Origin: Armatimonadota bacterium
GTDB lineage: Bacteria; Sysuimicrobiota; Sysuimicrobiia; Sysuimicrobiales; Sysuimicrobiaceae
Length of the DNA stretch: 51,805 nt
Direction of reading: 5' to 3'
Assembly (NCBI GenBank): GCA_025060455.1
Contig: JANXBY010000011.1
Coordinates: 1-51,805, forward strand
The notes under the pieces are model-generated. The model searched no databases, was not told where the DNA came from, and was given only the letters and a program-made list of their open reading frames with translations. Below are positions 1 through 51,805 of the stretch, one piece after another (position 1 is the first letter of the stretch; every line of letters begins with the position of its first letter). A program made the position numbers and the translations under genes.

Positions 1-1557
1 CCGGCCGCCCACCAGGCCCTGCTCCCGCCACTTCTGGAACACGCGGCGGATCTGCGCCGCGGCGGCGTCCAGGGCCTGCTCCGGGGTGTCGATGCCCTGG
101 GCCACCCGGGCGAACATCACGTTGATGATCCACGTGTTGAATACCTCGTCGATGGCCGCGTTGGACGGCCCCGGCCAGCCTACGTTGTGCGCCCACTCGT
201 ACGCGGTCTCGATGCTGACCAGCTTGTCCCTGCGGTCGCCCGCGGCCTTGGCCACCGGGTCGTCCCGGAGGTAGGCCAGGCGCTTCTCCTTCGAGATGGC
301 GTTCTGGAATGTGGGGTAGTCGTATGCCTGGGACGCGTGGAACTTGCCCGGCGGCCACCCCTCCCGGGCTGCTACGTCTGGGTCGTAGCTCAGGACCAAG
401 TCGATGAGCAGCTTCTTGGCCGCCTCCCGGACGGGCCGCGGCCGGTTGCGCCAGATGAAGTAAACGCCCATCACGTGTTCCAGGCCGCGGGCCCCCGCCG
501 GCCCCTTGGGCGCCCGCTCGGTGATCCACGTGTTCCGGGCAAACTGCACCGCGGCCGACTGGTTGGGATCCTCACCCCGTCGGATGGCGGCCGCCGCCGC
601 CGCGTGCGCAGAGCGAATGATGGAGATGGCGTTCATGGCGATGGAAATGCGGCCGGCCAAGAACTCCTCGTTGTTGGACGCGGCCGTCCACGCGAACACC
701 CCGGGGAACATGGTCTCCTCGTACAGGGCCTTGACGAACCGCAGCGCGTCCAGGGTCCGCTGCCGGAAGGGCGGGACGTCGAGGATCACGTTGCTGGCCT
801 CGTCCTGCTCCCCTGTCCCCCAGGAGTACATGAGCGCGCGCAGGAACATACCGGTGTCGATCTCCTGACTGAGGCCCAGGCCGACGGGGTGACCCATGCG
901 CTTGAGCTCCCGGCCCGCGTTGCGGATGTCGTCCCACGTGATGGGGCCCCGCAGGGGCACCCGCTGGTCGCCCGTCAGGCGCGCGGAAACCTGCCGCCAC
1001 AGGTCGGCCCGGTAATGGACGGGGTCGGGGACGAAGTTGTCCGACACTCCGAAGTAGCGGCGGGTCACCGGGTTGTACGTGCTCTTCTCCGCCAACGGGA
1101 TGTACGGACCGACCTTGCGCTTGAGCTCCTCGATGACTTCCCGGTGGGCGTCGGTGTCGACCTGACGCTCCAGGCTCGCGGGCGGGGTCAGATACTGAAT
1201 CATGTCGTGGCCAGGGTCGGCTCCCGCCGCCACCCGGGCCGCCTCCGAGGCCGCGATGGCAGGCAAGTCCGCCACCCCCACGTTCTCCACGACCACGCGC
1301 ACCCCGTTCTTCTCCCCCCAACGCGGTGCGAACACCCGGTTGAACCACTCGTCGTAGGGCGGAACGAAGTGTCGCCACTGGAGAATCCGCAACGTCACCG
1401 GCTGCGCCCGGGCCCGTTCGGTCAGTACCAGCGGCCCCAGGCTCCCCGCGGCCGCGCCCGCGACCGCGGACTTCAGGAAGTCCCGGCGCGTGAGCCGACG
1501 CCACCGGCCCTCCGCCACCTGGACCCATTCGCCTTCCTGCTTGCGTCCGTCCTCCAT
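1..1557 (-). CDS. ABC transporter extracellular solute-binding protein (family 1, sugar type), partial
   Basis: The reading frame is open from an ATG at 1557 to the left edge (519 residues), so the C-terminus lies outside the window. The N-terminus has a twin-arginine signal: RRDFLK at residues 24-29, followed by an Ala/Gly-rich hydrophobic stretch and an A-x-A-type cleavage region near residue 50. The mature part reads like a family 1 sugar/oligosaccharide binding protein, with phrases such as PITWDDIRNAGRELKRMG and many aromatic residues. It lies upstream of no ATPase gene but follows two permease genes in the same direction, 34 bp after the second. It should be Tat-exported and deliver a sugar or similar solute to the permeases. 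The substrate cannot be read from sequence, and the ATPase is not in the window. Confidence 0.85.
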   Translation of the reverse strand, partial: MEDGRKQEGEWVQVAEGRWRRLTRRDFLKSAVAGAAAGSLGPLVLTERARAQPVTLRILQWRHFVPPYDEWFNRVFAPRWGEKNGVRVVVENVGVADLPAIAASEAARVAAGADPGHDMIQYLTPPASLERQVDTDAHREVIEELKRKVGPYIPLAEKSTYNPVTRRYFGVSDNFVPDPVHYRADLWRQVSARLTGDQRVPLRGPITWDDIRNAGRELKRMGHPVGLGLSQEIDTGMFLRALMYSWGTGEQDEASNVILDVPPFRQRTLDALRFVKALYEETMFPGVFAWTAASNNEEFLAGRISIAMNAISIIRSAHAAAAAAIRRGEDPNQSAAVQFARNTWITERAPKGPAGARGLEHVMGVYFIWRNRPRPVREAAKKLLIDLVLSYDPDVAAREGWPPGKFHASQAYDYPTFQNAISKEKRLAYLRDDPVAKAAGDRRDKLVSIETAYEWAHNVGWPGPSNAAIDEVFNTWIINVMFARVAQGIDTPEQALDAAAAQIRRVFQKWREQGLVGGR

Positions 1558-1591
1558 ACGCCATCCCCCCTCGCCATCGTGTTCGGTCTCC

Positions 1592-2440
1592 TCAGCGCAG
1601 GACCCCGCTGAGGGTAAAACTCCCCACGAACCGCTCGATCACCAGGTAGTACAAAGCCGCCACGGGCACACTCGCCAGGAACGCAGACGCCATGAGGGGT
1701 CCCCAGTCGAAGATGTCGCCCCGAACCATGTCTGCTGGGACCCCGACACTCACCGTTTTCTGGGCGGTGGCGGTGACGAAGCTCAGCGCGTACACGAACT
1801 CCTGCGCGGACAGGGTAAAGCTGAAGATCACCACGGTCACGATCCCGGGGACCGCGAGTGGCAGTAGGACCCTCCCCAGCGCTCCCAGGCGGGTACACCC
1901 GTCCACCATGGCTGCCTCTTCGAGCTCCCTGGGCAGTCCCCGCAGGAACCCGGACAGCAGCCACGTGCAGAGCGGAACCGTGATGGTCGGGTAGACCACG
2001 ATCAGGGACCACAGGGTGTTCTGCAGCCCCAGGGTCGTAACCACCAGGGACATGGGGATGAACAGGAGCGTCGGAGGGACCAGGTACACGAGGAAGATAG
2101 CGATGCTGGCCCGTTCCCCCCACCGGCCCAGCAGCCGCGCGAGACTGTACGCGGCCGGGACGGTCAGCAGGAGAGTCACTGTCACGACGCCCAGCCCGAC
2201 CAGAGCGGTGTTCACGACCCACCGGGCGAACTGGGTCTTCCGAAAGGTGTAGTGCAGGTGTTCCAGAGTGGGAGGCTGGTTGAACCAGAAGGGGTTGTTC
2301 TGGGGGTTGTACAAGTCCGCGTTCTGTTTGAAGGCGGTGATCCCCATCCACGCGAAGGGGAAGGCCGCGAACACGACGAAGGCGCCAATGAGGAGCCCGC
2401 GGCCGACGGCCAGGATCCGGCGGCGGACGCGGCCGCTCAC
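1592..2440 (-). CDS. Carbohydrate ABC transporter permease (MalG/UgpE type)
   Basis: 282 residues with six predicted membrane helices. The EAA loop that contacts the ATPase is clear at about residues 175-199 (EEAAMVDGCTRLGALGRVLLP). The start is a GTG whose bases overlap the TGA of the upstream permease by 4 bp, so translation is coupled. It should pair with the 2437-3369 product as the two membrane subunits of a CUT1-type sugar importer in the cytoplasmic membrane. A short N-terminal cytoplasmic segment and the spacing of helices fit MalG-like proteins. The substrate is unknown. Confidence 0.9.
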   Translation of the reverse strand: MSGRVRRRILAVGRGLLIGAFVVFAAFPFAWMGITAFKQNADLYNPQNNPFWFNQPPTLEHLHYTFRKTQFARWVVNTALVGLGVVTVTLLLTVPAAYSLARLLGRWGERASIAIFLVYLVPPTLLFIPMSLVVTTLGLQNTLWSLIVVYPTITVPLCTWLLSGFLRGLPRELEEAAMVDGCTRLGALGRVLLPLAVPGIVTVVIFSFTLSAQEFVYALSFVTATAQKTVSVGVPADMVRGDIFDWGPLMASAFLASVPVAALYYLVIERFVGSFTLSGVLR

Positions 2441-3369
2441 CAGCCCACCTCCACTCGCCGCGCGGCGCGCAACACCAAGACCGCGGCGACGAGCAAGACG
2501 GGAAACAGCAGCAGCGAGATGGTGGCGCCCACGCTGAGGTTCCCACCCACGATCCCCTTGAAGAAGGCCAGGCTGGCCAGCACCTGCGTGGTGTCAAACG
2601 GACCGCCCCGGGTCAGTACATACACAACTGTCATGTCCGTGAAGGTGAAGATGGTGCCGAACAGCAACGACACCGCCGCCACCGGCGCCAGCAGGGGCAT
2701 CATCACGTGGCGGTACTTCTGCCACAGGTTCGCCCCGTCCACCTCCGCCTGGTCCAGAAAGTCCTTCGGGATCGCAGCGTGGCCGGCCAGCAGGACCACG
2801 GTGGCGAAGGGCAGCATGCGCCACACGTGCACGGCCACCACCGCTCCGAAGGCGAGCTCCGGCCTGCCCAGCCAGAACATGTTGGCTCCCGGGGGCAACA
2901 GCCCCAGCTCCCGCAGGGCCCAGTCCAGCACGCTGAAGCGGGCGTGCAGGATCCACAGCCACCCGATGGTGGACAGGGAAACGGGAGCCACCCAGGGCAG
3001 CAGGAGGAGGAACATCACCAGACCTCGCCCCCGGAACGGCTGCCGCAGGGCCAGGGCCAGGACGTTGGCCAGCACCATCACCGCCACCTGGGCGGTCAGG
3101 GTGAACACGAAGGTGTTGCGCAGGGCCCGGGAGGCCACGGGATCCTCAAACACCAGGACGTAGTTGGAAAACCCCACGAACCGGCCGAAGGGGTTGCCGG
3201 TGGTGGCGTCCGTCCAGCTGAGGTACAGGGCGAACAGGAACGGGAACCCCACCAGCAGGACGATATAGGCCACCGCGGGGGTTACCAGGGCGGGGGCCAG
3301 CACCCGCTCCCGCTCCAGCCAGGTGCGGCCCCGTGACAGGGCGGACGCGATCCCTTGCGCCACCGCCAT
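2437..3369 (-). CDS. Sugar ABC transporter permease (MalF/UgpA type)
   Basis: 310 residues, six membrane helices. The EAA motif lies at about residues 206-229 (FLDQAEVDGANLWQKYRHVM). The ATG at 3369 is preceded by GGAGG with a short spacer. It is the first gene of a three-gene importer operon (permease, permease, binding protein). A recognisable promoter lies 56-85 bp upstream. The family is secure; the transported solute is not known. Confidence 0.9.
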   Translation of the reverse strand: MAVAQGIASALSRGRTWLERERVLAPALVTPAVAYIVLLVGFPFLFALYLSWTDATTGNPFGRFVGFSNYVLVFEDPVASRALRNTFVFTLTAQVAVMVLANVLALALRQPFRGRGLVMFLLLLPWVAPVSLSTIGWLWILHARFSVLDWALRELGLLPPGANMFWLGRPELAFGAVVAVHVWRMLPFATVVLLAGHAAIPKDFLDQAEVDGANLWQKYRHVMMPLLAPVAAVSLLFGTIFTFTDMTVVYVLTRGGPFDTTQVLASLAFFKGIVGGNLSVGATISLLLFPVLLVAAVLVLRAARRVEVGW

Positions 3370-3424
3370 CCCGCCGACCTCCGGCCTCCACCGCGCCGCG
3401 GTGAGCCCCCGCGGCCTCCAGCCA

Positions 3425-3454
3425 AACCTAGCTGCGCACTCGGGACGATGTCAA
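3425..3454 (-). promoter_or_regulatory. Sigma70-type promoter of the sugar ABC operon
   Basis: On the minus strand, TTGACA (3454-3449) is followed after 18 bp by TAGGTT (3430-3425). The perfect -35 hexamer contains the TGA stop codon of the upstream adenosyltransferase gene. The predicted transcript starts near 3418, leaving a leader of about 50 nt before the ATG at 3369. Confidence 0.6.
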
Positions 3455-4032
3455 GGCGCGCCTTCTTCCTCCCCGCCGGCAGCCCCTGCCCGCCACGGGA
3501 GCTCCGGCGTGCCCGCGCGTCCGTTGACCCAGCGGGCGGCCACGAACAGGAAGTCGCCGAGCCGGTTCAGGTACCTGAGAATCTCCGGGTTGACCGGAGA
3601 CCGCTCCGCCAGGGCCACTACCCGGCGCTCCGCGCGCCGGCACACGGCCCGCGCCACGTGCAGCAACGCTCCCCCCTCCCCCCCGCCCGGCAACACGAAG
3701 CCCCCGAGGGGAGGTAAGTCCTGCTGCAGCCGGTCGATCCAAGCCTCTAACGCCTCCACGTGAGCTGCCGCTACCCTGGGAAGGTGCGCGGCCAACCTGG
3801 GGTCGTCAGCCCTGGCGGTGGCCAACTCCGCCCCTACCTGGAACAGCGTGCCCTGCACCTGCGCCAGCATCTCCTGTAGCTCGCCGCCCACCTTGGCCCG
3901 CACCAGGCCCAGGAGGCTGTTCAGCTCGTCTACGGTTCCGTACGCTTCTACCCTGGGATCCGCCTTGGACACCCGTTCGCCGCCGAACAGGCCGGTCTGG
4001 CCACGGTCTCCCGTCCGCGTGTAGATCCTCAC
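3451..4032 (-). CDS. pduO: ATP:cob(I)alamin adenosyltransferase, PduO type
   Basis: 193 residues, the usual length. It begins MRIYTRTGDRGQTGLFGG, the ATP-binding N-terminus of PduO-type adenosyltransferases, then has YGTVDELNS and the helical core with RAVCRRAERRVVAL and NPEILRYLNRLGDFLFVAAR. The enzyme transfers the adenosyl group of ATP to cob(I)alamin to make coenzyme B12. It is the last gene of the long his transcript, just after the phosphoesterase gene. No other cobalamin gene is nearby, so it probably serves a B12-dependent enzyme encoded elsewhere. Confidence 0.93.
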   Translation of the reverse strand: MRIYTRTGDRGQTGLFGGERVSKADPRVEAYGTVDELNSLLGLVRAKVGGELQEMLAQVQGTLFQVGAELATARADDPRLAAHLPRVAAAHVEALEAWIDRLQQDLPPLGGFVLPGGGEGGALLHVARAVCRRAERRVVALAERSPVNPEILRYLNRLGDFLFVAARWVNGRAGTPELPWRAGAAGGEEEGAP

Positions 4033-4036
4033 GTGC

Positions 4037-4768
4037 CTACCGCCCCTCGCTCAGACGCTCCCACAGGGGCCGGGGAAGGCCCCGGGCCTGCATCTTGGCC
4101 TGCACGGCCTCGATGGGGTACTCAACCCGCCGCAGCTCCACGGTGGCCGCCTGGGTGTCCACGATCACGTACGCCGCCCGGGGGTCGCCGTCCCGGGGCT
4201 GGCCGACGCTTCCCACGTTCACGAGGTGGCGGAAGTTCGGCTTCAGTCTGCGGGGCGCGCCGGGGAACAGGGGGAACACATGGGTGCGCACGCCGTCGTG
4301 GGCGAAGTGCACCGGCACGTGGGTGTGGCCGAACAGGCACACCTGAAACTCCGCGGCGCGGAAGTTGTCCTCCGCGGTTTCCCAGTCCAGGATGTACTCC
4401 TCCACGGGATCCCGCGGGCTCGCGTGTACCAGGAGGAAGCCCTCGAACGTCTCCCGCGGCTGCAACCGTTCCAGGTAGGCCCGCACGGGTCCGGACAGCT
4501 GGGCTTGCGTCCACTCCACCGCCGCACGGGCGAACAGGTTGAACCGGCGGGCATCCAGCCGGCCCAGGGCTGCCAGGTCATGGTTTCCCACCAGGCCCAC
4601 GGACAGCAGGCACCGCAGCCTCTCCACGCACGCGTCGGGGTCCGGTCCGTAGCCCACGAAGTCGCCCAGGCACAGAAAGCCCGCGACTGCTTGCTGCTGT
4701 GCGTCCTGCAGGACCGCCTCCAGCGCCTCCAGGTTTGCGTGCACGTCCGACAGGACCGCGTAGCGCAT
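4037..4768 (-). CDS. Metallophosphoesterase of the calcineurin-like superfamily
   Basis: 243 residues from the ATG at 4768, chosen over a GTG at 4780 because GAGG lies 6 bp before the ATG and the ATG sits 8 bp after the hisIE stop. The metal-binding motifs of calcineurin-like phosphoesterases are present in order: SDVHAN near the N-terminus, GDFVGYGPD, GNHD and GHTH. C-terminal NVGSVGQPRDGD is typical of the YfcE/MJ0936-like branch with phosphodiesterase activity on small substrates. It follows hisIE in the his transcript. The substrate is not known. Confidence 0.88.
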   Translation of the reverse strand: MRYAVLSDVHANLEALEAVLQDAQQQAVAGFLCLGDFVGYGPDPDACVERLRCLLSVGLVGNHDLAALGRLDARRFNLFARAAVEWTQAQLSGPVRAYLERLQPRETFEGFLLVHASPRDPVEEYILDWETAEDNFRAAEFQVCLFGHTHVPVHFAHDGVRTHVFPLFPGAPRRLKPNFRHLVNVGSVGQPRDGDPRAAYVIVDTQAATVELRRVEYPIEAVQAKMQARGLPRPLWERLSEGR

Positions 4769-4776
4769 GACAGACC

Positions 4777-5394
4777 TCACCGCGTCCTGCGTGCCGCCAG
4801 CACCCGGAGGACGTCAGTCCAGGACACCCCCTCCCGGACCAGCAACACCACAAGATGGTACACCAGGTCTGCGGCCTCCTCTGCCAGCCGCGTGGGCCCT
4901 TCCCTGCGGGCAGCCCGCACCACCTCCGCGGTCTCTTCGAACAGCTTCTCGTGCAGCCGCGCCGGGTCCGAGGCGAGCAGCGACGTGGTGTACGAGCCCG
5001 CGGGGCGCTGCTGGAGGCGCTGGCGGACCACCTGTTCCAGCTCCGCCAGCACGCCCCACACCGGACCCCCGCGGACCCCCGCGAGGTCTCGGTGAAAGCA
5101 CGAGGCCTCACCCGTGTGACAGGTGGGCCCCTGAGGGTCCGCCACGTACAGCAGGGCGTCCCCGTCGCAGTCCTGCAGCACCTGGTCCACCCGGAGGAAG
5201 TGGCCAGAGGTCTCCCCCTTGCACCACAGGGTGTTCCGGGATCGGCTCCAGAAGTGTGCGAGCCCCGTCTCCCGGGTGCGCCGGACGGCCTCCTCGTTGG
5301 CATACGCCACCATCAGGACCTGTCCCGAGCGCCGGTCCTGGACCACCACCGGCCTCAGGGGCCCGCCGTTGCCCGCGTCCACGCCTCCTCCCAC
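4777..5394 (-). CDS. hisIE: Bifunctional phosphoribosyl-AMP cyclohydrolase / phosphoribosyl-ATP pyrophosphatase
   Basis: 205 residues. The first half is HisI, with WSRSRNTLWCKGETSGH, QDCDGDALLY and GPTCHTGEASCF carrying the zinc cysteines and histidine. The second half (from about residue 112) is the HisE nucleotide pyrophosphohydrolase with the helical KLFEETAEVVRAAR and EAADLVYHLVVLL motifs. It catalyses steps 2 and 3 of histidine synthesis. The GTG start follows the hisF stop immediately. All expected residues appear intact. Confidence 0.95.
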   Translation of the reverse strand: MGGGVDAGNGGPLRPVVVQDRRSGQVLMVAYANEEAVRRTRETGLAHFWSRSRNTLWCKGETSGHFLRVDQVLQDCDGDALLYVADPQGPTCHTGEASCFHRDLAGVRGGPVWGVLAELEQVVRQRLQQRPAGSYTTSLLASDPARLHEKLFEETAEVVRAARREGPTRLAEEAADLVYHLVVLLVREGVSWTDVLRVLAARRTR

Positions 5395-5395
5395 C

Positions 5396-6157
5396 TCACG
5401 CCTCCCGGACGGGGATCCCCCGCGCCTTCAACGCGGCCTTGACCTGGCGGATCCGCAGCTTGCCGAAGTGGAACACCGACGCCGCCAACGCTGCGTCCGC
5501 CTCCCCATCGGTCAGGACCTCCACGAAGTGCTCCACAGTACCGGCGCCGCCCGAGGCGATCACCGGTACCCCCACCGCCCGACTCACCGCCCGGGTCAGC
5601 TCCACGTCGAACCCGTCGGTGGTGCCGTCCCGGTCCATGCTGGTGAGAAGGATCTCCCCGGCTCCGAGCTGCGCGGCTCGCTCCGCCCACTCCACCGCGT
5701 CCAGGCGCGTGGCCTGTCGGCCACCGTGGGTGTACACCTCCCACCCCTGAGCCCGCCGCCGCGCGTCGATGGCCACCACCACGCACTGCCGGCCGAACCG
5801 CTCCGCCAGCCGCCCCACCAACTCCGGGTCCCGGACCGCGGCGGTGTTCACCGACACCTTGTCTGCACCGGCCCGCAGCATCCGCCGGGCGTCCTCCACG
5901 GAGCGGATCCCGCCTCCCACGGTGAGGGGGATGAACACCTCGCCCGCGGTGCGCCACACCACCTCCTCCAGGATGGGGCGGCCTTGGGCGGAGGCGGTGA
6001 TGTCCAAAAACACCAGCTCGTCCGCACCCTCGCGGTCGTACGCCGCGGCCAGCTCCGCGGGGTCCCCGGCGTCCCGCAGGTCCACGAACCGCACCCCTTT
6101 GACCACGCGGCCCGCGTCCACATCCAGGCACGGGATGATGCGCTTGGCCAGGCTCAA
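5396..6157 (-). CDS. hisF: Imidazole glycerol phosphate synthase, cyclase subunit
   Basis: 253 residues beginning [20 protein letters not shown], which holds the N-terminal catalytic Asp. The partner Asp is in [15 protein letters not shown]. The start is taken as TTG at 6157, overlapping the hisA stop by 4 bp, with GGAG about 7 bp upstream. The open frame continues further upstream but that part is only the shadow of hisA. HisF with HisH converts PRFAR to imidazole glycerol phosphate and AICAR using ammonia from HisH. Confidence 0.95.
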
Positions 6158-6882
6158 GGCTCTTCTCCGGGATCGGGTTCGGCCGCCTGCAGGGCCTCCT
6201 CCAGCCGCAGCCGGCCCTCGTACAGCGCCCGGCCCACCACCACCCCCGCCACACCGACCCGCCGCAGCGCCCGCACGTCCTCCGCGTCCCGTACCCCGCC
6301 GGAGGCAATCACCGAAGCCCGCAGCGCCCCCAGGTGCCGGTACAGGGACAGATTGGGGCCCGCCAGCACGCCGTCCGCTGCCACGTCCGTCACCAGCAGG
6401 TGCCGCACCCCGCAGGCCAGGATCCGGCGCGCCGCCTCCCACACGTCCAGCGGCGTGGCCTCCGACCACCCCCGCACCACCACCCGCCCTTCCCGCACGT
6501 CCAGGGCCACCACTACCCGCCCTTCCCAGCGGGCGCACAGCCCGTCCAGCCACGCGGGGTCCAGGACCGCCCGCGTGCCGACCACCACCCGGTCCGCCCC
6601 CGCTTCCAACGCCGCCTCCACCGCGGCCTGTTCCCGCAGCCCGCCGCCCACCTGTACCCTCAGCCCGCACTGCTTCAGGGCGGAGACCACGTGCAGGTGC
6701 TTGGGCTGCCCTTCCCGCGCCCCATCGAGGTCCACCACGTGGACCCAACGGGCTCCCGCCTGAGCCCACCGCGCCGCCATCTCCACGGGGTCCTGTGCGT
6801 ACACCGTCACCCGCCGGAAGTCGCCCTGCGCCAGCCGCACCACTTTTCCACCCATCAGGTCCAGGGCTGGGAACACCGTCAC
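6154..6882 (-). CDS. hisA: Phosphoribosylformimino-AICAR phosphate isomerase
   Basis: 242 residues of a (beta-alpha)8 barrel. The N-terminal [20 protein letters not shown] carries the first catalytic Asp, and [16 protein letters not shown] carries the second. The phosphate-binding loops are VQVGGGLR and VIASGGVRD. It catalyses the fourth step of histidine synthesis. The GTG start overlaps the hisH stop by 4 bp, and the next gene, hisF, overlaps its own stop. Confidence 0.95.
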
Positions 6883-7499
6883 CGCCGGGCCCCCGCAGCT
6901 ACCCGCTCCCGGACGCCCTGCAACAGACGGCGCCCCACGTCCCCGCTCTTCTCAGGGTGGAACTGGAAGCCCACCACCCCAGCCGCCACCACCACCGCGG
7001 GGACGCGCACGCCGTAGTGCGTTTCCGCCACCACCCGGTCGGCGTCGGTTCGCACGTAGTACGAGTGCACGAAGTACACGTACTCCCCGGACGCCACGTG
7101 GGCGGTGACCGCAGACGGCTGGGTGAGCTCCAGCCGGTTCCAGCCCATGTGCGGGACCTTCACCCCCTCCGGGAGCCGGACCACCCGGCCCGGCAGCAGG
7201 CCGAGGCCCTGGTGCAGGCCGTCCTCCTCGCTCCACTCGAACAGCAGCTGCATGCCCAGGCACAGGCCCAGCAGCGGCCTCCCCTCGCCCACCCACCCCC
7301 GGAGGGCGTCCACGAAGCCCATCTGGGCCAGCCGCCGCACCGCCGGGCCGAACGCCCCCACACCAGGCAGCACGGCCAGGTCCGCGCCCTCCAGCTCCTC
7401 GGGTCGCTCTGCGCGTCTTACCTGAAAGCCCACGCGGGCGAGCGCGCGCTCCACGCTCCGCAGGTTCCCCGCTCCGTAGTCCACCACGGCCGCGCGCAA
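6879..7499 (-). CDS. hisH: Imidazole glycerol phosphate synthase, glutamine amidotransferase subunit
   Basis: 206 residues, class I glutamine amidotransferase fold. The nucleophile Cys is in [12 protein letters not shown], and the His-Glu pair is in [13 protein letters not shown]. The oxyanion strand PGVGAFG is also present. The start is TTG at 7499, 10 bp before the hisB stop, with GGAGG upstream. It supplies ammonia to HisF. Confidence 0.94.
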
Positions 7500-7509
7500 C
7501 CGAGGCCTC

Positions 7510-8073
7510 CTACAGCACGCCCTTGGTGGAGGGGTGGGCGCCGCGCTCCACCCGCACCGCCCGGCCCAACACGATCCCCACGCCCTTGAAGGCTGCCTCC
7601 GCCAGGTGGTGGCTGTTCCGGCCGTGCAACGCCACCACGTGCAGACCTACCCGCGCCCGCGAGACGAACGCCCGGAAGAACTCCTCCACCAGCTCTGCGC
7701 CAAACGAACCGATCAGCGGCGTGGGCCACCGGACGTCCCAGTGCAGGTAGGGCCGGCCGCTCACGTCCACCGCGCACAGCACCAGGGCGTCGTCCATCAC
7801 CGCGTGCAGACTGCTGAACCGTGCGATACCGTGCGCGTCGCCTAGGGCCTGAGCGAAGGCGTCGCCCAACACCCTCCCCACGTCCTCCACGGTGTGGTGG
7901 GGGTCCACCGCCACGTCCCCCGCGGCCTCCACCTCCAGGTCGAACCCCCCGTGGTGGGCCCATTGGGACAGCATATGGTCCAGGAACGGTACCCCCGTGC
8001 GCACGTGATGCGCGCCCTGGCCGTCCAGCCGCAGGCGAACCCGCACCTGCGTCTCCGAGGTGGTGCGTTCCAC
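7510..8073 (-). CDS. hisB: Imidazoleglycerol-phosphate dehydratase
   Basis: 187 residues, a monofunctional bacterial HisB a little shorter than usual. The two manganese-binding halves are clear: GVPFLDHMLSQWAHHGG with DPHHTVEDVG in the first half, and LHGRNSHHLAEAAFKG with the central HAVMDDALV in the second. It starts at a GTG soon after the hisC stop. It dehydrates imidazole glycerol phosphate to imidazole acetol phosphate. Confidence 0.95.
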   Translation of the reverse strand: MERTTSETQVRVRLRLDGQGAHHVRTGVPFLDHMLSQWAHHGGFDLEVEAAGDVAVDPHHTVEDVGRVLGDAFAQALGDAHGIARFSSLHAVMDDALVLCAVDVSGRPYLHWDVRWPTPLIGSFGAELVEEFFRAFVSRARVGLHVVALHGRNSHHLAEAAFKGVGIVLGRAVRVERGAHPSTKGVL

Positions 8074-8084
8074 CGAAGCCTGTC

Positions 8085-9143
8085 TTATACCACCACCTCC
8101 TGCACGGATTGCAGGGCAGCCAGGAAGGCGTCGTTCTCGTCCCGCGAGCCCACCGTCACCCGCAGACAGCCGCCGAGCATGGGGTAGCGGGACACGTCGC
8201 GCACCAAAACACCTCGCTCCGCCAGCCGCCGGAAGGTCTGCGGGGCGTCCGGGACGCGGAACAACAGGAAGTTGGCATCGCTCGGGTACACCTGCACCCC
8301 CAGCCCGCGAAGGGCCTCGTACAGGCGCTGCCGCTCCTCCACCACTTCCTGGACCCGCTGCGCCACCAGCTCCCCCTGCCGGGCCATCACCTCCACCGCT
8401 GCCTGGGCGAACAGGTTCACGTTGTAGGGCGGCACCACCTTTCCCACCTCAGCCACCACCTCCGGGTGGGCCACCATCCACCCGACCCGTGCGCCTGCGA
8501 GCCCGAACGCCTTGGACGCCGTGCGCAGCACCACCAGGTTCCGGTGGCGTTCCTGCAGCGGCAGCACCGACCACGGGCAGAACCCCCAGTACGCTTCGTC
8601 CACCACCACCGGCCCCGCAAAACTCTCCAGCAACGCCTCCACCTCCTGCGGAGGGACCGCCCGGCCCGTGGGGTTGTTGGGAGATGCCAAAAACACCAGG
8701 GCGGCCTCCACCTCCCGGGCGGTGCGGGCCAACGCGTCCACGTCCACCGTCAAGTCCTCCCGCAGCCGCACCGGCTGCACCCGGGCTCCCCCAACCACCG
8801 CCAGCGGTGCCGCCATGGAGTACCCGGGTTCGGGCAGCACTACCGTCCTTCCGCAGGCGAAGGTCTGCACCAGGGCCAGGATGGCTTCGTTGGAGCCGTT
8901 GGTCAGCAGCACCCGGTCGGGCGACACGCCGCAGGCGGACGCCACCGCCTGCCGGGCCGCCTCTGCCCGCATGGGAGGGTAGCGGTTCCACGGAAGCGCC
9001 CTCAGCCGCGCCACGATCTCCTCCTTGAGCTGCGGCGGCACGTCGTGGGGGCACTCATTCTGGTTGAGCTTCACGGGCACGTCCGCCCCGGTCAAGCGGT
9101 AGCCCTGCAGCTGCGCCACCTCCGGGCGTGGCCGGGGCGTCAC
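8085..9143 (-). CDS. hisC: Histidinol-phosphate aminotransferase
   Basis: 352 residues, PLP fold-type I aminotransferase. The substrate-contact motif KLNQNECPHDVP is near the N-terminus, SPNNPTG and VVDEAYWGF mid-protein, and the PLP lysine is in LRTASKAFGLAGARVGW. The start is the GTG at 9143, whose bases overlap the hisD stop. The open frame further upstream is only a shadow of hisD. It converts imidazole acetol phosphate and glutamate into histidinol phosphate. Confidence 0.94.
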   Translation of the reverse strand: MTPRPRPEVAQLQGYRLTGADVPVKLNQNECPHDVPPQLKEEIVARLRALPWNRYPPMRAEAARQAVASACGVSPDRVLLTNGSNEAILALVQTFACGRTVVLPEPGYSMAAPLAVVGGARVQPVRLREDLTVDVDALARTAREVEAALVFLASPNNPTGRAVPPQEVEALLESFAGPVVVDEAYWGFCPWSVLPLQERHRNLVVLRTASKAFGLAGARVGWMVAHPEVVAEVGKVVPPYNVNLFAQAAVEVMARQGELVAQRVQEVVEERQRLYEALRGLGVQVYPSDANFLLFRVPDAPQTFRRLAERGVLVRDVSRYPMLGGCLRVTVGSRDENDAFLAALQSVQEVVV

Positions 9144-10468
9144 CGCACGCCTCCCGCCGGCCGGTCCCGCACCGCCATCACGTGGGCCGGGAAGCCCTCG
9201 TAGTTCCCCAGGTGCTCCACCACAGGCCGGACCTTTTCCAGTCCCTCCGTGTCCAGCTCCGCCACGGAGGTGACCTTCAGGTAGCTGAGCACCGTTACCC
9301 CGGACTCGCGCCGTGCACCGCCCCCCGTGGGTAGCGCCGCAGGGACGCCAATGGCGTAGTTGGCCGCGGAGAAGGGAGTGTGGGGGCCGAGGAGGATCTC
9401 CCCCGCGTGCTGGATCCGGTGCGCCACAGCCCACGGGTCCCGGGCGTGCACCATCACGTGTTCGGGCGCGTAGAGGTTCACGAACGCCACCGCCTCCTCC
9501 CACCCGTCGACCACGAAGATCCCGCCTAGGTCCGTGAGGGCGGCCTGGGCGTACTCGCGCCGCGGCTGCGGCAGCCGTTCCAACAGCGACCGCACCCGCG
9601 CCCGCACCGCGTGCGCCAGCTCCTCCGACGGCGTCACCAGCAAGGCGGCGGAGTCGCTGCCGTGCTCCGCCTCGTTCAGGAGGTCCAGGGCCACGCGGTC
9701 CGGGTCGGCCTCCGCATCCGCCAGCACCACGGACTCCGTGGGGCCGAAGGTGCCTAGCACCCGCACGCCCCGGGTCTGGGCCAGCAGCTGCATGGCCACC
9801 ACGTAGGGGTTCCCGGGGCCCACCAGAGCCTCCACCCGCGGGAACGACTCCGTGCCCACAGCCAGGGCGGCGATCCCCGCGGGACCGTTGCACCGGTACA
9901 CGCGGTCCACCCCCAGCAGCTCCGCGGCCACCAGGACCGCGGGGTCCGCGCTACCGTCCGGCTGGGGTGGCACCACCACCGCGATCTCCGGCACGCCCGC
10001 CACCACCGCGGGCGTCAGCAGGGTAACCACCGTGGAGGGGAACCGCCCTTTCCCCGAGGGCACGTACGCGCCCACAGACGCCAGGGGAGTGAACTGCACG
10101 CCCACGGTGATTCCGGGTTCCAGCTCCTCCACCATCCGCGCGGGAGGCCGCAACCACTCGGAGAACCGCCGGGCCCGTTCCACCGCCGCCACGAGGGCCG
10201 CCCGCACCCCGGCGCCCACCGCCTCCCGGGCGGAAGCGAACTCCTCGGGCGACACCCGCAGCCGCGTGGGGTCGATCTGCACGCGGTCGAACCGGGCGGT
10301 GGCCTCCGCCACCGCCACGTCCCCGCGGCGTTCCACGTCGTCCAGGAGGGAGCGGACCGCCTCCTGGGTAGCGGTGTCCAGGGCCCGCGCCTGGGACCGG
10401 GCCAGCACCCGCCGGACTTCCGCGGCGGGCAGCTGGTGCAGGTGCACCACGCGCACCAACTCGCTCAC
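9140..10468 (-). CDS. hisD: Histidinol dehydrogenase with altered zinc-ligand positions
   Basis: 442 residues from a GTG at 10468 that overlaps the hisG stop by 4 bp. HisD motifs are present: GAYVPSGKGRFPSTVV, RCNGPAGIAALAVGT, GFGPTES-type loop at 241-247, and YAPEHV (336-337) with the catalytic Glu-His pair. It oxidises histidinol to histidine with NAD. In E. coli HisD the zinc ligands are Gln259, His262, Asp360 and His419. Aligned by motif, this protein has Glu266, His269, Asn370 and His429, so two of four ligands differ. It is the only hisD in an otherwise complete operon, so it is presumably active. It may belong to a divergent HisD branch. Confidence 0.92.
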   Translation of the reverse strand: MSELVRVVHLHQLPAAEVRRVLARSQARALDTATQEAVRSLLDDVERRGDVAVAEATARFDRVQIDPTRLRVSPEEFASAREAVGAGVRAALVAAVERARRFSEWLRPPARMVEELEPGITVGVQFTPLASVGAYVPSGKGRFPSTVVTLLTPAVVAGVPEIAVVVPPQPDGSADPAVLVAAELLGVDRVYRCNGPAGIAALAVGTESFPRVEALVGPGNPYVVAMQLLAQTRGVRVLGTFGPTESVVLADAEADPDRVALDLLNEAEHGSDSAALLVTPSEELAHAVRARVRSLLERLPQPRREYAQAALTDLGGIFVVDGWEEAVAFVNLYAPEHVMVHARDPWAVAHRIQHAGEILLGPHTPFSAANYAIGVPAALPTGGGARRESGVTVLSYLKVTSVAELDTEGLEKVRPVVEHLGNYEGFPAHVMAVRDRPAGGVR

Positions 10469-11097
10469 GGCACCTCCTGCACGGCCTGCGTCAACCGTGC
10501 CACCAGCTCCTGGACCGCCTCGCTGCGCGTGCGGAGGCTCACCGGGTTGACCACCAGCCGCGCGGTGGACTGGAACACCTCCGCCACCTCCACCAGGCCG
10601 TTGGCGCGCAGCGTGGCTCCGGTCATCACCAGATCCAGAATCCCGTCGCTCAAGCCCACCCGCGGGGCCAGCTCCACCGACCCGTACAGCTGCACGATCT
10701 CCACCGGCCGCCCGCGTTCCCAGAAAAACCGCTCCGCCACCCGCGGGTACTTGGTGGCCACCCGCAGGTGCTGGCGCGGGTCCTCCCACAGGTGCCGCCG
10801 GATCGCGGGCAGCGCCACCACTCCCCGGCAGCGGCCGAACCCCAGGTCCACCAGCTCGTAGACCTCGTGGGCCTGCTCCAGCAGGACGTCCTTGCCCACC
10901 ACCCCGCAGTCCGCAGCCCCCCGCTCCACGTACGTGAGCAGGTCCACGGGCTTGGCCACGATCACCGTGAGTTCGCCCCACTGCCACACCAGGCTGCGGT
11001 CCTCACCATCGGTGCCGCGGTAGCCCGCCGCGCGCAGCAGGCGGATGGCGTCCCGCAGCAGCCGGCCCGAGGGAAGGGCCACGACCAGGGGCTTCAC
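10465..11097 (-). CDS. hisG: ATP phosphoribosyltransferase, short catalytic form
   Basis: 210 residues, the short HisG form that lacks the C-terminal regulatory domain and needs HisZ. It reads VALPSGRLLRDAIRLL near the start, then GAADCGVVGKDVLLE, ATKYPRVAERFF and the PRPP-binding region LSDGILDLVMTGATLRANGL. The start is a GTG overlapping the hisZ stop by 4 bp. It commits PRPP and ATP to histidine synthesis, and feedback inhibition should act through the hetero-oligomer with HisZ. Confidence 0.94.
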   Translation of the reverse strand: MKPLVVALPSGRLLRDAIRLLRAAGYRGTDGEDRSLVWQWGELTVIVAKPVDLLTYVERGAADCGVVGKDVLLEQAHEVYELVDLGFGRCRGVVALPAIRRHLWEDPRQHLRVATKYPRVAERFFWERGRPVEIVQLYGSVELAPRVGLSDGILDLVMTGATLRANGLVEVAEVFQSTARLVVNPVSLRTRSEAVQELVARLTQAVQEVP

Positions 11098-12320
11098 GGC
11101 GTACGGCCCTCCAGTAGCGCGTCCAGGTCCGCCGCGGTGATCGGCCGTCGGGAGCCGTCCGGCTCCACCCACCAAACCTCCTGGCCGCGGAAGCTCACCC
11201 GTGGGCCCGGGCCCTCCCCTTCCCCTGGACCCGCTGCCACCCGCAGGCCCGCGGCCCGGGCGCGCTGCGCCCACGCCAGCGCCCGGTGCCGGGACGGGGC
11301 GTCGTACGCCACCTGCAGCGCAGGGGCAGGTGCCGCGGCCTGCCCGCAGGCCGCCAGCACCCGTTCCACGTGCACCGCGAATCCCACCGCGGGTTGCGGG
11401 GATCCAAAACGCTCCAGCAGCTGGTCGTAGCGGCCGCCGCCCAGAAGCGGTGCGCCGCTTCCCGCCGCGTACGCTTCCAGCACCAGCCCCGTGTAGTAGT
11501 CGAAGTCCCGAATGATGCCCAAGTCCACCTCCACCGCGCCATCCACCCCGTACGGCCGCAGCGCCTCCACCACCGCCTCCAGCTCCTCGAGGGCCTCCCG
11601 GCCCACGCCGAGGGCACGGGCGCGGCCCAACGCCTCGGCGCCCCGCAGGGAAGGTAGATCCAACACCACGCGCCGCACATCCGCGGGGGCGGTGTCCAGC
11701 AACGAGGACAACGTCACAAAGTCCCGTCGGTACAGGGCTTCCTGCGCCACCGGCCCCCCGTCCCCCAGCCCCGCGGCGTCCAGGAGCGCCCGCAGAAAGC
11801 CCGCGTGGCCCAGGCCCACCCGGACGGCGCGTACGCCCGCCTGCTGCAGCGCTTCCACCGCCAGGGCCACCACCTCCGCGTCCGCGTCCGGGCCGCCATC
11901 TCCCACCCGCTCCGCGCCGGCCTGCGGGAACTCCCGGCTGTTCCCCCGCCCCGGGTCTCCCCGGAACACCGAGCCCACGTAGTACAGCCGCGCGACCCCT
12001 CCCCGCCAGCGGGTGGCCACAAAACGCGCCACGGGGACCGTCATCTCCGGACGGAGGGCCAGCAGTTCGCCTGTGCGGTCCACCACCACGAACAGGGAGG
12101 CGGGCCGCCGGCTGCCCATGCCACGGGACCAGGTGTCGAGGTACTCCAGGGCAGGGGTGGCCACCTCTTGGTAGCCCCAGGCCTCGAAGCTGCGCCGCAG
12201 CCTCCCTTCCACCGCCCGCAGGGCCGCCAGCTCCTCCGGCGCCCAGTCCCGCAACCCCACGGGCAGCCGCAGCCACGGGGGCTTTATTTCTTTACCTTGG
12301 TAAAGAGGTGAAATCCGCAC
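11094..12320 (-). CDS. hisZ: ATP phosphoribosyltransferase regulatory subunit (HisRS-like)
   Basis: 408 residues, similar to the catalytic domain of histidyl-tRNA synthetase: LPVGLRDWAPEEL (motif 1 region), RPEMTVPVARFVATR and FDYYTGLVLEAYAAG, with a reduced C-terminal domain. It lacks aminoacylation function in this family and completes short HisG. A GTG at 12329 is also in frame, but it overlaps the -10 box. The GTG at 12320 lies 7 bp after the -10 box, which fits a leaderless mRNA. A perfect palindrome covers codons 6-11. Confidence 0.88.
   Translation of the reverse strand: MRISPLYQGKEIKPPWLRLPVGLRDWAPEELAALRAVEGRLRRSFEAWGYQEVATPALEYLDTWSRGMGSRRPASLFVVVDRTGELLALRPEMTVPVARFVATRWRGGVARLYYVGSVFRGDPGRGNSREFPQAGAERVGDGGPDADAEVVALAVEALQQAGVRAVRVGLGHAGFLRALLDAAGLGDGGPVAQEALYRRDFVTLSSLLDTAPADVRRVVLDLPSLRGAEALGRARALGVGREALEELEAVVEALRPYGVDGAVEVDLGIIRDFDYYTGLVLEAYAAGSGAPLLGGGRYDQLLERFGSPQPAVGFAVHVERVLAACGQAAAPAPALQVAYDAPSRHRALAWAQRARAAGLRVAAGPGEGEGPGPRVSFRGQEVWWVEPDGSRRPITAADLDALLEGRTP
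12290..12305. promoter_or_regulatory. Perfect palindrome CTTTACC-TT-GGTAAAG, candidate YerC operator
   Basis: Two 7-bp arms around a 2-bp centre, lying 15-30 bp downstream of the predicted hisZ transcription start and inside the first codons of hisZ. The AT-rich site stands out in GC-rich coding DNA. TrpR-type repressors bind symmetric operators of this size, and the gene for a TrpR-type protein ends 48 bp away. Binding here would block the his promoter. The link to YerC is an inference. Confidence 0.6.
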
Positions 12321-12327
12321 GGCCTCC

Positions 12328-12357
12328 ACCTTACCACGGGCTGCCTCCGGGGGTCAA
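12328..12357 (-). promoter_or_regulatory. Internal his promoter (TTGACC-18-TAAGGT)
   Basis: On the minus strand, TTGACC (12357-12352) and TAAGGT (12333-12328) are 18 bp apart. The -35 box spans the yerC stop codon. The first transcribed base should be at or next to the GTG at 12320, giving a leaderless hisZ message. The candidate operator follows directly. Confidence 0.5.
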
Positions 12358-12671
12358 CCCCGGCCCCGCCCGGTCCGGGCCCGGGCCAGGCGCCGCAGCA
12401 CGAGCCGGTAGCCGTCCGCCCCGTACTCCAGGAAGCGCTTGACCCGGCTGACGGTGGCGGAGCTGGCCCCCGTGCGCCGCACCACCTCCTCGTAGGTAGC
12501 TCCCTCGTGGAGCAACCGTGCCACGTGGAACCGTTGCGCCAGTGCCCGCAGCTCGTGCACGGTGCACAGGTCTTCGAAGAACCGGTAGCACTCCTCCACG
12601 GACCGCAACTGCAGGATGGCTTCGAACAGCCGGTCCACGTGCGGGTCACGGAGTTTGGGGTTCACCGGCAT
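12354..12671 (-). CDS. yerC: YerC/YecD family TrpR-type DNA-binding protein, probable his regulator
   Basis: 105 residues. The C-terminal half has the TrpR-like helix-turn-helix: FHVARLLHEGATYEEVVRRTGASSATVSRVKRFL, typical of YerC/YecD proteins. TrpR-type proteins of this branch (HisR) have been proposed by comparative genomics to control histidine genes in Gram-positive bacteria. It sits directly upstream of hisZ, and a palindrome lies at the hisZ promoter. Its ATG overlaps the region of the previous gene's stop (TGAGATG). The most likely role is repression of the his genes in response to histidine, which is inference from position. Confidence 0.85.
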   Translation of the reverse strand: MPVNPKLRDPHVDRLFEAILQLRSVEECYRFFEDLCTVHELRALAQRFHVARLLHEGATYEEVVRRTGASSATVSRVKRFLEYGADGYRLVLRRLARARTGRGRG

Positions 12672-12672
12672 C

Positions 12673-13323
12673 TCAGCCCTCCGCCCGTCGCCCCGGCAGC
12701 CAGAGGACGGCGAACAGCCCCACCCCCACCACCGCCGTCAGGGCCAGCACCCACCGCGGGTCCAGGGCCACCACCCGGAGCAGGGGGTCCAGGAGTAGCT
12801 GGGCCGCCGCCGCCAGCGCCAGCCCCGCTGCGGTGCGCCCGGAGGCCGCCAGCCGCGTGGCCAGGCCGGTGCTGCCCGCGTGGGCCAGCAGGCGCGGCAC
12901 GGATGCCGCCACCGCGGACGCGAGCGACACGCCCCCGGGCAGCCCCATCTGCGCCACCTGCAGCGCGGAGCGCAGGACAACGCTCTCGGACCACGCCCCG
13001 AAGCCGGCACCGACCGCTGCACCCACGGAACCTGCCTCAGCCCCGTTCATCCGGTACAGCTGGTGCAGGGCCAACGCACCGGTGAGCTTGAACACCTCCG
13101 CCACCCCCACCAGCACCGCCACCACGGGCCACGCGGGCAGCTCCCCGCCACCCAGCTGACCCAGCAACGCGCCCATGGGCCGCGCCACGAACTGCACGCC
13201 CACGAAGGCCACCCCGCCCACCCCGAACGCCACCCACACCCGAAAGTCCTTCCACCGCCGGCGGTTCACCGCCACGGTGGCGAGCAGCCCCACGGTGAAA
13301 GAGGTCGCCAGCGCCGTCCACAC
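12673..13323 (-). CDS. Polytopic membrane protein, possibly a remote PrsW/YhfC-like protein
   Basis: 216 residues with about six hydrophobic helices. I do not recognise it with certainty. Three segments resemble the motifs of the PrsW/YhfC/CPBP group of membrane proteases: AEVFK (about 75-79), GAGFGAWSES (about 105-114) and RLLAHAGSTGLA (His near 148). The first Glu of the usual EExxK is Ala, so activity is doubtful. The GTG start has a GGAGAAGAAGG ribosome site. It lies between nucleoside hydrolase and yerC in one operon, and nothing ties it to histidine synthesis. Confidence 0.5.
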   Translation of the reverse strand: MWTALATSFTVGLLATVAVNRRRWKDFRVWVAFGVGGVAFVGVQFVARPMGALLGQLGGGELPAWPVVAVLVGVAEVFKLTGALALHQLYRMNGAEAGSVGAAVGAGFGAWSESVVLRSALQVAQMGLPGGVSLASAVAASVPRLLAHAGSTGLATRLAASGRTAAGLALAAAAQLLLDPLLRVVALDPRWVLALTAVVGVGLFAVLWLPGRRAEG

Positions 13324-13336
13324 CCTTCTTCTCCGT

Positions 13337-14347
13337 CTACGGGGCCTGCACGTCCTGCAGCCCGGGTTCTGCTTCCGGCTCTTCCGTCGTCGGGCCGGGC
13401 TCTGCCTCCGCCACCGGCGGCGCTCCCAGGGCCGCGAACAGCAGCTCCCGCGCCCGCTCCCCGTCTACGTCGCGCACCCACCGCACGTTGGGCGGCCTTC
13501 GGGAAAGCCCCAAGAGGTCCAACACCAGCTGGCCGCGGGTCAACTCGCCCCGCGTCTCCACGTCGGCCCGCACGCGCTGGGCGTCCCGCACCACCGCAGG
13601 GTCCAACGCGGCAGCGGTGGCCAGCACCGCGCCCAGGTCCGACCCGCGCTGGCGCAACATCCGGCGGGCGTAGTCCGCCAAGGTGCGCGTCCCCTCTAGG
13701 AAGAAACGGCATTCCTTCGTCCCACCCTGCCGGATCCGGTGGATGTCCACATCCCGCATCCACAGGTGCTGGCGGGCCAGGTCCCACCCGAACAGGGTGA
13801 CGGGCAGGCCGCTGTCCAGCACCAGAGACGCGGCCTCGGGGTCCGCGTAAAAGTTGTACTCCGCGCAGGCGGTGACGTTGCCCCCCTGCGCGGAACCGCC
13901 GTAGACGTACACCTGCGCGGGCATCTCCGCCAGGCGAGGGGCCTGGATGAGCGCGGCCGCCAGGTTCGTGAGGGGGCCCAGGCAGACCAGCTCCAGCTCC
14001 TTGCGGTAGTGCCGGCACAGGGACAGGATGGCGTCCACCGCGTGGGCGGACTCCGGGCGGCCCTTCGGCTTGGCCGGGCTGTGGGCTCCCAGCCCCCCAC
14101 GGCCGAAGAACCCGTCGAAGGGGCTGTGGGGCCGCACCAGGGGGCGCTCGCAGCCCGCGTACACGGGCAACCGGGAAATCCCCGCCAGCTCCAGTCCGTA
14201 CAGGACGTTGTCGGTGGCCTGCGAGACCCGCACGCAGCCGGCCACGGTGGTCACCGCCACCACCTCCACGTCCGGCTGTTTTGCGGCCATCCACACCGCA
14301 ACCACGTCTTCCGTCGTGCCGTCGCCGTCCACGAGTAGCCTGCGCAT
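13337..14347 (-). CDS. Inosine-uridine preferring nucleoside hydrolase
   Basis: 336 residues from the ATG at 14347, chosen over a GTG two codons earlier because GGAGG lies 5 bp before it. The N-terminal calcium site normally reads DxDxGxDD; here it is DGDGTTED (residues 7-14), with Glu in place of one Asp. Other motifs are conserved: VCLGPLTNLA, GNVTACAEYNFYADPEAA and a late Asp in GWDLARQH. It hydrolyses nucleosides to base and ribose. It is the first gene of the long minus-strand operon. The acidic Pro/Glu-rich C-terminal tail of about 30 residues is not a usual part of the family. Confidence 0.88.
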   Translation of the reverse strand: MRRLLVDGDGTTEDVVAVWMAAKQPDVEVVAVTTVAGCVRVSQATDNVLYGLELAGISRLPVYAGCERPLVRPHSPFDGFFGRGGLGAHSPAKPKGRPESAHAVDAILSLCRHYRKELELVCLGPLTNLAAALIQAPRLAEMPAQVYVYGGSAQGGNVTACAEYNFYADPEAASLVLDSGLPVTLFGWDLARQHLWMRDVDIHRIRQGGTKECRFFLEGTRTLADYARRMLRQRGSDLGAVLATAAALDPAVVRDAQRVRADVETRGELTRGQLVLDLLGLSRRPPNVRWVRDVDGERARELLFAALGAPPVAEAEPGPTTEEPEAEPGLQDVQAP

Positions 14348-14368
14348 GGACACCTCCGTTTCCCCGCT

Positions 14369-14374
14369 ATTCTA
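14369..14374 (-). promoter_or_regulatory. Candidate -10 box (TAGAAT) of the nucleoside hydrolase operon
   Basis: TAGAAT on the minus strand lies 22 bp before the ATG at 14347. No convincing -35 box is visible. It faces away from the MFS promoter in the same 92-bp gap. Confidence 0.35.
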
Positions 14375-14401
14375 CGGCAGCACCGCGTTCCGCGGCGGGC
14401 T

Positions 14402-14431
14402 TTGACACCGTCTGCGGATGCGCCGTACATA
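14402..14431 (+). promoter_or_regulatory. Sigma70 promoter for a leaderless MFS mRNA
   Basis: A perfect TTGACA (14402-14407) is followed after 18 bp by TACATA (14426-14431). Transcription should begin within a base or two of the GTG at 14440. No ribosome site precedes that GTG. Confidence 0.6.
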
Positions 14432-14439
14432 CTGGATCC

Positions 14440-15621
14440 GTGCGCTCCCTCCGGAGGCTACCGCCGCGGGCCTGGCACGCGTTCCTCCACGACCTGGCGG
14501 GCGCCATCCTGTTCGGCGTGTTCTCCGGCATGGTGCTGCCGTTCGCGGGTGTGGTGGCACGGCAGCTGGGCGCGCCGGCTCTGTGGATCTCGATCCTGGC
14601 AAGTGCCCCCGCCCTGGGCTTTTTCCTGGCCGCGGGGTGGGCTCCCGCCCTGGCGGCCCGCAACCCCGTGGCGCTGGTCGTTTGGCCTGCGCTGCTGGCG
14701 CGGGGGCTGTTTGTACTCACCCCTTGGCTGGGAGGTCCCGCCTCCCTGGTGGCCTTAGTGGTGGGTTACCACCTCCTCAACGGGCTCACGGTTCCGGCCT
14801 ACGCGGAGACCGTGGGCCGGGTGCTGCCCACGGAGGCCCGCGGGAGGCTGGTGGGAACCGTCCGCGTGGGCTTCGGGGTGGCCTCGGTGGTGGCCTCCCT
14901 GGTGGCCGGACCCGCGCTAGAGCGCTTCGGACACGGCCCGGTGTTCGCGGTGGCCTCCCTGTTCGGGGTCGCGGGCGCCCTCACGTTCGGCAGAATCCGA
15001 CTGCCGCGCGGTGGCACCCACCGGCTGGCCCCTCCGCCAGCCTGGTGGACAGCCCTGGCAGATCCCACCTTCCGGACGCTGCTCGTGGTGACCTTCGTGT
15101 TCGGCTTCGGGGGGTGGATGATGGCGCCGGCGGTCCCCCTGCTGCTGGTGGACGAGTTGCGGGCCAGCCCGGCACAAGTGGGCGTCCTGTCAGGCGCTTC
15201 CTCCCTGGCCTCGGTGGTGGGCTTCCTCGTGTGGGGCCGGTACGTGGACCGCCGCTCGGGCCTGGAGGCGATGCGCACCCTACTGCTGGCGGCCGCGGCC
15301 ACACCGGTACTGTACCTGGCGGCCTTCCATCCGTGGGCTGCACTACTGCCCTTCGCTTCCGACGGCTTCTTCGTGGCGGGCCTGGACCTGGCGTGGATGG
15401 CCAGCTGCATGGAGCTAGCCCCGCCGGGCCGGGTGGCCGCATACGCGGCCGCCTACACCGTCCTCATGGGGCTTCGGGGCGTGACCGCACCGTTCCTGGC
15501 GGGTGCCCTGGCGAGCGCCCTCGGCCCGCGCCCGGTCTTCCTCCTGGCGGCGATCCTGGTGGCCACCGCGGGGCTGGTGGCTCGCCGCCGCCTGCCCGCG
15601 GGCCGAACCGTGCGGCCGTAG
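14440..15621 (+). CDS. Major facilitator superfamily transporter
   Basis: 393 residues with twelve predicted membrane helices in two halves. The motif between helices 2-3 is poorly kept, but the overall pattern of MFS drug/metabolite exporters is clear, including ARGRLVGTVRVGFG in the first half and VWGRYVDRRSG in the second. The start is a GTG 8 bp after a -10 box. It is a single-gene unit reading away from the nucleoside hydrolase operon. The substrate is unknown. Confidence 0.8.
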   Translation: MRSLRRLPPRAWHAFLHDLAGAILFGVFSGMVLPFAGVVARQLGAPALWISILASAPALGFFLAAGWAPALAARNPVALVVWPALLARGLFVLTPWLGGPASLVALVVGYHLLNGLTVPAYAETVGRVLPTEARGRLVGTVRVGFGVASVVASLVAGPALERFGHGPVFAVASLFGVAGALTFGRIRLPRGGTHRLAPPPAWWTALADPTFRTLLVVTFVFGFGGWMMAPAVPLLLVDELRASPAQVGVLSGASSLASVVGFLVWGRYVDRRSGLEAMRTLLLAAAATPVLYLAAFHPWAALLPFASDGFFVAGLDLAWMASCMELAPPGRVAAYAAAYTVLMGLRGVTAPFLAGALASALGPRPVFLLAAILVATAGLVARRRLPAGRTVRP

Positions 15622-15632
15622 GGGCGTTCCTC

Positions 15633-15708
15633 TGGCGCGCCCGGCAGGATTCGAACCTGCGGCCTTTGGCTCCGGAGGCCAACGCTCTGTCCTCTGAGCT
15701 ACGGGCGC
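15633..15708 (-). tRNA. tRNA-Arg, anticodon CCG, with encoded CCA
   Basis: Read on the minus strand, the 7-bp acceptor stem (GCGCCCG/CGGGCGC), the D arm (AGCTCAGAGGACAGAGC), the anticodon arm (TTGGC-CTCCGGA-GCCAA) and the T arm (GCAGG-TTCGAAT-CCTGC) all pair. Loop bases 34-36 are CCG, so it reads CGG, a frequent codon here. A discriminator G and a genomically encoded CCA end the gene. Confidence 0.95.
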
Positions 15709-15768
15709 GTACCTAATTTATCCTATCGGGAGGCCCCCTCCCGTGCAACGGGCCGTCAGGCCTCGCGG

Positions 15769-16575
15769 CTAACCGGTGAACACGATGCGGTTCCGCAGCA
15801 CCCCGATCCGGGACACCTCCGCCTCCACCACGTCCCCGTCTGCCAGGAACACGGGCGGGTTCTGCCCGAACCCCATGCCCGCGGGTGTGCCTGTGGCGAT
15901 CACGTCCCCGGGCAGGAGGGTGATCCCGCGGGACAGGTCCTCGATGGCGCGGGCCACGGAAAAGATCATGTCGCGGGTGAAGCCGTGCTGCCGCACCTGC
16001 CCGTTCACCCGCAGCCACAGCTCCAGGTCCTGGGGGTCTGGAATCTCATCCGCGGTAACCAGCACGGGGCCCACCGGGCACAGGCCGTCCAGGCTCTTGC
16101 CGTAAAACCACTGGCCGCCGCGGGCGAACTGCAGGTCGCGGGCCGAAAGGTCGTTGAGGACCGTATAGCCGAAGACGTGCTCCAACGCCCGGTCCGCGGA
16201 GATCCGCCGGCCTCCCCGGCCCAACACCACCGCCAGCTCCACCTCCCAGTCCAGCTGCGTGGTCAGGGCCGGATCCACCACCACGTCCTCGTCTGGTCCG
16301 ACGATGCTGGTGGTGGCCTTGGTGAACCACACGGGGTCCTGGGGAACCGTCCGGGCCGGTGACTCCTCCACGTGGGCGAGGTAGTTCAGGCCCATGCAGA
16401 ACACGTTGCGGGGCGGATCCACGGGGGCCACCAGCTGCACCGCCTCCTGCGGAAGTTGGCGGTCTTCCACCTCCAGGGGCAGCTCGTACCGAAACTCCCG
16501 CACGGGCCGCACCGTGCCACCCTCCAGCACGCCCCAGCGCACCGCGCCGCGCTCCCGGAACCGAACCAACCGCAC
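15769..16575 (-). CDS. Fumarylacetoacetate hydrolase family protein
   Basis: 268 residues. The FAH fold is clear in the C-terminal 200 residues: CMGLNYLAHVEE, PVWFTKATTSIVGPDEDV, the acidic metal site WEVELAVVLGRGG, NDLSARDLQ and DVIATGTPAGMGFGQ. Family members hydrolyse or isomerise acylpyruvate-type or dienoate-type substrates from aromatic degradation. Its start lies 12 bp after the stop of an amidohydrolase gene in the same operon, and the pair may act on one ring-cleavage pathway. The exact substrate is unknown. Confidence 0.88.
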   Translation of the reverse strand: MRLVRFRERGAVRWGVLEGGTVRPVREFRYELPLEVEDRQLPQEAVQLVAPVDPPRNVFCMGLNYLAHVEESPARTVPQDPVWFTKATTSIVGPDEDVVVDPALTTQLDWEVELAVVLGRGGRRISADRALEHVFGYTVLNDLSARDLQFARGGQWFYGKSLDGLCPVGPVLVTADEIPDPQDLELWLRVNGQVRQHGFTRDMIFSVARAIEDLSRGITLLPGDVIATGTPAGMGFGQNPPVFLADGDVVEAEVSRIGVLRNRIVFTG

Positions 16576-16587
16576 CCCGCCCCTCCT

Positions 16588-17613
16588 TTAGCCCGGCAGC
16601 CGCAGCCGCAGCAGGCGGCGGGCGTTCCCTTCGAAGATGGCGTGCTTGGCCTCCGGGGAAAACGACACGTTCTCCACCACGCGGACGGTCTCTCGCAGGA
16701 ACAACGACCCACCTTCGGGGTCGAAGGGGAAGTCGGTGGCGAACAGCACCCGCTCGGGCCCGAAGAAGGCGATGCCGCACTCCGTGGCGGGCAAGGCTCC
16801 GAACAGTGCGGTGTCCGCGTAAAACATGCGGAAGTAGTCCAGGGGCCGCCGCCGGAGCGCCTGCTTGGCGCGCACGTCTTCCTCCTCGTCGGTGCGCCGG
16901 CCCACCTGGTCGAGGCCCCAGCCCACCCGCCCCTCGAAGTACGGCACCATCCCGCCCATGTGGTGGGTGATGATCTTCAGGTTCGGGTAGCGGTCAAACA
17001 GCCCCCAGAACACCACCCGCGCCATGAACACGCTGGTCTCGTAGGGCCACCCGAAGGCCCACCAGATGTCGTACTTGGAGCGCCGCTCCGTGGGGTAGTC
17101 CGCGTGTTCCGGGGGCCGCGTGGGGTGCACCCATACGGGGAGGTCCAGCTGGCTCATCCGCGCGAACAGCGGCTCGTAGGCCGGCTGGTCCAGGGGCGCG
17201 CCGTTCACATTCGTGAACACCTGAACGCCTGTGGCACCCAGCTCCCGGACCGCCCGCTCGGCCTCCTCCACCGCCGCCTCGGGAGCGTTCATGGGCAGGG
17301 AGGCCACGAACCCCACGAACCGGTCGGGGTAGCGGCTCACCAGCTCGGCCATGGCGTCGTTGGCCACCCGCGCCAGCTCCGGAGACCGCTCCGGCGGTGC
17401 CACCGCCTCAATGGGCGGCGCGGCCAGGGAGATGACCTGCACGTACCCGGGGTGTTGGTCCATCATGCGGAAGCGCAACTCCAGGTCGTACAGGGTACGG
17501 ACGCCGCGCACCCGTTTCTGCATGTAGGCACCGCTGGCCGAGTGGGCGACCATGCGCTCGTAGTACCGGTCCGGGAGCACGTGGCAGAACACGTCCACCT
17601 TCCACTCGCTCAC
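16588..17613 (-). CDS. Amidohydrolase, ACMSD-like (amidohydrolase_2 family)
   Basis: 341 residues from the GTG at 17613, which has GGAGG about 7 bp upstream. The metal-dependent barrel has VDVFCHVLPDRY at the N-terminus, LPVWVHPT, the His pair in IITHHMGGMVPY and FATDFPFDPEGG with the late Asp. The first His of the usual HxH is Phe here, as in some decarboxylase-like subgroups. Relatives include aminocarboxymuconate-semialdehyde decarboxylase and resorcylate decarboxylases. With the FAH-family gene downstream, it probably belongs to aromatic breakdown. Confidence 0.85.
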   Translation of the reverse strand: MSEWKVDVFCHVLPDRYYERMVAHSASGAYMQKRVRGVRTLYDLELRFRMMDQHPGYVQVISLAAPPIEAVAPPERSPELARVANDAMAELVSRYPDRFVGFVASLPMNAPEAAVEEAERAVRELGATGVQVFTNVNGAPLDQPAYEPLFARMSQLDLPVWVHPTRPPEHADYPTERRSKYDIWWAFGWPYETSVFMARVVFWGLFDRYPNLKIITHHMGGMVPYFEGRVGWGLDQVGRRTDEEEDVRAKQALRRRPLDYFRMFYADTALFGALPATECGIAFFGPERVLFATDFPFDPEGGSLFLRETVRVVENVSFSPEAKHAIFEGNARRLLRLRLPG

Positions 17614-17651
17614 CTCAACCCTCCCGCCCGAAGGTTTGCCGGCTGCTATGG

Positions 17652-17676
17652 TTGCCCGGCCGCGAGGCCGGCGCAA
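17652..17676. terminator. GC-rich hairpin between the M48 gene and the amidohydrolase gene
   Basis: CCGGCC-GCGA-GGCCGG forms a perfect 6-bp stem with an outer TTGC/GCAA pair and a one-base bulge. On the plus strand the loop is a GNRA tetraloop. It lies 42 bp past the M48 stop. There is no T-run, so termination is only a guess. Confidence 0.35.
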
Positions 17677-17717
17677 GGGGTGGGTTCAGCCATTCCGAAC
17701 CGTCTGCCACCACGCCC

Positions 17718-18791
17718 CTACGAGCCCTGCAGGGCCCGCCGCCGGCGGTCCTCCGCAATGGCCTCCCGGAGCCGTTGAGCGTACTCGTGCGCCAGGTCGC
17801 GGGCGTCCCGGCCGAACAGGCGCACGTCCTCGGCCGTCACCACCAGGACCACTTGCTCTCCCACCCGGACGCTCCACTCATCCAGCACGCCCACCGCGCG
17901 CACGTCCAGGGGTGACGGGTCTTCGTTGAACACCCGGTCCAGGCGCGAAGCCACCTCCGCCGCCCGCGTCCGACCGCCGCTCACGCGGACCACCGTCCGG
18001 CCGTTCACCTGGACCAGGCCCACCGAACCTTCTTCGTCCACCGACAGCCGCAGGAAGCCAGCCGCCACGCGTCGGTGTAGTGGAACCCCCCGGCGCACCA
18101 GCTCCGCCTCCACCGCCCGCAGCCGCTCGTCCCAGGTGGGGTGCGTGCGGAACGCGCCCGGCTCCACACCCCCGGACAGTGCGTCCTCCCGGGCCAGGCG
18201 TTCCAGCAGTGTCAGGACGCCCACGGGGTGCCACGGGGTCTGCAGCAGGTAGCCCACCGCGGCCAAGTCCGCCTCCCGCTCCAGCTCGCGGCCGAAGGCG
18301 CTGAGGATTCCCCCGGCCACCAGCTGGGCGCCCGCGGCCACCCGAGCGTCTCGGGCCAGCACCGCCACCAGCAGCACCAGGAGGTTGCCGCGCGTGGCCT
18401 CCCGCTCCATCCGCTGGTGATGCCGTAAGGCCACGTGGGCTGCCTCGTGGGCCAGCAGGGCCGCCAGCTCGTGGTCGGTGCGGACCAAAGCCAGCAGGGC
18501 GGAGGTCACGTACACGAGTCCCCCGGGGAGGGCAACCGCGTTGGGGGCGCGGTGCTCCACCACCTTGAACGTCCACGGCAGCTGGGGCCGCTCCGTGACT
18601 GCCGCCACCGCCCTGCCGATGCGGGTGACCCGCTCGTTGGTGGCGGGGTCCGTGACCACACGCAACGTGCGCTCGATCTGCGCGCCCGCCCGACGGCCGG
18701 CTTCCACCTCCGAGCGATCCTCACCGCGCGGCGCCGCCGCGGGCGCGCCCAGGAGGAGCACCGCCAGCGTCACCGCGACAGCCCGAAGCAC
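17718..18791 (-). CDS. Exported M48-family zinc metallopeptidase
   Basis: 357 residues from a GTG at 18791, overlapping the tatD end by 22 bp. A signal peptide covers about residues 1-20. The HEXXH zinc site is HEAAH at 115-119, with the third ligand in ELEREADLAAVGYL. APNAVALPGGLVYVTSALL is typical of BepA/M48C-like peptidases. A C-terminal region of about 100 residues after the peptidase domain is not recognised. It probably degrades misfolded proteins at the outer face of the membrane. It is the last gene of the metG-tatD operon. Confidence 0.87.
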   Translation of the reverse strand: MLRAVAVTLAVLLLGAPAAAPRGEDRSEVEAGRRAGAQIERTLRVVTDPATNERVTRIGRAVAAVTERPQLPWTFKVVEHRAPNAVALPGGLVYVTSALLALVRTDHELAALLAHEAAHVALRHHQRMEREATRGNLLVLLVAVLARDARVAAGAQLVAGGILSAFGRELEREADLAAVGYLLQTPWHPVGVLTLLERLAREDALSGGVEPGAFRTHPTWDERLRAVEAELVRRGVPLHRRVAAGFLRLSVDEEGSVGLVQVNGRTVVRVSGGRTRAAEVASRLDRVFNEDPSPLDVRAVGVLDEWSVRVGEQVVLVVTAEDVRLFGRDARDLAHEYAQRLREAIAEDRRRRALQGS

Positions 18792-19531
18792 CGTCGTGCG
18801 TTCTCCTCCGTCCGCTCCGCCACCGCGTCGGGGTGCTGACCCTTGGCCAGGGCCACGGCCTCCACCACCCACCGCAGGAAGCTGGGCTCGTTCCGGCGGC
18901 CCCGGTGCGGGTGTGGCGACGCGAACGGCGAGTCCGTCTCCACCAGGAGCCGATCCTCTGGGATCCGCGCCACCACCCGCCGCAGCGCCTCTGCCCTGGC
19001 GTACGTCACCGGACCGCCCACGGAAATCCAGTAGCCGCGCGCCGCGCACGCCTCCGCGTACTCGGCCGGCCCCGTGAACATGTGCATCACCACCCGCTCC
19101 GCCCGTTCCTCCTCCAGAATCCGGAGCACATCCGCGTGCGCCGCGCGGTTGTGCACCACCAGGGGCTTGCCGCACGCGCGACTCAGCTGCGCGTGCCAGC
19201 GGAGGTTGTCCTGCTGTACCTCCACCGCACCGCCCGCCCGCTCGTAGTCCAGCCCGCACTCCCCCACCCCCACCACCTTCGGGTGGACCACAAGACGCGC
19301 CACCACCTCCCGGTCGCCCGGCTTTGCCGCAGGCGCACGGGTGGGGTGGATGCCCACGGCCGCGTACACGACCTCGAACCGCTCCGCCAGCTGCACCGCG
19401 CGGACGCTGCTCGCCGCATCGGTCCCCAGCGTCACCAGGGCGCGCACCCCAGCCTCCTGTGCCCGTGCCAACACCTCCTCCCGGTCCGGGTCGAAGGCCG
19501 GGTGGTCCAGGTGCACGTGGGTGTCGATCAC
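18770..19531 (-). CDS. tatD: TatD-family metal-dependent hydrolase
   Basis: 253 residues from a GTG at 19531 that overlaps the metG stop by 4 bp. Metal ligands are seen in IDTHVHLDHP (HxH), GVGECGLDYE (Glu), LVVHNRAA (His), VVMHMFTG (His) and LLVETDSPF (Asp). TatD proteins are 3'-5' DNA exonucleases with possible D-amino acyl hydrolase roles. The metG-tatD pairing is widespread in bacteria. Confidence 0.92.
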   Translation of the reverse strand: MIDTHVHLDHPAFDPDREEVLARAQEAGVRALVTLGTDAASSVRAVQLAERFEVVYAAVGIHPTRAPAAKPGDREVVARLVVHPKVVGVGECGLDYERAGGAVEVQQDNLRWHAQLSRACGKPLVVHNRAAHADVLRILEEERAERVVMHMFTGPAEYAEACAARGYWISVGGPVTYARAEALRRVVARIPEDRLLVETDSPFASPHPHRGRRNEPSFLRWVVEAVALAKGQHPDAVAERTEENARRCFGLSR

Positions 19532-21492
19532 GACACCCGGGCGCCGGGCGGCAGGTCCCGGTCCAGGGTCACCAGGGCCAGCTGTCCGTCCCACTCCGCG
19601 GCCAGCAGCATCCCCCGGGACTCCACACCCCGCACCCGGCGCGGCTCCAGGTTCGCCACCACCACGATGGTTTTGCCCACCAGCTCCTCCGGCTGGTAGT
19701 GGGGCACCAACCCTGTAACGATGGGTCGAACCTCTGTCCCCAGGTCAACCCTCAGCTCGATGAGCCTGTCGGTGTTGGGGACCCGGCGTGCCTCCACCAC
19801 CCGGCCGACCCGAAGGTCCAGCTTGCGGAACTCCTCCAGACTCAGCGTGTCCTGCACGGTCCCCTCCTGGACCTGTGGCGGCGTCCCGTCCTCGACCCGC
19901 GGGAAGATGGGTCTTGCAGGCCGCACCCGGGTCCCCGGCCGCAGCCAGCGCCACCGGCGGGCGTCCTCCAGCCGCAGGCCGGTCCCCCGATCCACCTCCC
20001 CCTGCTGCCGGACCTGCCGCGCCCGCTCCTCGTACTCCGGGTGTCCCAGTTGCGACCACACCCTTAACGTGGCGGCGGGCAACACGGGTTCCAAAAGGAT
20101 GGTGGCCACCCGCAGAGCTTCCAGGGCGTTCATCAGCACCGTCCCCGCGCGCTCCCGCCGGCCGGCGCGGTAGGCCGCCCACGGCGCCTCCCGGTCCAGG
20201 TAGCGGTTGGCGGCTCCCAGCAGCTGCCAGATCACTGCCAGGGCCCTTTGGAAGTCGTACCGCCGGACGCACTCCCACACCGCCTCCGCTGTCCCCTCCG
20301 CCTGCCGGCGCAGCTCCCCGTCCCCGCCTTCCTCCGGTCCTGGCTCCGGCAGCACCCCCTGGAAGAACCGCTCCACCAGGGGAAGGGTACGGTTCAGGAG
20401 GTTGCCGTAGTCGTTGGCCAGATCCGCGTTGAACCGGCCCACCAGCTGCGCGCGGCTGAAGTCCCCGTCCTGCCCGAAGGGGACCTCCCGTAAGAGGAAG
20501 TAGCGGACCGCGTCCACGCACACCTCCAGCTCCGCCCCGCTCCGGTCCGCCAACTCCCGAGCCACCGCCATGGGGTCAATCACGTTCCCCAGGGTCTTGC
20601 TGATCTTCTGCCCCTCCAGGGTCAAAAACCCGTGCACCAACACCTGGCGGGGCGGCTCCAGGCCCGCGCTCAACAGCATGGCAGGCCACAGAAGGGAGTG
20701 GAACCGGTTGATGTCCTTGCCGATCAGGTGGTGGGCAGGCCACCACGTGCGGAAACGTTCCGCGTCCTGTCCGAACCCGATGGCGCTGATGTAGTTGGTG
20801 AGGGCGTCGAACCACACGTAGATCACGTGGGAGGGGTCGTCCGGCACGGGGATCCCCCACGACAGCTTCTCCACCGGCCGCGAGACGGATACGTCCTCCA
20901 GGGTGTCCACCAGTTGCCACATCTCCGCAAACCGGCTCTCGGGGATCACAAAGTCCGGCCGCTCCTCGAACAGCCGCCGCAGGGCCTCCCGGTACCGGGA
21001 CAGGCGGAAGAAGTAGTTCTCCTCCTCCACCACCTGGGGCTCCGTGAGGTGCCGCGGGCAGCGCCCGTCCACGAGTTCGCTGAGGGTCACGAAGGCCTCA
21101 CACTGCACGCAGTACAGGGCCCGGTAGTGCTTCTTGTACAGGTCTCCCGCCGCCGCCACGCGCCGCCAGATCTCCTGCACCGCGGGCCAGTGCCGGACCC
21201 GATCGGTGGTGCGGATGAAGTCGTCGTTGGAGAGGTTCAGGTCGCGGCACAGCTGCTGGAATGCGGCGGCGTTGCGATCCACGAACGCCTTGACGTCCTC
21301 CCCCGCTTGCGCGGCGGCGTGGGCGATGTTCTGCCCGTGCTCGTCGGTGCCCGTGAGGAAGAACACCTCCTCCCCCGCCAGCCGGTGGTAGCGGGCCAGC
21401 ACATCCGCCAGGACCTTCTCGTACGCGTGCCCGATGTGGGGGGTGGCGTTGACGTAGTCGATGGCGGTGGTGATGTAGAAACGGCCACCCAC
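19528..21492 (-). CDS. metG: Methionyl-tRNA synthetase with C-terminal tRNA-binding domain
   Basis: 654 residues. The HIGH signature is at 19-22 and the KMSKS loop is KISKT. One zinc knuckle is present with Cys128, Cys131, Cys145 and His148, so its fourth ligand is His instead of Cys. The last 110 residues form the OB-fold tRNA-binding domain (EFRKLDLRVGRVVEARRVPNTDRLIELRVDLG). It charges initiator and elongator tRNA-Met. The GTG start has AGGAGG 7 bp upstream. No T-box is visible in the 106-bp leader region. Confidence 0.96.
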   Translation of the reverse strand: MGGRFYITTAIDYVNATPHIGHAYEKVLADVLARYHRLAGEEVFFLTGTDEHGQNIAHAAAQAGEDVKAFVDRNAAAFQQLCRDLNLSNDDFIRTTDRVRHWPAVQEIWRRVAAAGDLYKKHYRALYCVQCEAFVTLSELVDGRCPRHLTEPQVVEEENYFFRLSRYREALRRLFEERPDFVIPESRFAEMWQLVDTLEDVSVSRPVEKLSWGIPVPDDPSHVIYVWFDALTNYISAIGFGQDAERFRTWWPAHHLIGKDINRFHSLLWPAMLLSAGLEPPRQVLVHGFLTLEGQKISKTLGNVIDPMAVARELADRSGAELEVCVDAVRYFLLREVPFGQDGDFSRAQLVGRFNADLANDYGNLLNRTLPLVERFFQGVLPEPGPEEGGDGELRRQAEGTAEAVWECVRRYDFQRALAVIWQLLGAANRYLDREAPWAAYRAGRRERAGTVLMNALEALRVATILLEPVLPAATLRVWSQLGHPEYEERARQVRQQGEVDRGTGLRLEDARRWRWLRPGTRVRPARPIFPRVEDGTPPQVQEGTVQDTLSLEEFRKLDLRVGRVVEARRVPNTDRLIELRVDLGTEVRPIVTGLVPHYQPEELVGKTIVVVANLEPRRVRGVESRGMLLAAEWDGQLALVTLDRDLPPGARVS

Positions 21493-21598
21493 TCCTTCAC
21501 CTCCTAAACAGCCCCAAAACCGCTGGCGCGATTTCTGGGGACGACAGTCCTGTGCCGTACGTTCCGCCTTTCATAGTCGGGCTCCCCCTCCCGCCTTC

Positions 21599-22177
21599 TC
21601 ACAGATCGCCGTACCGCTCCTCCCGCCACGGGTCGCCCCGCAGGTGGTAGCCCGCCGCCTCCCAGAAGCCCGGCCGCTCCTCGGTGAGGAACTCCAGACC
21701 GCACACCCACTTGGCGCTCTTCCAGAAGTACAGGTGGGGGACCACCAGCCGGAGGGGCCAGCCATGCTCGGGCGTCAGGGGCTTGCCGTCGTGCTCGTAG
21801 GCGAACAGGACGTCGTCCCGGTCTAGGTCCTCCAGCCGCAGGTTGGTGGTGTAGTCGCCCTCCGCGTGTACCATCACCCACCGCGCCCCCGGTCGGGCCC
21901 GGACCGCCTGCAGCACCGCGCGGGCCGGGACACCTCCGAACCGGTTGTCGAGCCGGCTCCACCGCGTGACACAGTGCACGTCGCAGCGCACCTCCACGAA
22001 CCCCAGCGCCCGGAAGTCCTCGTAGGTCCACGCCCGCTCCTCTTCCACCGCCCCGAATACCCGGAACCGCCACGCCCGGAGGTCCACCCTCGGCACCGGG
22101 CCGACGTGCAGCACCGGCCACTTGTCCGTCACGTACTGGCCCGGGGGGACCCGAGCCCATGGTTCCACCTTCCGCAC
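21599..22177 (-). CDS. Sulfite-oxidase-fold molybdopterin-dependent oxidoreductase
   Basis: 192 residues from a GTG 5 bp after a GGAGG, shortly after the tatC stop. The molybdenum-binding Cys is Cys69 in RCDVHCVTRWSRLDNRFGG, and HGWPLRLVVPHLYFWKSAKWV is typical of the family. There is no signal peptide and no dimerisation or heme domain, so it is probably a small cytoplasmic member related to YuiH. It sits downstream of tatC, although this protein itself shows no Tat signal. The substrate is not known. Confidence 0.88.
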   Translation of the reverse strand: MRKVEPWARVPPGQYVTDKWPVLHVGPVPRVDLRAWRFRVFGAVEEERAWTYEDFRALGFVEVRCDVHCVTRWSRLDNRFGGVPARAVLQAVRARPGARWVMVHAEGDYTTNLRLEDLDRDDVLFAYEHDGKPLTPEHGWPLRLVVPHLYFWKSAKWVCGLEFLTEERPGFWEAAGYHLRGDPWREERYGDL

Positions 22178-22187
22178 ATCCTCCTCC

Positions 22188-22916
22188 TCACACGTCCGGC
22201 TGCAAGGCGGCTTCCTCCACCTCACGGCGCCGCCGCACGATCAGGTACGACACCAGGACCGCCCCCTCGTACAGGGCGAACATGGGCAGGGCCAACAGGA
22301 ACATGGTCACCGGGCTCCAATCAGGGGTGACCGCCGCCGACACCACCAGGATCACCATGAGAGCCAGCTTCCACTCCCGCTGCAGGCGCTGGGGGCTGGT
22401 GATCCCCAAGGCGCACGCGGCCACCACCAGCAGGGGAGTCTGGAACCCCAGTCCCATGCCCACCAGCAACCACGTCACGAAGTGCAGGTAGTTCAGGGCC
22501 GTGATCTGCACCCGGATCAGCTGTCCCGCCTGCGCCAGCAGCCACTTGGACGCCGCGGGCAGGATGAAGAAGTAGCCGAACACCGCGCCCGCGGCGAACA
22601 GCACGCCCGCGGCCAGGCTCACGGGGACGAGCACCCGCCGCTCGTGGGGCTGGAGGGCCGGGTCCACGAACCGGAACAGCTGGTAAACGATCCACGGCAT
22701 GGACACCGCGAGCCCGCCCGTCACCGCCACCCGGAACCGGGCCAGGAACGGCTCCAGCATGCCGATGGCGTGCAGCTGCAACCCGCCCGTGGGCTGGAGA
22801 AGCAGCCGCAGCAGCGCCTCGGAGAAGTTCCACGAAAGCGCGGTGCCCACCGCCAGGCCCAGGAGGCTCCACAGGAGCCGCTGCCGCAGCTCCTCCAGGT
22901 GCTCGACCCACGTCAT
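22188..22916 (-). CDS. tatC: Sec-independent protein translocase subunit TatC
   Basis: 242 residues with six predicted helices. The N-terminus MTWVEHLEELRQRLL holds the signal-recognising HLEELR motif. The late region SAAVTPDWSPVTMFLLALPMFALYE is typical. The ATG at 22916 is used, with GAGG 8 bp upstream; a GTG at 22937 is also possible. TatC with TatA (not in the window) exports folded proteins with RR signals. Such signals occur on the binding protein at 1-1557 and the oxidase at 30921. Confidence 0.93.
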   Translation of the reverse strand: MTWVEHLEELRQRLLWSLLGLAVGTALSWNFSEALLRLLLQPTGGLQLHAIGMLEPFLARFRVAVTGGLAVSMPWIVYQLFRFVDPALQPHERRVLVPVSLAAGVLFAAGAVFGYFFILPAASKWLLAQAGQLIRVQITALNYLHFVTWLLVGMGLGFQTPLLVVAACALGITSPQRLQREWKLALMVILVVSAAVTPDWSPVTMFLLALPMFALYEGAVLVSYLIVRRRREVEEAALQPDV

Positions 22917-22939
22917 GGGCCGGTCCTCGCGCGCCACAC

Positions 22940-23518
22940 CTATCCCCCCGCTGCCGCAGGTGCCCCGCGGCGGTTGAAGCGATCCATGGCTCGGTGGATC
23001 CCGTCCCGCAACACAGCCTCCACCGCGTCCGCGGCCCGTTCTACGGCTTCCTCCACCGCCGCCCGCTCCTCCGGCTCGAACCGGGACAGCACGTGGTCCA
23101 CCGCGTCCGACCAAGGCCGGCCAATCCCCACCCGCACCCGGGGAACCTCCAGCGTGCCCAGGGCCTCCACCACGGACGCCATGCCCCGGTGGCCGGCGGG
23201 CCTGCCGCGCGCCCGCACCCGGATCGTGCCCACGGGCAGGTCCATGTCGTCGTACACCACCAACACGTCTGACGGAGCGACCCCGTAGCGCCGCACCAGC
23301 TCCGCCACCGCTTCCCCGCTCAGGTTCATATACGTGAGCGGCTTGGCCAGCGCCACGGGCTGCCCGGAAAACTGCGCGTGGGCCACCTCCGCACTCCCCT
23401 CCGTCCGAAAACGGGCGGCCCAGCGCCGGGCGAGCCGGTCCACCACCTCAAACCCCACGTTGTGGCGCGTTCCACGGTACCGGCGGCCTGGGTTGCCAAG
23501 GCCCACCACGAGCCTCAT
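22940..23518 (-). CDS. pth: Peptidyl-tRNA hydrolase
   Basis: 192 residues from the ATG at 23518. The active-site set is present: GLGNPG with Asn9, TRHNVGF with His19, KPLTYMNLSG and VYDDMDLPVG with the Asp. It recycles peptidyl-tRNA. A TACACT box lies 7 bp before the ATG, which suggests a leaderless message. It follows the L25 gene, a common arrangement, but a terminator lies between them. Confidence 0.95.
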   Translation of the reverse strand: MRLVVGLGNPGRRYRGTRHNVGFEVVDRLARRWAARFRTEGSAEVAHAQFSGQPVALAKPLTYMNLSGEAVAELVRRYGVAPSDVLVVYDDMDLPVGTIRVRARGRPAGHRGMASVVEALGTLEVPRVRVGIGRPWSDAVDHVLSRFEPEERAAVEEAVERAADAVEAVLRDGIHRAMDRFNRRGAPAAAGG

Positions 23519-23525
23519 CGCTCCC

Positions 23526-23531
23526 AGTGTA
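23526..23531 (-). promoter_or_regulatory. -10 box (TACACT) for a leaderless pth message
   Basis: TACACT on the minus strand, 7 bp before the pth ATG and just after the L25 terminator. The same TACACT-N7-start arrangement occurs at tlpA (50003). No good -35 box is seen. Confidence 0.4.
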
Positions 23532-23540
23532 CGCCACTCC

Positions 23541-23572
23541 AAAAACCGAAGCGGGGGCGACCCCGCCCCCGC
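23541..23572 (-). terminator. Rho-independent terminator after rplY
   Basis: On the minus strand an 8-bp stem GCGGGGGC/GCCCCCGC (6-base loop) is followed by TTCGGTTTTT. It lies 36 bp past the L25 stop. Confidence 0.8.
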
Positions 23573-23608
23573 CCGGTATGCCGCACGGACTGACGACCCT
23601 CCGGAGGC

Positions 23609-24265
23609 CTATTCCTCCTCCTCTTCCGCAGCCTTGCCCTTGCCCACCACCTCCGGCTGCGCAGGCGCTTCCTCCGCCGGACCAGCCTCCTCCGCCGCCA
23701 CCCCGGGCGCCAGCACCGTCACCAGGGTCTCGTCGGGCGGCGTGAGCACCGTCACCCCAGGAGGCACCCGGAGGTCCCGCACGTGCAGGGACTGCCCCAC
23801 GGCCAGGTGGGACACGTCCACCTCCAGGTGGTCGGGCAGATCCGTGGGCAGGCCGCTCACCTCCACCTCATGCCGCAGCAGCTCCAGGATCCCGCCCTCC
23901 CGGACACCTCGGGCTTCCCCCCGCAGGCGGACGGGCAACCGGGCGTACACCTTCTCCGTGAGGCTGACCCGGTGCAGGTCCACGTGCAGGACGCGCCGGT
24001 TGAGGACTTCCCGCTGCACGTCCTGCAGCATGGCCAGCTCCGTCCGCACCTGGCCGTCGTCCCGGATCACCACGTCCAGGAGGACGTTGGCCTCCGCCGC
24101 CCTCTGGAGGACGGCTTCCAGGGACCGCACGTCCACCGCGATGGGCACGGGCTCGATGCCCCGCCCGTAGAGCACGCCCGGGACCCGGCCCACCCGCCGC
24201 AGCTTCCGGACCGCGGACTTGCCCAGCCCCCGCCGTGCTTCCACTTCCAGGGTCAACCGCTGCAT
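23609..24265 (-). CDS. rplY: 50S ribosomal protein L25 (long CTC/TL5 form)
   Basis: 218 residues. The N-terminal 5S rRNA-binding domain has RRGLGKSAVRKLRRVGRVPGVLYG, and VLHVDLHRVSLTEKVYARLPVRL leads into the second beta domain of the CTC/TL5 form. The C-terminus is a low-complexity acidic tail ending in a run of Glu, as often seen. It has its own extended -10 promoter and ends at a terminator, so it is a single-gene unit. Confidence 0.95.
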   Translation of the reverse strand: MQRLTLEVEARRGLGKSAVRKLRRVGRVPGVLYGRGIEPVPIAVDVRSLEAVLQRAAEANVLLDVVIRDDGQVRTELAMLQDVQREVLNRRVLHVDLHRVSLTEKVYARLPVRLRGEARGVREGGILELLRHEVEVSGLPTDLPDHLEVDVSHLAVGQSLHVRDLRVPPGVTVLTPPDETLVTVLAPGVAAEEAGPAEEAPAQPEVVGKGKAAEEEEE

Positions 24266-24299
24266 CCTGTGCCTCCTCGGGTCCAGGACCCGGACCGGG

Positions 24300-24308
24300 A
24301 TTATACCA
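24300..24308 (-). promoter_or_regulatory. Extended -10 promoter of rplY
   Basis: TGGTATAAT on the minus strand is a perfect extended -10 element. No -35 box is needed or seen. The TAA stop of arsC is part of the TATAAT. The leader is about 28 nt and has GAGGAGG before the ATG at 24265. Confidence 0.7.
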
Positions 24309-24744
24309 GCCCCCGGGGCTCCTCCGCCGCCAGGGCATCCAGCAGGGCCTTCACGCGGCGCGCCAGCTCGTCACGCACCTGGCGGAACGCGTCCAGCACG
24401 GCTTGCTCGTCTCCCTGGGCCTCCGCGGGGTCCAGCAGGTCCCAGTGCAGCGTCCTCGCCCCCGGAAACGACGGGCAGCTCTGCCGGGCGCGGTCGCACA
24501 CCGTGATCACCCAGTCAAAGGCCTGGCCGCGGAGCTCCGACACGTGCTTGGATCGGTGGGCGGAGATGTCCACGCCCCGCTCCGCCATGACCCGCACCGC
24601 CAGGGGGTGCAGCCCCTTGGGTTCCGTCCCGGCGCTGGCGGCCTCCACCGCACCGCCCGAAAGGTGGCGCATCCACCCCTCCGCCATCTGAGACCGCGCG
24701 GAGTTCCCTGTGCACAGGAACAGGACACGCACCGGACCCCTCAC
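24301..24744 (-). CDS. arsC: Thioredoxin-coupled arsenate reductase (LMW phosphatase fold)
   Basis: 147 residues. The phosphatase P-loop CTGNSARSQ begins at Cys11. The two extra cysteines of thioredoxin-coupled ArsC are Cys83 and Cys90 (TVCDRARQSC). It reduces arsenate to arsenite. The GTG start overlaps the phoU stop by 4 bp; a GTG four codons later is also possible. Its position at the end of the pst-phoU operon makes sense because arsenate enters cells through phosphate transporters. No arsenite exporter or ArsR is seen here. Confidence 0.88.
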   Translation of the reverse strand: MRGPVRVLFLCTGNSARSQMAEGWMRHLSGGAVEAASAGTEPKGLHPLAVRVMAERGVDISAHRSKHVSELRGQAFDWVITVCDRARQSCPSFPGARTLHWDLLDPAEAQGDEQAVLDAFRQVRDELARRVKALLDALAAEEPRGLV

Positions 24745-25409
24745 ACGTTCAGCTCCCGCAGCTCCCCCGTCACCATGTACACCACCCGCTCCGCTACGTT
24801 GGTGATGTGGTCCGCCGCCCGCTCCAGGTGCTGGGCCACCAGGATCAGGTCCAGGGCGCGGGAGATGGTCCGGGGGTCTTCCACCATGTACGTGATCAGC
24901 TCCCGGAACACCTGGCTGCGCAGGGCGTCCACCAGGTCGTCCTTCTGGGCCAGGGACTCCGCCAGGGCTGCGTCCCGCCGGACGAAGGCCTGCAGGGCGT
25001 CCTGCAGCATCTCCTGCACCAGGCGCTCCATATACGGGATGTCCACCAGGGGCTTCAAAAGGGGTTCCCGGCTCAGGCGCTTGGTGGCCTTCGCGATCCC
25101 CTCCGCGTGGTCCGCCAGGCGCTCCAGGTCGATGGAGATGGCCAGCACCGACATGAGGACCCGCAGGTCGCCGGCCATGGGCTGCTGCGTGGCCAGCAGG
25201 CGGGCCACCCGTTCCTCCAGGTCCAGGTGGAGGCGGTCCACCACGTCGTCCTCCGCGATCACCGCCTCCGCGGCCCGGACATCCTGCTTTTTGAGGGCCT
25301 CCACCGCGCGGTGGATGAGGTCGCCCGCCAGGCTGCCCATGCGGACCACGTCCTCCTCCAGCCGCCGCAGCGCCTCGTCGTACGCCTCCCGGATGTGGCG
25401 CCCCCCCAT
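24741..25409 (-). CDS. phoU: Phosphate transport regulator PhoU
   Basis: 222 residues, all helical, with two repeats of the PhoU motif. Each carries an acidic metal-binding E/DxxxD patch: DDVVDRLHLDLEERV with DLERLADHAEGIA in the first repeat, and KDDLVDALRSQVF with HLERAADHITNVAE in the second. PhoU damps Pho signalling when Pst is saturated. It follows pstB by 11 bp. Confidence 0.95.
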   Translation of the reverse strand: MGGRHIREAYDEALRRLEEDVVRMGSLAGDLIHRAVEALKKQDVRAAEAVIAEDDVVDRLHLDLEERVARLLATQQPMAGDLRVLMSVLAISIDLERLADHAEGIAKATKRLSREPLLKPLVDIPYMERLVQEMLQDALQAFVRRDAALAESLAQKDDLVDALRSQVFRELITYMVEDPRTISRALDLILVAQHLERAADHITNVAERVVYMVTGELRELNV

Positions 25410-25420
25410 CCCGTTCCTCC

Positions 25421-26239
25421 CTACCCGAACCGGCCCGTGATGTAGTCCTCCGTCCGCCGGTCCCGGGGCCGGGTGAACACCTCCTCCGTGGCTCCGAACT
25501 CCACCAGTTCTCCGTCCAGCAGGAAGGCGGTGAAGTCAGACACCCGGGCCGCCTGCTGCATGTTGTGCGTCACGATGACCAAGGTGTAGTCCCGCTTGAG
25601 ATCCTCCATGAGCGCCTCGATGCGCGCCGTGGAGATGGGGTCCAGAGCCGAGCACGGCTCGTCCAACAGCAACACCTCCGGTTCCACCGCCAGGGCGCGC
25701 GCGATGCACAGCCGCTGCTGCTGCCCTCCGGACAGCTCCAGGCCGCTCTTGCGGTGCAGGTGGTCCTTCACCTCGTCCCACAGCGCCGCCTGCCGCAGGG
25801 CCCGTTCCACCCGCTCGTCCAGCTCCCGCCGGCTCAGGCGGCGGTGCAGGCGAAGACCGAAGGCCACGTTCTCGTACACGGACTTGGGGAAGGGATTCGG
25901 CTTCTGGAACACCATACCGATCCGCACCCGCACCTCGACCGGATCCACCCCGGGCGCGTACAGGTCCTGCCCCCGGAACAGCACCCTCCCCTCCGTGCGG
26001 ACCCCGGGGATCAGCTCATTCATGCGGTTGATGGCCCGCACCAGGGTGCTCTTCCCGCAGCCCGAGGGCCCGATCACCGCCGTGATGCGGCGCTCCGGGA
26101 CGTCCAGGGTCACACCCCGCAGGGCCGCCTGCGTCCCGTACCACACCCGCAGGTCCTCCACCCGCAGCACGGCCTCCACCGCCTCCGGCGGCCGGTGCAC
26201 CACCTCCGGCCTCAGACGCGCTTCCACCGCCACGTCCAT
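25421..26239 (-). CDS. pstB: Phosphate ABC transporter ATP-binding protein PstB
   Basis: 272 residues from the ATG at 26239 with GGAGG 5 bp upstream. Walker A is GPSGCGKST at 57-65, the signature is LSGGQQQR and Walker B is [11 protein letters not shown]. The phrase [18 protein letters not shown] is diagnostic of PstB. The N-terminus is extended by about 20 residues before the ABC domain. It powers phosphate import through PstCA. Confidence 0.96.
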
Positions 26240-26249
26240 GTTGACCTCC

Positions 26250-27131
26250 TCACCACCGGACCTGGCTTCGGTTGCGTAGCCATATGGCGAGCCCGTTGAG
26301 GCCCAGCAGCACCGCCAGCAGTAGCACGATGCCCGCCGCGGCCAGCCGGTGGAACTCCGGGTTGGGCAGGGACACGTAGTTGAAGATCTGGATGGGCAGC
26401 ACGGTGAAGTAGTCCCAGACGTTGCGGGGCAAGAACGGGACGTACTGCAGCGCGCCCAGCATGATGAGCGGCGCCGTCTCTCCCACCGCCCGGGAGAGCG
26501 CGAGGATGGTCCCCGTGAGGATCCCCGGCGCCGCGTACGGCAGCACATGGTGGCGCACCACCTGCCATCGGGTCGCCCCGAGAGCGTACGCGGCCTCCCG
26601 GATGGAGTACGGCACCGCGCGGAGCGCTTCCCGGCTGGCCAGGATGGTCAGGGGCAGGACCAGCAGCGCCAGGGTCAGCGCCCCCGCCAGGACGCTCTTG
26701 CCCATCCGCAGCATCTCCACGAACAGCCCCAGCCCCAGCAGCCCGTACAGCACCGACGGGATCGCCGCCAGGTTGGCGATATTGACCTCCAGGAACCGAC
26801 GGAACCGGGAGGGTGGCAAGTACTCCTCCAGGTACACCGCCGCCGCCACCCCCAGGGGGAAGGCTACCACGCTCATGATGCCTGCCACGTACAACGTCCC
26901 CACCAGGGCGCTGGCGTACCCCGCCTGGCTGGGGAACCGAGAGGGGAAGTTGGTCACCAGCTCGGCTCTCAGGTACGGCGCGGCGTCCCGCCCCACGTCC
27001 AGCAGCAGCACGGCTAGGAAGGCCAGGGCGAGCAACGTGGCCGCCTGGCAGGCAGCCACGAACAGCCCCGCCACCCGCCGGCGCCGCTGCAGCCGCGCCC
27101 TCCACCCCCGCTCCACAACCGTTCCGATCAC
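26250..27131 (-). CDS. pstA: Phosphate ABC transporter permease PstA
   Basis: 293 residues with six helices. The permease signature includes [40 protein letters not shown] (EAA region) and [17 protein letters not shown]. It overlaps pstC by 4 bp and is followed by pstB 10 bp on. It forms the membrane channel with PstC. Confidence 0.95.
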
Positions 27132-28120
27132 AGGTAGCGCTCCCGGAACCGCTGGACCACCCGCACGCTCAGCACGTTCATGACCAGCGTCGCCACGAAC
27201 AACACCGCGCCCACCGCAAAGAGGGTCCGGTACTCCACGGAACCGTACGGCACGTCCCCCAAGCTCACCTGCACGATGAACGCGGTCATGGTCTCCACCG
27301 TCTCCAGGGGGTTGAACGTCCAGTTAGGGCTCTGGCCGGCCGCCAGGGCCACGATCATGGTCTCCCCCACCGCCCGGGAAAGGGCCAGCACGCACGCCGC
27401 GGCGATCCCCGACAGGCCGGCGGGGACCACCACGCGCACCGCCACCTCCACCCGGGTCGCGCCCAGCGCGTACGCCCCGTGACGCAGCTCCTGTGGCACG
27501 GCCCGCATCACGTCCTCGCTAAGGGAACTCACCAGGGGCAGGATCATCACCCCCATCACCAACCCTGCGGACAGGGCGTTCTGCCCCGCCATGGCCGGCC
27601 CGAACACGTGATCCTGTAGCCACGGCGTCACGAGGGTTAGGGCGAAGTAGCCGTACACGATGGTGGGCACCCCCGCCAGGACTTCCAGCGTCGGTTTCAC
27701 CCGGCTGCGCACCGCGTCCGGGGCGAACTCGCTCAGGTAGACGGCGGCCAGTAGCCCGAGGGGGACCGCCACCAGCAGCGCGACAGCGCTGGTGAGCACC
27801 GTCCCCGCCACCAGCGGGAGGACGCCGAACCGCTTGGTGCTGAACAAGGGACTCCACGTGGTCTCCGAAAAGAACTCCCGCACCAGCGCCCACGGCCGCC
27901 CCAGCAGGTCTGGCCGCGCCTCCGCGAACCGCTGGAGGTCCGCCCGCACCGCCCGCAGGGCCGGGTCTGTTGCGTCCACGGGCAGCCGGAAGAACTGCAC
28001 GGCCTCGTAGGCCAGCACCGCCCCCAGGGCCACCGTGACCGCCACGGATAGCCAGGCGCTGGCCGCGAGCGCCCCTTCCACGAGTCGCTCGGCCTGCCGT
28101 CTCTTCCGCCCGCTGCTCAC
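27128..28120 (-). CDS. pstC: Phosphate ABC transporter permease PstC
   Basis: 330 residues from a GTG at 28120. The open frame extends 25 codons further, but that would run through the 11-bp repeat site. Six helices plus a long periplasmic loop after helix 1. Motifs are [34 protein letters not shown] and [17 protein letters not shown]. It pairs with PstA. A terminator-like hairpin and a repeat box separate it from pstS, so pstCAB can be expressed apart from pstS. Confidence 0.92.
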
Positions 28121-28142
28121 AGGTGCAACGTCCACGGTTCGT

Positions 28143-28160
28143 GTTAAGCGCCGGTTAAAA
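28143..28160. promoter_or_regulatory. 11-bp direct-repeat box upstream of pstC
   Basis: GTTAAGCGCCGGTTAAAA: TTAA at 28144 and at 28155, exactly 11 bp apart. It lies 23 bp upstream of the pstC start, downstream of the pstS-pstC hairpin. Read on the minus strand the units are TTAACC and TTAACA, like Gram-positive PhoP boxes. Confidence 0.65.
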
Positions 28161-28220
28161 AATTGGCCCGGCGGCGGGCCGTCTTCTCGGGGCACCGACC
28201 GGAGGAAGCCGCCGCCGGGC
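28157..28220 (-). terminator. Partial terminator/attenuator between pstS and pstC
   Basis: A perfect 12-bp stem (28209-28220 with 28166-28177, GCCCGGCGGCGG) encloses a 31-base loop. On the minus strand it is followed by CAATTTTTTAA. It should end part of the transcripts after pstS, giving more binding protein than permease. Confidence 0.6.
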
Positions 28221-28273
28221 TGGGGGGGAGACGGGCGGCCAGGTCTTGGCTTAACTGGCCGCCTCGCTGGGGG

Positions 28274-29398
28274 CTACCGGCAGTGCGCCGTGTAGTCCTT
28301 GTTGACCTGCTCCAGGGTGGCGTGCCCTACGGCCTTCCCGCCCTCCTTGAACGCGGTACCGGGCTTCAACCGCGCGATGCATTGCCGGGCGGCCGCGTAC
28401 ACGGGATCGGGGAACTCCACGTACCCCACCGCACGGACTAGGTTGGTCTTCTTCCCCCGCTGCCGGGGGTCGTCCACCTGCAGGTTCACCCCCGTCCCCT
28501 GGCCCACGTACCAGCTGGCGAACTGCCGGACCTCGGGCTTCGTGAGGGCGCTCGTGCGGTTCAGGTAGATGAAAAGGGGCCGGGTGAGCGGGTAACGGCC
28601 CGACTTGGTGTTGTCGAACGTGGGCTCCACCCCCTGGCACTGGTCGTTCGAGGTCAGGTCCACCCGCGGGCTGGGGTCGATTGCAACCCCCTTCACCCGG
28701 CCCAGGTTTTCCTCCAGGTAGGCAAGCCCGAAGTAGCCGAGAGCTCCCTCGTCCCGGTTGACGAACTGCACGGTGACGTTGTCGTCCTCCGTGGCCTGGT
28801 AGTCGCCGCGGCTGGCCTTGGCACGGCCCACCACCATCTCCGTGAAGCTGTCGAAGGTCCCGGAGTCCGCCCCCGCGCCGGCCAGGCGCAGCGGCCGGTC
28901 CGGGAAGGTGGGACGCACCTGCCGCCAGCTCGTGATCCGTCGCTCCGCGCCGGGCTCCCAGATGCGCTTCAGCTCTCCCAGGGTGAGACAGGTGGCCCAC
29001 GTGTTGCGCGGGTGGACGACCACGCTGAGCCCGTCGATGGCCACGGGGACCTCGACGTAGCTTACCAGGCTGCGCCGGCACGCCTCGTCCTCCTCGGGCC
29101 GGATGGGGCGGGAGGCGTCCTGGATGTCCGTGCGGGACGCGGGGCTATCCGCACAGAACTTCTTGAACCCGCCTCCTGTACCGCTGATCCCCACTGTGAT
29201 GCGCACGCCGCGGCCCTGCGGGCTCTTACGGAACTCTTCCGCCAAGGCGCTGGTGAGCGGAGCCACGGTACTGGACCCGTCCACCACGATGGTGCCCGGA
29301 GGGCTGGTGGTGGCGCCGGCCCGTTGCTGGGCCCAAGAGTGTGCTGCCAGCCCCGCGCTCAGGAGCGCGGCCACCACGAGGGTCGCTGGCTGCCTCAT
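28274..29398 (-). CDS. pstS: Phosphate-binding protein PstS
   Basis: 374 residues. A Sec signal peptide covers about residues 1-23, without a lipobox Cys. Phosphate-site motifs are VDGSSTVAPLTSALAEEF, DIQDASRPIRPEE, AGADSGTFDSFTE and the EGALGYFGLAYLEEN segment. Several Cys pairs suggest disulfides outside the membrane. The ATG has GGAGG upstream. It is transcribed divergently from sppA, with a four-unit 11-bp repeat box between them. Confidence 0.94.
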   Translation of the reverse strand: MRQPATLVVAALLSAGLAAHSWAQQRAGATTSPPGTIVVDGSSTVAPLTSALAEEFRKSPQGRGVRITVGISGTGGGFKKFCADSPASRTDIQDASRPIRPEEDEACRRSLVSYVEVPVAIDGLSVVVHPRNTWATCLTLGELKRIWEPGAERRITSWRQVRPTFPDRPLRLAGAGADSGTFDSFTEMVVGRAKASRGDYQATEDDNVTVQFVNRDEGALGYFGLAYLEENLGRVKGVAIDPSPRVDLTSNDQCQGVEPTFDNTKSGRYPLTRPLFIYLNRTSALTKPEVRQFASWYVGQGTGVNLQVDDPRQRGKKTNLVRAVGYVEFPDPVYAAARQCIARLKPGTAFKEGGKAVGHATLEQVNKDYTAHCR

Positions 29399-29445
29399 CG
29401 TTCACACCTCCTGCATCCGGATTCACCCTGACGGTGCCGGACCGG

Positions 29446-29485
29446 TTTTAGGAACGCTGTAAGGCCGCGTTAAGAGTCCGTGAAG
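29446..29485. promoter_or_regulatory. Four-unit 11-bp direct-repeat box between pstS and sppA
   Basis: Units TTTAGG (29447), TGTAAG (29458), GTTAAG (29469) and GTGAAG (29480) are each exactly 11 bp apart. The site lies 48 bp upstream of pstS and 69 bp upstream of sppA. Tandem 11-bp repeats are what PhoB/OmpR-type and SARP-type winged helices bind. Confidence 0.7.
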
Positions 29486-29508
29486 CCGGTTGCCCCGGTC
29501 CGCGTTCT

Positions 29509-29533
29509 GCCCTACCGTGGTCAGCGGTAGGGC
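29509..29533. repeat. Perfect 9-bp inverted repeat in the sppA leader
   Basis: GCCCTACCG (29509-29517), 7-base loop, CGGTAGGGC (29525-29533), ending 21 bp before the sppA start. It could be an operator or an RNA hairpin. No T-run follows. Confidence 0.6.
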
Positions 29534-29554
29534 GATCGGCGCGAGGGGTGTGAG

Positions 29555-30508
29555 GTGCAACGTCCGGCGGTGTGGGCCGCAGGCGTGGTGCTGGCCCTGG
29601 TCGCCCTTCTGGCCGCGGCCCTGGCGGGCTTCGGGGCGGGGCTCGCGGTCGGGAGTGGGCTGCGCCGGCCTGAGGGTCGGGGCGAGCGCGTGCTCTCCGG
29701 CGAGGGGCCCGACAAGGTGGCGCTGGTGCGGCTCGTGGGTGCCATCAGCCACGAAGGCGCAGGCTGGTTGTCCTTGGGTCCCACAGTCAGCGCCCGCCGG
29801 GTGCTGGATCTGCTGGAGCGCGCCCGGCGGGATCCCGCGGTGAAGGCGGTGATCGTGGAGCTGAACACCCCGGGCGGGTCGGTGGTGGCCAGCGCCAGGA
29901 TCCACGACAAGCTGGCGGAACTGCGCCGGTCGGGCAAGCCGGTAGTGGCCCTGATGACCGAGGTGGCCGCCTCCGGTGGCTACTACGTGGCCGCGGCCGC
30001 GGACCGTATTGTAGCCGACCCCTCCACCCTCACCGGCAGCATCGGGGTCATCGTGGTGCTGCCCAACCTGCAGGAGTTCAACCGACGGATCGGGCTGCGG
30101 ACGGTGGTGTTTAAGAGCGGTCGTTTCAAGGACATGGGCAACCCCGACCGGCCCCTCACCCCGGAGGAGGCAGCCCTGTTCCAGGGGATCGTGAACGAGG
30201 CCTACCGCCGGTTCGTGGACGTGGTGGCCCAGGGGCGCCGCATGGAGGTCCCCCGTGTCCTGCAGCTGGCCGACGGCCGCGTGTACACGGGCGCGCAGGC
30301 CCACCGGCTGGGGCTCGTGGATGCCCTCGGTGCGCTCGACCGGGCGATGACGGAAGCTCTGCAGCTCGCCCGCGTGCGGCGCGCCCGACTGGTCGAATAT
30401 GTCGAGGGAGGCTTCCTGGGATCCCTGCTGAACCTGCGTGGGGACCCCTCCCACCGCCTAGCCCCGGACTCCCAGCCGTTCAGCGTCCAGTACCTGATGC
30501 TCCCCTGA
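29555..30508 (+). CDS. sppA: Signal peptide peptidase SppA, S49 family (short form)
   Basis: 317 residues, the short single-domain form. An N-terminal membrane anchor covers about residues 8-33. The catalytic Ser is Ser140 in EVAASGGYYVA and the general-base Lys is Lys192 in FKSGRFKDMGNPDR. It cleaves leftover signal peptides and other segments within or near the membrane. It starts at a GTG preceded by GAGGGG. It is transcribed divergently from pstS across the four-unit repeat box, which suggests induction together with phosphate uptake. Confidence 0.92.
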   Translation: MQRPAVWAAGVVLALVALLAAALAGFGAGLAVGSGLRRPEGRGERVLSGEGPDKVALVRLVGAISHEGAGWLSLGPTVSARRVLDLLERARRDPAVKAVIVELNTPGGSVVASARIHDKLAELRRSGKPVVALMTEVAASGGYYVAAAADRIVADPSTLTGSIGVIVVLPNLQEFNRRIGLRTVVFKSGRFKDMGNPDRPLTPEEAALFQGIVNEAYRRFVDVVAQGRRMEVPRVLQLADGRVYTGAQAHRLGLVDALGALDRAMTEALQLARVRRARLVEYVEGGFLGSLLNLRGDPSHRLAPDSQPFSVQYLMLP

Positions 30509-30517
30509 CCGGCCCGC

Positions 30518-30536
30518 TTTTAAGCGCGCTTTAAGG
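30518..30536. promoter_or_regulatory. 11-bp direct-repeat box upstream of the DUF4282-like gene
   Basis: TTTAAGCGCGCTTTAAGG (from 30519): TTAA at 30520 and 30531, 11 bp apart, 61 bp before the ATG at 30597 and just after the sppA stop. Confidence 0.65.
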
Positions 30537-30596
30537 TACGGCGGCCGATCCTCGTACGGCGCGGGCACACGACCCGCAGGCCGGTGGTGCGAAGGC

Positions 30597-30896
30597 ATGT
30601 TCGTCGTAGACTTCTTCCTCCGACGCATGGTCACCGACGAGGCAGGGGTCGTCCTCTACCCCCCGGGTAGCTTCCTGATCGTCGTGGTCAGCGTGCCCAT
30701 CGTCGTGCAGGGGGTGCGGGACGGCGTAGCAGGACAGGCGGCCCTGGCCGCGCTGCTCCTCATGGTTTTCGGGAACCTCATCTGGCGGGTGGTGTGCGAA
30801 GCCGCGGTGGCCCTGGTAGCCATCCACGAGCGGCTCCGGGAGGTGCGGGACGCCCTCCGCAGCCAGGTCTGTGGGGGGACCCGGTCGCTGTCGTAG
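30597..30896 (+). CDS. Small two-helix membrane protein, DUF4282-like
   Basis: 99 residues with two predicted helices (about 26-42 and 47-62) and a cytoplasmic amphipathic tail. The layout FFLRRMVTDEAGVVLYPPG, then WRVVCEAAVALVAIHERLREVRDAL, matches the DUF4282 pattern (R-x-x-CE followed by a helix). Its function is unknown. The start follows GAAGG and lies 61 bp after a repeat box. The oxidase gene follows 24 bp later, probably in the same transcript. Confidence 0.7.
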   Translation: MFVVDFFLRRMVTDEAGVVLYPPGSFLIVVVSVPIVVQGVRDGVAGQAALAALLLMVFGNLIWRVVCEAAVALVAIHERLREVRDALRSQVCGGTRSLS

Positions 30897-30920
30897 CTTT
30901 TAGGTTGATCAGGAGGCCGC

Positions 30921-32507
30921 ATGGGCACCTACGGAGGTCGGACCGTCACCTTCTCGTGGATCCGGCGGTGGATGCGACTGGCGGATATCGCCAACCGTCC
31001 CGGCGCCCCGCCCGTGGACGAGCTGGTGGACATGTGCTGGGAGACGCGCCTGAGCCGCCGGGAGTTCCTGCAGGCTGCAGGGGCTGTGGCCGTGGCTGCT
31101 ACCGCGGGCCGGCTCCTCCGGCCCACCGAGGCTCTGGCGGGGCCTCAGGCCCCGAGGGTCGTGATCGTGGGGGCCGGGCTCGCAGGTCTGAGCGCCGGGT
31201 ACTACCTGCGGCAAGCAGGGTTTCACCCCAAGATCTATGAAGCCGGTACCCGCACCGGAGGCCGCATGCTCTCCGTGCGGGGCGCCCTGGCTCCGGGACT
31301 GGTCACTGAGTTCGGCGGCGAATTCATCGACACCGGGCACGAGGACGTGCTCCGGCTCGTCCGTATCTTCGGACTGCAGCTGATTGACCTTCGCAGCGGT
31401 GCAGAGGCACGCCGGCGGCCCACCTTCTACTTCGGCGGACGTCGCCTGTCCGAGGTGGAGGTGGTCCGGGCTTTCCGCCCCCTCGCGAGGCACATCCGAC
31501 GGGACCAGGCCGCCGTGGGCGCCGCCGTCACCTATCGCCGGCACACCCCGCGGGCCCGGGAACTGGACCGGATGTCCCTCTCCGAGTACCTGGAGCGCGT
31601 CGGCGCTTCCGGGTGGGTGAAGGAGCTCCTCGAGGTCGCCTACGTGGGTGAGTACGGCCTAGAAGCGGACGAGCAATCCGCCCTCAACCTCGTCCTCCTG
31701 ATCGGCACCGACCCGAGCTCTACCTTTGACGTCTACGGGGAGAGCGACGAGCGCTACAGCGTGCGGGGCGGGAACCAGCAGATCACCGACCACCTCGCCC
31801 AGCTCCTGGACGCCTCCGTGCACCTGGAGCACCGGCTGGTGGCGGTGCGGCAGCAGGGAAGCGCCTACCGCCTCACCTTCGATCGCCGGGGAGCAGGGAC
31901 CAGGGAGGTCGACGCAGACTTCGTGATCCTCACCGTCCCGTTCACGCTCCTGCGGGAGGTAGAGCTCCAGGTGGACCTGCCGCCCGTCAAGCGGCGTGCC
32001 ATCCAGGAGCTAGGGTACGGCACCAACAGCAAGCTCATCCTGGGTTTCCGGGAGCGGGTGTGGCGCAAGACGGGTTCCTCGGGGGAGCTGTTCACCGATC
32101 TCCCCCTCCAGAGCGGCTGGGACAGCAGCCGCGGCCGACCTGGCCGCGAGGGCACCTACACCATCTTCCTCGGCGGCAGAGCGGGTGTGGACGTGGGGCA
32201 GGGGCTCGCCCGGGAGCAGGCGGGGAGACTCCTGCCAGAACTGGAACGGGTCTTCCCCGGGGTCCAGTCCGCGTACACGGGCCGGGTCGCCCGCTGGCAC
32301 TGGCCTTCGGACCCGTCCGTGCGGGGGAGCTACGCCTGCTGGAAGGTGGGACAGTACACCACCATTGCGGGTGCGGAGTTCGAGCCCGTCGGCCGGCTGC
32401 TGTTCGCGGGCGAGCACACCAGCCTCGAATACCAGGGCTACATGAACGGGGCCGCACGGACCGGCCGGCGGACGGCTCGGCTCGTGCGAACCCTGGTGCG
32501 GAAGTAG
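30921..32507 (+). CDS. Tat-exported flavin-dependent amine oxidase
   Basis: 528 residues. The Tat motif SRREFLQAAG places the twin Arg at residues 46-47, after an unusually long n-region. A Rossmann FAD site follows (VVIVGAGLAGLSAGYYLRQAG, GxGxxG at about 84-89, then YEAGTRTGGRM). The C-terminus has LLFAGEHTSLEYQGYMNGAARTGRRTA, the second FAD motif of monoamine/polyamine oxidases. It should oxidise an amine outside the membrane. The ATG has AGGAGG upstream. It lies in the transcript led by the DUF4282-like gene; its role in that group is not clear. Confidence 0.88.
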   Translation: MGTYGGRTVTFSWIRRWMRLADIANRPGAPPVDELVDMCWETRLSRREFLQAAGAVAVAATAGRLLRPTEALAGPQAPRVVIVGAGLAGLSAGYYLRQAGFHPKIYEAGTRTGGRMLSVRGALAPGLVTEFGGEFIDTGHEDVLRLVRIFGLQLIDLRSGAEARRRPTFYFGGRRLSEVEVVRAFRPLARHIRRDQAAVGAAVTYRRHTPRARELDRMSLSEYLERVGASGWVKELLEVAYVGEYGLEADEQSALNLVLLIGTDPSSTFDVYGESDERYSVRGGNQQITDHLAQLLDASVHLEHRLVAVRQQGSAYRLTFDRRGAGTREVDADFVILTVPFTLLREVELQVDLPPVKRRAIQELGYGTNSKLILGFRERVWRKTGSSGELFTDLPLQSGWDSSRGRPGREGTYTIFLGGRAGVDVGQGLAREQAGRLLPELERVFPGVQSAYTGRVARWHWPSDPSVRGSYACWKVGQYTTIAGAEFEPVGRLLFAGEHTSLEYQGYMNGAARTGRRTARLVRTLVRK

Positions 32508-32508
32508 C

Positions 32509-33150
32509 ATGCTCGGGCGTCACGACCTTCACAAGGAACTGGAGGCCCTGGACGACCTGCTCTTCCGGACGGACCCGTCCGGCCGCCGGCTCTTCTTCCC
32601 CAGCGGGACGACCCGACCCGGGCGGGTGGTCCCGGACCAGGAGGCGGAGCGCCAACTCCGCCAGCTGCTGGAGCGTCGGACGAGGGTACTCTCCCTCGTC
32701 GTTACCGGTGTCACCCTCCCGTCGGCCCTCCTTTTGCTGTTCTTAAAGCGGATCCTGGACCCGGTCGTTGGGGGGTGGGCCGCCCTGGCCATCACGGGTG
32801 TGGTGGCCATGGCCGAGCTGGCCTTCCTGTCCGCCGTGGTGGTGGCCGTCGCCCTCAGCTACCAGCGCCAGCTGTCCAGCATGGTCGCCGGCTGGCCCGA
32901 GGCGCCTCCCCTGCACTCCTGGCAGGAAGCCGCGCGCGAGCGCTGGCGCGTGTCCGCCTCCGCGACACCCGCATGGAAACTCCTCCTGTACCTGACGGGC
33001 AGTTTGCTTCTTGCTCTCGGAGGCCTCGCCATGCTCGTGCTGGCGAAGGACAACTCCGACCGACTGGTGGGCGCGCTCGTGATGGCCCTCTTCGGCGTGG
33101 CCTCCCTCGTGTTCGCCCTCCAGCTGGCCCGCCGGCTCCTGTCCACGTAA
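32509..33150 (+). CDS. Four-helix membrane protein of unknown function
   Basis: 213 residues. A soluble N-terminal segment of about 60 residues (rich in Asp, Glu and Arg) is followed by two pairs of hydrophobic helices at about 60-80, 86-113, 156-175 and 184-205. I do not recognise the family. Its ATG follows the oxidase stop by one base, so it is the last gene of that operon. A hairpin follows the stop. Confidence 0.7.
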   Translation: MLGRHDLHKELEALDDLLFRTDPSGRRLFFPSGTTRPGRVVPDQEAERQLRQLLERRTRVLSLVVTGVTLPSALLLLFLKRILDPVVGGWAALAITGVVAMAELAFLSAVVVAVALSYQRQLSSMVAGWPEAPPLHSWQEAARERWRVSASATPAWKLLLYLTGSLLLALGGLAMLVLAKDNSDRLVGALVMALFGVASLVFALQLARRLLST

Positions 33151-33177
33151 GGCCCACACCCCCGTTCGGGGGGGCCG
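33151..33177. terminator. GC hairpin at the convergent end of two operons
   Basis: GGCC-CACA-CCCCC-GTTCG-GGGGG-GGCC folds into a stable stem directly after the stop of the 32509 gene. No T-run is present. The 134-bp gap separates two converging operons. Confidence 0.45.
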
Positions 33178-33284
33178 CCCAGCAAGAGCGGAAAAGGCAG
33201 AGGGCATGCACGCGCTCCGGGCCTCTTCGCAACACCTCACGGTTTCAACACCAGCAGGTCCCCCCACGGATGCGGAGGCTCCCT

Positions 33285-35162
33285 CTACACCACCAGCCGG
33301 CACCACACCAACCAGACGGTGGCCGCCACCGCCCACCGCGGGAGCCCACGCAGGAAAACTACCGTCACGCCGACCAGCAGCGAACCCAACCAGGCCAGCA
33401 GCTGCGCCCTGCTCAAGATCTCCGTGGCCTCCACCGCCGCCAGGCGCCCGAGGATGGCCTCCGTCCATGGCACGAAGGGGATCGGTAGGAAAAGCGGGGC
33501 GTAGTAGAAGGCGAGGGTGCCCGAAGCCAGCAGAAGACCCCCTGCCAGGCGGAGGCCGGCGTGAGGAGGCTCCTCCCAGCGAACCACGCGGATGGCCAGG
33601 GGCCACAGGAGCACCGCCAGGGCGGGAGAACCCGCCTGCAGGCTTGGGACGGACAGGGCAGCGGGCAGCGCCGAGAAGTAGCCGGCAAGGAACACGCGGG
33701 CTGACGGGAACTCCGCCCTCCAGCCCGCCAGGAGGCGCGCCAGCAGGTGTGGCAGGCCCCAGAGGATCAGTCCGAGGAACGGGTGCAGGGTCGTAGCCCG
33801 TACCGCGACCCCTGGGTTCGACGCGAACCCGAAGCTGGTGGTTGCAATGCCCAGCAGGGCCACCGCCACCGCCGTCAGTCCTCCAGAGCCACCCGCCACG
33901 ACGCGGGCGGCCTGCTTGAACTCCTCCATCAGCACGGGCGCGGACGCCAAAACCAGTGGCCACCAGCCAGAAGGTTCCTCCACCTCCAGGGCCTGTCGCC
34001 ACGCCTGCGCTCCAGCCCAGTACACCAGCCCCACAAGCACCGCAGCGCTGAGGCCGTCTGCGGCCACGTCCACGGGATCCGAGGTCCTGGCCCCGCGCAC
34101 CACGGTGACCGCCCCGATCGCCAGCAGGAAGCTTCCGCAGGCGACGAGCCCTTCATTCCACGCGGCCCCGAAGAGCCGTCCCACAATACCCAGCAGTGGG
34201 GGCGGGAGGTGCTCCACGACCACTCCAGGACGCGCGGCGAGCACAGCGAACAAACCCCCGACGACCATGAAGGTCGCTCCGAGCCCGTAGGCCACCCCCC
34301 TGCGCCGGAGAGTCCCGCGGAGCCGTGTGGCCAGCCGGACCGCGACCTCCGATGCGTCGTCCACCAGGTCAGCTGCCAGCCACATCCAGAACAGCCCCAA
34401 GAACCCGAACAAGGCCTCGTAGCCCATCCGGAGCGCTTCTGCGAACCGGCCGGGACTTGTCCCGATCCCCCAACCGTACACTGCCAACATGCTCCAGAAC
34501 AGCGCCGCCCGCTCCGCGGGGAGCTCCACCAGACGTGTGCGCCACAGGAGCCAGCCCACAGCCAGGTACGCGAGCGTCCAGGTGCCCACGGACAGCCACA
34601 GGGGCTTCACCCACACCGGGCTCAAACGTCCTAGCAGGACTGCCCACGGGACCAGCCACGCCACGCTCCGACGCCCGGACCCCAGCCGGCGGCACTCGAC
34701 CGCGTACAGCACCCACGCCGGCAACAGGGCTACCCAGCGGGGCAGGGCCAGCACCGGCGGCAGCAACAGGTACCACAGGGCGTAGACACCGGCCAGCAGT
34801 CGGGCGAGGGGCGAGGACGTCCGGAGCTCCGTGAGGACGAGCGCGAACGACAGAGAGGCGGCCACCCCCAGCAGGGTCATGGTCGCGGGACCCCCGAGGA
34901 GCTGTTTCCGGGCGTCCGCGGGAGCAGCAAGCACCGCCGCGAAGCTTCCCAGGGAGGCGAGGAGAACTAGGAGGGCCAGCACACCCCATGGGCCCAGGCG
35001 CGCGAGCTGAGACAGGCCCGCCACCGTCGTCTGGAGGTCTTTCCACTTGACGGGAATGCCCAGGTATTGGGCGCCCGCCTCCAGGGCCCGGAACCCGAAT
35101 CGCAGGAGTCCTAACAGGCGACCCTTCGTCCTCTGCGCAATGCCGTCACCCGGTCGCGCCAA
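33285..35162 (-). CDS. Large polytopic membrane protein with a degenerate PrsW-like C-terminal domain
   Basis: 625 residues from a TTG at 35162 (GAGG 7 bp upstream), overlapping the end of the previous gene by 52 bp. The start is uncertain. About 14-16 hydrophobic helices. Residues about 405-480 look like a PrsW core: LMEEFKQA (412-418), FGFASNPGVAV (444-454) and WGLPHLLARLL with His472. If so, the first Glu of motif 1 and the Glu of motif 2 are missing, so it should not be a protease. It is encoded with the other degenerate PrsW paralogue. I do not recognise the first 400 residues. Confidence 0.6.
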   Translation of the reverse strand: MARPGDGIAQRTKGRLLGLLRFGFRALEAGAQYLGIPVKWKDLQTTVAGLSQLARLGPWGVLALLVLLASLGSFAAVLAAPADARKQLLGGPATMTLLGVAASLSFALVLTELRTSSPLARLLAGVYALWYLLLPPVLALPRWVALLPAWVLYAVECRRLGSGRRSVAWLVPWAVLLGRLSPVWVKPLWLSVGTWTLAYLAVGWLLWRTRLVELPAERAALFWSMLAVYGWGIGTSPGRFAEALRMGYEALFGFLGLFWMWLAADLVDDASEVAVRLATRLRGTLRRRGVAYGLGATFMVVGGLFAVLAARPGVVVEHLPPPLLGIVGRLFGAAWNEGLVACGSFLLAIGAVTVVRGARTSDPVDVAADGLSAAVLVGLVYWAGAQAWRQALEVEEPSGWWPLVLASAPVLMEEFKQAARVVAGGSGGLTAVAVALLGIATTSFGFASNPGVAVRATTLHPFLGLILWGLPHLLARLLAGWRAEFPSARVFLAGYFSALPAALSVPSLQAGSPALAVLLWPLAIRVVRWEEPPHAGLRLAGGLLLASGTLAFYYAPLFLPIPFVPWTEAILGRLAAVEATEILSRAQLLAWLGSLLVGVTVVFLRGLPRWAVAATVWLVWCRLVV

Positions 35163-36022
35163 GCCTGAACCTCTGCCTCCTTGCCTCGACCCCGAACCAA
35201 CCTCCACTTCGCCAGGGCCACCTGCAGCAGAGCCGAGCGTAGCGCGGGCGGGATCCCCCTTGTACCCCGAACCAGGACGAGGAGCTCTCCCTCGCTGAGG
35301 AGTCCCGCCTCCACCTCCTCCCGGAGGTACTGCTCGGCCGCACTCCGCCGGTACCGCCGTTCCGCCACCCACACACCGGCCAGGAGAGCCGCAGGGCTCC
35401 AGCTCAAAAGCAGCAGTCCAACAGCCGCCAGCTCGCCGCCGACACCGCTCCTCCAGGCCAGGAAGTTGAAACCCACGTAGGCCAAGTGCCCTGCCACCGA
35501 AGCCCCCATGCCGAGCACCGCGGAGAGTGACCTGGCGGGGGCCGACAGGACCTTCAAGTCCGCCCATCCCAGGGCAGCACCTGCGGCTGCGGTGAACACC
35601 CCTTGGGTCAGACCGCCACTCACCCACCGGAAGACTGCCCCCCAGTCTTCCACCGCCGACACCACCCAAAAGGCAGGCCCGGCGTATCCTACACCTACCA
35701 GACCTCCGGCCACGGCACCCTCTGCCGGGCGACTGAATCCGCCCACCGCGCTCCGCACGGCCAAAAGGATGACAGCTTTTACCACCTCGTCCACCACCGC
35801 GGATCCGACGGCCTCATGGAGCCCGGCCTCCCCCGCGAGGGGAGCGTGGCCGCCCCCGACCGAGGCGAGGCCCTGCCCGAACAGTCCGACGACACGGTGG
35901 GCGGCCGCGCCCGCCAGGAGAGTCAGGGCCGCTTTCGGCCAGTCCCACTCCGCACGCACGTGACACCAGAGGCCTGCCGCGTAGGCGACCAGGCAGAGGA
36001 GGTAGACCGCTGCCTCCAGCAC
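35111..36022 (-). CDS. Degenerate PrsW-family membrane protein (probable pseudoprotease)
   Basis: 303 residues. Aligned by motif to the intact PrsW proteins at 39-46 kb, it has VVDEVVKA (DExxK instead of EExxK, about 78-82), GVGYAGPAFW where the second-motif Glu is Ala, and GGLTQGVFTAAAGAALGWA where the third-motif His is Gln140. GHLAYVGFNF keeps the last His (179). The C-terminal soluble tail (about 230-303: REEVEAGLLSEGEL, then a Lys/Arg-rich helix) matches the tail of the intact paralogues. The family fold is kept but the catalytic set is broken. It starts at a GTG, 27 bp from a repeat box shared with the divergent regulator. Confidence 0.65.
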   Translation of the reverse strand: MLEAAVYLLCLVAYAAGLWCHVRAEWDWPKAALTLLAGAAAHRVVGLFGQGLASVGGGHAPLAGEAGLHEAVGSAVVDEVVKAVILLAVRSAVGGFSRPAEGAVAGGLVGVGYAGPAFWVVSAVEDWGAVFRWVSGGLTQGVFTAAAGAALGWADLKVLSAPARSLSAVLGMGASVAGHLAYVGFNFLAWRSGVGGELAAVGLLLLSWSPAALLAGVWVAERRYRRSAAEQYLREEVEAGLLSEGELLVLVRGTRGIPPALRSALLQVALAKWRLVRGRGKEAEVQAWRDRVTALRRGRRVAC

Positions 36023-36048
36023 CGGTCGCTATGGTGGCCACAGTTGTG

Positions 36049-36066
36049 CTTAAAATCGGTTTAAAG
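36049..36066. promoter_or_regulatory. 11-bp direct-repeat box in the divergent 36022/36099 promoter region
   Basis: CTTAAAATCGGTTTAAAG: TTAA at 36050 and 36061. It lies 26 bp from the minus-strand start (36022) and 32 bp from the plus-strand start (36099), so it can serve both genes. Confidence 0.65.
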
Positions 36067-36098
36067 TGCCCGCCTCACATGGGCGCGCGGAGGGGAGC

Positions 36099-38816
36099 AT
36101 GACGCGTCCGCAGTGGGTGTGGAGGACCCGCTTGGTGGACCGCCTGCCAAGACAGGCTGGGTACGTGGTGTGGCTGGAGGCGCCTTACGGGTACGGCAAG
36201 ACCACCCTACTCCGGCAGTGGTCGGAGACCCTGGAGAGCGAAGGGTGGTCGGTGGTGTGGGCCAGCGCCGCCTCGGGGCCGATCCTCGAGCAGGTGGCTC
36301 GCGCCCTCAAACTACCCGGCTCGCCTCCCTGGCCCTTTGTCCAGGAAGTCCTGGGCAGCCGGCCCACCCTGTTAATCCTGGACGACCTGGCCGCAGACAC
36401 ACCTGTACCGTTGCGCCTTCCCTCCGGCTCCTTGACCCTCGGCTTGGCGAGCCGCGGGCAACTGGGCTGGCCCGAGCTCCCACGGGCCCGCGCGGAGGGA
36501 CGGTTGATCCACCTGACTCCGGAGGATCTCCGGTTCACCCTCCTCGAAACTCAACAGGTTCTTGCGGAAGGCCGCACGGCGTTTGAAGTGTGGGAACGCA
36601 CCGGGGGATGGCCGATCGCCGTGCACTTAGCGGCCCTCACGGGCACGCTGGACTTCCGGCGTGCTCTCGCGGAGGGCGTTCGGGACTCCCTGCGTGACGA
36701 GGAGTGGCAGGCCATGCTCGCCCTGGCCGCCGTCCCCGCCCTGCCTGAATCCCTACAGGACGGTGCCGTCCAGCGTCTGTTGGAGGCAGGCTTTGTCCGG
36801 AAGACGCCCCACGGCGTGTCGCTGCACGCCGTGTTTGGCGAGGTGCTCCTGGACGAACTCCTGCCCTCCGTGCAGCAAGCCATCAGGAGGATGAGCCCGC
36901 ACCTCCCCCCCGAGCTGCGGGCCGAGGCTTACTTCCGAGCGAAACTCTGGCAGGACACCGAACAGCTCCTGGAGTGCCCCGACGCCCTCGAACTGGCCTC
37001 CAAGGCTCCGTCCTGGGTGATCCGCTGGTGTCGGGCCCTGCCCGGCCTCGGCGGCCCGTGGCGCAGACTCGCCCACGGCATGGCCCTCTGCCTTCTGGGC
37101 CGTCTTTCCCAAGCGCTGCCCCGCCTGCGGTCCCTCGCCGAGCAGTCAGAGGGATCCCACCCAGAGGTGGCCATCCAGGCCTGGGGGCTGACTGCTTACT
37201 ACGCTCCTGAGGTGAACCTCGATCTCGCCCTCGAAGCGGCTGATCGTGGCGGACAGTTGGTGGACAGGGTCTCACCCCGCCTTGCGGCCCGATTTCTGAA
37301 CTGGACCTGCTGGCCCCTGTGGAAGGCCGGCGACCTGGAGCGCTTCGCGGCCGCACTGGAAAAAGCCCGCCGTCTCCTCCCCGCAGACGATCCGTACGTG
37401 TTCCACCCCATCGGTTACAACCTGGCCTTCCTCCGCTGGCAGCGGGACGGGGATCTGGACTACTACCTCGCCTACAACCGCCAGACCGCGGAGCTCCAGG
37501 AGGCCGAGCGGTCGCACAACCTCCCCCTCACCCTCCTGCAGATCGGCCGCTTACTGGTCCTGACCGGGCAGCGGGAGGAAGCGGTGCAGTGCTTCCAGCG
37601 CGCCCGGGCCAACCCGGGTCAGAACTTCTGGGCGGAGACCATCGCAGCAGCGTGGCAAGCGTGCCTCGAGCAAGACCTGGCCCCTTTCCAGCGGCTGGTG
37701 ACCTTGGCCGAGACCGCGGAGAACCCCGAGCTGGAGGACATCGTCCGGGGCCTTTGGGCCCGGACCCTCAGGGAGCTCGGACACCTAGCTGACTCCCTGC
37801 GGGTGAGCCACCCGGCGCGGGGCTTTTGGACAGCCCTGGAGTCTGCTCTCGCCCTGTGGGCGGGGGGCCGTACCACGGAGGCCTTGGCTCAACTCCCGAG
37901 CGCCCCTCGGGACCGGGAAGAGCGCGCCTACTTCTATGCGGCGCGCTTCCGGATCCTCAGGGAGGAGCGCGACCTGGATGAGTTGGTGAACCTCACCTCC
38001 CTAGGCCCTCAGATTCTCCCGGCTCTGGTCCCGCTCCCGGAGCTACCGCGGAGCCGGCCTGAGGTCGCCGACTCCTATCCCGTCCGCGAGGTCCTTGCCG
38101 CGGCGTGGAAAGAGGCGGTGCAGCGGAGGCTCCGGGAAGTCCCCCCACTTGAGGTGGAACTCCTCGGGCAGTACCGCGTCCTGCGCCTGGGAGAGGAGGT
38201 GTCTCTGTCTCCCACGGCCCGGGCCCTGCTGGTCCTCCTCATCTTGGGACTCAGCCGGGACACCATCGCGGACCAACTGTGGCCGGATGCACGGCCCGCG
38301 CAGGCCCAGAACAACTTACACGTACACATGCACCACCTCCGGAGGGCGGTGCAGCCCTGGGGCCTTCCAACCTACCTCACCGCCCGCGGACTCCGCAACG
38401 TGCAGGTAGATCTGTGGACGCTGCAGGATGCCCTCCGGCGGTCCGACGCACCCTCGGTGCTCCGCCTGTACCGAGAGCCGGTGGCGCCTGGCGTGGACCT
38501 GCCAGCGGTGGACGAGGTCCGCTACCAGCTCCGTCGCCAGGTCGTGGAATGCCTGTACCGGGCAGGACGCCAGGGGACGCCGGAAGAGGGCATCCGCGTG
38601 CTCGAGCGCGTTCTCGAACTCGACCCCCTGCACGAGGCCGCCCTCCAGTGCCTCGTGCGCCACCTCCTCGCCGCCGGGCGGCCAAGAGATGCCCTGGAGG
38701 CGTACCGGGTCTTTGCAGCACGGCTCCGAGAGGAACTGGACGCCGAGCCGGCTCCGGACACCTCCGCCCTCCTGCAGCCCCTCACCCGACCCACCCGCTC
38801 TCGCCGGAGCCGTTAA
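36099..38816 (+). CDS. STAND-type ATPase regulator with C-terminal SARP (OmpR-like wHTH + BTAD) domain
   Basis: 905 residues from the ATG at 36099 (GGAGGGGAGC upstream). Residues 1-250 form a P-loop ATPase: Walker A APYGYGKTT at 28-36 and Walker B LLILDD at 91-96, like MalT/LuxR-type STAND regulators. A long TPR-like helical region follows (about 290-670). From about 684 the protein has an OmpR-like winged helix (SPTARALLVLLILGLSRDTI, then ADQLWPD), and from about 771 a bacterial transcriptional activator domain. SARP-type winged helices bind direct repeats with 11-bp spacing, and such a repeat lies in its own promoter. It is the only transcription factor in the 28-48 kb block, so it is a candidate reader of all these boxes. 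Confidence 0.87.
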   Translation: MTRPQWVWRTRLVDRLPRQAGYVVWLEAPYGYGKTTLLRQWSETLESEGWSVVWASAASGPILEQVARALKLPGSPPWPFVQEVLGSRPTLLILDDLAADTPVPLRLPSGSLTLGLASRGQLGWPELPRARAEGRLIHLTPEDLRFTLLETQQVLAEGRTAFEVWERTGGWPIAVHLAALTGTLDFRRALAEGVRDSLRDEEWQAMLALAAVPALPESLQDGAVQRLLEAGFVRKTPHGVSLHAVFGEVLLDELLPSVQQAIRRMSPHLPPELRAEAYFRAKLWQDTEQLLECPDALELASKAPSWVIRWCRALPGLGGPWRRLAHGMALCLLGRLSQALPRLRSLAEQSEGSHPEVAIQAWGLTAYYAPEVNLDLALEAADRGGQLVDRVSPRLAARFLNWTCWPLWKAGDLERFAAALEKARRLLPADDPYVFHPIGYNLAFLRWQRDGDLDYYLAYNRQTAELQEAERSHNLPLTLLQIGRLLVLTGQREEAVQCFQRARANPGQNFWAETIAAAWQACLEQDLAPFQRLVTLAETAENPELEDIVRGLWARTLRELGHLADSLRVSHPARGFWTALESALALWAGGRTTEALAQLPSAPRDREERAYFYAARFRILREERDLDELVNLTSLGPQILPALVPLPELPRSRPEVADSYPVREVLAAAWKEAVQRRLREVPPLEVELLGQYRVLRLGEEVSLSPTARALLVLLILGLSRDTIADQLWPDARPAQAQNNLHVHMHHLRRAVQPWGLPTYLTARGLRNVQVDLWTLQDALRRSDAPSVLRLYREPVAPGVDLPAVDEVRYQLRRQVVECLYRAGRQGTPEEGIRVLERVLELDPLHEAALQCLVRHLLAAGRPRDALEAYRVFAARLREELDAEPAPDTSALLQPLTRPTRSRRSR

Positions 38817-38829
38817 GCCGGTTTTAAGC
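38812..38829. promoter_or_regulatory. 11-bp direct-repeat box upstream of the PrsW operon
   Basis: GTTAAGCCGGTTTTAAGC: TTAA at 38813 and 38824. The box overlaps the stop codon of the regulator gene. It precedes the four-protease operon by about 330 bp. Confidence 0.65.
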
Positions 38830-38892
38830 CCCCTGAGTTACTTGGGAGTCCGGGCCGGTCGCACCCGGTCCAGGTCCGCGAGGAGGGGCCCG

Positions 38893-38908
38893 TGCAAACC
38901 GATTTGCA
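38893..38908. promoter_or_regulatory. Palindrome TGCAAA-CCGA-TTTGCA in the PrsW operon leader
   Basis: Two perfect 6-bp arms with a 4-bp centre, AT-rich against the background. It lies 64 bp after the repeat box. It could be an operator for a dimeric repressor; the binding protein is unknown. Confidence 0.5.
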
Positions 38909-38955
38909 ACCCCCCGCGGAGCTCGCCCCCGCACAGCAGGGGGCGCCGTCAGCGG

Positions 38956-39156
38956 GTGGTGGTTCTGGTGGGTCGCCGTCGCACGGTTCTTCTTGAAGCT
39001 GCCCACCCCTCTGACCCCCTGGGGGGCCTGGGCTGGAGCTCGCTCGGCCTTCTGATGTGGCTCGCGGCGACCGGAGTGAACACCGATGCCGTCGTGCTCG
39101 GCAAGGGCCCCTGGCTGCGAAACGGCGCAGGGGACTCTTTGGTCGCGGGGAGGTGA
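38956..39156 (+). CDS. Possible small membrane protein ahead of the first PrsW gene
   Basis: 66 residues from a GTG at 38956; the frame is open further upstream, so the start is not fixed. The later codons have third positions as GC-rich as true genes nearby, and the stop is 4 bp before the PrsW start. One possible helix is LGLLMWLAATGVNTDAVVL. No clear ribosome site is seen. It may be a real leader-encoded protein or chance. Confidence 0.3.
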   Translation: MVVLVGRRRTVLLEAAHPSDPLGGLGWSSLGLLMWLAATGVNTDAVVLGKGPWLRNGAGDSLVAGR

Positions 39157-39160
39157 ACCG

Positions 39161-40207
39161 ATGCCGTTGTTGACCGTTCCGCCTCGCCCGTTCTCACCGC
39201 TTCCCATCGAGGCGTCGCCACCTCCAAAATTCATCGACGCCACCGCTTCGGGAGGAGCGGGGGGCTTGGCTGTCGGGTTGCTGCTGGTCGTGGCGCTGAC
39301 GGCTCTGTACGTGGCGGTGTTGTACTGGGCGGATCGCCACGAGAAGGAGCCCTCCAGCGTTCTCGGGGCAGCGCTCCTTGGCGGGGCCATCGCCGCGCCC
39401 GTGCTCTCGATGGTGCTGGAGCGCCTCGCCGACATCCGCATGTCCGTGTACCCCGCCGCCTTCCACGCCCTCAACGCGGCCTTCTTCGGCCCCAACCCGG
39501 CAGGGGCGGTCATCGAGGAGGGGACCAAGGCGCTGGTGATCCTCGGCCTGTTCCGCCTGCTCCCCCGCGAGTTCGACGGAACCCTGGACGGCGTGGTGTA
39601 CGGGGGCGTCGTGGGAGCGGGCTTCGCCCTAGCGGAGTCAGCCGTCTACCTGTGGGACCTCGCGCGGGTTGGCGCCGGTGGTCTGGGCCTGGGGGCGATG
39701 TTCGGGATCCTCGTGACCGGACTCACCCACAGCGCCTTCGGAGCGCTCTTCGGCGCCTCTCTGGGTGCGGTACGGGAGTTTGGGCTCACGGGGTCGGCCG
39801 CGTGGTGGCTTCCCGTGGGCGGGTTCGCCCTGGCTGGTCTGTACCACGCCGCGTATGACGCCCTGGCGGCCATCGCCGGTGCGGGGACGGGCCCAGGCGC
39901 CCTGGTAGTGGTCGCCCGCCAGCTCGCGGACTGGGCCGGGGTGATCGCCCTCGGGGTCATCGTCATCTGGGCCCTCGGACACGAGCGGAACGTGATCGCG
40001 CGCTACCTGCCCGTGGAAGCCCAGGAAGGACACATCCCCCGGGAGTATGCAGAAGCCGCCGCCAACCGTCGGTGGGCAGATGTACCCCGGGCTGCGCGTC
40101 AGCCCCTCGCCGAACTCGCCTTCGCCCGGCGCCGACTGGAGCGAGGGCTCGCCAGCGAGGCAGAGCTCGAGGTGTACCGGAACCGGATCCGCGAGGTGGC
40201 CCGATGA
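39161..40207 (+). CDS. PrsW-family intramembrane metalloprotease (copy 1)
   Basis: 348 residues from an ATG with GGAGG upstream. All PrsW motifs are intact: DRHEKEP (58-64), EEGTK (119-123), GAGFALAES with Glu159, LTHSAFGALFGASLG with His190, and YHAAYD (His229, Asp233). About eight helices. The N-terminal 35 residues are Pro-rich. In Bacillus, PrsW makes the first cut in the anti-sigma factor RsiW; the substrate here is unknown. The tail is shorter than in copies 2-4 (AELAFARRRLERG). Its stop overlaps the next gene's ATG (ATGA), so the two are translationally coupled. Confidence 0.88.
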   Translation: MPLLTVPPRPFSPLPIEASPPPKFIDATASGGAGGLAVGLLLVVALTALYVAVLYWADRHEKEPSSVLGAALLGGAIAAPVLSMVLERLADIRMSVYPAAFHALNAAFFGPNPAGAVIEEGTKALVILGLFRLLPREFDGTLDGVVYGGVVGAGFALAESAVYLWDLARVGAGGLGLGAMFGILVTGLTHSAFGALFGASLGAVREFGLTGSAAWWLPVGGFALAGLYHAAYDALAAIAGAGTGPGALVVVARQLADWAGVIALGVIVIWALGHERNVIARYLPVEAQEGHIPREYAEAAANRRWADVPRAARQPLAELAFARRRLERGLASEAELEVYRNRIREVAR

Positions 40208-40812
40208 ACCGGAACCTCCTGATCGGCGGCGGGCTGGGCTGTGGTTGCTTGACCCTCCTGGCCATCGTGGCGGTGGTTGCGGGCATCGTGGTGTACGCGG
40301 CGCGACCGCAGCCACGTCCTGTGCCGGCCCCTGCCCCTCAACCTGCTACGCAACCTGCGCCTACCCCGGCCCCTCCAACCGGGCCTTCACCGACTGCACC
40401 GTCGGACGCGAGAGCGTGCCCGCAGACCCCCCCTCAAGGTCCTGAGGCTCTTGGAAAGGGCGTCTGCCCCCAGCAGGCCCCAGGGGTCGAGGTCGTCGGT
40501 GGAATGACGGTCCGACTCGGACCGGACGGAATGCCGACGGGTGCCGCGGGGGTGTTCCGTGTGGGCGAGAAGGTGGGCGTTGATTACCAGGTCGCCCGCA
40601 TGGATCGCCAGGTCGTGCGGCTTTTCGTCCGCATCGAGTCCCAGGACCGGGTGATCCCCGTGGTCAACCCCGAACCCCTCGAAGGTCCGGGTCGGCACCT
40701 GTACAGGCTGGACACCACCTCGGGTTCGCCGGGTCTGTACGCCTTCGTGCTGGCCGTGCCCCAGGGAGGGCAGCCGGCGGTGGTCCTCCTAGTGCCTTTC
40801 GCCCTGCAGTAG
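40204..40812 (+). CDS. Type II single-pass membrane protein with Pro-rich stalk (partner of PrsW copy 1)
   Basis: 202 residues. A six-residue cytoplasmic end is followed by a helix at about 7-33 with a Cys-Gly-Cys near its start. A Pro/Ala/Gln stalk (about 34-68) precedes an outer domain of about 130 residues with strands such as GVFRVGEKVGVDYQV and VVRLFVRIES. The family is not recognised. The 4-bp overlap with PrsW copy 1 suggests that the products work together, either as substrate and protease or as a sensor complex. The cytoplasmic part is too short for an anti-sigma domain. Confidence 0.65.
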   Translation: MNRNLLIGGGLGCGCLTLLAIVAVVAGIVVYAARPQPRPVPAPAPQPATQPAPTPAPPTGPSPTAPSDARACPQTPPQGPEALGKGVCPQQAPGVEVVGGMTVRLGPDGMPTGAAGVFRVGEKVGVDYQVARMDRQVVRLFVRIESQDRVIPVVNPEPLEGPGRHLYRLDTTSGSPGLYAFVLAVPQGGQPAVVLLVPFALQ

Positions 40813-40825
40813 CGGAGGAGGCGTC

Positions 40826-41989
40826 ATGACCTCGAGCGCGGGCCGCGTATCCCACGGGGCGGACACCTTCCTGAAGGCCGCCGGCCTCGTGGGTGTTGGA
40901 TTCGTGCTGTTCGTCCTGGCCGTCCTCCAGATGCTGGTGTTCTTCCAGGCCGCGGGGGGGCTCGGGAAGTTCCTCATGGCCTCCATCGCCGCCCTGTCCG
41001 TGGTTCCCTTCTACACGGGCCTCATCCTCCTACTGGATCGGCACGAGAAGGAACCTGGCTGGCTCCTGCTAGCTGCCCTCCTGTGGGGCGGAGTGGTCGC
41101 CACGTTCTTCAGCCTCATCTTCAACACGATCGGGGGGGCGATCCTGGAGGCGCTTTTCGGCCCGACGCTCGGCCGCCAGCTGACAGCCCCCCTCGTGGCA
41201 CCGGTGGTGGAGGAGACCGCCAAGGGGCTTGCGGTCCTCCTCATCTTCCTGCTGTGGCGCCGGGAGTTCACGAACCTTGTGGACGGCCTCGTGTACGGAG
41301 CTCTGGCAGGTCTCGGGTTTGCTGCCACGGAGAACGTCCTCTACTTTGCGCGGTTCATCCGGGAAGGGGGCCTGGGTGGACTGACCCTCGGCTTCGTGCT
41401 CCGCGCGGTCTTAGGAGGGCTGAGTCACTCCGTGTACACGGCGTGTACGGGTGCCGGATTCGGCTACGCGCGAGAGAGCCGCGGTCCGGTTCGTTTCCTC
41501 GCCCCCTTGCTCGGCTACTTCGCCGCCATGTTCCTACACTTTCTGTGGAACCTGTCCGCCTCCTTCGCCGTCCCCGCGGCGGTGCGGGCGGCGGGCGGCG
41601 CCGGACTTTTGGTCATCCCCGCCATGGCCCTGATCATCGAGTGGATCCCTCTGCTCCTCCTCGTCGCCCTCGCGTACTTCGCGTGGCGGCGAGAGGTCGT
41701 AGCCATCCGGGAGGGGCTCGCGGAAGAGGCAGCCTCGGGCAACATCCCACCCGACCACACCGAGCTGCTCACGAAGCCCCGCGAGCGTAGCCGGCGGCTG
41801 TGGTCAGCCCTGACGCTGAAGGGACCTGGAGCCTGGAACACCCTCCGGCAGCTCTACGACGCGGAGGTAGATCTTGCCTTTGCCCTCTGGCGGCAGAAGC
41901 ACGGCGAGCCGGTCACCCGGGACGTGGAGATTCTGAGAGAACGCGTCCGGCTCCTCCGACAGCGCGCAGAGGCTCTCGGGGTCGGATGA
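40826..41989 (+). CDS. PrsW-family intramembrane metalloprotease (copy 2)
   Basis: 387 residues, ATG with GGAGGAGG upstream. Motifs: DRHEKEPGW (71-79), VEETAKG with Glu129/Glu130 and Lys133, GLGFAATENVLYF with Glu169, LSHSVYTACTGAGFGYA with His201, and FLHFLWN with His238 and Asn242. Eight or more helices. A cytoplasmic tail of about 85 residues (RSRRLWSALTLKGPGAWNTL, then RQLYDAEVDLAFALWRQ) is shared with copies 3 and 4 and absent from the B. subtilis protein as I know it. It overlaps the next gene by 4 bp (ATGA). Confidence 0.92.
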   Translation: MTSSAGRVSHGADTFLKAAGLVGVGFVLFVLAVLQMLVFFQAAGGLGKFLMASIAALSVVPFYTGLILLLDRHEKEPGWLLLAALLWGGVVATFFSLIFNTIGGAILEALFGPTLGRQLTAPLVAPVVEETAKGLAVLLIFLLWRREFTNLVDGLVYGALAGLGFAATENVLYFARFIREGGLGGLTLGFVLRAVLGGLSHSVYTACTGAGFGYARESRGPVRFLAPLLGYFAAMFLHFLWNLSASFAVPAAVRAAGGAGLLVIPAMALIIEWIPLLLLVALAYFAWRREVVAIREGLAEEAASGNIPPDHTELLTKPRERSRRLWSALTLKGPGAWNTLRQLYDAEVDLAFALWRQKHGEPVTRDVEILRERVRLLRQRAEALGVG

Positions 41990-42771
41990 GGGTTCTGTGG
42001 AAATCACAGAGGGGGTTCAGTACCTGGGCCGTGGTGGCAGTTCTGGCGGTCCTGGTGACGGGGTGTTTCGTGCTGCTGGGCATCGGCGGAGTCGCCTGGT
42101 ACCTGCTGGCGCAGCGGCCAACCCCGCCGCCCCCCGCCCCTCAGCCGACCGCTCCCCCACTGCAGCCTTCCGGCCCACCGCCGGGTCCCCTGCCCGCCCT
42201 GCAGCCCACACCCGCGGCTCCGCCGACTCCCGACCCGCGCACCGGCCCCTCGCCTGCGTCCCTCTCGTTGTACATTGACCCACAAGGTGAGTTCTGCGTC
42301 CGCTACCCTGCGGGCTGGCAGGTGCTCCCACACCGGGCCGGGGTGGCCTTCGCACCCCCCGGAGAAGACCCACAGAACGGCACCTCGGCCTTCTTCACCC
42401 GCCTCCTCGGGGTACAGGGTCGCATCGTCCCCGCTCGTGAAGACCTCGAAAGCTTCACCGCCCAGATGCGCCAGCGCCACCCGGACTTTCGCGTGGACGC
42501 TCTGTCCGTCCGCCCCATGCCCCAGGACAGCGAGTCCGCTTTCCTGCAGGCGTCCTGGACCAACGCTCGGGGAGAGCCCATGCGGGGCGTCCTCATCGGC
42601 CTATACCTCCACTCCGCGGTCGCCCGCTTCACGCTGAAACAGTGGAAGACCTTCCAGTCTCAGCAGGTAGCGTGGTCCAGCCTCGAGCCCGTGTTCCAGC
42701 AGATGGCGCGGAGCTTCACACCCCTCCGGCAAGGCCAGCAGGAAGGGAAGCCTGAGCCAGCCTGCCAGTAG
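41986..42771 (+). CDS. Type II membrane protein with Pro-rich stalk and PsbP/Mog1-like outer domain (partner of PrsW copy 2)
   Basis: 261 residues. A short cytoplasmic end (RVLWKSQRG) precedes a helix at about 13-38, then a stalk of about 50 residues made of Pro, Ala, Gln and Thr. The outer domain begins SLYIDPQGEFCVRYPAGWQV, the usual opening of PsbP/Mog1-like (DUF1795-type) domains, and continues to the C-terminus. It is coupled to PrsW copy 2 by a 4-bp overlap. It has the same architecture as the 40204 product but a different outer domain. Confidence 0.7.
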   Translation: MRVLWKSQRGFSTWAVVAVLAVLVTGCFVLLGIGGVAWYLLAQRPTPPPPAPQPTAPPLQPSGPPPGPLPALQPTPAAPPTPDPRTGPSPASLSLYIDPQGEFCVRYPAGWQVLPHRAGVAFAPPGEDPQNGTSAFFTRLLGVQGRIVPAREDLESFTAQMRQRHPDFRVDALSVRPMPQDSESAFLQASWTNARGEPMRGVLIGLYLHSAVARFTLKQWKTFQSQQVAWSSLEPVFQQMARSFTPLRQGQQEGKPEPACQ

Positions 42772-42779
42772 GAGGCGTC

Positions 42780-43121
42780 GTGGTTGTCTGGTCCACCGTG
42801 ATCGTCGGGCTGGCGCTGCTGACCCCTGCAGCACCGGAATGGGCGCTGTACGCGTACCCCGCGGCCCGTTCCTCCGCCGCCTACCCCCGCGGCTGGCAGG
42901 TCCGGGCGGGTCCCGTGGAGGAGTCGGTCGTCCGCTACTGCGGCCGTCTGCATGGGGGAATCGGCTCGGCCCCCTTCGTCGCCCCGTTTGCCCGCCCGCC
43001 GGCGCACGGGGCCGGAACCCCGGCCCTCCCTCTCCTCTCCGAGTCCCCCGGGACCGACTCGCCGTGCGCGGGGGCGACCCTCAGGCGGATCTTGCGGGAG
43101 TCCCAGTTGGTGGGAGGTTAG
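42780..43121 (+). CDS. Small secreted protein, possibly a truncated PsbP/Mog1-like relative
   Basis: 113 residues from a GTG with GGAGG 4 bp upstream. A signal peptide covers about residues 1-22. The segment YAYPAARSSAAYPRGWQV resembles the opening of the outer domains encoded at 41986 and 44269, but the rest is short and Pro-rich and does not look like a complete domain. It may be a decayed or shortened copy. PrsW copy 3 starts 2 bp after its stop. Confidence 0.5.
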   Translation: MVVWSTVIVGLALLTPAAPEWALYAYPAARSSAAYPRGWQVRAGPVEESVVRYCGRLHGGIGSAPFVAPFARPPAHGAGTPALPLLSESPGTDSPCAGATLRRILRESQLVGG

Positions 43122-43123
43122 CT

Positions 43124-44272
43124 GTGCAGTCTCTTCCTCCTCGGCCCGCCTGGCACAACCCGTACCTGGCCCTGCAGCTGGGCCTTGCAGCCCTCTTTGG
43201 ACTCCTGGGACTCCTGGTCCTCTTCGTCCTCCTCGTGGCGACCCGCGGTGTCGTTCCCTTCCTGCTCGCCACTCTGGCCTCCGTACTCCCCGTCCCCATC
43301 TACGCCACCCTGATCCTCTGGGTGGACCGGCATGAGAAGGAGCCGGGGTGGCTGTTGCTTTCGGCCTTCTTCTGGGGGTCCACCGTGGCCGTGCTGTTCG
43401 CCCTTGTGTTCAACAACCTGGCCGGCTCGATTCTCGAAGCCTTGTTCGGCCCCCTGTGGGCCTTGCGGTTCACGATCGGTGTGGTGGCACCTGTCGTGGA
43501 GGAAACCGCCAAGGGTCTTGCGCTCGTTGGGATGGCCGCCTTCCTGCGGGACGAGTTCGACAACCTCACGGACGGCCTCGTGTACGGCGCGCTGGTCGGA
43601 CTGGGTTTCGGGGTCGCGGAGAACGTCTTGTACCTGGGGCGAGCCTTTGCCGCCGGTGGATTTGCCGCCCTCACCCTCCTCTTCCTGGTCCGAGTGATCG
43701 TGCTGGGCCTGATGCATTCCATCTGGACCGGGTGCACTGGAGCCGCCCTCGGCTACGCCCGGGAGCATGGGGGGGCCGCCCGCTTTGTGGCTCCTCCTGC
43801 GGGATACCTCGCCGCGGTGTTCTTGCACGCGCTCTGGAACTCTACGAACCTCGGGGCCGAAGCCATGGTTGGCGGCCGCGTACTCCTCCTCCTCCCCCTA
43901 CTGTTCGGCGTCATCCTCCTTCCCCCGCTGCTGCTCCTGGGAGTCCTGGCCTTCCTAGCGGAACGCAGGGAGCGCGAACTCGTTCGTACGCACCTGCTGG
44001 ACCTGGTGTCTGCCGGAATCCTGACCGAGGACGAGCTGCGTGCCGCCGCCACCACCCGCATCAAGTCGCGCCGCCTGTGGGAGGCCTTTACCCGCAAGGG
44101 TCCAAGGGGATGGCTGGTGCTCCGGCAGTTCTACGATACGGTGGCGGAGCTGGCCTTCATCCGCTGGCGCCGGTCCCGCAGCCGGCCGGCGGGGTCGGAC
44201 GAAGACTTCCTCCGGCAGCGCCTCGCAGACCTCCGGAGCCGCCTGGAGGCCTTAGCCATCCCCTGGACGTGA
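43124..44272 (+). CDS. PrsW-family intramembrane metalloprotease (copy 3)
   Basis: 382 residues from a GTG with GGAGG 6 bp upstream; the open frame further upstream overlaps another gene and is not used. Motifs: VDRHEKEPGW (68-77), VVEETAKG with Glu126/Glu127 and Lys130, GLGFGVAENVLYL with Glu166, LMHSIWTGCTGAALGYA with His198, and FLHALWN with His235 and Asn239. The cytoplasmic tail (SRRLWEAFTRKGPRGWLVL, then RQFYDTVAELAFIRWRR) matches copies 2 and 4. It overlaps the next gene by 4 bp (GTGA). Confidence 0.92.
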   Translation: MQSLPPRPAWHNPYLALQLGLAALFGLLGLLVLFVLLVATRGVVPFLLATLASVLPVPIYATLILWVDRHEKEPGWLLLSAFFWGSTVAVLFALVFNNLAGSILEALFGPLWALRFTIGVVAPVVEETAKGLALVGMAAFLRDEFDNLTDGLVYGALVGLGFGVAENVLYLGRAFAAGGFAALTLLFLVRVIVLGLMHSIWTGCTGAALGYAREHGGAARFVAPPAGYLAAVFLHALWNSTNLGAEAMVGGRVLLLLPLLFGVILLPPLLLLGVLAFLAERRERELVRTHLLDLVSAGILTEDELRAAATTRIKSRRLWEAFTRKGPRGWLVLRQFYDTVAELAFIRWRRSRSRPAGSDEDFLRQRLADLRSRLEALAIPWT

Positions 44273-44790
44273 GCGGTCGCCCTGTGGTGTTGCTCCTGAC
44301 CCTCCTGGCCGCCCAGGCCGTCGACCCCCGGGCTCTCCAGCTCCAGCCGCACGTGGACCGGGCGTGGGGCTTCCGGATCCTGCGGCCCGCTCCCTGGAAG
44401 GTCCACCGGGCGGAGGACGTGGGGCTGGTGGTGTTTTACCGGTCCGGCCCCTTCCGGCCGCCGCGGTTTGTCGTCCTCCCTCAGCTCCTGGCGCAGGGAC
44501 GGCTACCGCCCCACCAGGCTGCCCGCACCGTATTGCAGGACCTGATGGGGCTGGACCGACACCCCGGATTGCGCTGGGGCTTGGTCCGCGCGACCGCCTC
44601 CCAGGCGGAAGGGCAAGCCCGCTGGCGCGACCGAAGTTCCACGGTGCGGATGGTGTTCTGGCTCCGCGTCCACCCCGGCGGCCACGCGACCCAAGTCACC
44701 TTCCTGGCGGGGGAAGCCACGGACCAGGAGTTCCCCGGTCTGTGGCCTCTGTTCCGGCGCATGCAGTTGTCCTACGCCCCCGAGCGCTGA
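44269..44790 (+). CDS. Secreted PsbP/Mog1-like domain protein (partner of PrsW copy 3)
   Basis: 173 residues from a GTG overlapping the PrsW copy 3 stop. A signal peptide or N-terminal anchor lies at about residues 5-17 (PVVLLLTLLAAQA). The body has WGFRILRPAPWKVHRAEDVG near the start and WLRVHPGGHATQVTFLAG later, like PsbP/Mog1-type beta domains. There is no stalk. It lies between PrsW copies 3 and 4 in one operon. Confidence 0.65.
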   Translation: MSGRPVVLLLTLLAAQAVDPRALQLQPHVDRAWGFRILRPAPWKVHRAEDVGLVVFYRSGPFRPPRFVVLPQLLAQGRLPPHQAARTVLQDLMGLDRHPGLRWGLVRATASQAEGQARWRDRSSTVRMVFWLRVHPGGHATQVTFLAGEATDQEFPGLWPLFRRMQLSYAPER

Positions 44791-44796
44791 CTCCCG

Positions 44797-45957
44797 ATGC
44801 CCCCGGCCGTGGACCTGGCACCGTTCCCGTTGGCCCGCTGGGCTGGAGGCTTGGCGGTCGCCGGTCTGATCTTCATCAGCGGGGTCCTCAACCTCGCGCT
44901 GTCCCTGAGCTCAGCCGGCAGCCTGTCCTCCTTCCTCTTGAGCGCCGCCGCCGCCGTGTCCGTAGTTCCCCTGTACACGTCGCTCATCCTGTGGATCGAC
45001 CGCCACGAGCGTGAACCCGGATGGCTGCTCCTAGCCGCCTTCTTCTGGGGTGCCGCGGTAGCCACCTTGCTCGCCGGAGTAGCCAACACCGTGGGGGCCA
45101 TGCTGTTGCGGGCAGCCCTAGGTCCGGACCTCGCCCGGAGGCTCACACCTCCCTTCCTGGCGCCCCTGACCGAGGAGACCGCCAAAGGCGCAGCGGTGCT
45201 GCTGATCGCTGTGCTCTGGCGTCACGAGTTCCACAACACCCTGGACGGCGTGGTCTATGGTGCACTGGCCGGCCTGGGGTTCGCCGTGGTGGAGAACGTG
45301 GACTACTTCCTCCGAGCCCTCAGACAGGAAGGCCTCGCAGGTCTCGCCGCCTCCTTCTACGCCCGTGCCCTGGTGGGCGGGCTCGGCCACTCCGCCTACA
45401 CTGCCTGCACCGGCGCAGGGATCGGCTACGCGCGGGAGTCAGGCACCCGCGCCGCCCGCCTGGCGGGCCCTCTCTTGGGGTTCGCGTGTGCGGTGTTCCT
45501 CCACTTCGCGTGGAACTTCAGCGCAACCTACCTCGACCCCTGGCTTCGCCGTCTCACGGGCGGCAACCCATGGTTGGACCTCCTGGTGGTCCTACCCCTC
45601 ACCTGGGGCGTCCTGGAAGCCCCCGCGTGGGTCACCCTGGGAGTCATCGCCTACCTCTCTTGGAAGCGCGAAGTCTGGCTCGTCCGCACCCACCTCGCGG
45701 ACGAGGACCCGTCCACGACCCCGGACCTCCAGGAGCTCCTGTCACCACGCCGGCGCCTCCGCAGGCTCTGGCACGCCCTGCTCACAGGCGGCGTGGGCAG
45801 TTGGTGGGACCTCCGAACGTACTACGACCTGTGCATCGATTTCGCCTTTGCCAAGTTCGACGTCCGGCGGGGAGAACGCCCTGCCCACGACCTGGAAGCG
45901 TACCGAGCTCGCCTCCAGGAGCTCCGGCGCCGCATCGGCAGGTGGGGATACGTCTGA
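44797..45957 (+). CDS. PrsW-family intramembrane metalloprotease (copy 4)
   Basis: 386 residues, ATG 6 bp after the previous stop. Motifs: IDRHEREPGW (68-77), LTEETAKG with Glu126/Glu127 and Lys130, GLGFAVVENVDYF with Glu166, LGHSAYTACTGAGIGYA with His198, and FLHFAWN with His236 and Asn240. The tail (RRLWHALLTGGVGSWWDLR, then TYYDLCIDFAFAKFD) is homologous to copies 2 and 3. It is closest to copy 2 by eye. It ends the operon and, unlike copies 1-3, has no partner gene immediately after it. Confidence 0.92.
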   Translation: MPPAVDLAPFPLARWAGGLAVAGLIFISGVLNLALSLSSAGSLSSFLLSAAAAVSVVPLYTSLILWIDRHEREPGWLLLAAFFWGAAVATLLAGVANTVGAMLLRAALGPDLARRLTPPFLAPLTEETAKGAAVLLIAVLWRHEFHNTLDGVVYGALAGLGFAVVENVDYFLRALRQEGLAGLAASFYARALVGGLGHSAYTACTGAGIGYARESGTRAARLAGPLLGFACAVFLHFAWNFSATYLDPWLRRLTGGNPWLDLLVVLPLTWGVLEAPAWVTLGVIAYLSWKREVWLVRTHLADEDPSTTPDLQELLSPRRRLRRLWHALLTGGVGSWWDLRTYYDLCIDFAFAKFDVRRGERPAHDLEAYRARLQELRRRIGRWGYV

Positions 45958-46104
45958 GGCTCCCTTTCGATCTGTTCGGGAACTTCCAAGGAGCCGCCTG
46001 GGCTCGGGGCTCTCCAGAGTCCCGACCGTGTCCCGAGCCTGCTGCTTCGCAGATCCCGGCGGCGTCGCCTTCCTGGTCCCACGACCTAGCTGTGCCGGGC
46101 CCCT

Positions 46105-46122
46105 GTTAAGGCCGATTTAAGC
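46105..46122. promoter_or_regulatory. 11-bp direct-repeat box upstream of the DUF3137-like genes
   Basis: GTTAAGGCCGATTTAAGC: TTAA at 46106 and 46117, in the 175-bp gap after the PrsW operon. The rest of the gap has a possible weak hairpin (GGCTCC at 45958, GGAGCC at about 45990) but no gene. Confidence 0.65.
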
Positions 46123-46132
46123 CAGCCCGCGG

Positions 46133-46866
46133 ATGCTGCGAGTCGGGAGAAGGACGAGGACCTTGGGTAGGCCGAAGTTCGTTGGTGGCGGGTGGGGCCA
46201 GCACGGGTGTCTGACCTCACCGACGGCCCTCGTGTCGTGCCGGCGTTTGAGTCTACGCCTGCCCGCGTTCGAGGGTCGGGAGGCGGGCGTACCGCGGCGA
46301 CTGTCCCATGCTTTGGGCCCAGCGCTGACCCAGTGGGCGGAACTCTCTCTACCACGCCTGGACCTTCTCCCCGCCGCCTTCAAGAGACAACGCCGCCAAC
46401 TGTCCTTGCCGGTGTGGATCGTACTGCCACCCCTGACCGTGCTGGTGCTGCCGTGGCGTGCGCCCTGGCGTTCTTGCGTCTTGTCCTGTCGGTGGTCAAT
46501 GCCGACCTCGGGGCTGTCCTCTCCCGCCGTCCTTGCGAGACAGTGCTCGCGAACGCGGACCCTGGCGGATCGCCGGCTGTGCACCTGACTCTGAAGGACC
46601 CGGCAGACGGACGTCGGCTCGCAGCCGCGGAAGCAAACGTCTGCCATCCTCAAACGCAGGCATCCGCTCTGCCCGACCCCCGCCTACGGTCCGTGGTCTG
46701 GTTTCCCGCCCCTGCTGCCTTCCGACACACCGACGCCCGCTGGATCCGGGGGAGCACCGTGCGGGACCTCCGGGCCCTGGCGCGGGTCGCATACCTGGCC
46801 ACCCCCGCGGTGGCGAACCCGCAGGTCTTGCATGGGGTCAGGGAGTCTTCCTGCGTGAGAGCGTGA
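46133..46866 (+). pseudogene. Probable frameshifted relative of the DUF3137-like membrane protein
   Basis: Two overlapping frames each look coding over part of the region. The first frame (from an ATG at 46133) holds LSHALGPALTQWAELSLPRL and the helix LSLPVWIVLPPLTVLVL, which line up with LSHALRAEFDGALAGLLPLV and the first helix of the next gene. Near 46450 this frame decays, and the frame ending at 46866 becomes GC-rich at third positions (AVACALAFLRLVLSV onward). A single -1 shift would join them. It may be a decayed gene, an assembly error or chance. The downstream gene starts 6 bp later. Confidence 0.35.
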
Positions 46867-46872
46867 CATGCG

Positions 46873-47721
46873 GTGACTGAGCAGCTGCGGTGCCCCACGA
46901 CCCTTCGGGCGCTCTCTCATGCCCTGCGCGCGGAATTCGACGGGGCACTCGCTGGGCTGCTGCCCCTCGTGGAGGACCTCGAGCGCGCGCGGCGGCGGAT
47001 CGAACTGCCGGCGCGGGTGTGTAGCGGCCTCGGCACCGCGCTGGTGGTCGGTGTCCTAGGAGCCCTGGTACTCCTGGTGGCAGGACTCCTGGTCGGGGTC
47101 GTGAGCCCGCCGTGGGCAGACCAGCTCCTGACCGCGGGTGGACTGTTGCTCCTGGGGGCCCTCCCCGTGACGGCTGTCTGGCTCGGGCTAGACGCTGCCC
47201 TCCGCCGGCAGCCCTTCTTCCTCCGGTACCGACGGGAGTTTCTCCCGCGGCTGGCCTACGCCCTCGGCCTGGACTACCGGGAAGCCGCGGAAGGCAAGAC
47301 GCCCCAGGGTCTCGGCCCGACGGAGGAGCTTGTGGCGGTTGTGCGCGAGCGGTTTGGCGCAAACCACCTGGAGTGGACGGTGGTCCTCATCCCACGCACA
47401 GAGCACCCCGCCGTCGTCCTCGCGGGCCTCCGCGCGTCCTACCGGGTCCGCCGGGGTCGCACCACTGTGTTCAAGGGAGTGGTGGCAGTCACGCGTGCAC
47501 ACGAGGCCGGCCCTGCTCCGCGCCGACCCGAGAGCCCACCCGCCCCCGAGGTCGTGGTGGTCAGGGGAGACGGCCGGGTGTACGCATTCGTCCGGTGCGG
47601 CGTCGACCTCCTGGATCCCGACGCGACCGTCCCTTGCTCCGCCGGTGCAGTGGACGGAGCCCGCCGGTGGTTCGGGGCCGCCGCGGAGGCGGTTGCCGCG
47701 CTGGCCGACATTGGGCGCTAA
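46873..47721 (+). CDS. DUF3137-like two-helix membrane protein
   Basis: 282 residues from a GTG. An N-terminal cytoplasmic helix pair (about 1-50) is followed by two membrane helices at about 55-78 and 85-105, then a soluble C-terminal domain of about 170 residues. FFLRYRREFLPRLAYALG and YRVRRGRTTVFKGVVAVT resemble DUF3137 proteins. The function is unknown. It is the last gene of the plus-strand block and converges with the secreted-protein gene that follows. Confidence 0.6.
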   Translation: MTEQLRCPTTLRALSHALRAEFDGALAGLLPLVEDLERARRRIELPARVCSGLGTALVVGVLGALVLLVAGLLVGVVSPPWADQLLTAGGLLLLGALPVTAVWLGLDAALRRQPFFLRYRREFLPRLAYALGLDYREAAEGKTPQGLGPTEELVAVVRERFGANHLEWTVVLIPRTEHPAVVLAGLRASYRVRRGRTTVFKGVVAVTRAHEAGPAPRRPESPPAPEVVVVRGDGRVYAFVRCGVDLLDPDATVPCSAGAVDGARRWFGAAAEAVAALADIGR

Positions 47722-47724
47722 CCC

Positions 47725-48276
47725 TCACGGGACCACCTGCACCTGGTAACGGCGCAGGGTCTGTACGATCCGGACCTTCTGCGGATCTCCCAGGCGGACG
47801 AAGTCGAACTTGAGGAGGCGCGTACGAGGGCTGTAGGCCACCACGAAGATAGCCGTCTCCGTGACCAGGATGTAGCCCCGTTCATTCAGCACCCCGTCCC
47901 CGTCCAGGTCCATGTCCACCAAGCCCCGGCGCAGCGGGAGGATCGCCCGCGGGTCCTCCCGTTTCACGGGGATCCGCAGGACGGGCTTGTCGGGATCCAC
48001 GGGGCACAGCCCCGCGTCCAGACCGGTGGGCTGCCCGGAGGGGTCCAGGATCTCACAGCGGGGGCTGAGAGTAAGGTTCTGCGCGGCATTCCGGTACCGC
48101 CCCCCCGGCACCCGCTCAAGCCGGAAGAAGACCTTGGACGGCACCCCTGACGTCCGCACCACGACCTCCCCCCGCAGCTCCCGCTCCCACCCGCCCACGG
48201 TTCTGACCTCGTAGGCCCTGGCTGCTAGACCCACCGGAAAGGAGGCCAGGAAGAGCGGAACCAACAGGAGCCGCAT
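47725..48276 (-). CDS. Secreted protein with a Ca-binding-like DxDxDG loop
   Basis: 183 residues. A signal peptide covers about residues 1-19 (MRLLLVPLFLASFPVGLAA). The mature part has LVDMDLDGDGVLNERG, a loop of the DxDxDG type found in dockerins and EF-hand-like proteins, near residue 120. The family is not recognised. It is a single gene on the minus strand, and its start lies 27 bp from a repeat box, so it probably belongs to the same regulon. Confidence 0.65.
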   Translation of the reverse strand: MRLLLVPLFLASFPVGLAARAYEVRTVGGWERELRGEVVVRTSGVPSKVFFRLERVPGGRYRNAAQNLTLSPRCEILDPSGQPTGLDAGLCPVDPDKPVLRIPVKREDPRAILPLRRGLVDMDLDGDGVLNERGYILVTETAIFVVAYSPRTRLLKFDFVRLGDPQKVRIVQTLRRYQVQVVP

Positions 48277-48302
48277 CTCGACGGCATGTTCCCGTACAGG
48301 TT

Positions 48303-48320
48303 CTTAAGCTCGGCTTAAAG
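48303..48320. promoter_or_regulatory. 11-bp direct-repeat box upstream of the secreted-protein gene
   Basis: CTTAAGCTCGGCTTAAAG: TTAA at 48304 and 48315. The remaining 200 bp up to the next gene hold no gene I can support. Confidence 0.65.
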
Positions 48321-48529
48321 ATCCGGCTGACAGACCCGTGCTGTCTCCGCGCCGAAGGGGCCCCGGGACTCCTCGGGGCTCAGCCGAGGAGGTCAGCCCA
48401 GCAGCCGGAGCTGCAGGCCGACCCGTGCAAGCTCCGGCAGGTGATGGCTAGCTGCGGGCTCGCGGCACCTCCGCGATCCGGCGCAGGACCCGGCTCCGCG
48501 TGGTGGACCACCAGCACCCGCTCCGTCCC

Positions 48530-49438
48530 TTACCGCTCCGTCGGCGCGGGCGACTCGAGCCGGAACAGCCGGCGGGCGTTACCTCCCATGACGAGCGCCG
48601 TCTCCTCCTCGGACAGCCCCAGCCGGCGGAGGATTTCCAGCTGCTCCCGTAGGATCTGTCCCCGGTAGGGACCTGTGGCGGTGTCGGTGCCGAACACCAC
48701 ACGCCGCGGTCCGAAGGCCCGCAGGGCGTCTGCGAACACCGACTCCAGGGAGGGGCTCCCGGGCGTGTACTCCCGCCAGTTGTTGGTCCCCGAGGTGTCC
48801 ACGAACACGTTCTCCGTGTGGTACGCGAGGAACAGGGTCTCCCGCAGAAAGCCGGCCCCGAAGTGCGCGATTCCGAAGGTCACCTCTGGGAACTGCTTCA
48901 CCGCCGCGGAGACGTTCAGCGGGTTCGCGTATGTCAGGTCGTACAGGGGCGCCACGGTGATGCCGAAGTGGAACAGGACGGGAATCCCCAGCTCCGCGGC
49001 CTTCTCGTAAACGGGGAACACCGCCCGGTCGCTGGCGTGGAACCGCTGGGTGGGCGGGTACAGCTTCAGGCCCCGCAGCCCCCACTGGGGGAAGCGGCCG
49101 ACCACGCGCGGCGCGTCGGGATGCAGGGGGTCTGCCAGGCTGCCCCACCCGAAGAAGCGCCGCGGGTTGAGGGCGCAGAACTCCGCCAGCTCCTCGTTGG
49201 CCTCGCCCACCGCGATGAAGAAGGCGGCGGCCACCCCGTGCTCGTCCAGCTGACGCTCCCACCACGCGGCGATCTCCTCCAGGCTGCCTCCGGCCAGGTC
49301 CCGCAGCCGGTTGCGCCGCGCCTGCGCCGCGGCTTCCAGCGCAGGGGCCCGGATAGGCACGTTCGGGCGCAGGGCGCGCTCCACCATGCGCGGGGTGACC
49401 AGATGCACGTGCGCGTCGATGATCTCGAACGAAGCCAC
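48530..49438 (-). CDS. Amidohydrolase (amidohydrolase_2 family)
   Basis: 302 residues. IIDAHVHLVTP carries the HxH metal site, VLFHFGIT and FGIAHFGAGF carry further His, and VVFGTDTATGP the Asp. It resembles TIM-barrel amidohydrolases such as the ACMSD group, and is a distant relative of the 16588 product but with an intact HxH. The substrate is unknown. It follows the adenosine-specific kinase homologue by 6 bp. Confidence 0.85.
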   Translation of the reverse strand: MASFEIIDAHVHLVTPRMVERALRPNVPIRAPALEAAAQARRNRLRDLAGGSLEEIAAWWERQLDEHGVAAAFFIAVGEANEELAEFCALNPRRFFGWGSLADPLHPDAPRVVGRFPQWGLRGLKLYPPTQRFHASDRAVFPVYEKAAELGIPVLFHFGITVAPLYDLTYANPLNVSAAVKQFPEVTFGIAHFGAGFLRETLFLAYHTENVFVDTSGTNNWREYTPGSPSLESVFADALRAFGPRRVVFGTDTATGPYRGQILREQLEILRRLGLSEEETALVMGGNARRLFRLESPAPTER

Positions 49439-49444
49439 GGCCGC

Positions 49445-49930
49445 CTACAACTTGTACCCGAACTTTCGCAGCAGGTCCTTCCGCCACGCCACCTCCGCGT
49501 CGTCCTCCACGCCCAGGGGCTTGAACCCGTCCATTACCCCGAGGACCCCCCGCTGCTCTCCCTCTTCCGCCACCACCACGGTGAGCGGGTTGGCGGTGGC
49601 TGCAAAGATCCGCACCACCTCGGGACAGGCCTTCACCGCGTGCAGCACGTTAATGGGGTAGTAGCCCTCTCCGAGGACGATCAGGAAGGTGTGGCCCGCA
49701 CCGATGGCCAGGATGTTTCGGACCGCCAGGTCCACCAGCTGAGGGTCGGTTCCGGACCGGCGCACGAGCCGCTTCCCGGAAGCTTCGGAGAAGGCCAGCC
49801 CGAACTTGATCCCGGGGACCGCGGTCACCAGCGCCTCGTGCAGGTCCTCCACCGTCTTGATGAAGTGGGACTGCCCGAGGATGACGTTGACGGCGTCCGG
49901 CTTCTCGATGGGTACCAGCTTGAGCTCCAT
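49445..49930 (-). CDS. Adenosine-specific kinase family protein (DUF355)
   Basis: 161 residues, the family's full length. Typical segments are ILGQSHFIKTVEDLHEALV, GIKFGLAFSEASGKRLVR, GEGYYPINVLHAVKACPEV and IFAATANPLTVVVAE. The fold is known from archaeal and thermophilic bacterial proteins annotated as adenosine-specific kinase. The activity in this organism is not established. The ATG lies 6 bp after a TACAAT box, so the message is probably leaderless. It is divergent from tlpA. Confidence 0.88.
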   Translation of the reverse strand: MELKLVPIEKPDAVNVILGQSHFIKTVEDLHEALVTAVPGIKFGLAFSEASGKRLVRRSGTDPQLVDLAVRNILAIGAGHTFLIVLGEGYYPINVLHAVKACPEVVRIFAATANPLTVVVAEEGEQRGVLGVMDGFKPLGVEDDAEVAWRKDLLRKFGYKL

Positions 49931-49936
49931 GCCTCC

Positions 49937-49942
49937 ATTGTA
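49937..49942 (-). promoter_or_regulatory. -10 box (TACAAT) for a leaderless kinase-homologue message
   Basis: TACAAT on the minus strand, 6 bp before the ATG at 49930. GGAGG sits only one base from the ATG, too close to work as a ribosome site. Confidence 0.5.
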
Positions 49943-50002
49943 ACCACGGGCCACCAGGCCCTCCGCGGGGCCGTTGGTTGCCGCCGGAGTCTTCCGCCGC
50001 GG

Positions 50003-50008
50003 TACACT
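50003..50008 (+). promoter_or_regulatory. -10 box (TACACT) for a leaderless tlpA message
   Basis: TACACT, 7 bp before the GTG at 50016. TTGCCG at 49978 is a possible -35 box with a 19-bp spacer. No ribosome site is seen. Confidence 0.45.
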
Positions 50009-50015
50009 GCCTACG

Positions 50016-50576
50016 GTGGAGAGGACGCTTCGACGTGCGCTGCCGGTAGCCCTCGCCTCCCTTGTGGCGGCGGGGCTGGTCGGGCTGCTGTCGGCTGCCC
50101 TGCTCCAGAGTCCGTCCCCAGGCCGCGGAGGCCTCGCGGTCAACACTGCCGGCCAGGCCGGCGCGGTGCGCGTGCGACCGGCGCCGGATTTTGCCCTGGA
50201 CCTGTTCGACGGCGGCCTCCTCCACATGCGCGAGCTCCGCGGCCGGGCGGTGGTGGTGAACTTCTGGGCCTCGTGGTGCCCTCCGTGCCGGGAGGAGGCG
50301 CCGCAGCTGGAGGCCGCCTGGCAGGCCCTTCAGGATCGCGGGGTGGCCTTCGTGGGGATCAACGTGTGGGACTCGGAAGCGGCGGCGCGGGAGTTCCTGC
50401 GGTCGTACGGCCTCACCTACCCCAACGGGCCGGACCCACAGGGCCGCGTGCTCATCGAGTTCGGCGTCACCGGCATCCCGGAGACGTACCTGGTAGACGC
50501 CCGGGGACAGCTGATCCGGCGGTGGGTGGGGCCCGTGACCCGTGAACGCCTGCTGGCGTGGTTCGAGGAGAGGTGA
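50016..50576 (+). CDS. TlpA/ResA-like membrane-anchored thioredoxin
   Basis: 186 residues from the GTG at 50016. An N-terminal anchor covers about residues 8-30. The redox motif WASWCPPC has Cys88 and Cys91. FGVTGIPETYLVDARG carries the cis-Pro of TlpA proteins. It should reduce disulfides outside the membrane, for example on apocytochromes. The next gene, CcdA, starts 3 bp later and would supply its electrons. Confidence 0.93.
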   Translation: MERTLRRALPVALASLVAAGLVGLLSAALLQSPSPGRGGLAVNTAGQAGAVRVRPAPDFALDLFDGGLLHMRELRGRAVVVNFWASWCPPCREEAPQLEAAWQALQDRGVAFVGINVWDSEAAAREFLRSYGLTYPNGPDPQGRVLIEFGVTGIPETYLVDARGQLIRRWVGPVTRERLLAWFEER

Positions 50577-50579
50577 CCG

Positions 50580-51404
50580 GTGGCCGGCCGACGGGGCGAC
50601 CTCCGCCTGCCCGTAGACCCTCTGGGAGCCGCGTTCCTGGTGTCGGGCCTGGCGTTGGGCTGGCTGTTGCTGTCCTCCACGCAGATGCTGTACGCGGCCC
50701 AGGGACAGGTCGCCAGCCTGGCCGCGTGGCTGCCGGTGGGGTACGCCTTCGCGGCCGGCATGGTGGCCGCGGTGAACCCCTGTGGCGTCCTGATGCTGCC
50801 GTCCCTGGTGGCCTTCGCCCTCGCCCACAGCCCCGGCTCAGCCTCCCAGCTCGACCGCGCTACCCGCGCCCTCCTGCTGGGCGCTGCCGCCACGCTGGGC
50901 TTTGTCCTCCTGTTCGGCGTCGTCGGGATCGCGGTGGCCGCAGGGGGCCGCGCCCTGGCCCGCTGGTTCCCGTACGGAGGCCTCTCCGTGGGGCTGGGCC
51001 TCATCGCTCTTGGCACATGGCTTGCTCTGTCCGGGCGAGAAGTGGGGCTGCTTCGCGCCGGTGGCGTTTGGGAACGGGCCGGAGCGACAACCGGAGTGGT
51101 TTCCTACCTCGCGTTTGGCGTCGCCTACGGCGTCGGATCCCTGGCCTGCACCCTGCCCGTGTTTCTGGCGGTCGTGGGGACCGCCCTGGCCGCGGGTAGC
51201 CCGCTGGCCGCCGCGGCCAGCTTTTTGGGCTACGCCCTCGGCATGGGTACCGTGCTGACCGCGGCGATGGTGGGCGTCGCCCTGTTCGAGGCTACCGTGA
51301 GCCGGTGGATCCGCGGGCTGGTCCCGTACGTGCACCGGGCCGCGGCGGCCTTCCTGGTGGCCGCGGGGCTGTTCGCCGCCGGCTACTGGTGGCGGGTGCT
51401 GTAA
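50580..51404 (+). CDS. ccdA: CcdA-type thiol-disulfide transporter
   Basis: 274 residues with about seven helices. The two redox cysteines are Cys68 in AAVNPCGVLMLPS and Cys190 in GSLACTLPVFL, the paired-Cys pattern of CcdA/DsbD. It carries electrons from cytoplasmic thioredoxin to TlpA. It follows tlpA by 3 bp, and the two form one operon. Confidence 0.92.
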   Translation: MAGRRGDLRLPVDPLGAAFLVSGLALGWLLLSSTQMLYAAQGQVASLAAWLPVGYAFAAGMVAAVNPCGVLMLPSLVAFALAHSPGSASQLDRATRALLLGAAATLGFVLLFGVVGIAVAAGGRALARWFPYGGLSVGLGLIALGTWLALSGREVGLLRAGGVWERAGATTGVVSYLAFGVAYGVGSLACTLPVFLAVVGTALAAGSPLAAAASFLGYALGMGTVLTAAMVGVALFEATVSRWIRGLVPYVHRAAAAFLVAAGLFAAGYWWRVL

Positions 51405-51426
51405 AGCGTCCCGCGCCGCCTCCTCT

Positions 51427-51455
51427 TTGACAGCCACCTCCGTCCGGTGTAGCCT
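51427..51455 (+). promoter_or_regulatory. Sigma70 promoter of the csoR-type gene
   Basis: TTGACA (51427-51432) and TAGCCT (51450-51455) with a 17-bp spacer. The transcript should start near 51462 and run into the palindrome that follows. Confidence 0.6.
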
Positions 51456-51468
51456 GCTCCCGGGTCCC

Positions 51469-51480
51469 CCCCCATGGGGG
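51469..51480. promoter_or_regulatory. Palindrome CCCCCATGGGGG, candidate CsoR operator
   Basis: A perfect 12-bp palindrome at about +8 to +19 from the predicted start. CsoR-type repressors bind C-tract/G-tract dyads of this kind, and the gene that follows encodes one, so autoregulation is likely. Confidence 0.5.
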
Positions 51481-51490
51481 AGGGAGGATT

Positions 51491-51805
51491 ATGGCCACCC
51501 GCCTGCAGCAGAGGAAGTTCCACGGCGTGGACGCCCGAGGCAAGCAGGAGATCCTCTCTCGCCTACGCAGCATCGAGGGGCACCTGCGCGGCGTGATCCG
51601 CATGGTGGAGGACGACGCGTACTGCGTCGACGTCCTCCAGCAGACGAAGGCGGTGCAACGGGCGCTGGACCGGGTGAACGCCCTCCTGCTGGAGCGGCAC
51701 CTCAACCACTGCGTCACCACCGCCATCCGGTCCCACGATCCCAAGGAGCGGGAGCGGGTCATCGCGGAACTGCTGGACGTGTTCCAGGCGAAAGGGGCAG
51801 GTCCA
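51491..51805 (+). CDS. csoR: CsoR/DUF156-family copper-type metal-sensing repressor, partial
   Basis: 105 residues to the right edge, with no stop in the window. The all-helical DUF156 pattern is clear (EILSRLRSIEGHLRGVIRMV). The metal ligands of CsoR are present with correct spacing: Cys45, His70 and Cys74 (YCVDVLQQ, then ERHLNHCV). It should release DNA when Cu(I) binds. The ATG has GGGAGG upstream. A copper exporter gene may lie beyond the edge, which cannot be checked here. Confidence 0.88.
   Translation, partial: MATRLQQRKFHGVDARGKQEILSRLRSIEGHLRGVIRMVEDDAYCVDVLQQTKAVQRALDRVNALLLERHLNHCVTTAIRSHDPKERERVIAELLDVFQAKGAGP

What the first reader, a model, noticed from the sequence alone, without database searches (positions are those of the whole stretch)
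39161..45957. Operon of four intact PrsW intramembrane proteases interleaved with partner proteins
Four paralogues in a row keep all catalytic motifs (EExxK, the Glu of motif 2, both His). Bacteria usually have one or two PrsW genes. The order is PrsW1, partner, PrsW2, partner, small secreted protein, PrsW3, partner, PrsW4. The partners are anchored or secreted beta-type domains facing outside, which would fit substrates, sensors or inhibitors. No anti-sigma or sigma gene is nearby, so the RsiW model does not transfer directly. I know of no described system like this.
Basis: partly seen in the sequence, partly recalled or inferred. Interest (0 to 1): 0.88.

Follow-up and report, generated by a model that had tools for sequence, protein, structure and literature searches.

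The report
Four PrsW proteases with anchored partners
A bacterium of a little-studied group carries a conserved operon in which four different membrane-embedded PrsW proteases alternate with outside-facing, mostly PsbP-like proteins; the same pairing, often with a catalytically dead PrsW and a secreted protease beside it, turns up in unrelated bacteria and appears undescribed, so it points to an unrecognised kind of membrane protease complex.

Summary
Four PrsW genes lie in one operon at the stated place, each well over the Pfam cut-off and with all four catalytic motifs. They are the only PrsW genes in the genome over that cut-off. The alternating order recurs in four relatives and in part in another family.

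New here: (1) Partners 2 and 3 and the "small secreted protein" form one family with the PsbP/Mog1 fold; the small protein is an internally deleted copy. Partner 1 is Ig-like. (2) Each PrsW stop usually overlaps its partner's start by 4 bases (W1 6/6, W2 4/6, W3 3/3 genomes); no partner overlaps the next PrsW. (4) Elsewhere, 23 dead-PrsW loci have a PsbP-like gene or fused ectodomain (one ectodomain unverified), many beside a secreted trypsin-like or thermolysin-like protease.

Because the pair persists without catalysis, I favour partner as accessory subunit over partner as mere substrate. No sigma gene is near and partner cytosolic tails are about 10 residues, so the RsiW model fails here. 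Function is inferred, not shown.

The parts
39161..40207 (+). PrsW1 (W1), 348 aa, all four catalytic motifs present; own orthologous group, sister to the dead W0 group
   Evidence: PF13367 89.6 bits; motifs; tree
40204..40812 (+). Partner 1, 202 aa: very short cytosolic tail, one TM helix with invariant GCGCL, Pro-rich linker, Ig-like beta sandwich outside
   Evidence: 4-base overlap with PrsW1 in 6/6 genomes; alignment A3; AF2 model pLDDT 79.8; weak Foldseek hits
40826..41989 (+). PrsW2 (W2), 387 aa, catalytic motifs intact
   Evidence: PF13367 165.5 bits
41986..42771 (+). Partner 2, 261 aa: about 12-residue cytosolic tail, TM helix 13-42, Pro-rich linker, PsbP/Mog1-fold ectodomain 93-245
   Evidence: AF2 model pLDDT 82.9; Foldseek hits at E<=1e-3 dominated by PsbP/Mog1-fold entries; CyanoP 2xb3 profile hit E=0.0013
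42780..43121 (+).
   Evidence: Alignment with 178-aa orthologues L041:12410-12943 and L042:12521-13054; L042 copy passes Pfam PsbP cut-off
43124..44272 (+). PrsW3 (W3), 382 aa, GTG start, catalytic motifs intact
   Evidence: PF13367 151.5 bits
44269..44790 (+). Partner 3, 173 aa, GTG start, signal-peptide-like N-terminus, PsbP-like domain
   Evidence: Same family as partner 2; 4-base overlap with PrsW3 in 3/3 genomes
44797..45957 (+). PrsW4 (W4), 386 aa, catalytic motifs intact; found in the window and G001 only (the G003 contig ends before it)
   Evidence: PF13367 163 bits; tree
35111..36022 (-). PrsW0 (W0): fifth PrsW paralogue, divergently transcribed, catalytically dead (motif-2 Glu lost, motif-3 His to Gln); present in all five cluster-bearing genomes of the family
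   Evidence: Alignment A2; motif table for five genomes; G003 orthologue hits PF13367 at 4.8e-9; W0 group 100/99
36066..38816 (+). Large STAND/BTAD (SARP- and MalT-like) transcription regulator, conserved directly upstream of the cluster
   Evidence: Pfam BTAD 6.4e-11; 61-66% identical orthologues in the same place in G001, G003, G004, G006
39019..39123 (+). Apparent remnant of a ~120-aa membrane protein gene that is intact between the regulator and PrsW1 in relatives
   Evidence: By eye: GGLGWSSLGLLMWLAATGVNT..GKGPWLRN against L041:8281-8631
33285..35162 (-). Polytopic membrane protein, 625 aa, about 12 hydrophobic segments, no Pfam match, conserved next to W0 and absent with the cluster from G005

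Best explanation
Each active PrsW and the protein encoded right behind it form a membrane complex. PrsW is the catalytic subunit in the bilayer. The partner, as a rule tethered by a single TM helix, is its outside-facing sensor or client-binding gate, and it decides when or on what the protease acts: envelope or exported proteins with a TM or signal-anchor segment. The operon is a duplicated set of such pairs with diverged outer domains, under the adjacent SARP/BTAD-type regulator. A dead paralogue (W0) may act as a non-catalytic competitor or scaffold. Shown: gene order, orthology, intact or lost catalytic residues, partner folds, coding overlaps, and recurrence of the pairing elsewhere. Inferred: the complex, the sensor or gate role, the clients, and control by the regulator.
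For: (1) The PrsW stop overlaps the partner start by 4 bases in W1 6/6, W2 4/6, W3 3/3 genomes, whereas no partner overlaps the next PrsW. (2) W1, W3, W4 and W0 are each one group in the tree (W1 86/88, the others 100/99 or 100/100), so the arrangement predates the genera. (3) In the own genome the only two intact PsbP-family genes found are in this cluster. (4) Fusions of a PrsW-like domain with a TM-anchored PsbP/DcrB-like domain occur in G017 and G026 of the same order, and L167 of another phylum is called as one fused gene; in G011 the same two parts are separate genes. (5) In another phylum 19 dead-PrsW loci in 18 genomes are each followed by, or fused to, a TM-anchored PsbP-like protein (one of the 19 by eye). 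The pair is kept without catalysis, as expected of a subunit and not of a substrate. (6) Partner cytosolic tails are about 10 residues, so cleavage would free no cytosolic effector.
Against: No complex could be predicted here (single-chain tool only), so contact is untested. Sequence similarity between the window partners and the PsbP-like domains of the dead-PrsW pairs is weak (hhalign probability 83%), and the PrsW domains of the two groups fall in different parts of the tree. PsbP-like relatives also occur away from PrsW in G011 and G016. Partner 3 looks like a secreted protein with a cleavable signal, not an anchored subunit. Partner 1 has a different fold.
Confidence: 0.48

Rival explanations
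1. Partners are the substrates. Each PrsW cuts its own type II single-pass partner near the outer face of the membrane, shedding the PsbP-like or Ig-like domain in response to a signal (site-1-like cleavage, with the genome's site-2 protease possibly clearing the stub).
For: Partners 1 and 2 have the RsiW-like topology (N inside, C outside, one TM). Strict adjacency and coupling. Partners evolve faster than the proteases. A site-2 protease family member is encoded.
Against: Dead PrsW proteins keep such a partner. Cytosolic tails of about 10 residues carry no effector to release. Partner 3 appears secreted without an anchor.
Confidence: 0.25
2. The pairs serve export, maturation or restraint of secreted proteins, above all secreted proteases. 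PrsW-like membrane domains hold or process an exported client while the PsbP-like ectodomain binds it outside. In the window cluster the client gene has been lost or lies elsewhere.
For: Trypsin_2 genes sit beside the pair in G017, G026, G011 and G088 and in several genomes of another phylum. Thermolysin M4 and the M4 inhibitor family Emfourin flank it in others. G017 carries active W1/W2 pairs and a Trypsin_2 plus dead-PrsW::PsbP fusion in one run of genes. A PrsW-dependent export route was proposed on domain fusions (PMC3482391).
Against: No secreted protease gene was recognised next to the window cluster or its four close relatives, though not every neighbour was scanned. The dead-PrsW group is only distantly related to W1-W4.
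Confidence: 0.15
3. Plain tandem duplication: four redundant PrsW housekeeping proteases that act on unrelated proteins; the genes between them are passengers.
For: W2, W3 and W4 arose by duplication within this lineage. One partner copy has decayed and the cluster is absent from a complete sister-genus genome, G005, so it is dispensable.
Against: Partner order, overlap and purifying selection are conserved across two genera, and the PrsW plus PsbP pairing recurs in other lineages.
Confidence: 0.1

Closest known systems
Bacillus subtilis PrsW / RsiW / sigma-W regulated intramembrane proteolysis
   Same: Same peptidase family and same four motifs; partners 1 and 2 share the N-in, single-TM, C-out layout of RsiW; a site-2 protease is in the genome.
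   Different: No sigma or anti-sigma gene nearby; partners lack a cytosolic effector domain; four paralogues plus a dead one; scores 38-48 bits against the NCBIfam PrsW equivalog cut-off of 225.
PrsW domains in polymorphic toxin and signalling proteins (Zhang et al. 2012, PMC3482391)
   Same: PrsW as a membrane module linked to other domains; proposed role in processing or export of the linked part.
   Different: That work lists toxin, PilZ, cNMP, FHA and Zn-ribbon fusions to PrsW; the passages read name no PsbP-like partner of PrsW, no dead PrsW and no tandem PrsW operon.
PsbP/Mog1-fold proteins of mycobacteria (LpqN, MTC28, Apa)
   Same: Same fold by structure search; MTC28 is described as proline-rich, like the linker of partner 2.
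   Different: Not linked to PrsW in what I could search; different anchoring.
Sorting intramembrane proteases (rhombosortase for VesB in Vibrio cholerae, PMC11389362; myxosortase, PMC11980579)
   Same: Intramembrane proteases that act on exported proteins, including a secreted serine protease.
   Different: They serve C-terminal tags; here partners carry N-terminal anchors and no shared C-terminal tag was looked for genome-wide.
Gamma-secretase APH-1 with nicastrin
   Same: From general knowledge, and for the distant kinship PMC3482391: APH-1 is a non-catalytic relative of the PrsW/CPBP group and works beside a large ectodomain subunit, a layout like a dead PrsW plus ectodomain partner.
   Different: Analogy only; nicastrin is unrelated to PsbP; not tested here.

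Membership tests
PrsW family (PF13367, MEROPS M82) | Profile score over the curated cut-off | tested here: met
   89.6, 165.5, 151.5, 163 bits against 23.5 for W1-W4
PrsW family (PF13367, MEROPS M82) | Four conserved motifs: EExxK, motif-2 Glu, two His | tested here: met
   All present in W1-W4 and their orthologues; W0 and the dead homologues lack motif-2 Glu and at least one His
PrsW family (PF13367, MEROPS M82) | About eight TM helices | tested here: inconclusive
   Crude hydropathy scan finds 5-8 segments per W1-W4; no proper topology predictor was at hand
PrsW family (PF13367, MEROPS M82) | Proteolytic activity | not testable with these tools
   Needs expression
PrsW/RsiW/sigma-W type regulated proteolysis system | Anti-sigma substrate and sigma factor linked to the protease | tested here: not met
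   No Sigma70_r2 on this contig, eight elsewhere; partner cytosolic tails about 10 residues; an unlinked anti-sigma substrate elsewhere in the genome is not excluded
PrsW/RsiW/sigma-W type regulated proteolysis system | PrsW equivalog (NF033739 at 225 bits) | tested here: not met
   38-48 bits
PrsW/RsiW/sigma-W type regulated proteolysis system | Site-2 protease in the genome | tested here: met
   PF02163 match 4.4e-62 on contig C34
PsbP/Mog1 fold superfamily (partners 2, 2b, 3) | Predicted fold matches solved members | tested here: met
   Foldseek with partner 2: hits at E<=1e-3 dominated by PsbP, LpqN, MTC28, Apa, Mog1p entries
PsbP/Mog1 fold superfamily (partners 2, 2b, 3) | Pfam PsbP over cut-off | tested here: inconclusive
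   Only the intact 2b orthologue in G003 passes (29.7 bits against 23.5); window partners 2 and 3 give no significant match
PrsW polymorphic toxin system | Toxin domain fused to or following PrsW, with immunity gene | tested here: not met
   No such Pfam or NCBIfam domain in the operon

The most novel reading that the evidence does not exclude
PrsW-type membrane domains with a tethered PsbP-like (Mog1-fold) ectodomain subunit are a general, undescribed membrane device in several bacterial phyla, existing in active-protease form (the four-fold operon of this window) and in catalytically dead form beside secreted trypsin-like or thermolysin-like proteases, where the dead form guards, presents or exports the protease. 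In layout it would be a bacterial counterpart of APH-1 with nicastrin.
Probability: 0.35. Interest if true: 0.85.

Novelty: new variant of a known kind. Interest (0 to 1): 0.7.

Why it matters
PrsW is widespread, yet in the papers read its one well-documented role is RsiW cleavage in Bacillus. A conserved, co-encoded ectodomain partner would give the family an accessory-subunit hypothesis that can be tested at once by co-folding and pull-down. Dead PrsW copies that keep the partner let one separate the binding role from catalysis by natural variation, and their frequent company with secreted proteases suggests a client to test first.

Tried and rejected
Anti-sigma reading of the partners: rejected, short tails and no sigma gene nearby. 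Small protein as a separate functional peptide: rejected in favour of a deleted partner copy; an assembly error is not excluded, but the change is in frame and both ends match. GCGCL in partner 1 as a genome-wide sorting tag: the pattern with CTN leucine codons occurs no more often than its reversed control. Downstream 628-aa protein of G017 as homologue of the 625-aa protein 33285-35162: no match. PsbP beside PrsW as a general rule: not so; in about 57 surveyed PrsW loci of other lineages a PsbP-like neighbour appeared only beside the dead PrsW of G102, plus the Armatimonadaceae locus L039, whose PsbP-like gene was itself in the search profile (eight further loci of that survey gave no usable PrsW gene call). 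Literature: one paper holds both PrsW and PsbP, in separate contexts; searches for PrsW homologues and for emfourin found no such operon. The literature held is open-access only.
Full report
CHECK. The window is a whole contig (C26) of a 2.26 Mb, 95% complete genome assembly. One order of seven families, then a jump to 'same domain' in the kinship list, together with high GC, suggests the phylum now called Sysuimicrobiota (CSP1-3, one class and one order in PMC11604079); that placement is inference. All four PrsW genes are real: Pfam scores 90-166 bits, motifs intact, dN well below dS. They are the genome's only PF13367 matches.

RARITY. In 343 genomes outside the order, 59 have PrsW: 51 with one, 7 with two, 1 with three, none clustered. 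In this family five of six reasonably complete genomes (G000, G001, G003, G004, G006) have three or four intact PrsW in one cluster; G005, 100% complete, has none and also lacks the partners and the neighbouring 625-aa protein.

ORDER. W1-p1-W2-p2-[2b]-W3-p3-[p1b]-W4 behind a SARP/BTAD regulator, with 2b, p1b and W4 present only in some genomes. G017 of another family has W1-p1-W2-p2, then a Trypsin_2 gene and a fused dead PrsW::PsbP-like gene. In the tree W1 is one group (86/88), W3 and W4 are 100/100, W2 forms one 100/100 clade in the family, and G017's W2 falls outside the family's W2, W3 and W4, which suggests that W3 and W4 came from duplication of a W2-like gene in this lineage (that fork is drawn open).

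COUPLING. PrsW to partner: 4-base overlap in W1 6/6, W2 4/6, W3 3/3 genomes. Partner to next PrsW: gaps of 2 to 58 bases, no overlap.

PARTNERS. p2, 2b and p3 align as one family with FxVxYPxGW. A profile of them hits CyanoP (2xb3, E 0.0013). The AF2 model of p2 (pLDDT 82.9) matches PsbP, LpqN, MTC28, Apa and Mog1p. The intact 2b of G003 passes the Pfam PsbP cut-off. p1 is an Ig-like sandwich with weak structural hits. The window's 2b has lost about 65 residues.

FIFTH PRSW. 35111-36022 (-) is a divergent paralogue whose motif-2 Glu is lost in all five genomes, with one or both His also changed. It groups with W1 (100/99).

BEYOND THE ORDER. A dead-PrsW profile (A4) found 19 loci in 18 of 301 genomes of G102's phylum, in four families. 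All 19 lack motif-2 Glu and have Asn for the last His. In all 19 the next gene or the fused C-terminus is TM-anchored and PsbP-like: 18 by profile, of which two (L121, L122) were in the profile's training set, and L159 by eye. Neighbours scanned with Pfam were Trypsin_2 (L161, L162, L163, L165, L166), M4 (L108/L122, L151) and Emfourin (L108, L151, L155, the last below its cut-off); others look alike by sequence start but were not scanned. In the window's order, G017, G026 and G011 show the dead PrsW with a PsbP/DcrB-like part and Trypsin_2. G088 has a dead PrsW fused to an ectodomain that my PsbP profile did not recognise, beside Trypsin_2. That makes 23 dead-PrsW loci in all.

MECHANISM. Shown: anatomy, conservation, folds, loss or retention of catalytic residues, recurrence of the pair. 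Inferred: that the pair is a complex in which the partner senses or gates. The main argument is that the partner stays when catalysis is gone. The main gap is that contact was not tested and that the window partners and the partners of dead PrsW are only distantly similar. Rivals and refutations are given in their sections.

LITERATURE. PMC3482391 describes PrsW fused to toxins and signalling domains; PMC10202637 lists PrsW as the site-1 protease for RsiW. No paper found describes tandem PrsW operons or PrsW with PsbP-like partners, within an open-access library searched by words only.

Noticed in passing
L121, L122, L151-L167 (phylum of G102); L045:11241-13807; L048:5201-7818; L051:2924-5530; L125: A family of catalytically dead PrsW proteins paired with or fused to a TM-anchored ectodomain (PsbP-like where recognised), commonly beside a secreted Trypsin_2 protease or an M4 protease with Emfourin. 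Possibly a separate undescribed system.
   Followed up: partly
window 36066-38816: STAND/BTAD regulator always upstream of the cluster in the family; G017 has a different large regulator-like protein in the same place.
   Followed up: partly
window 33285-35162 (-) and 47725-48276 (-): A ~12-TM protein without Pfam match and a secreted 183-aa protein (not scanned), conserved on either side of the cluster.
   Followed up: partly
window 39019-39123: Apparent remnant of a ~120-aa membrane protein gene intact in four relatives; with the deleted 2b copy it suggests the cluster is eroding in this genome.
   Followed up: partly
L039:7142-7771: PsbP-like gene directly upstream of an active-type PrsW2-like gene in an Armatimonadaceae assembly; the PrsW frame is called in two pieces there.
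   Followed up: no
L044:13123-15758: In G006 the place of PrsW4 is taken by two large proteins of unknown family, with partner 3 between them (overlap of 4 bases with the first).
   Followed up: no
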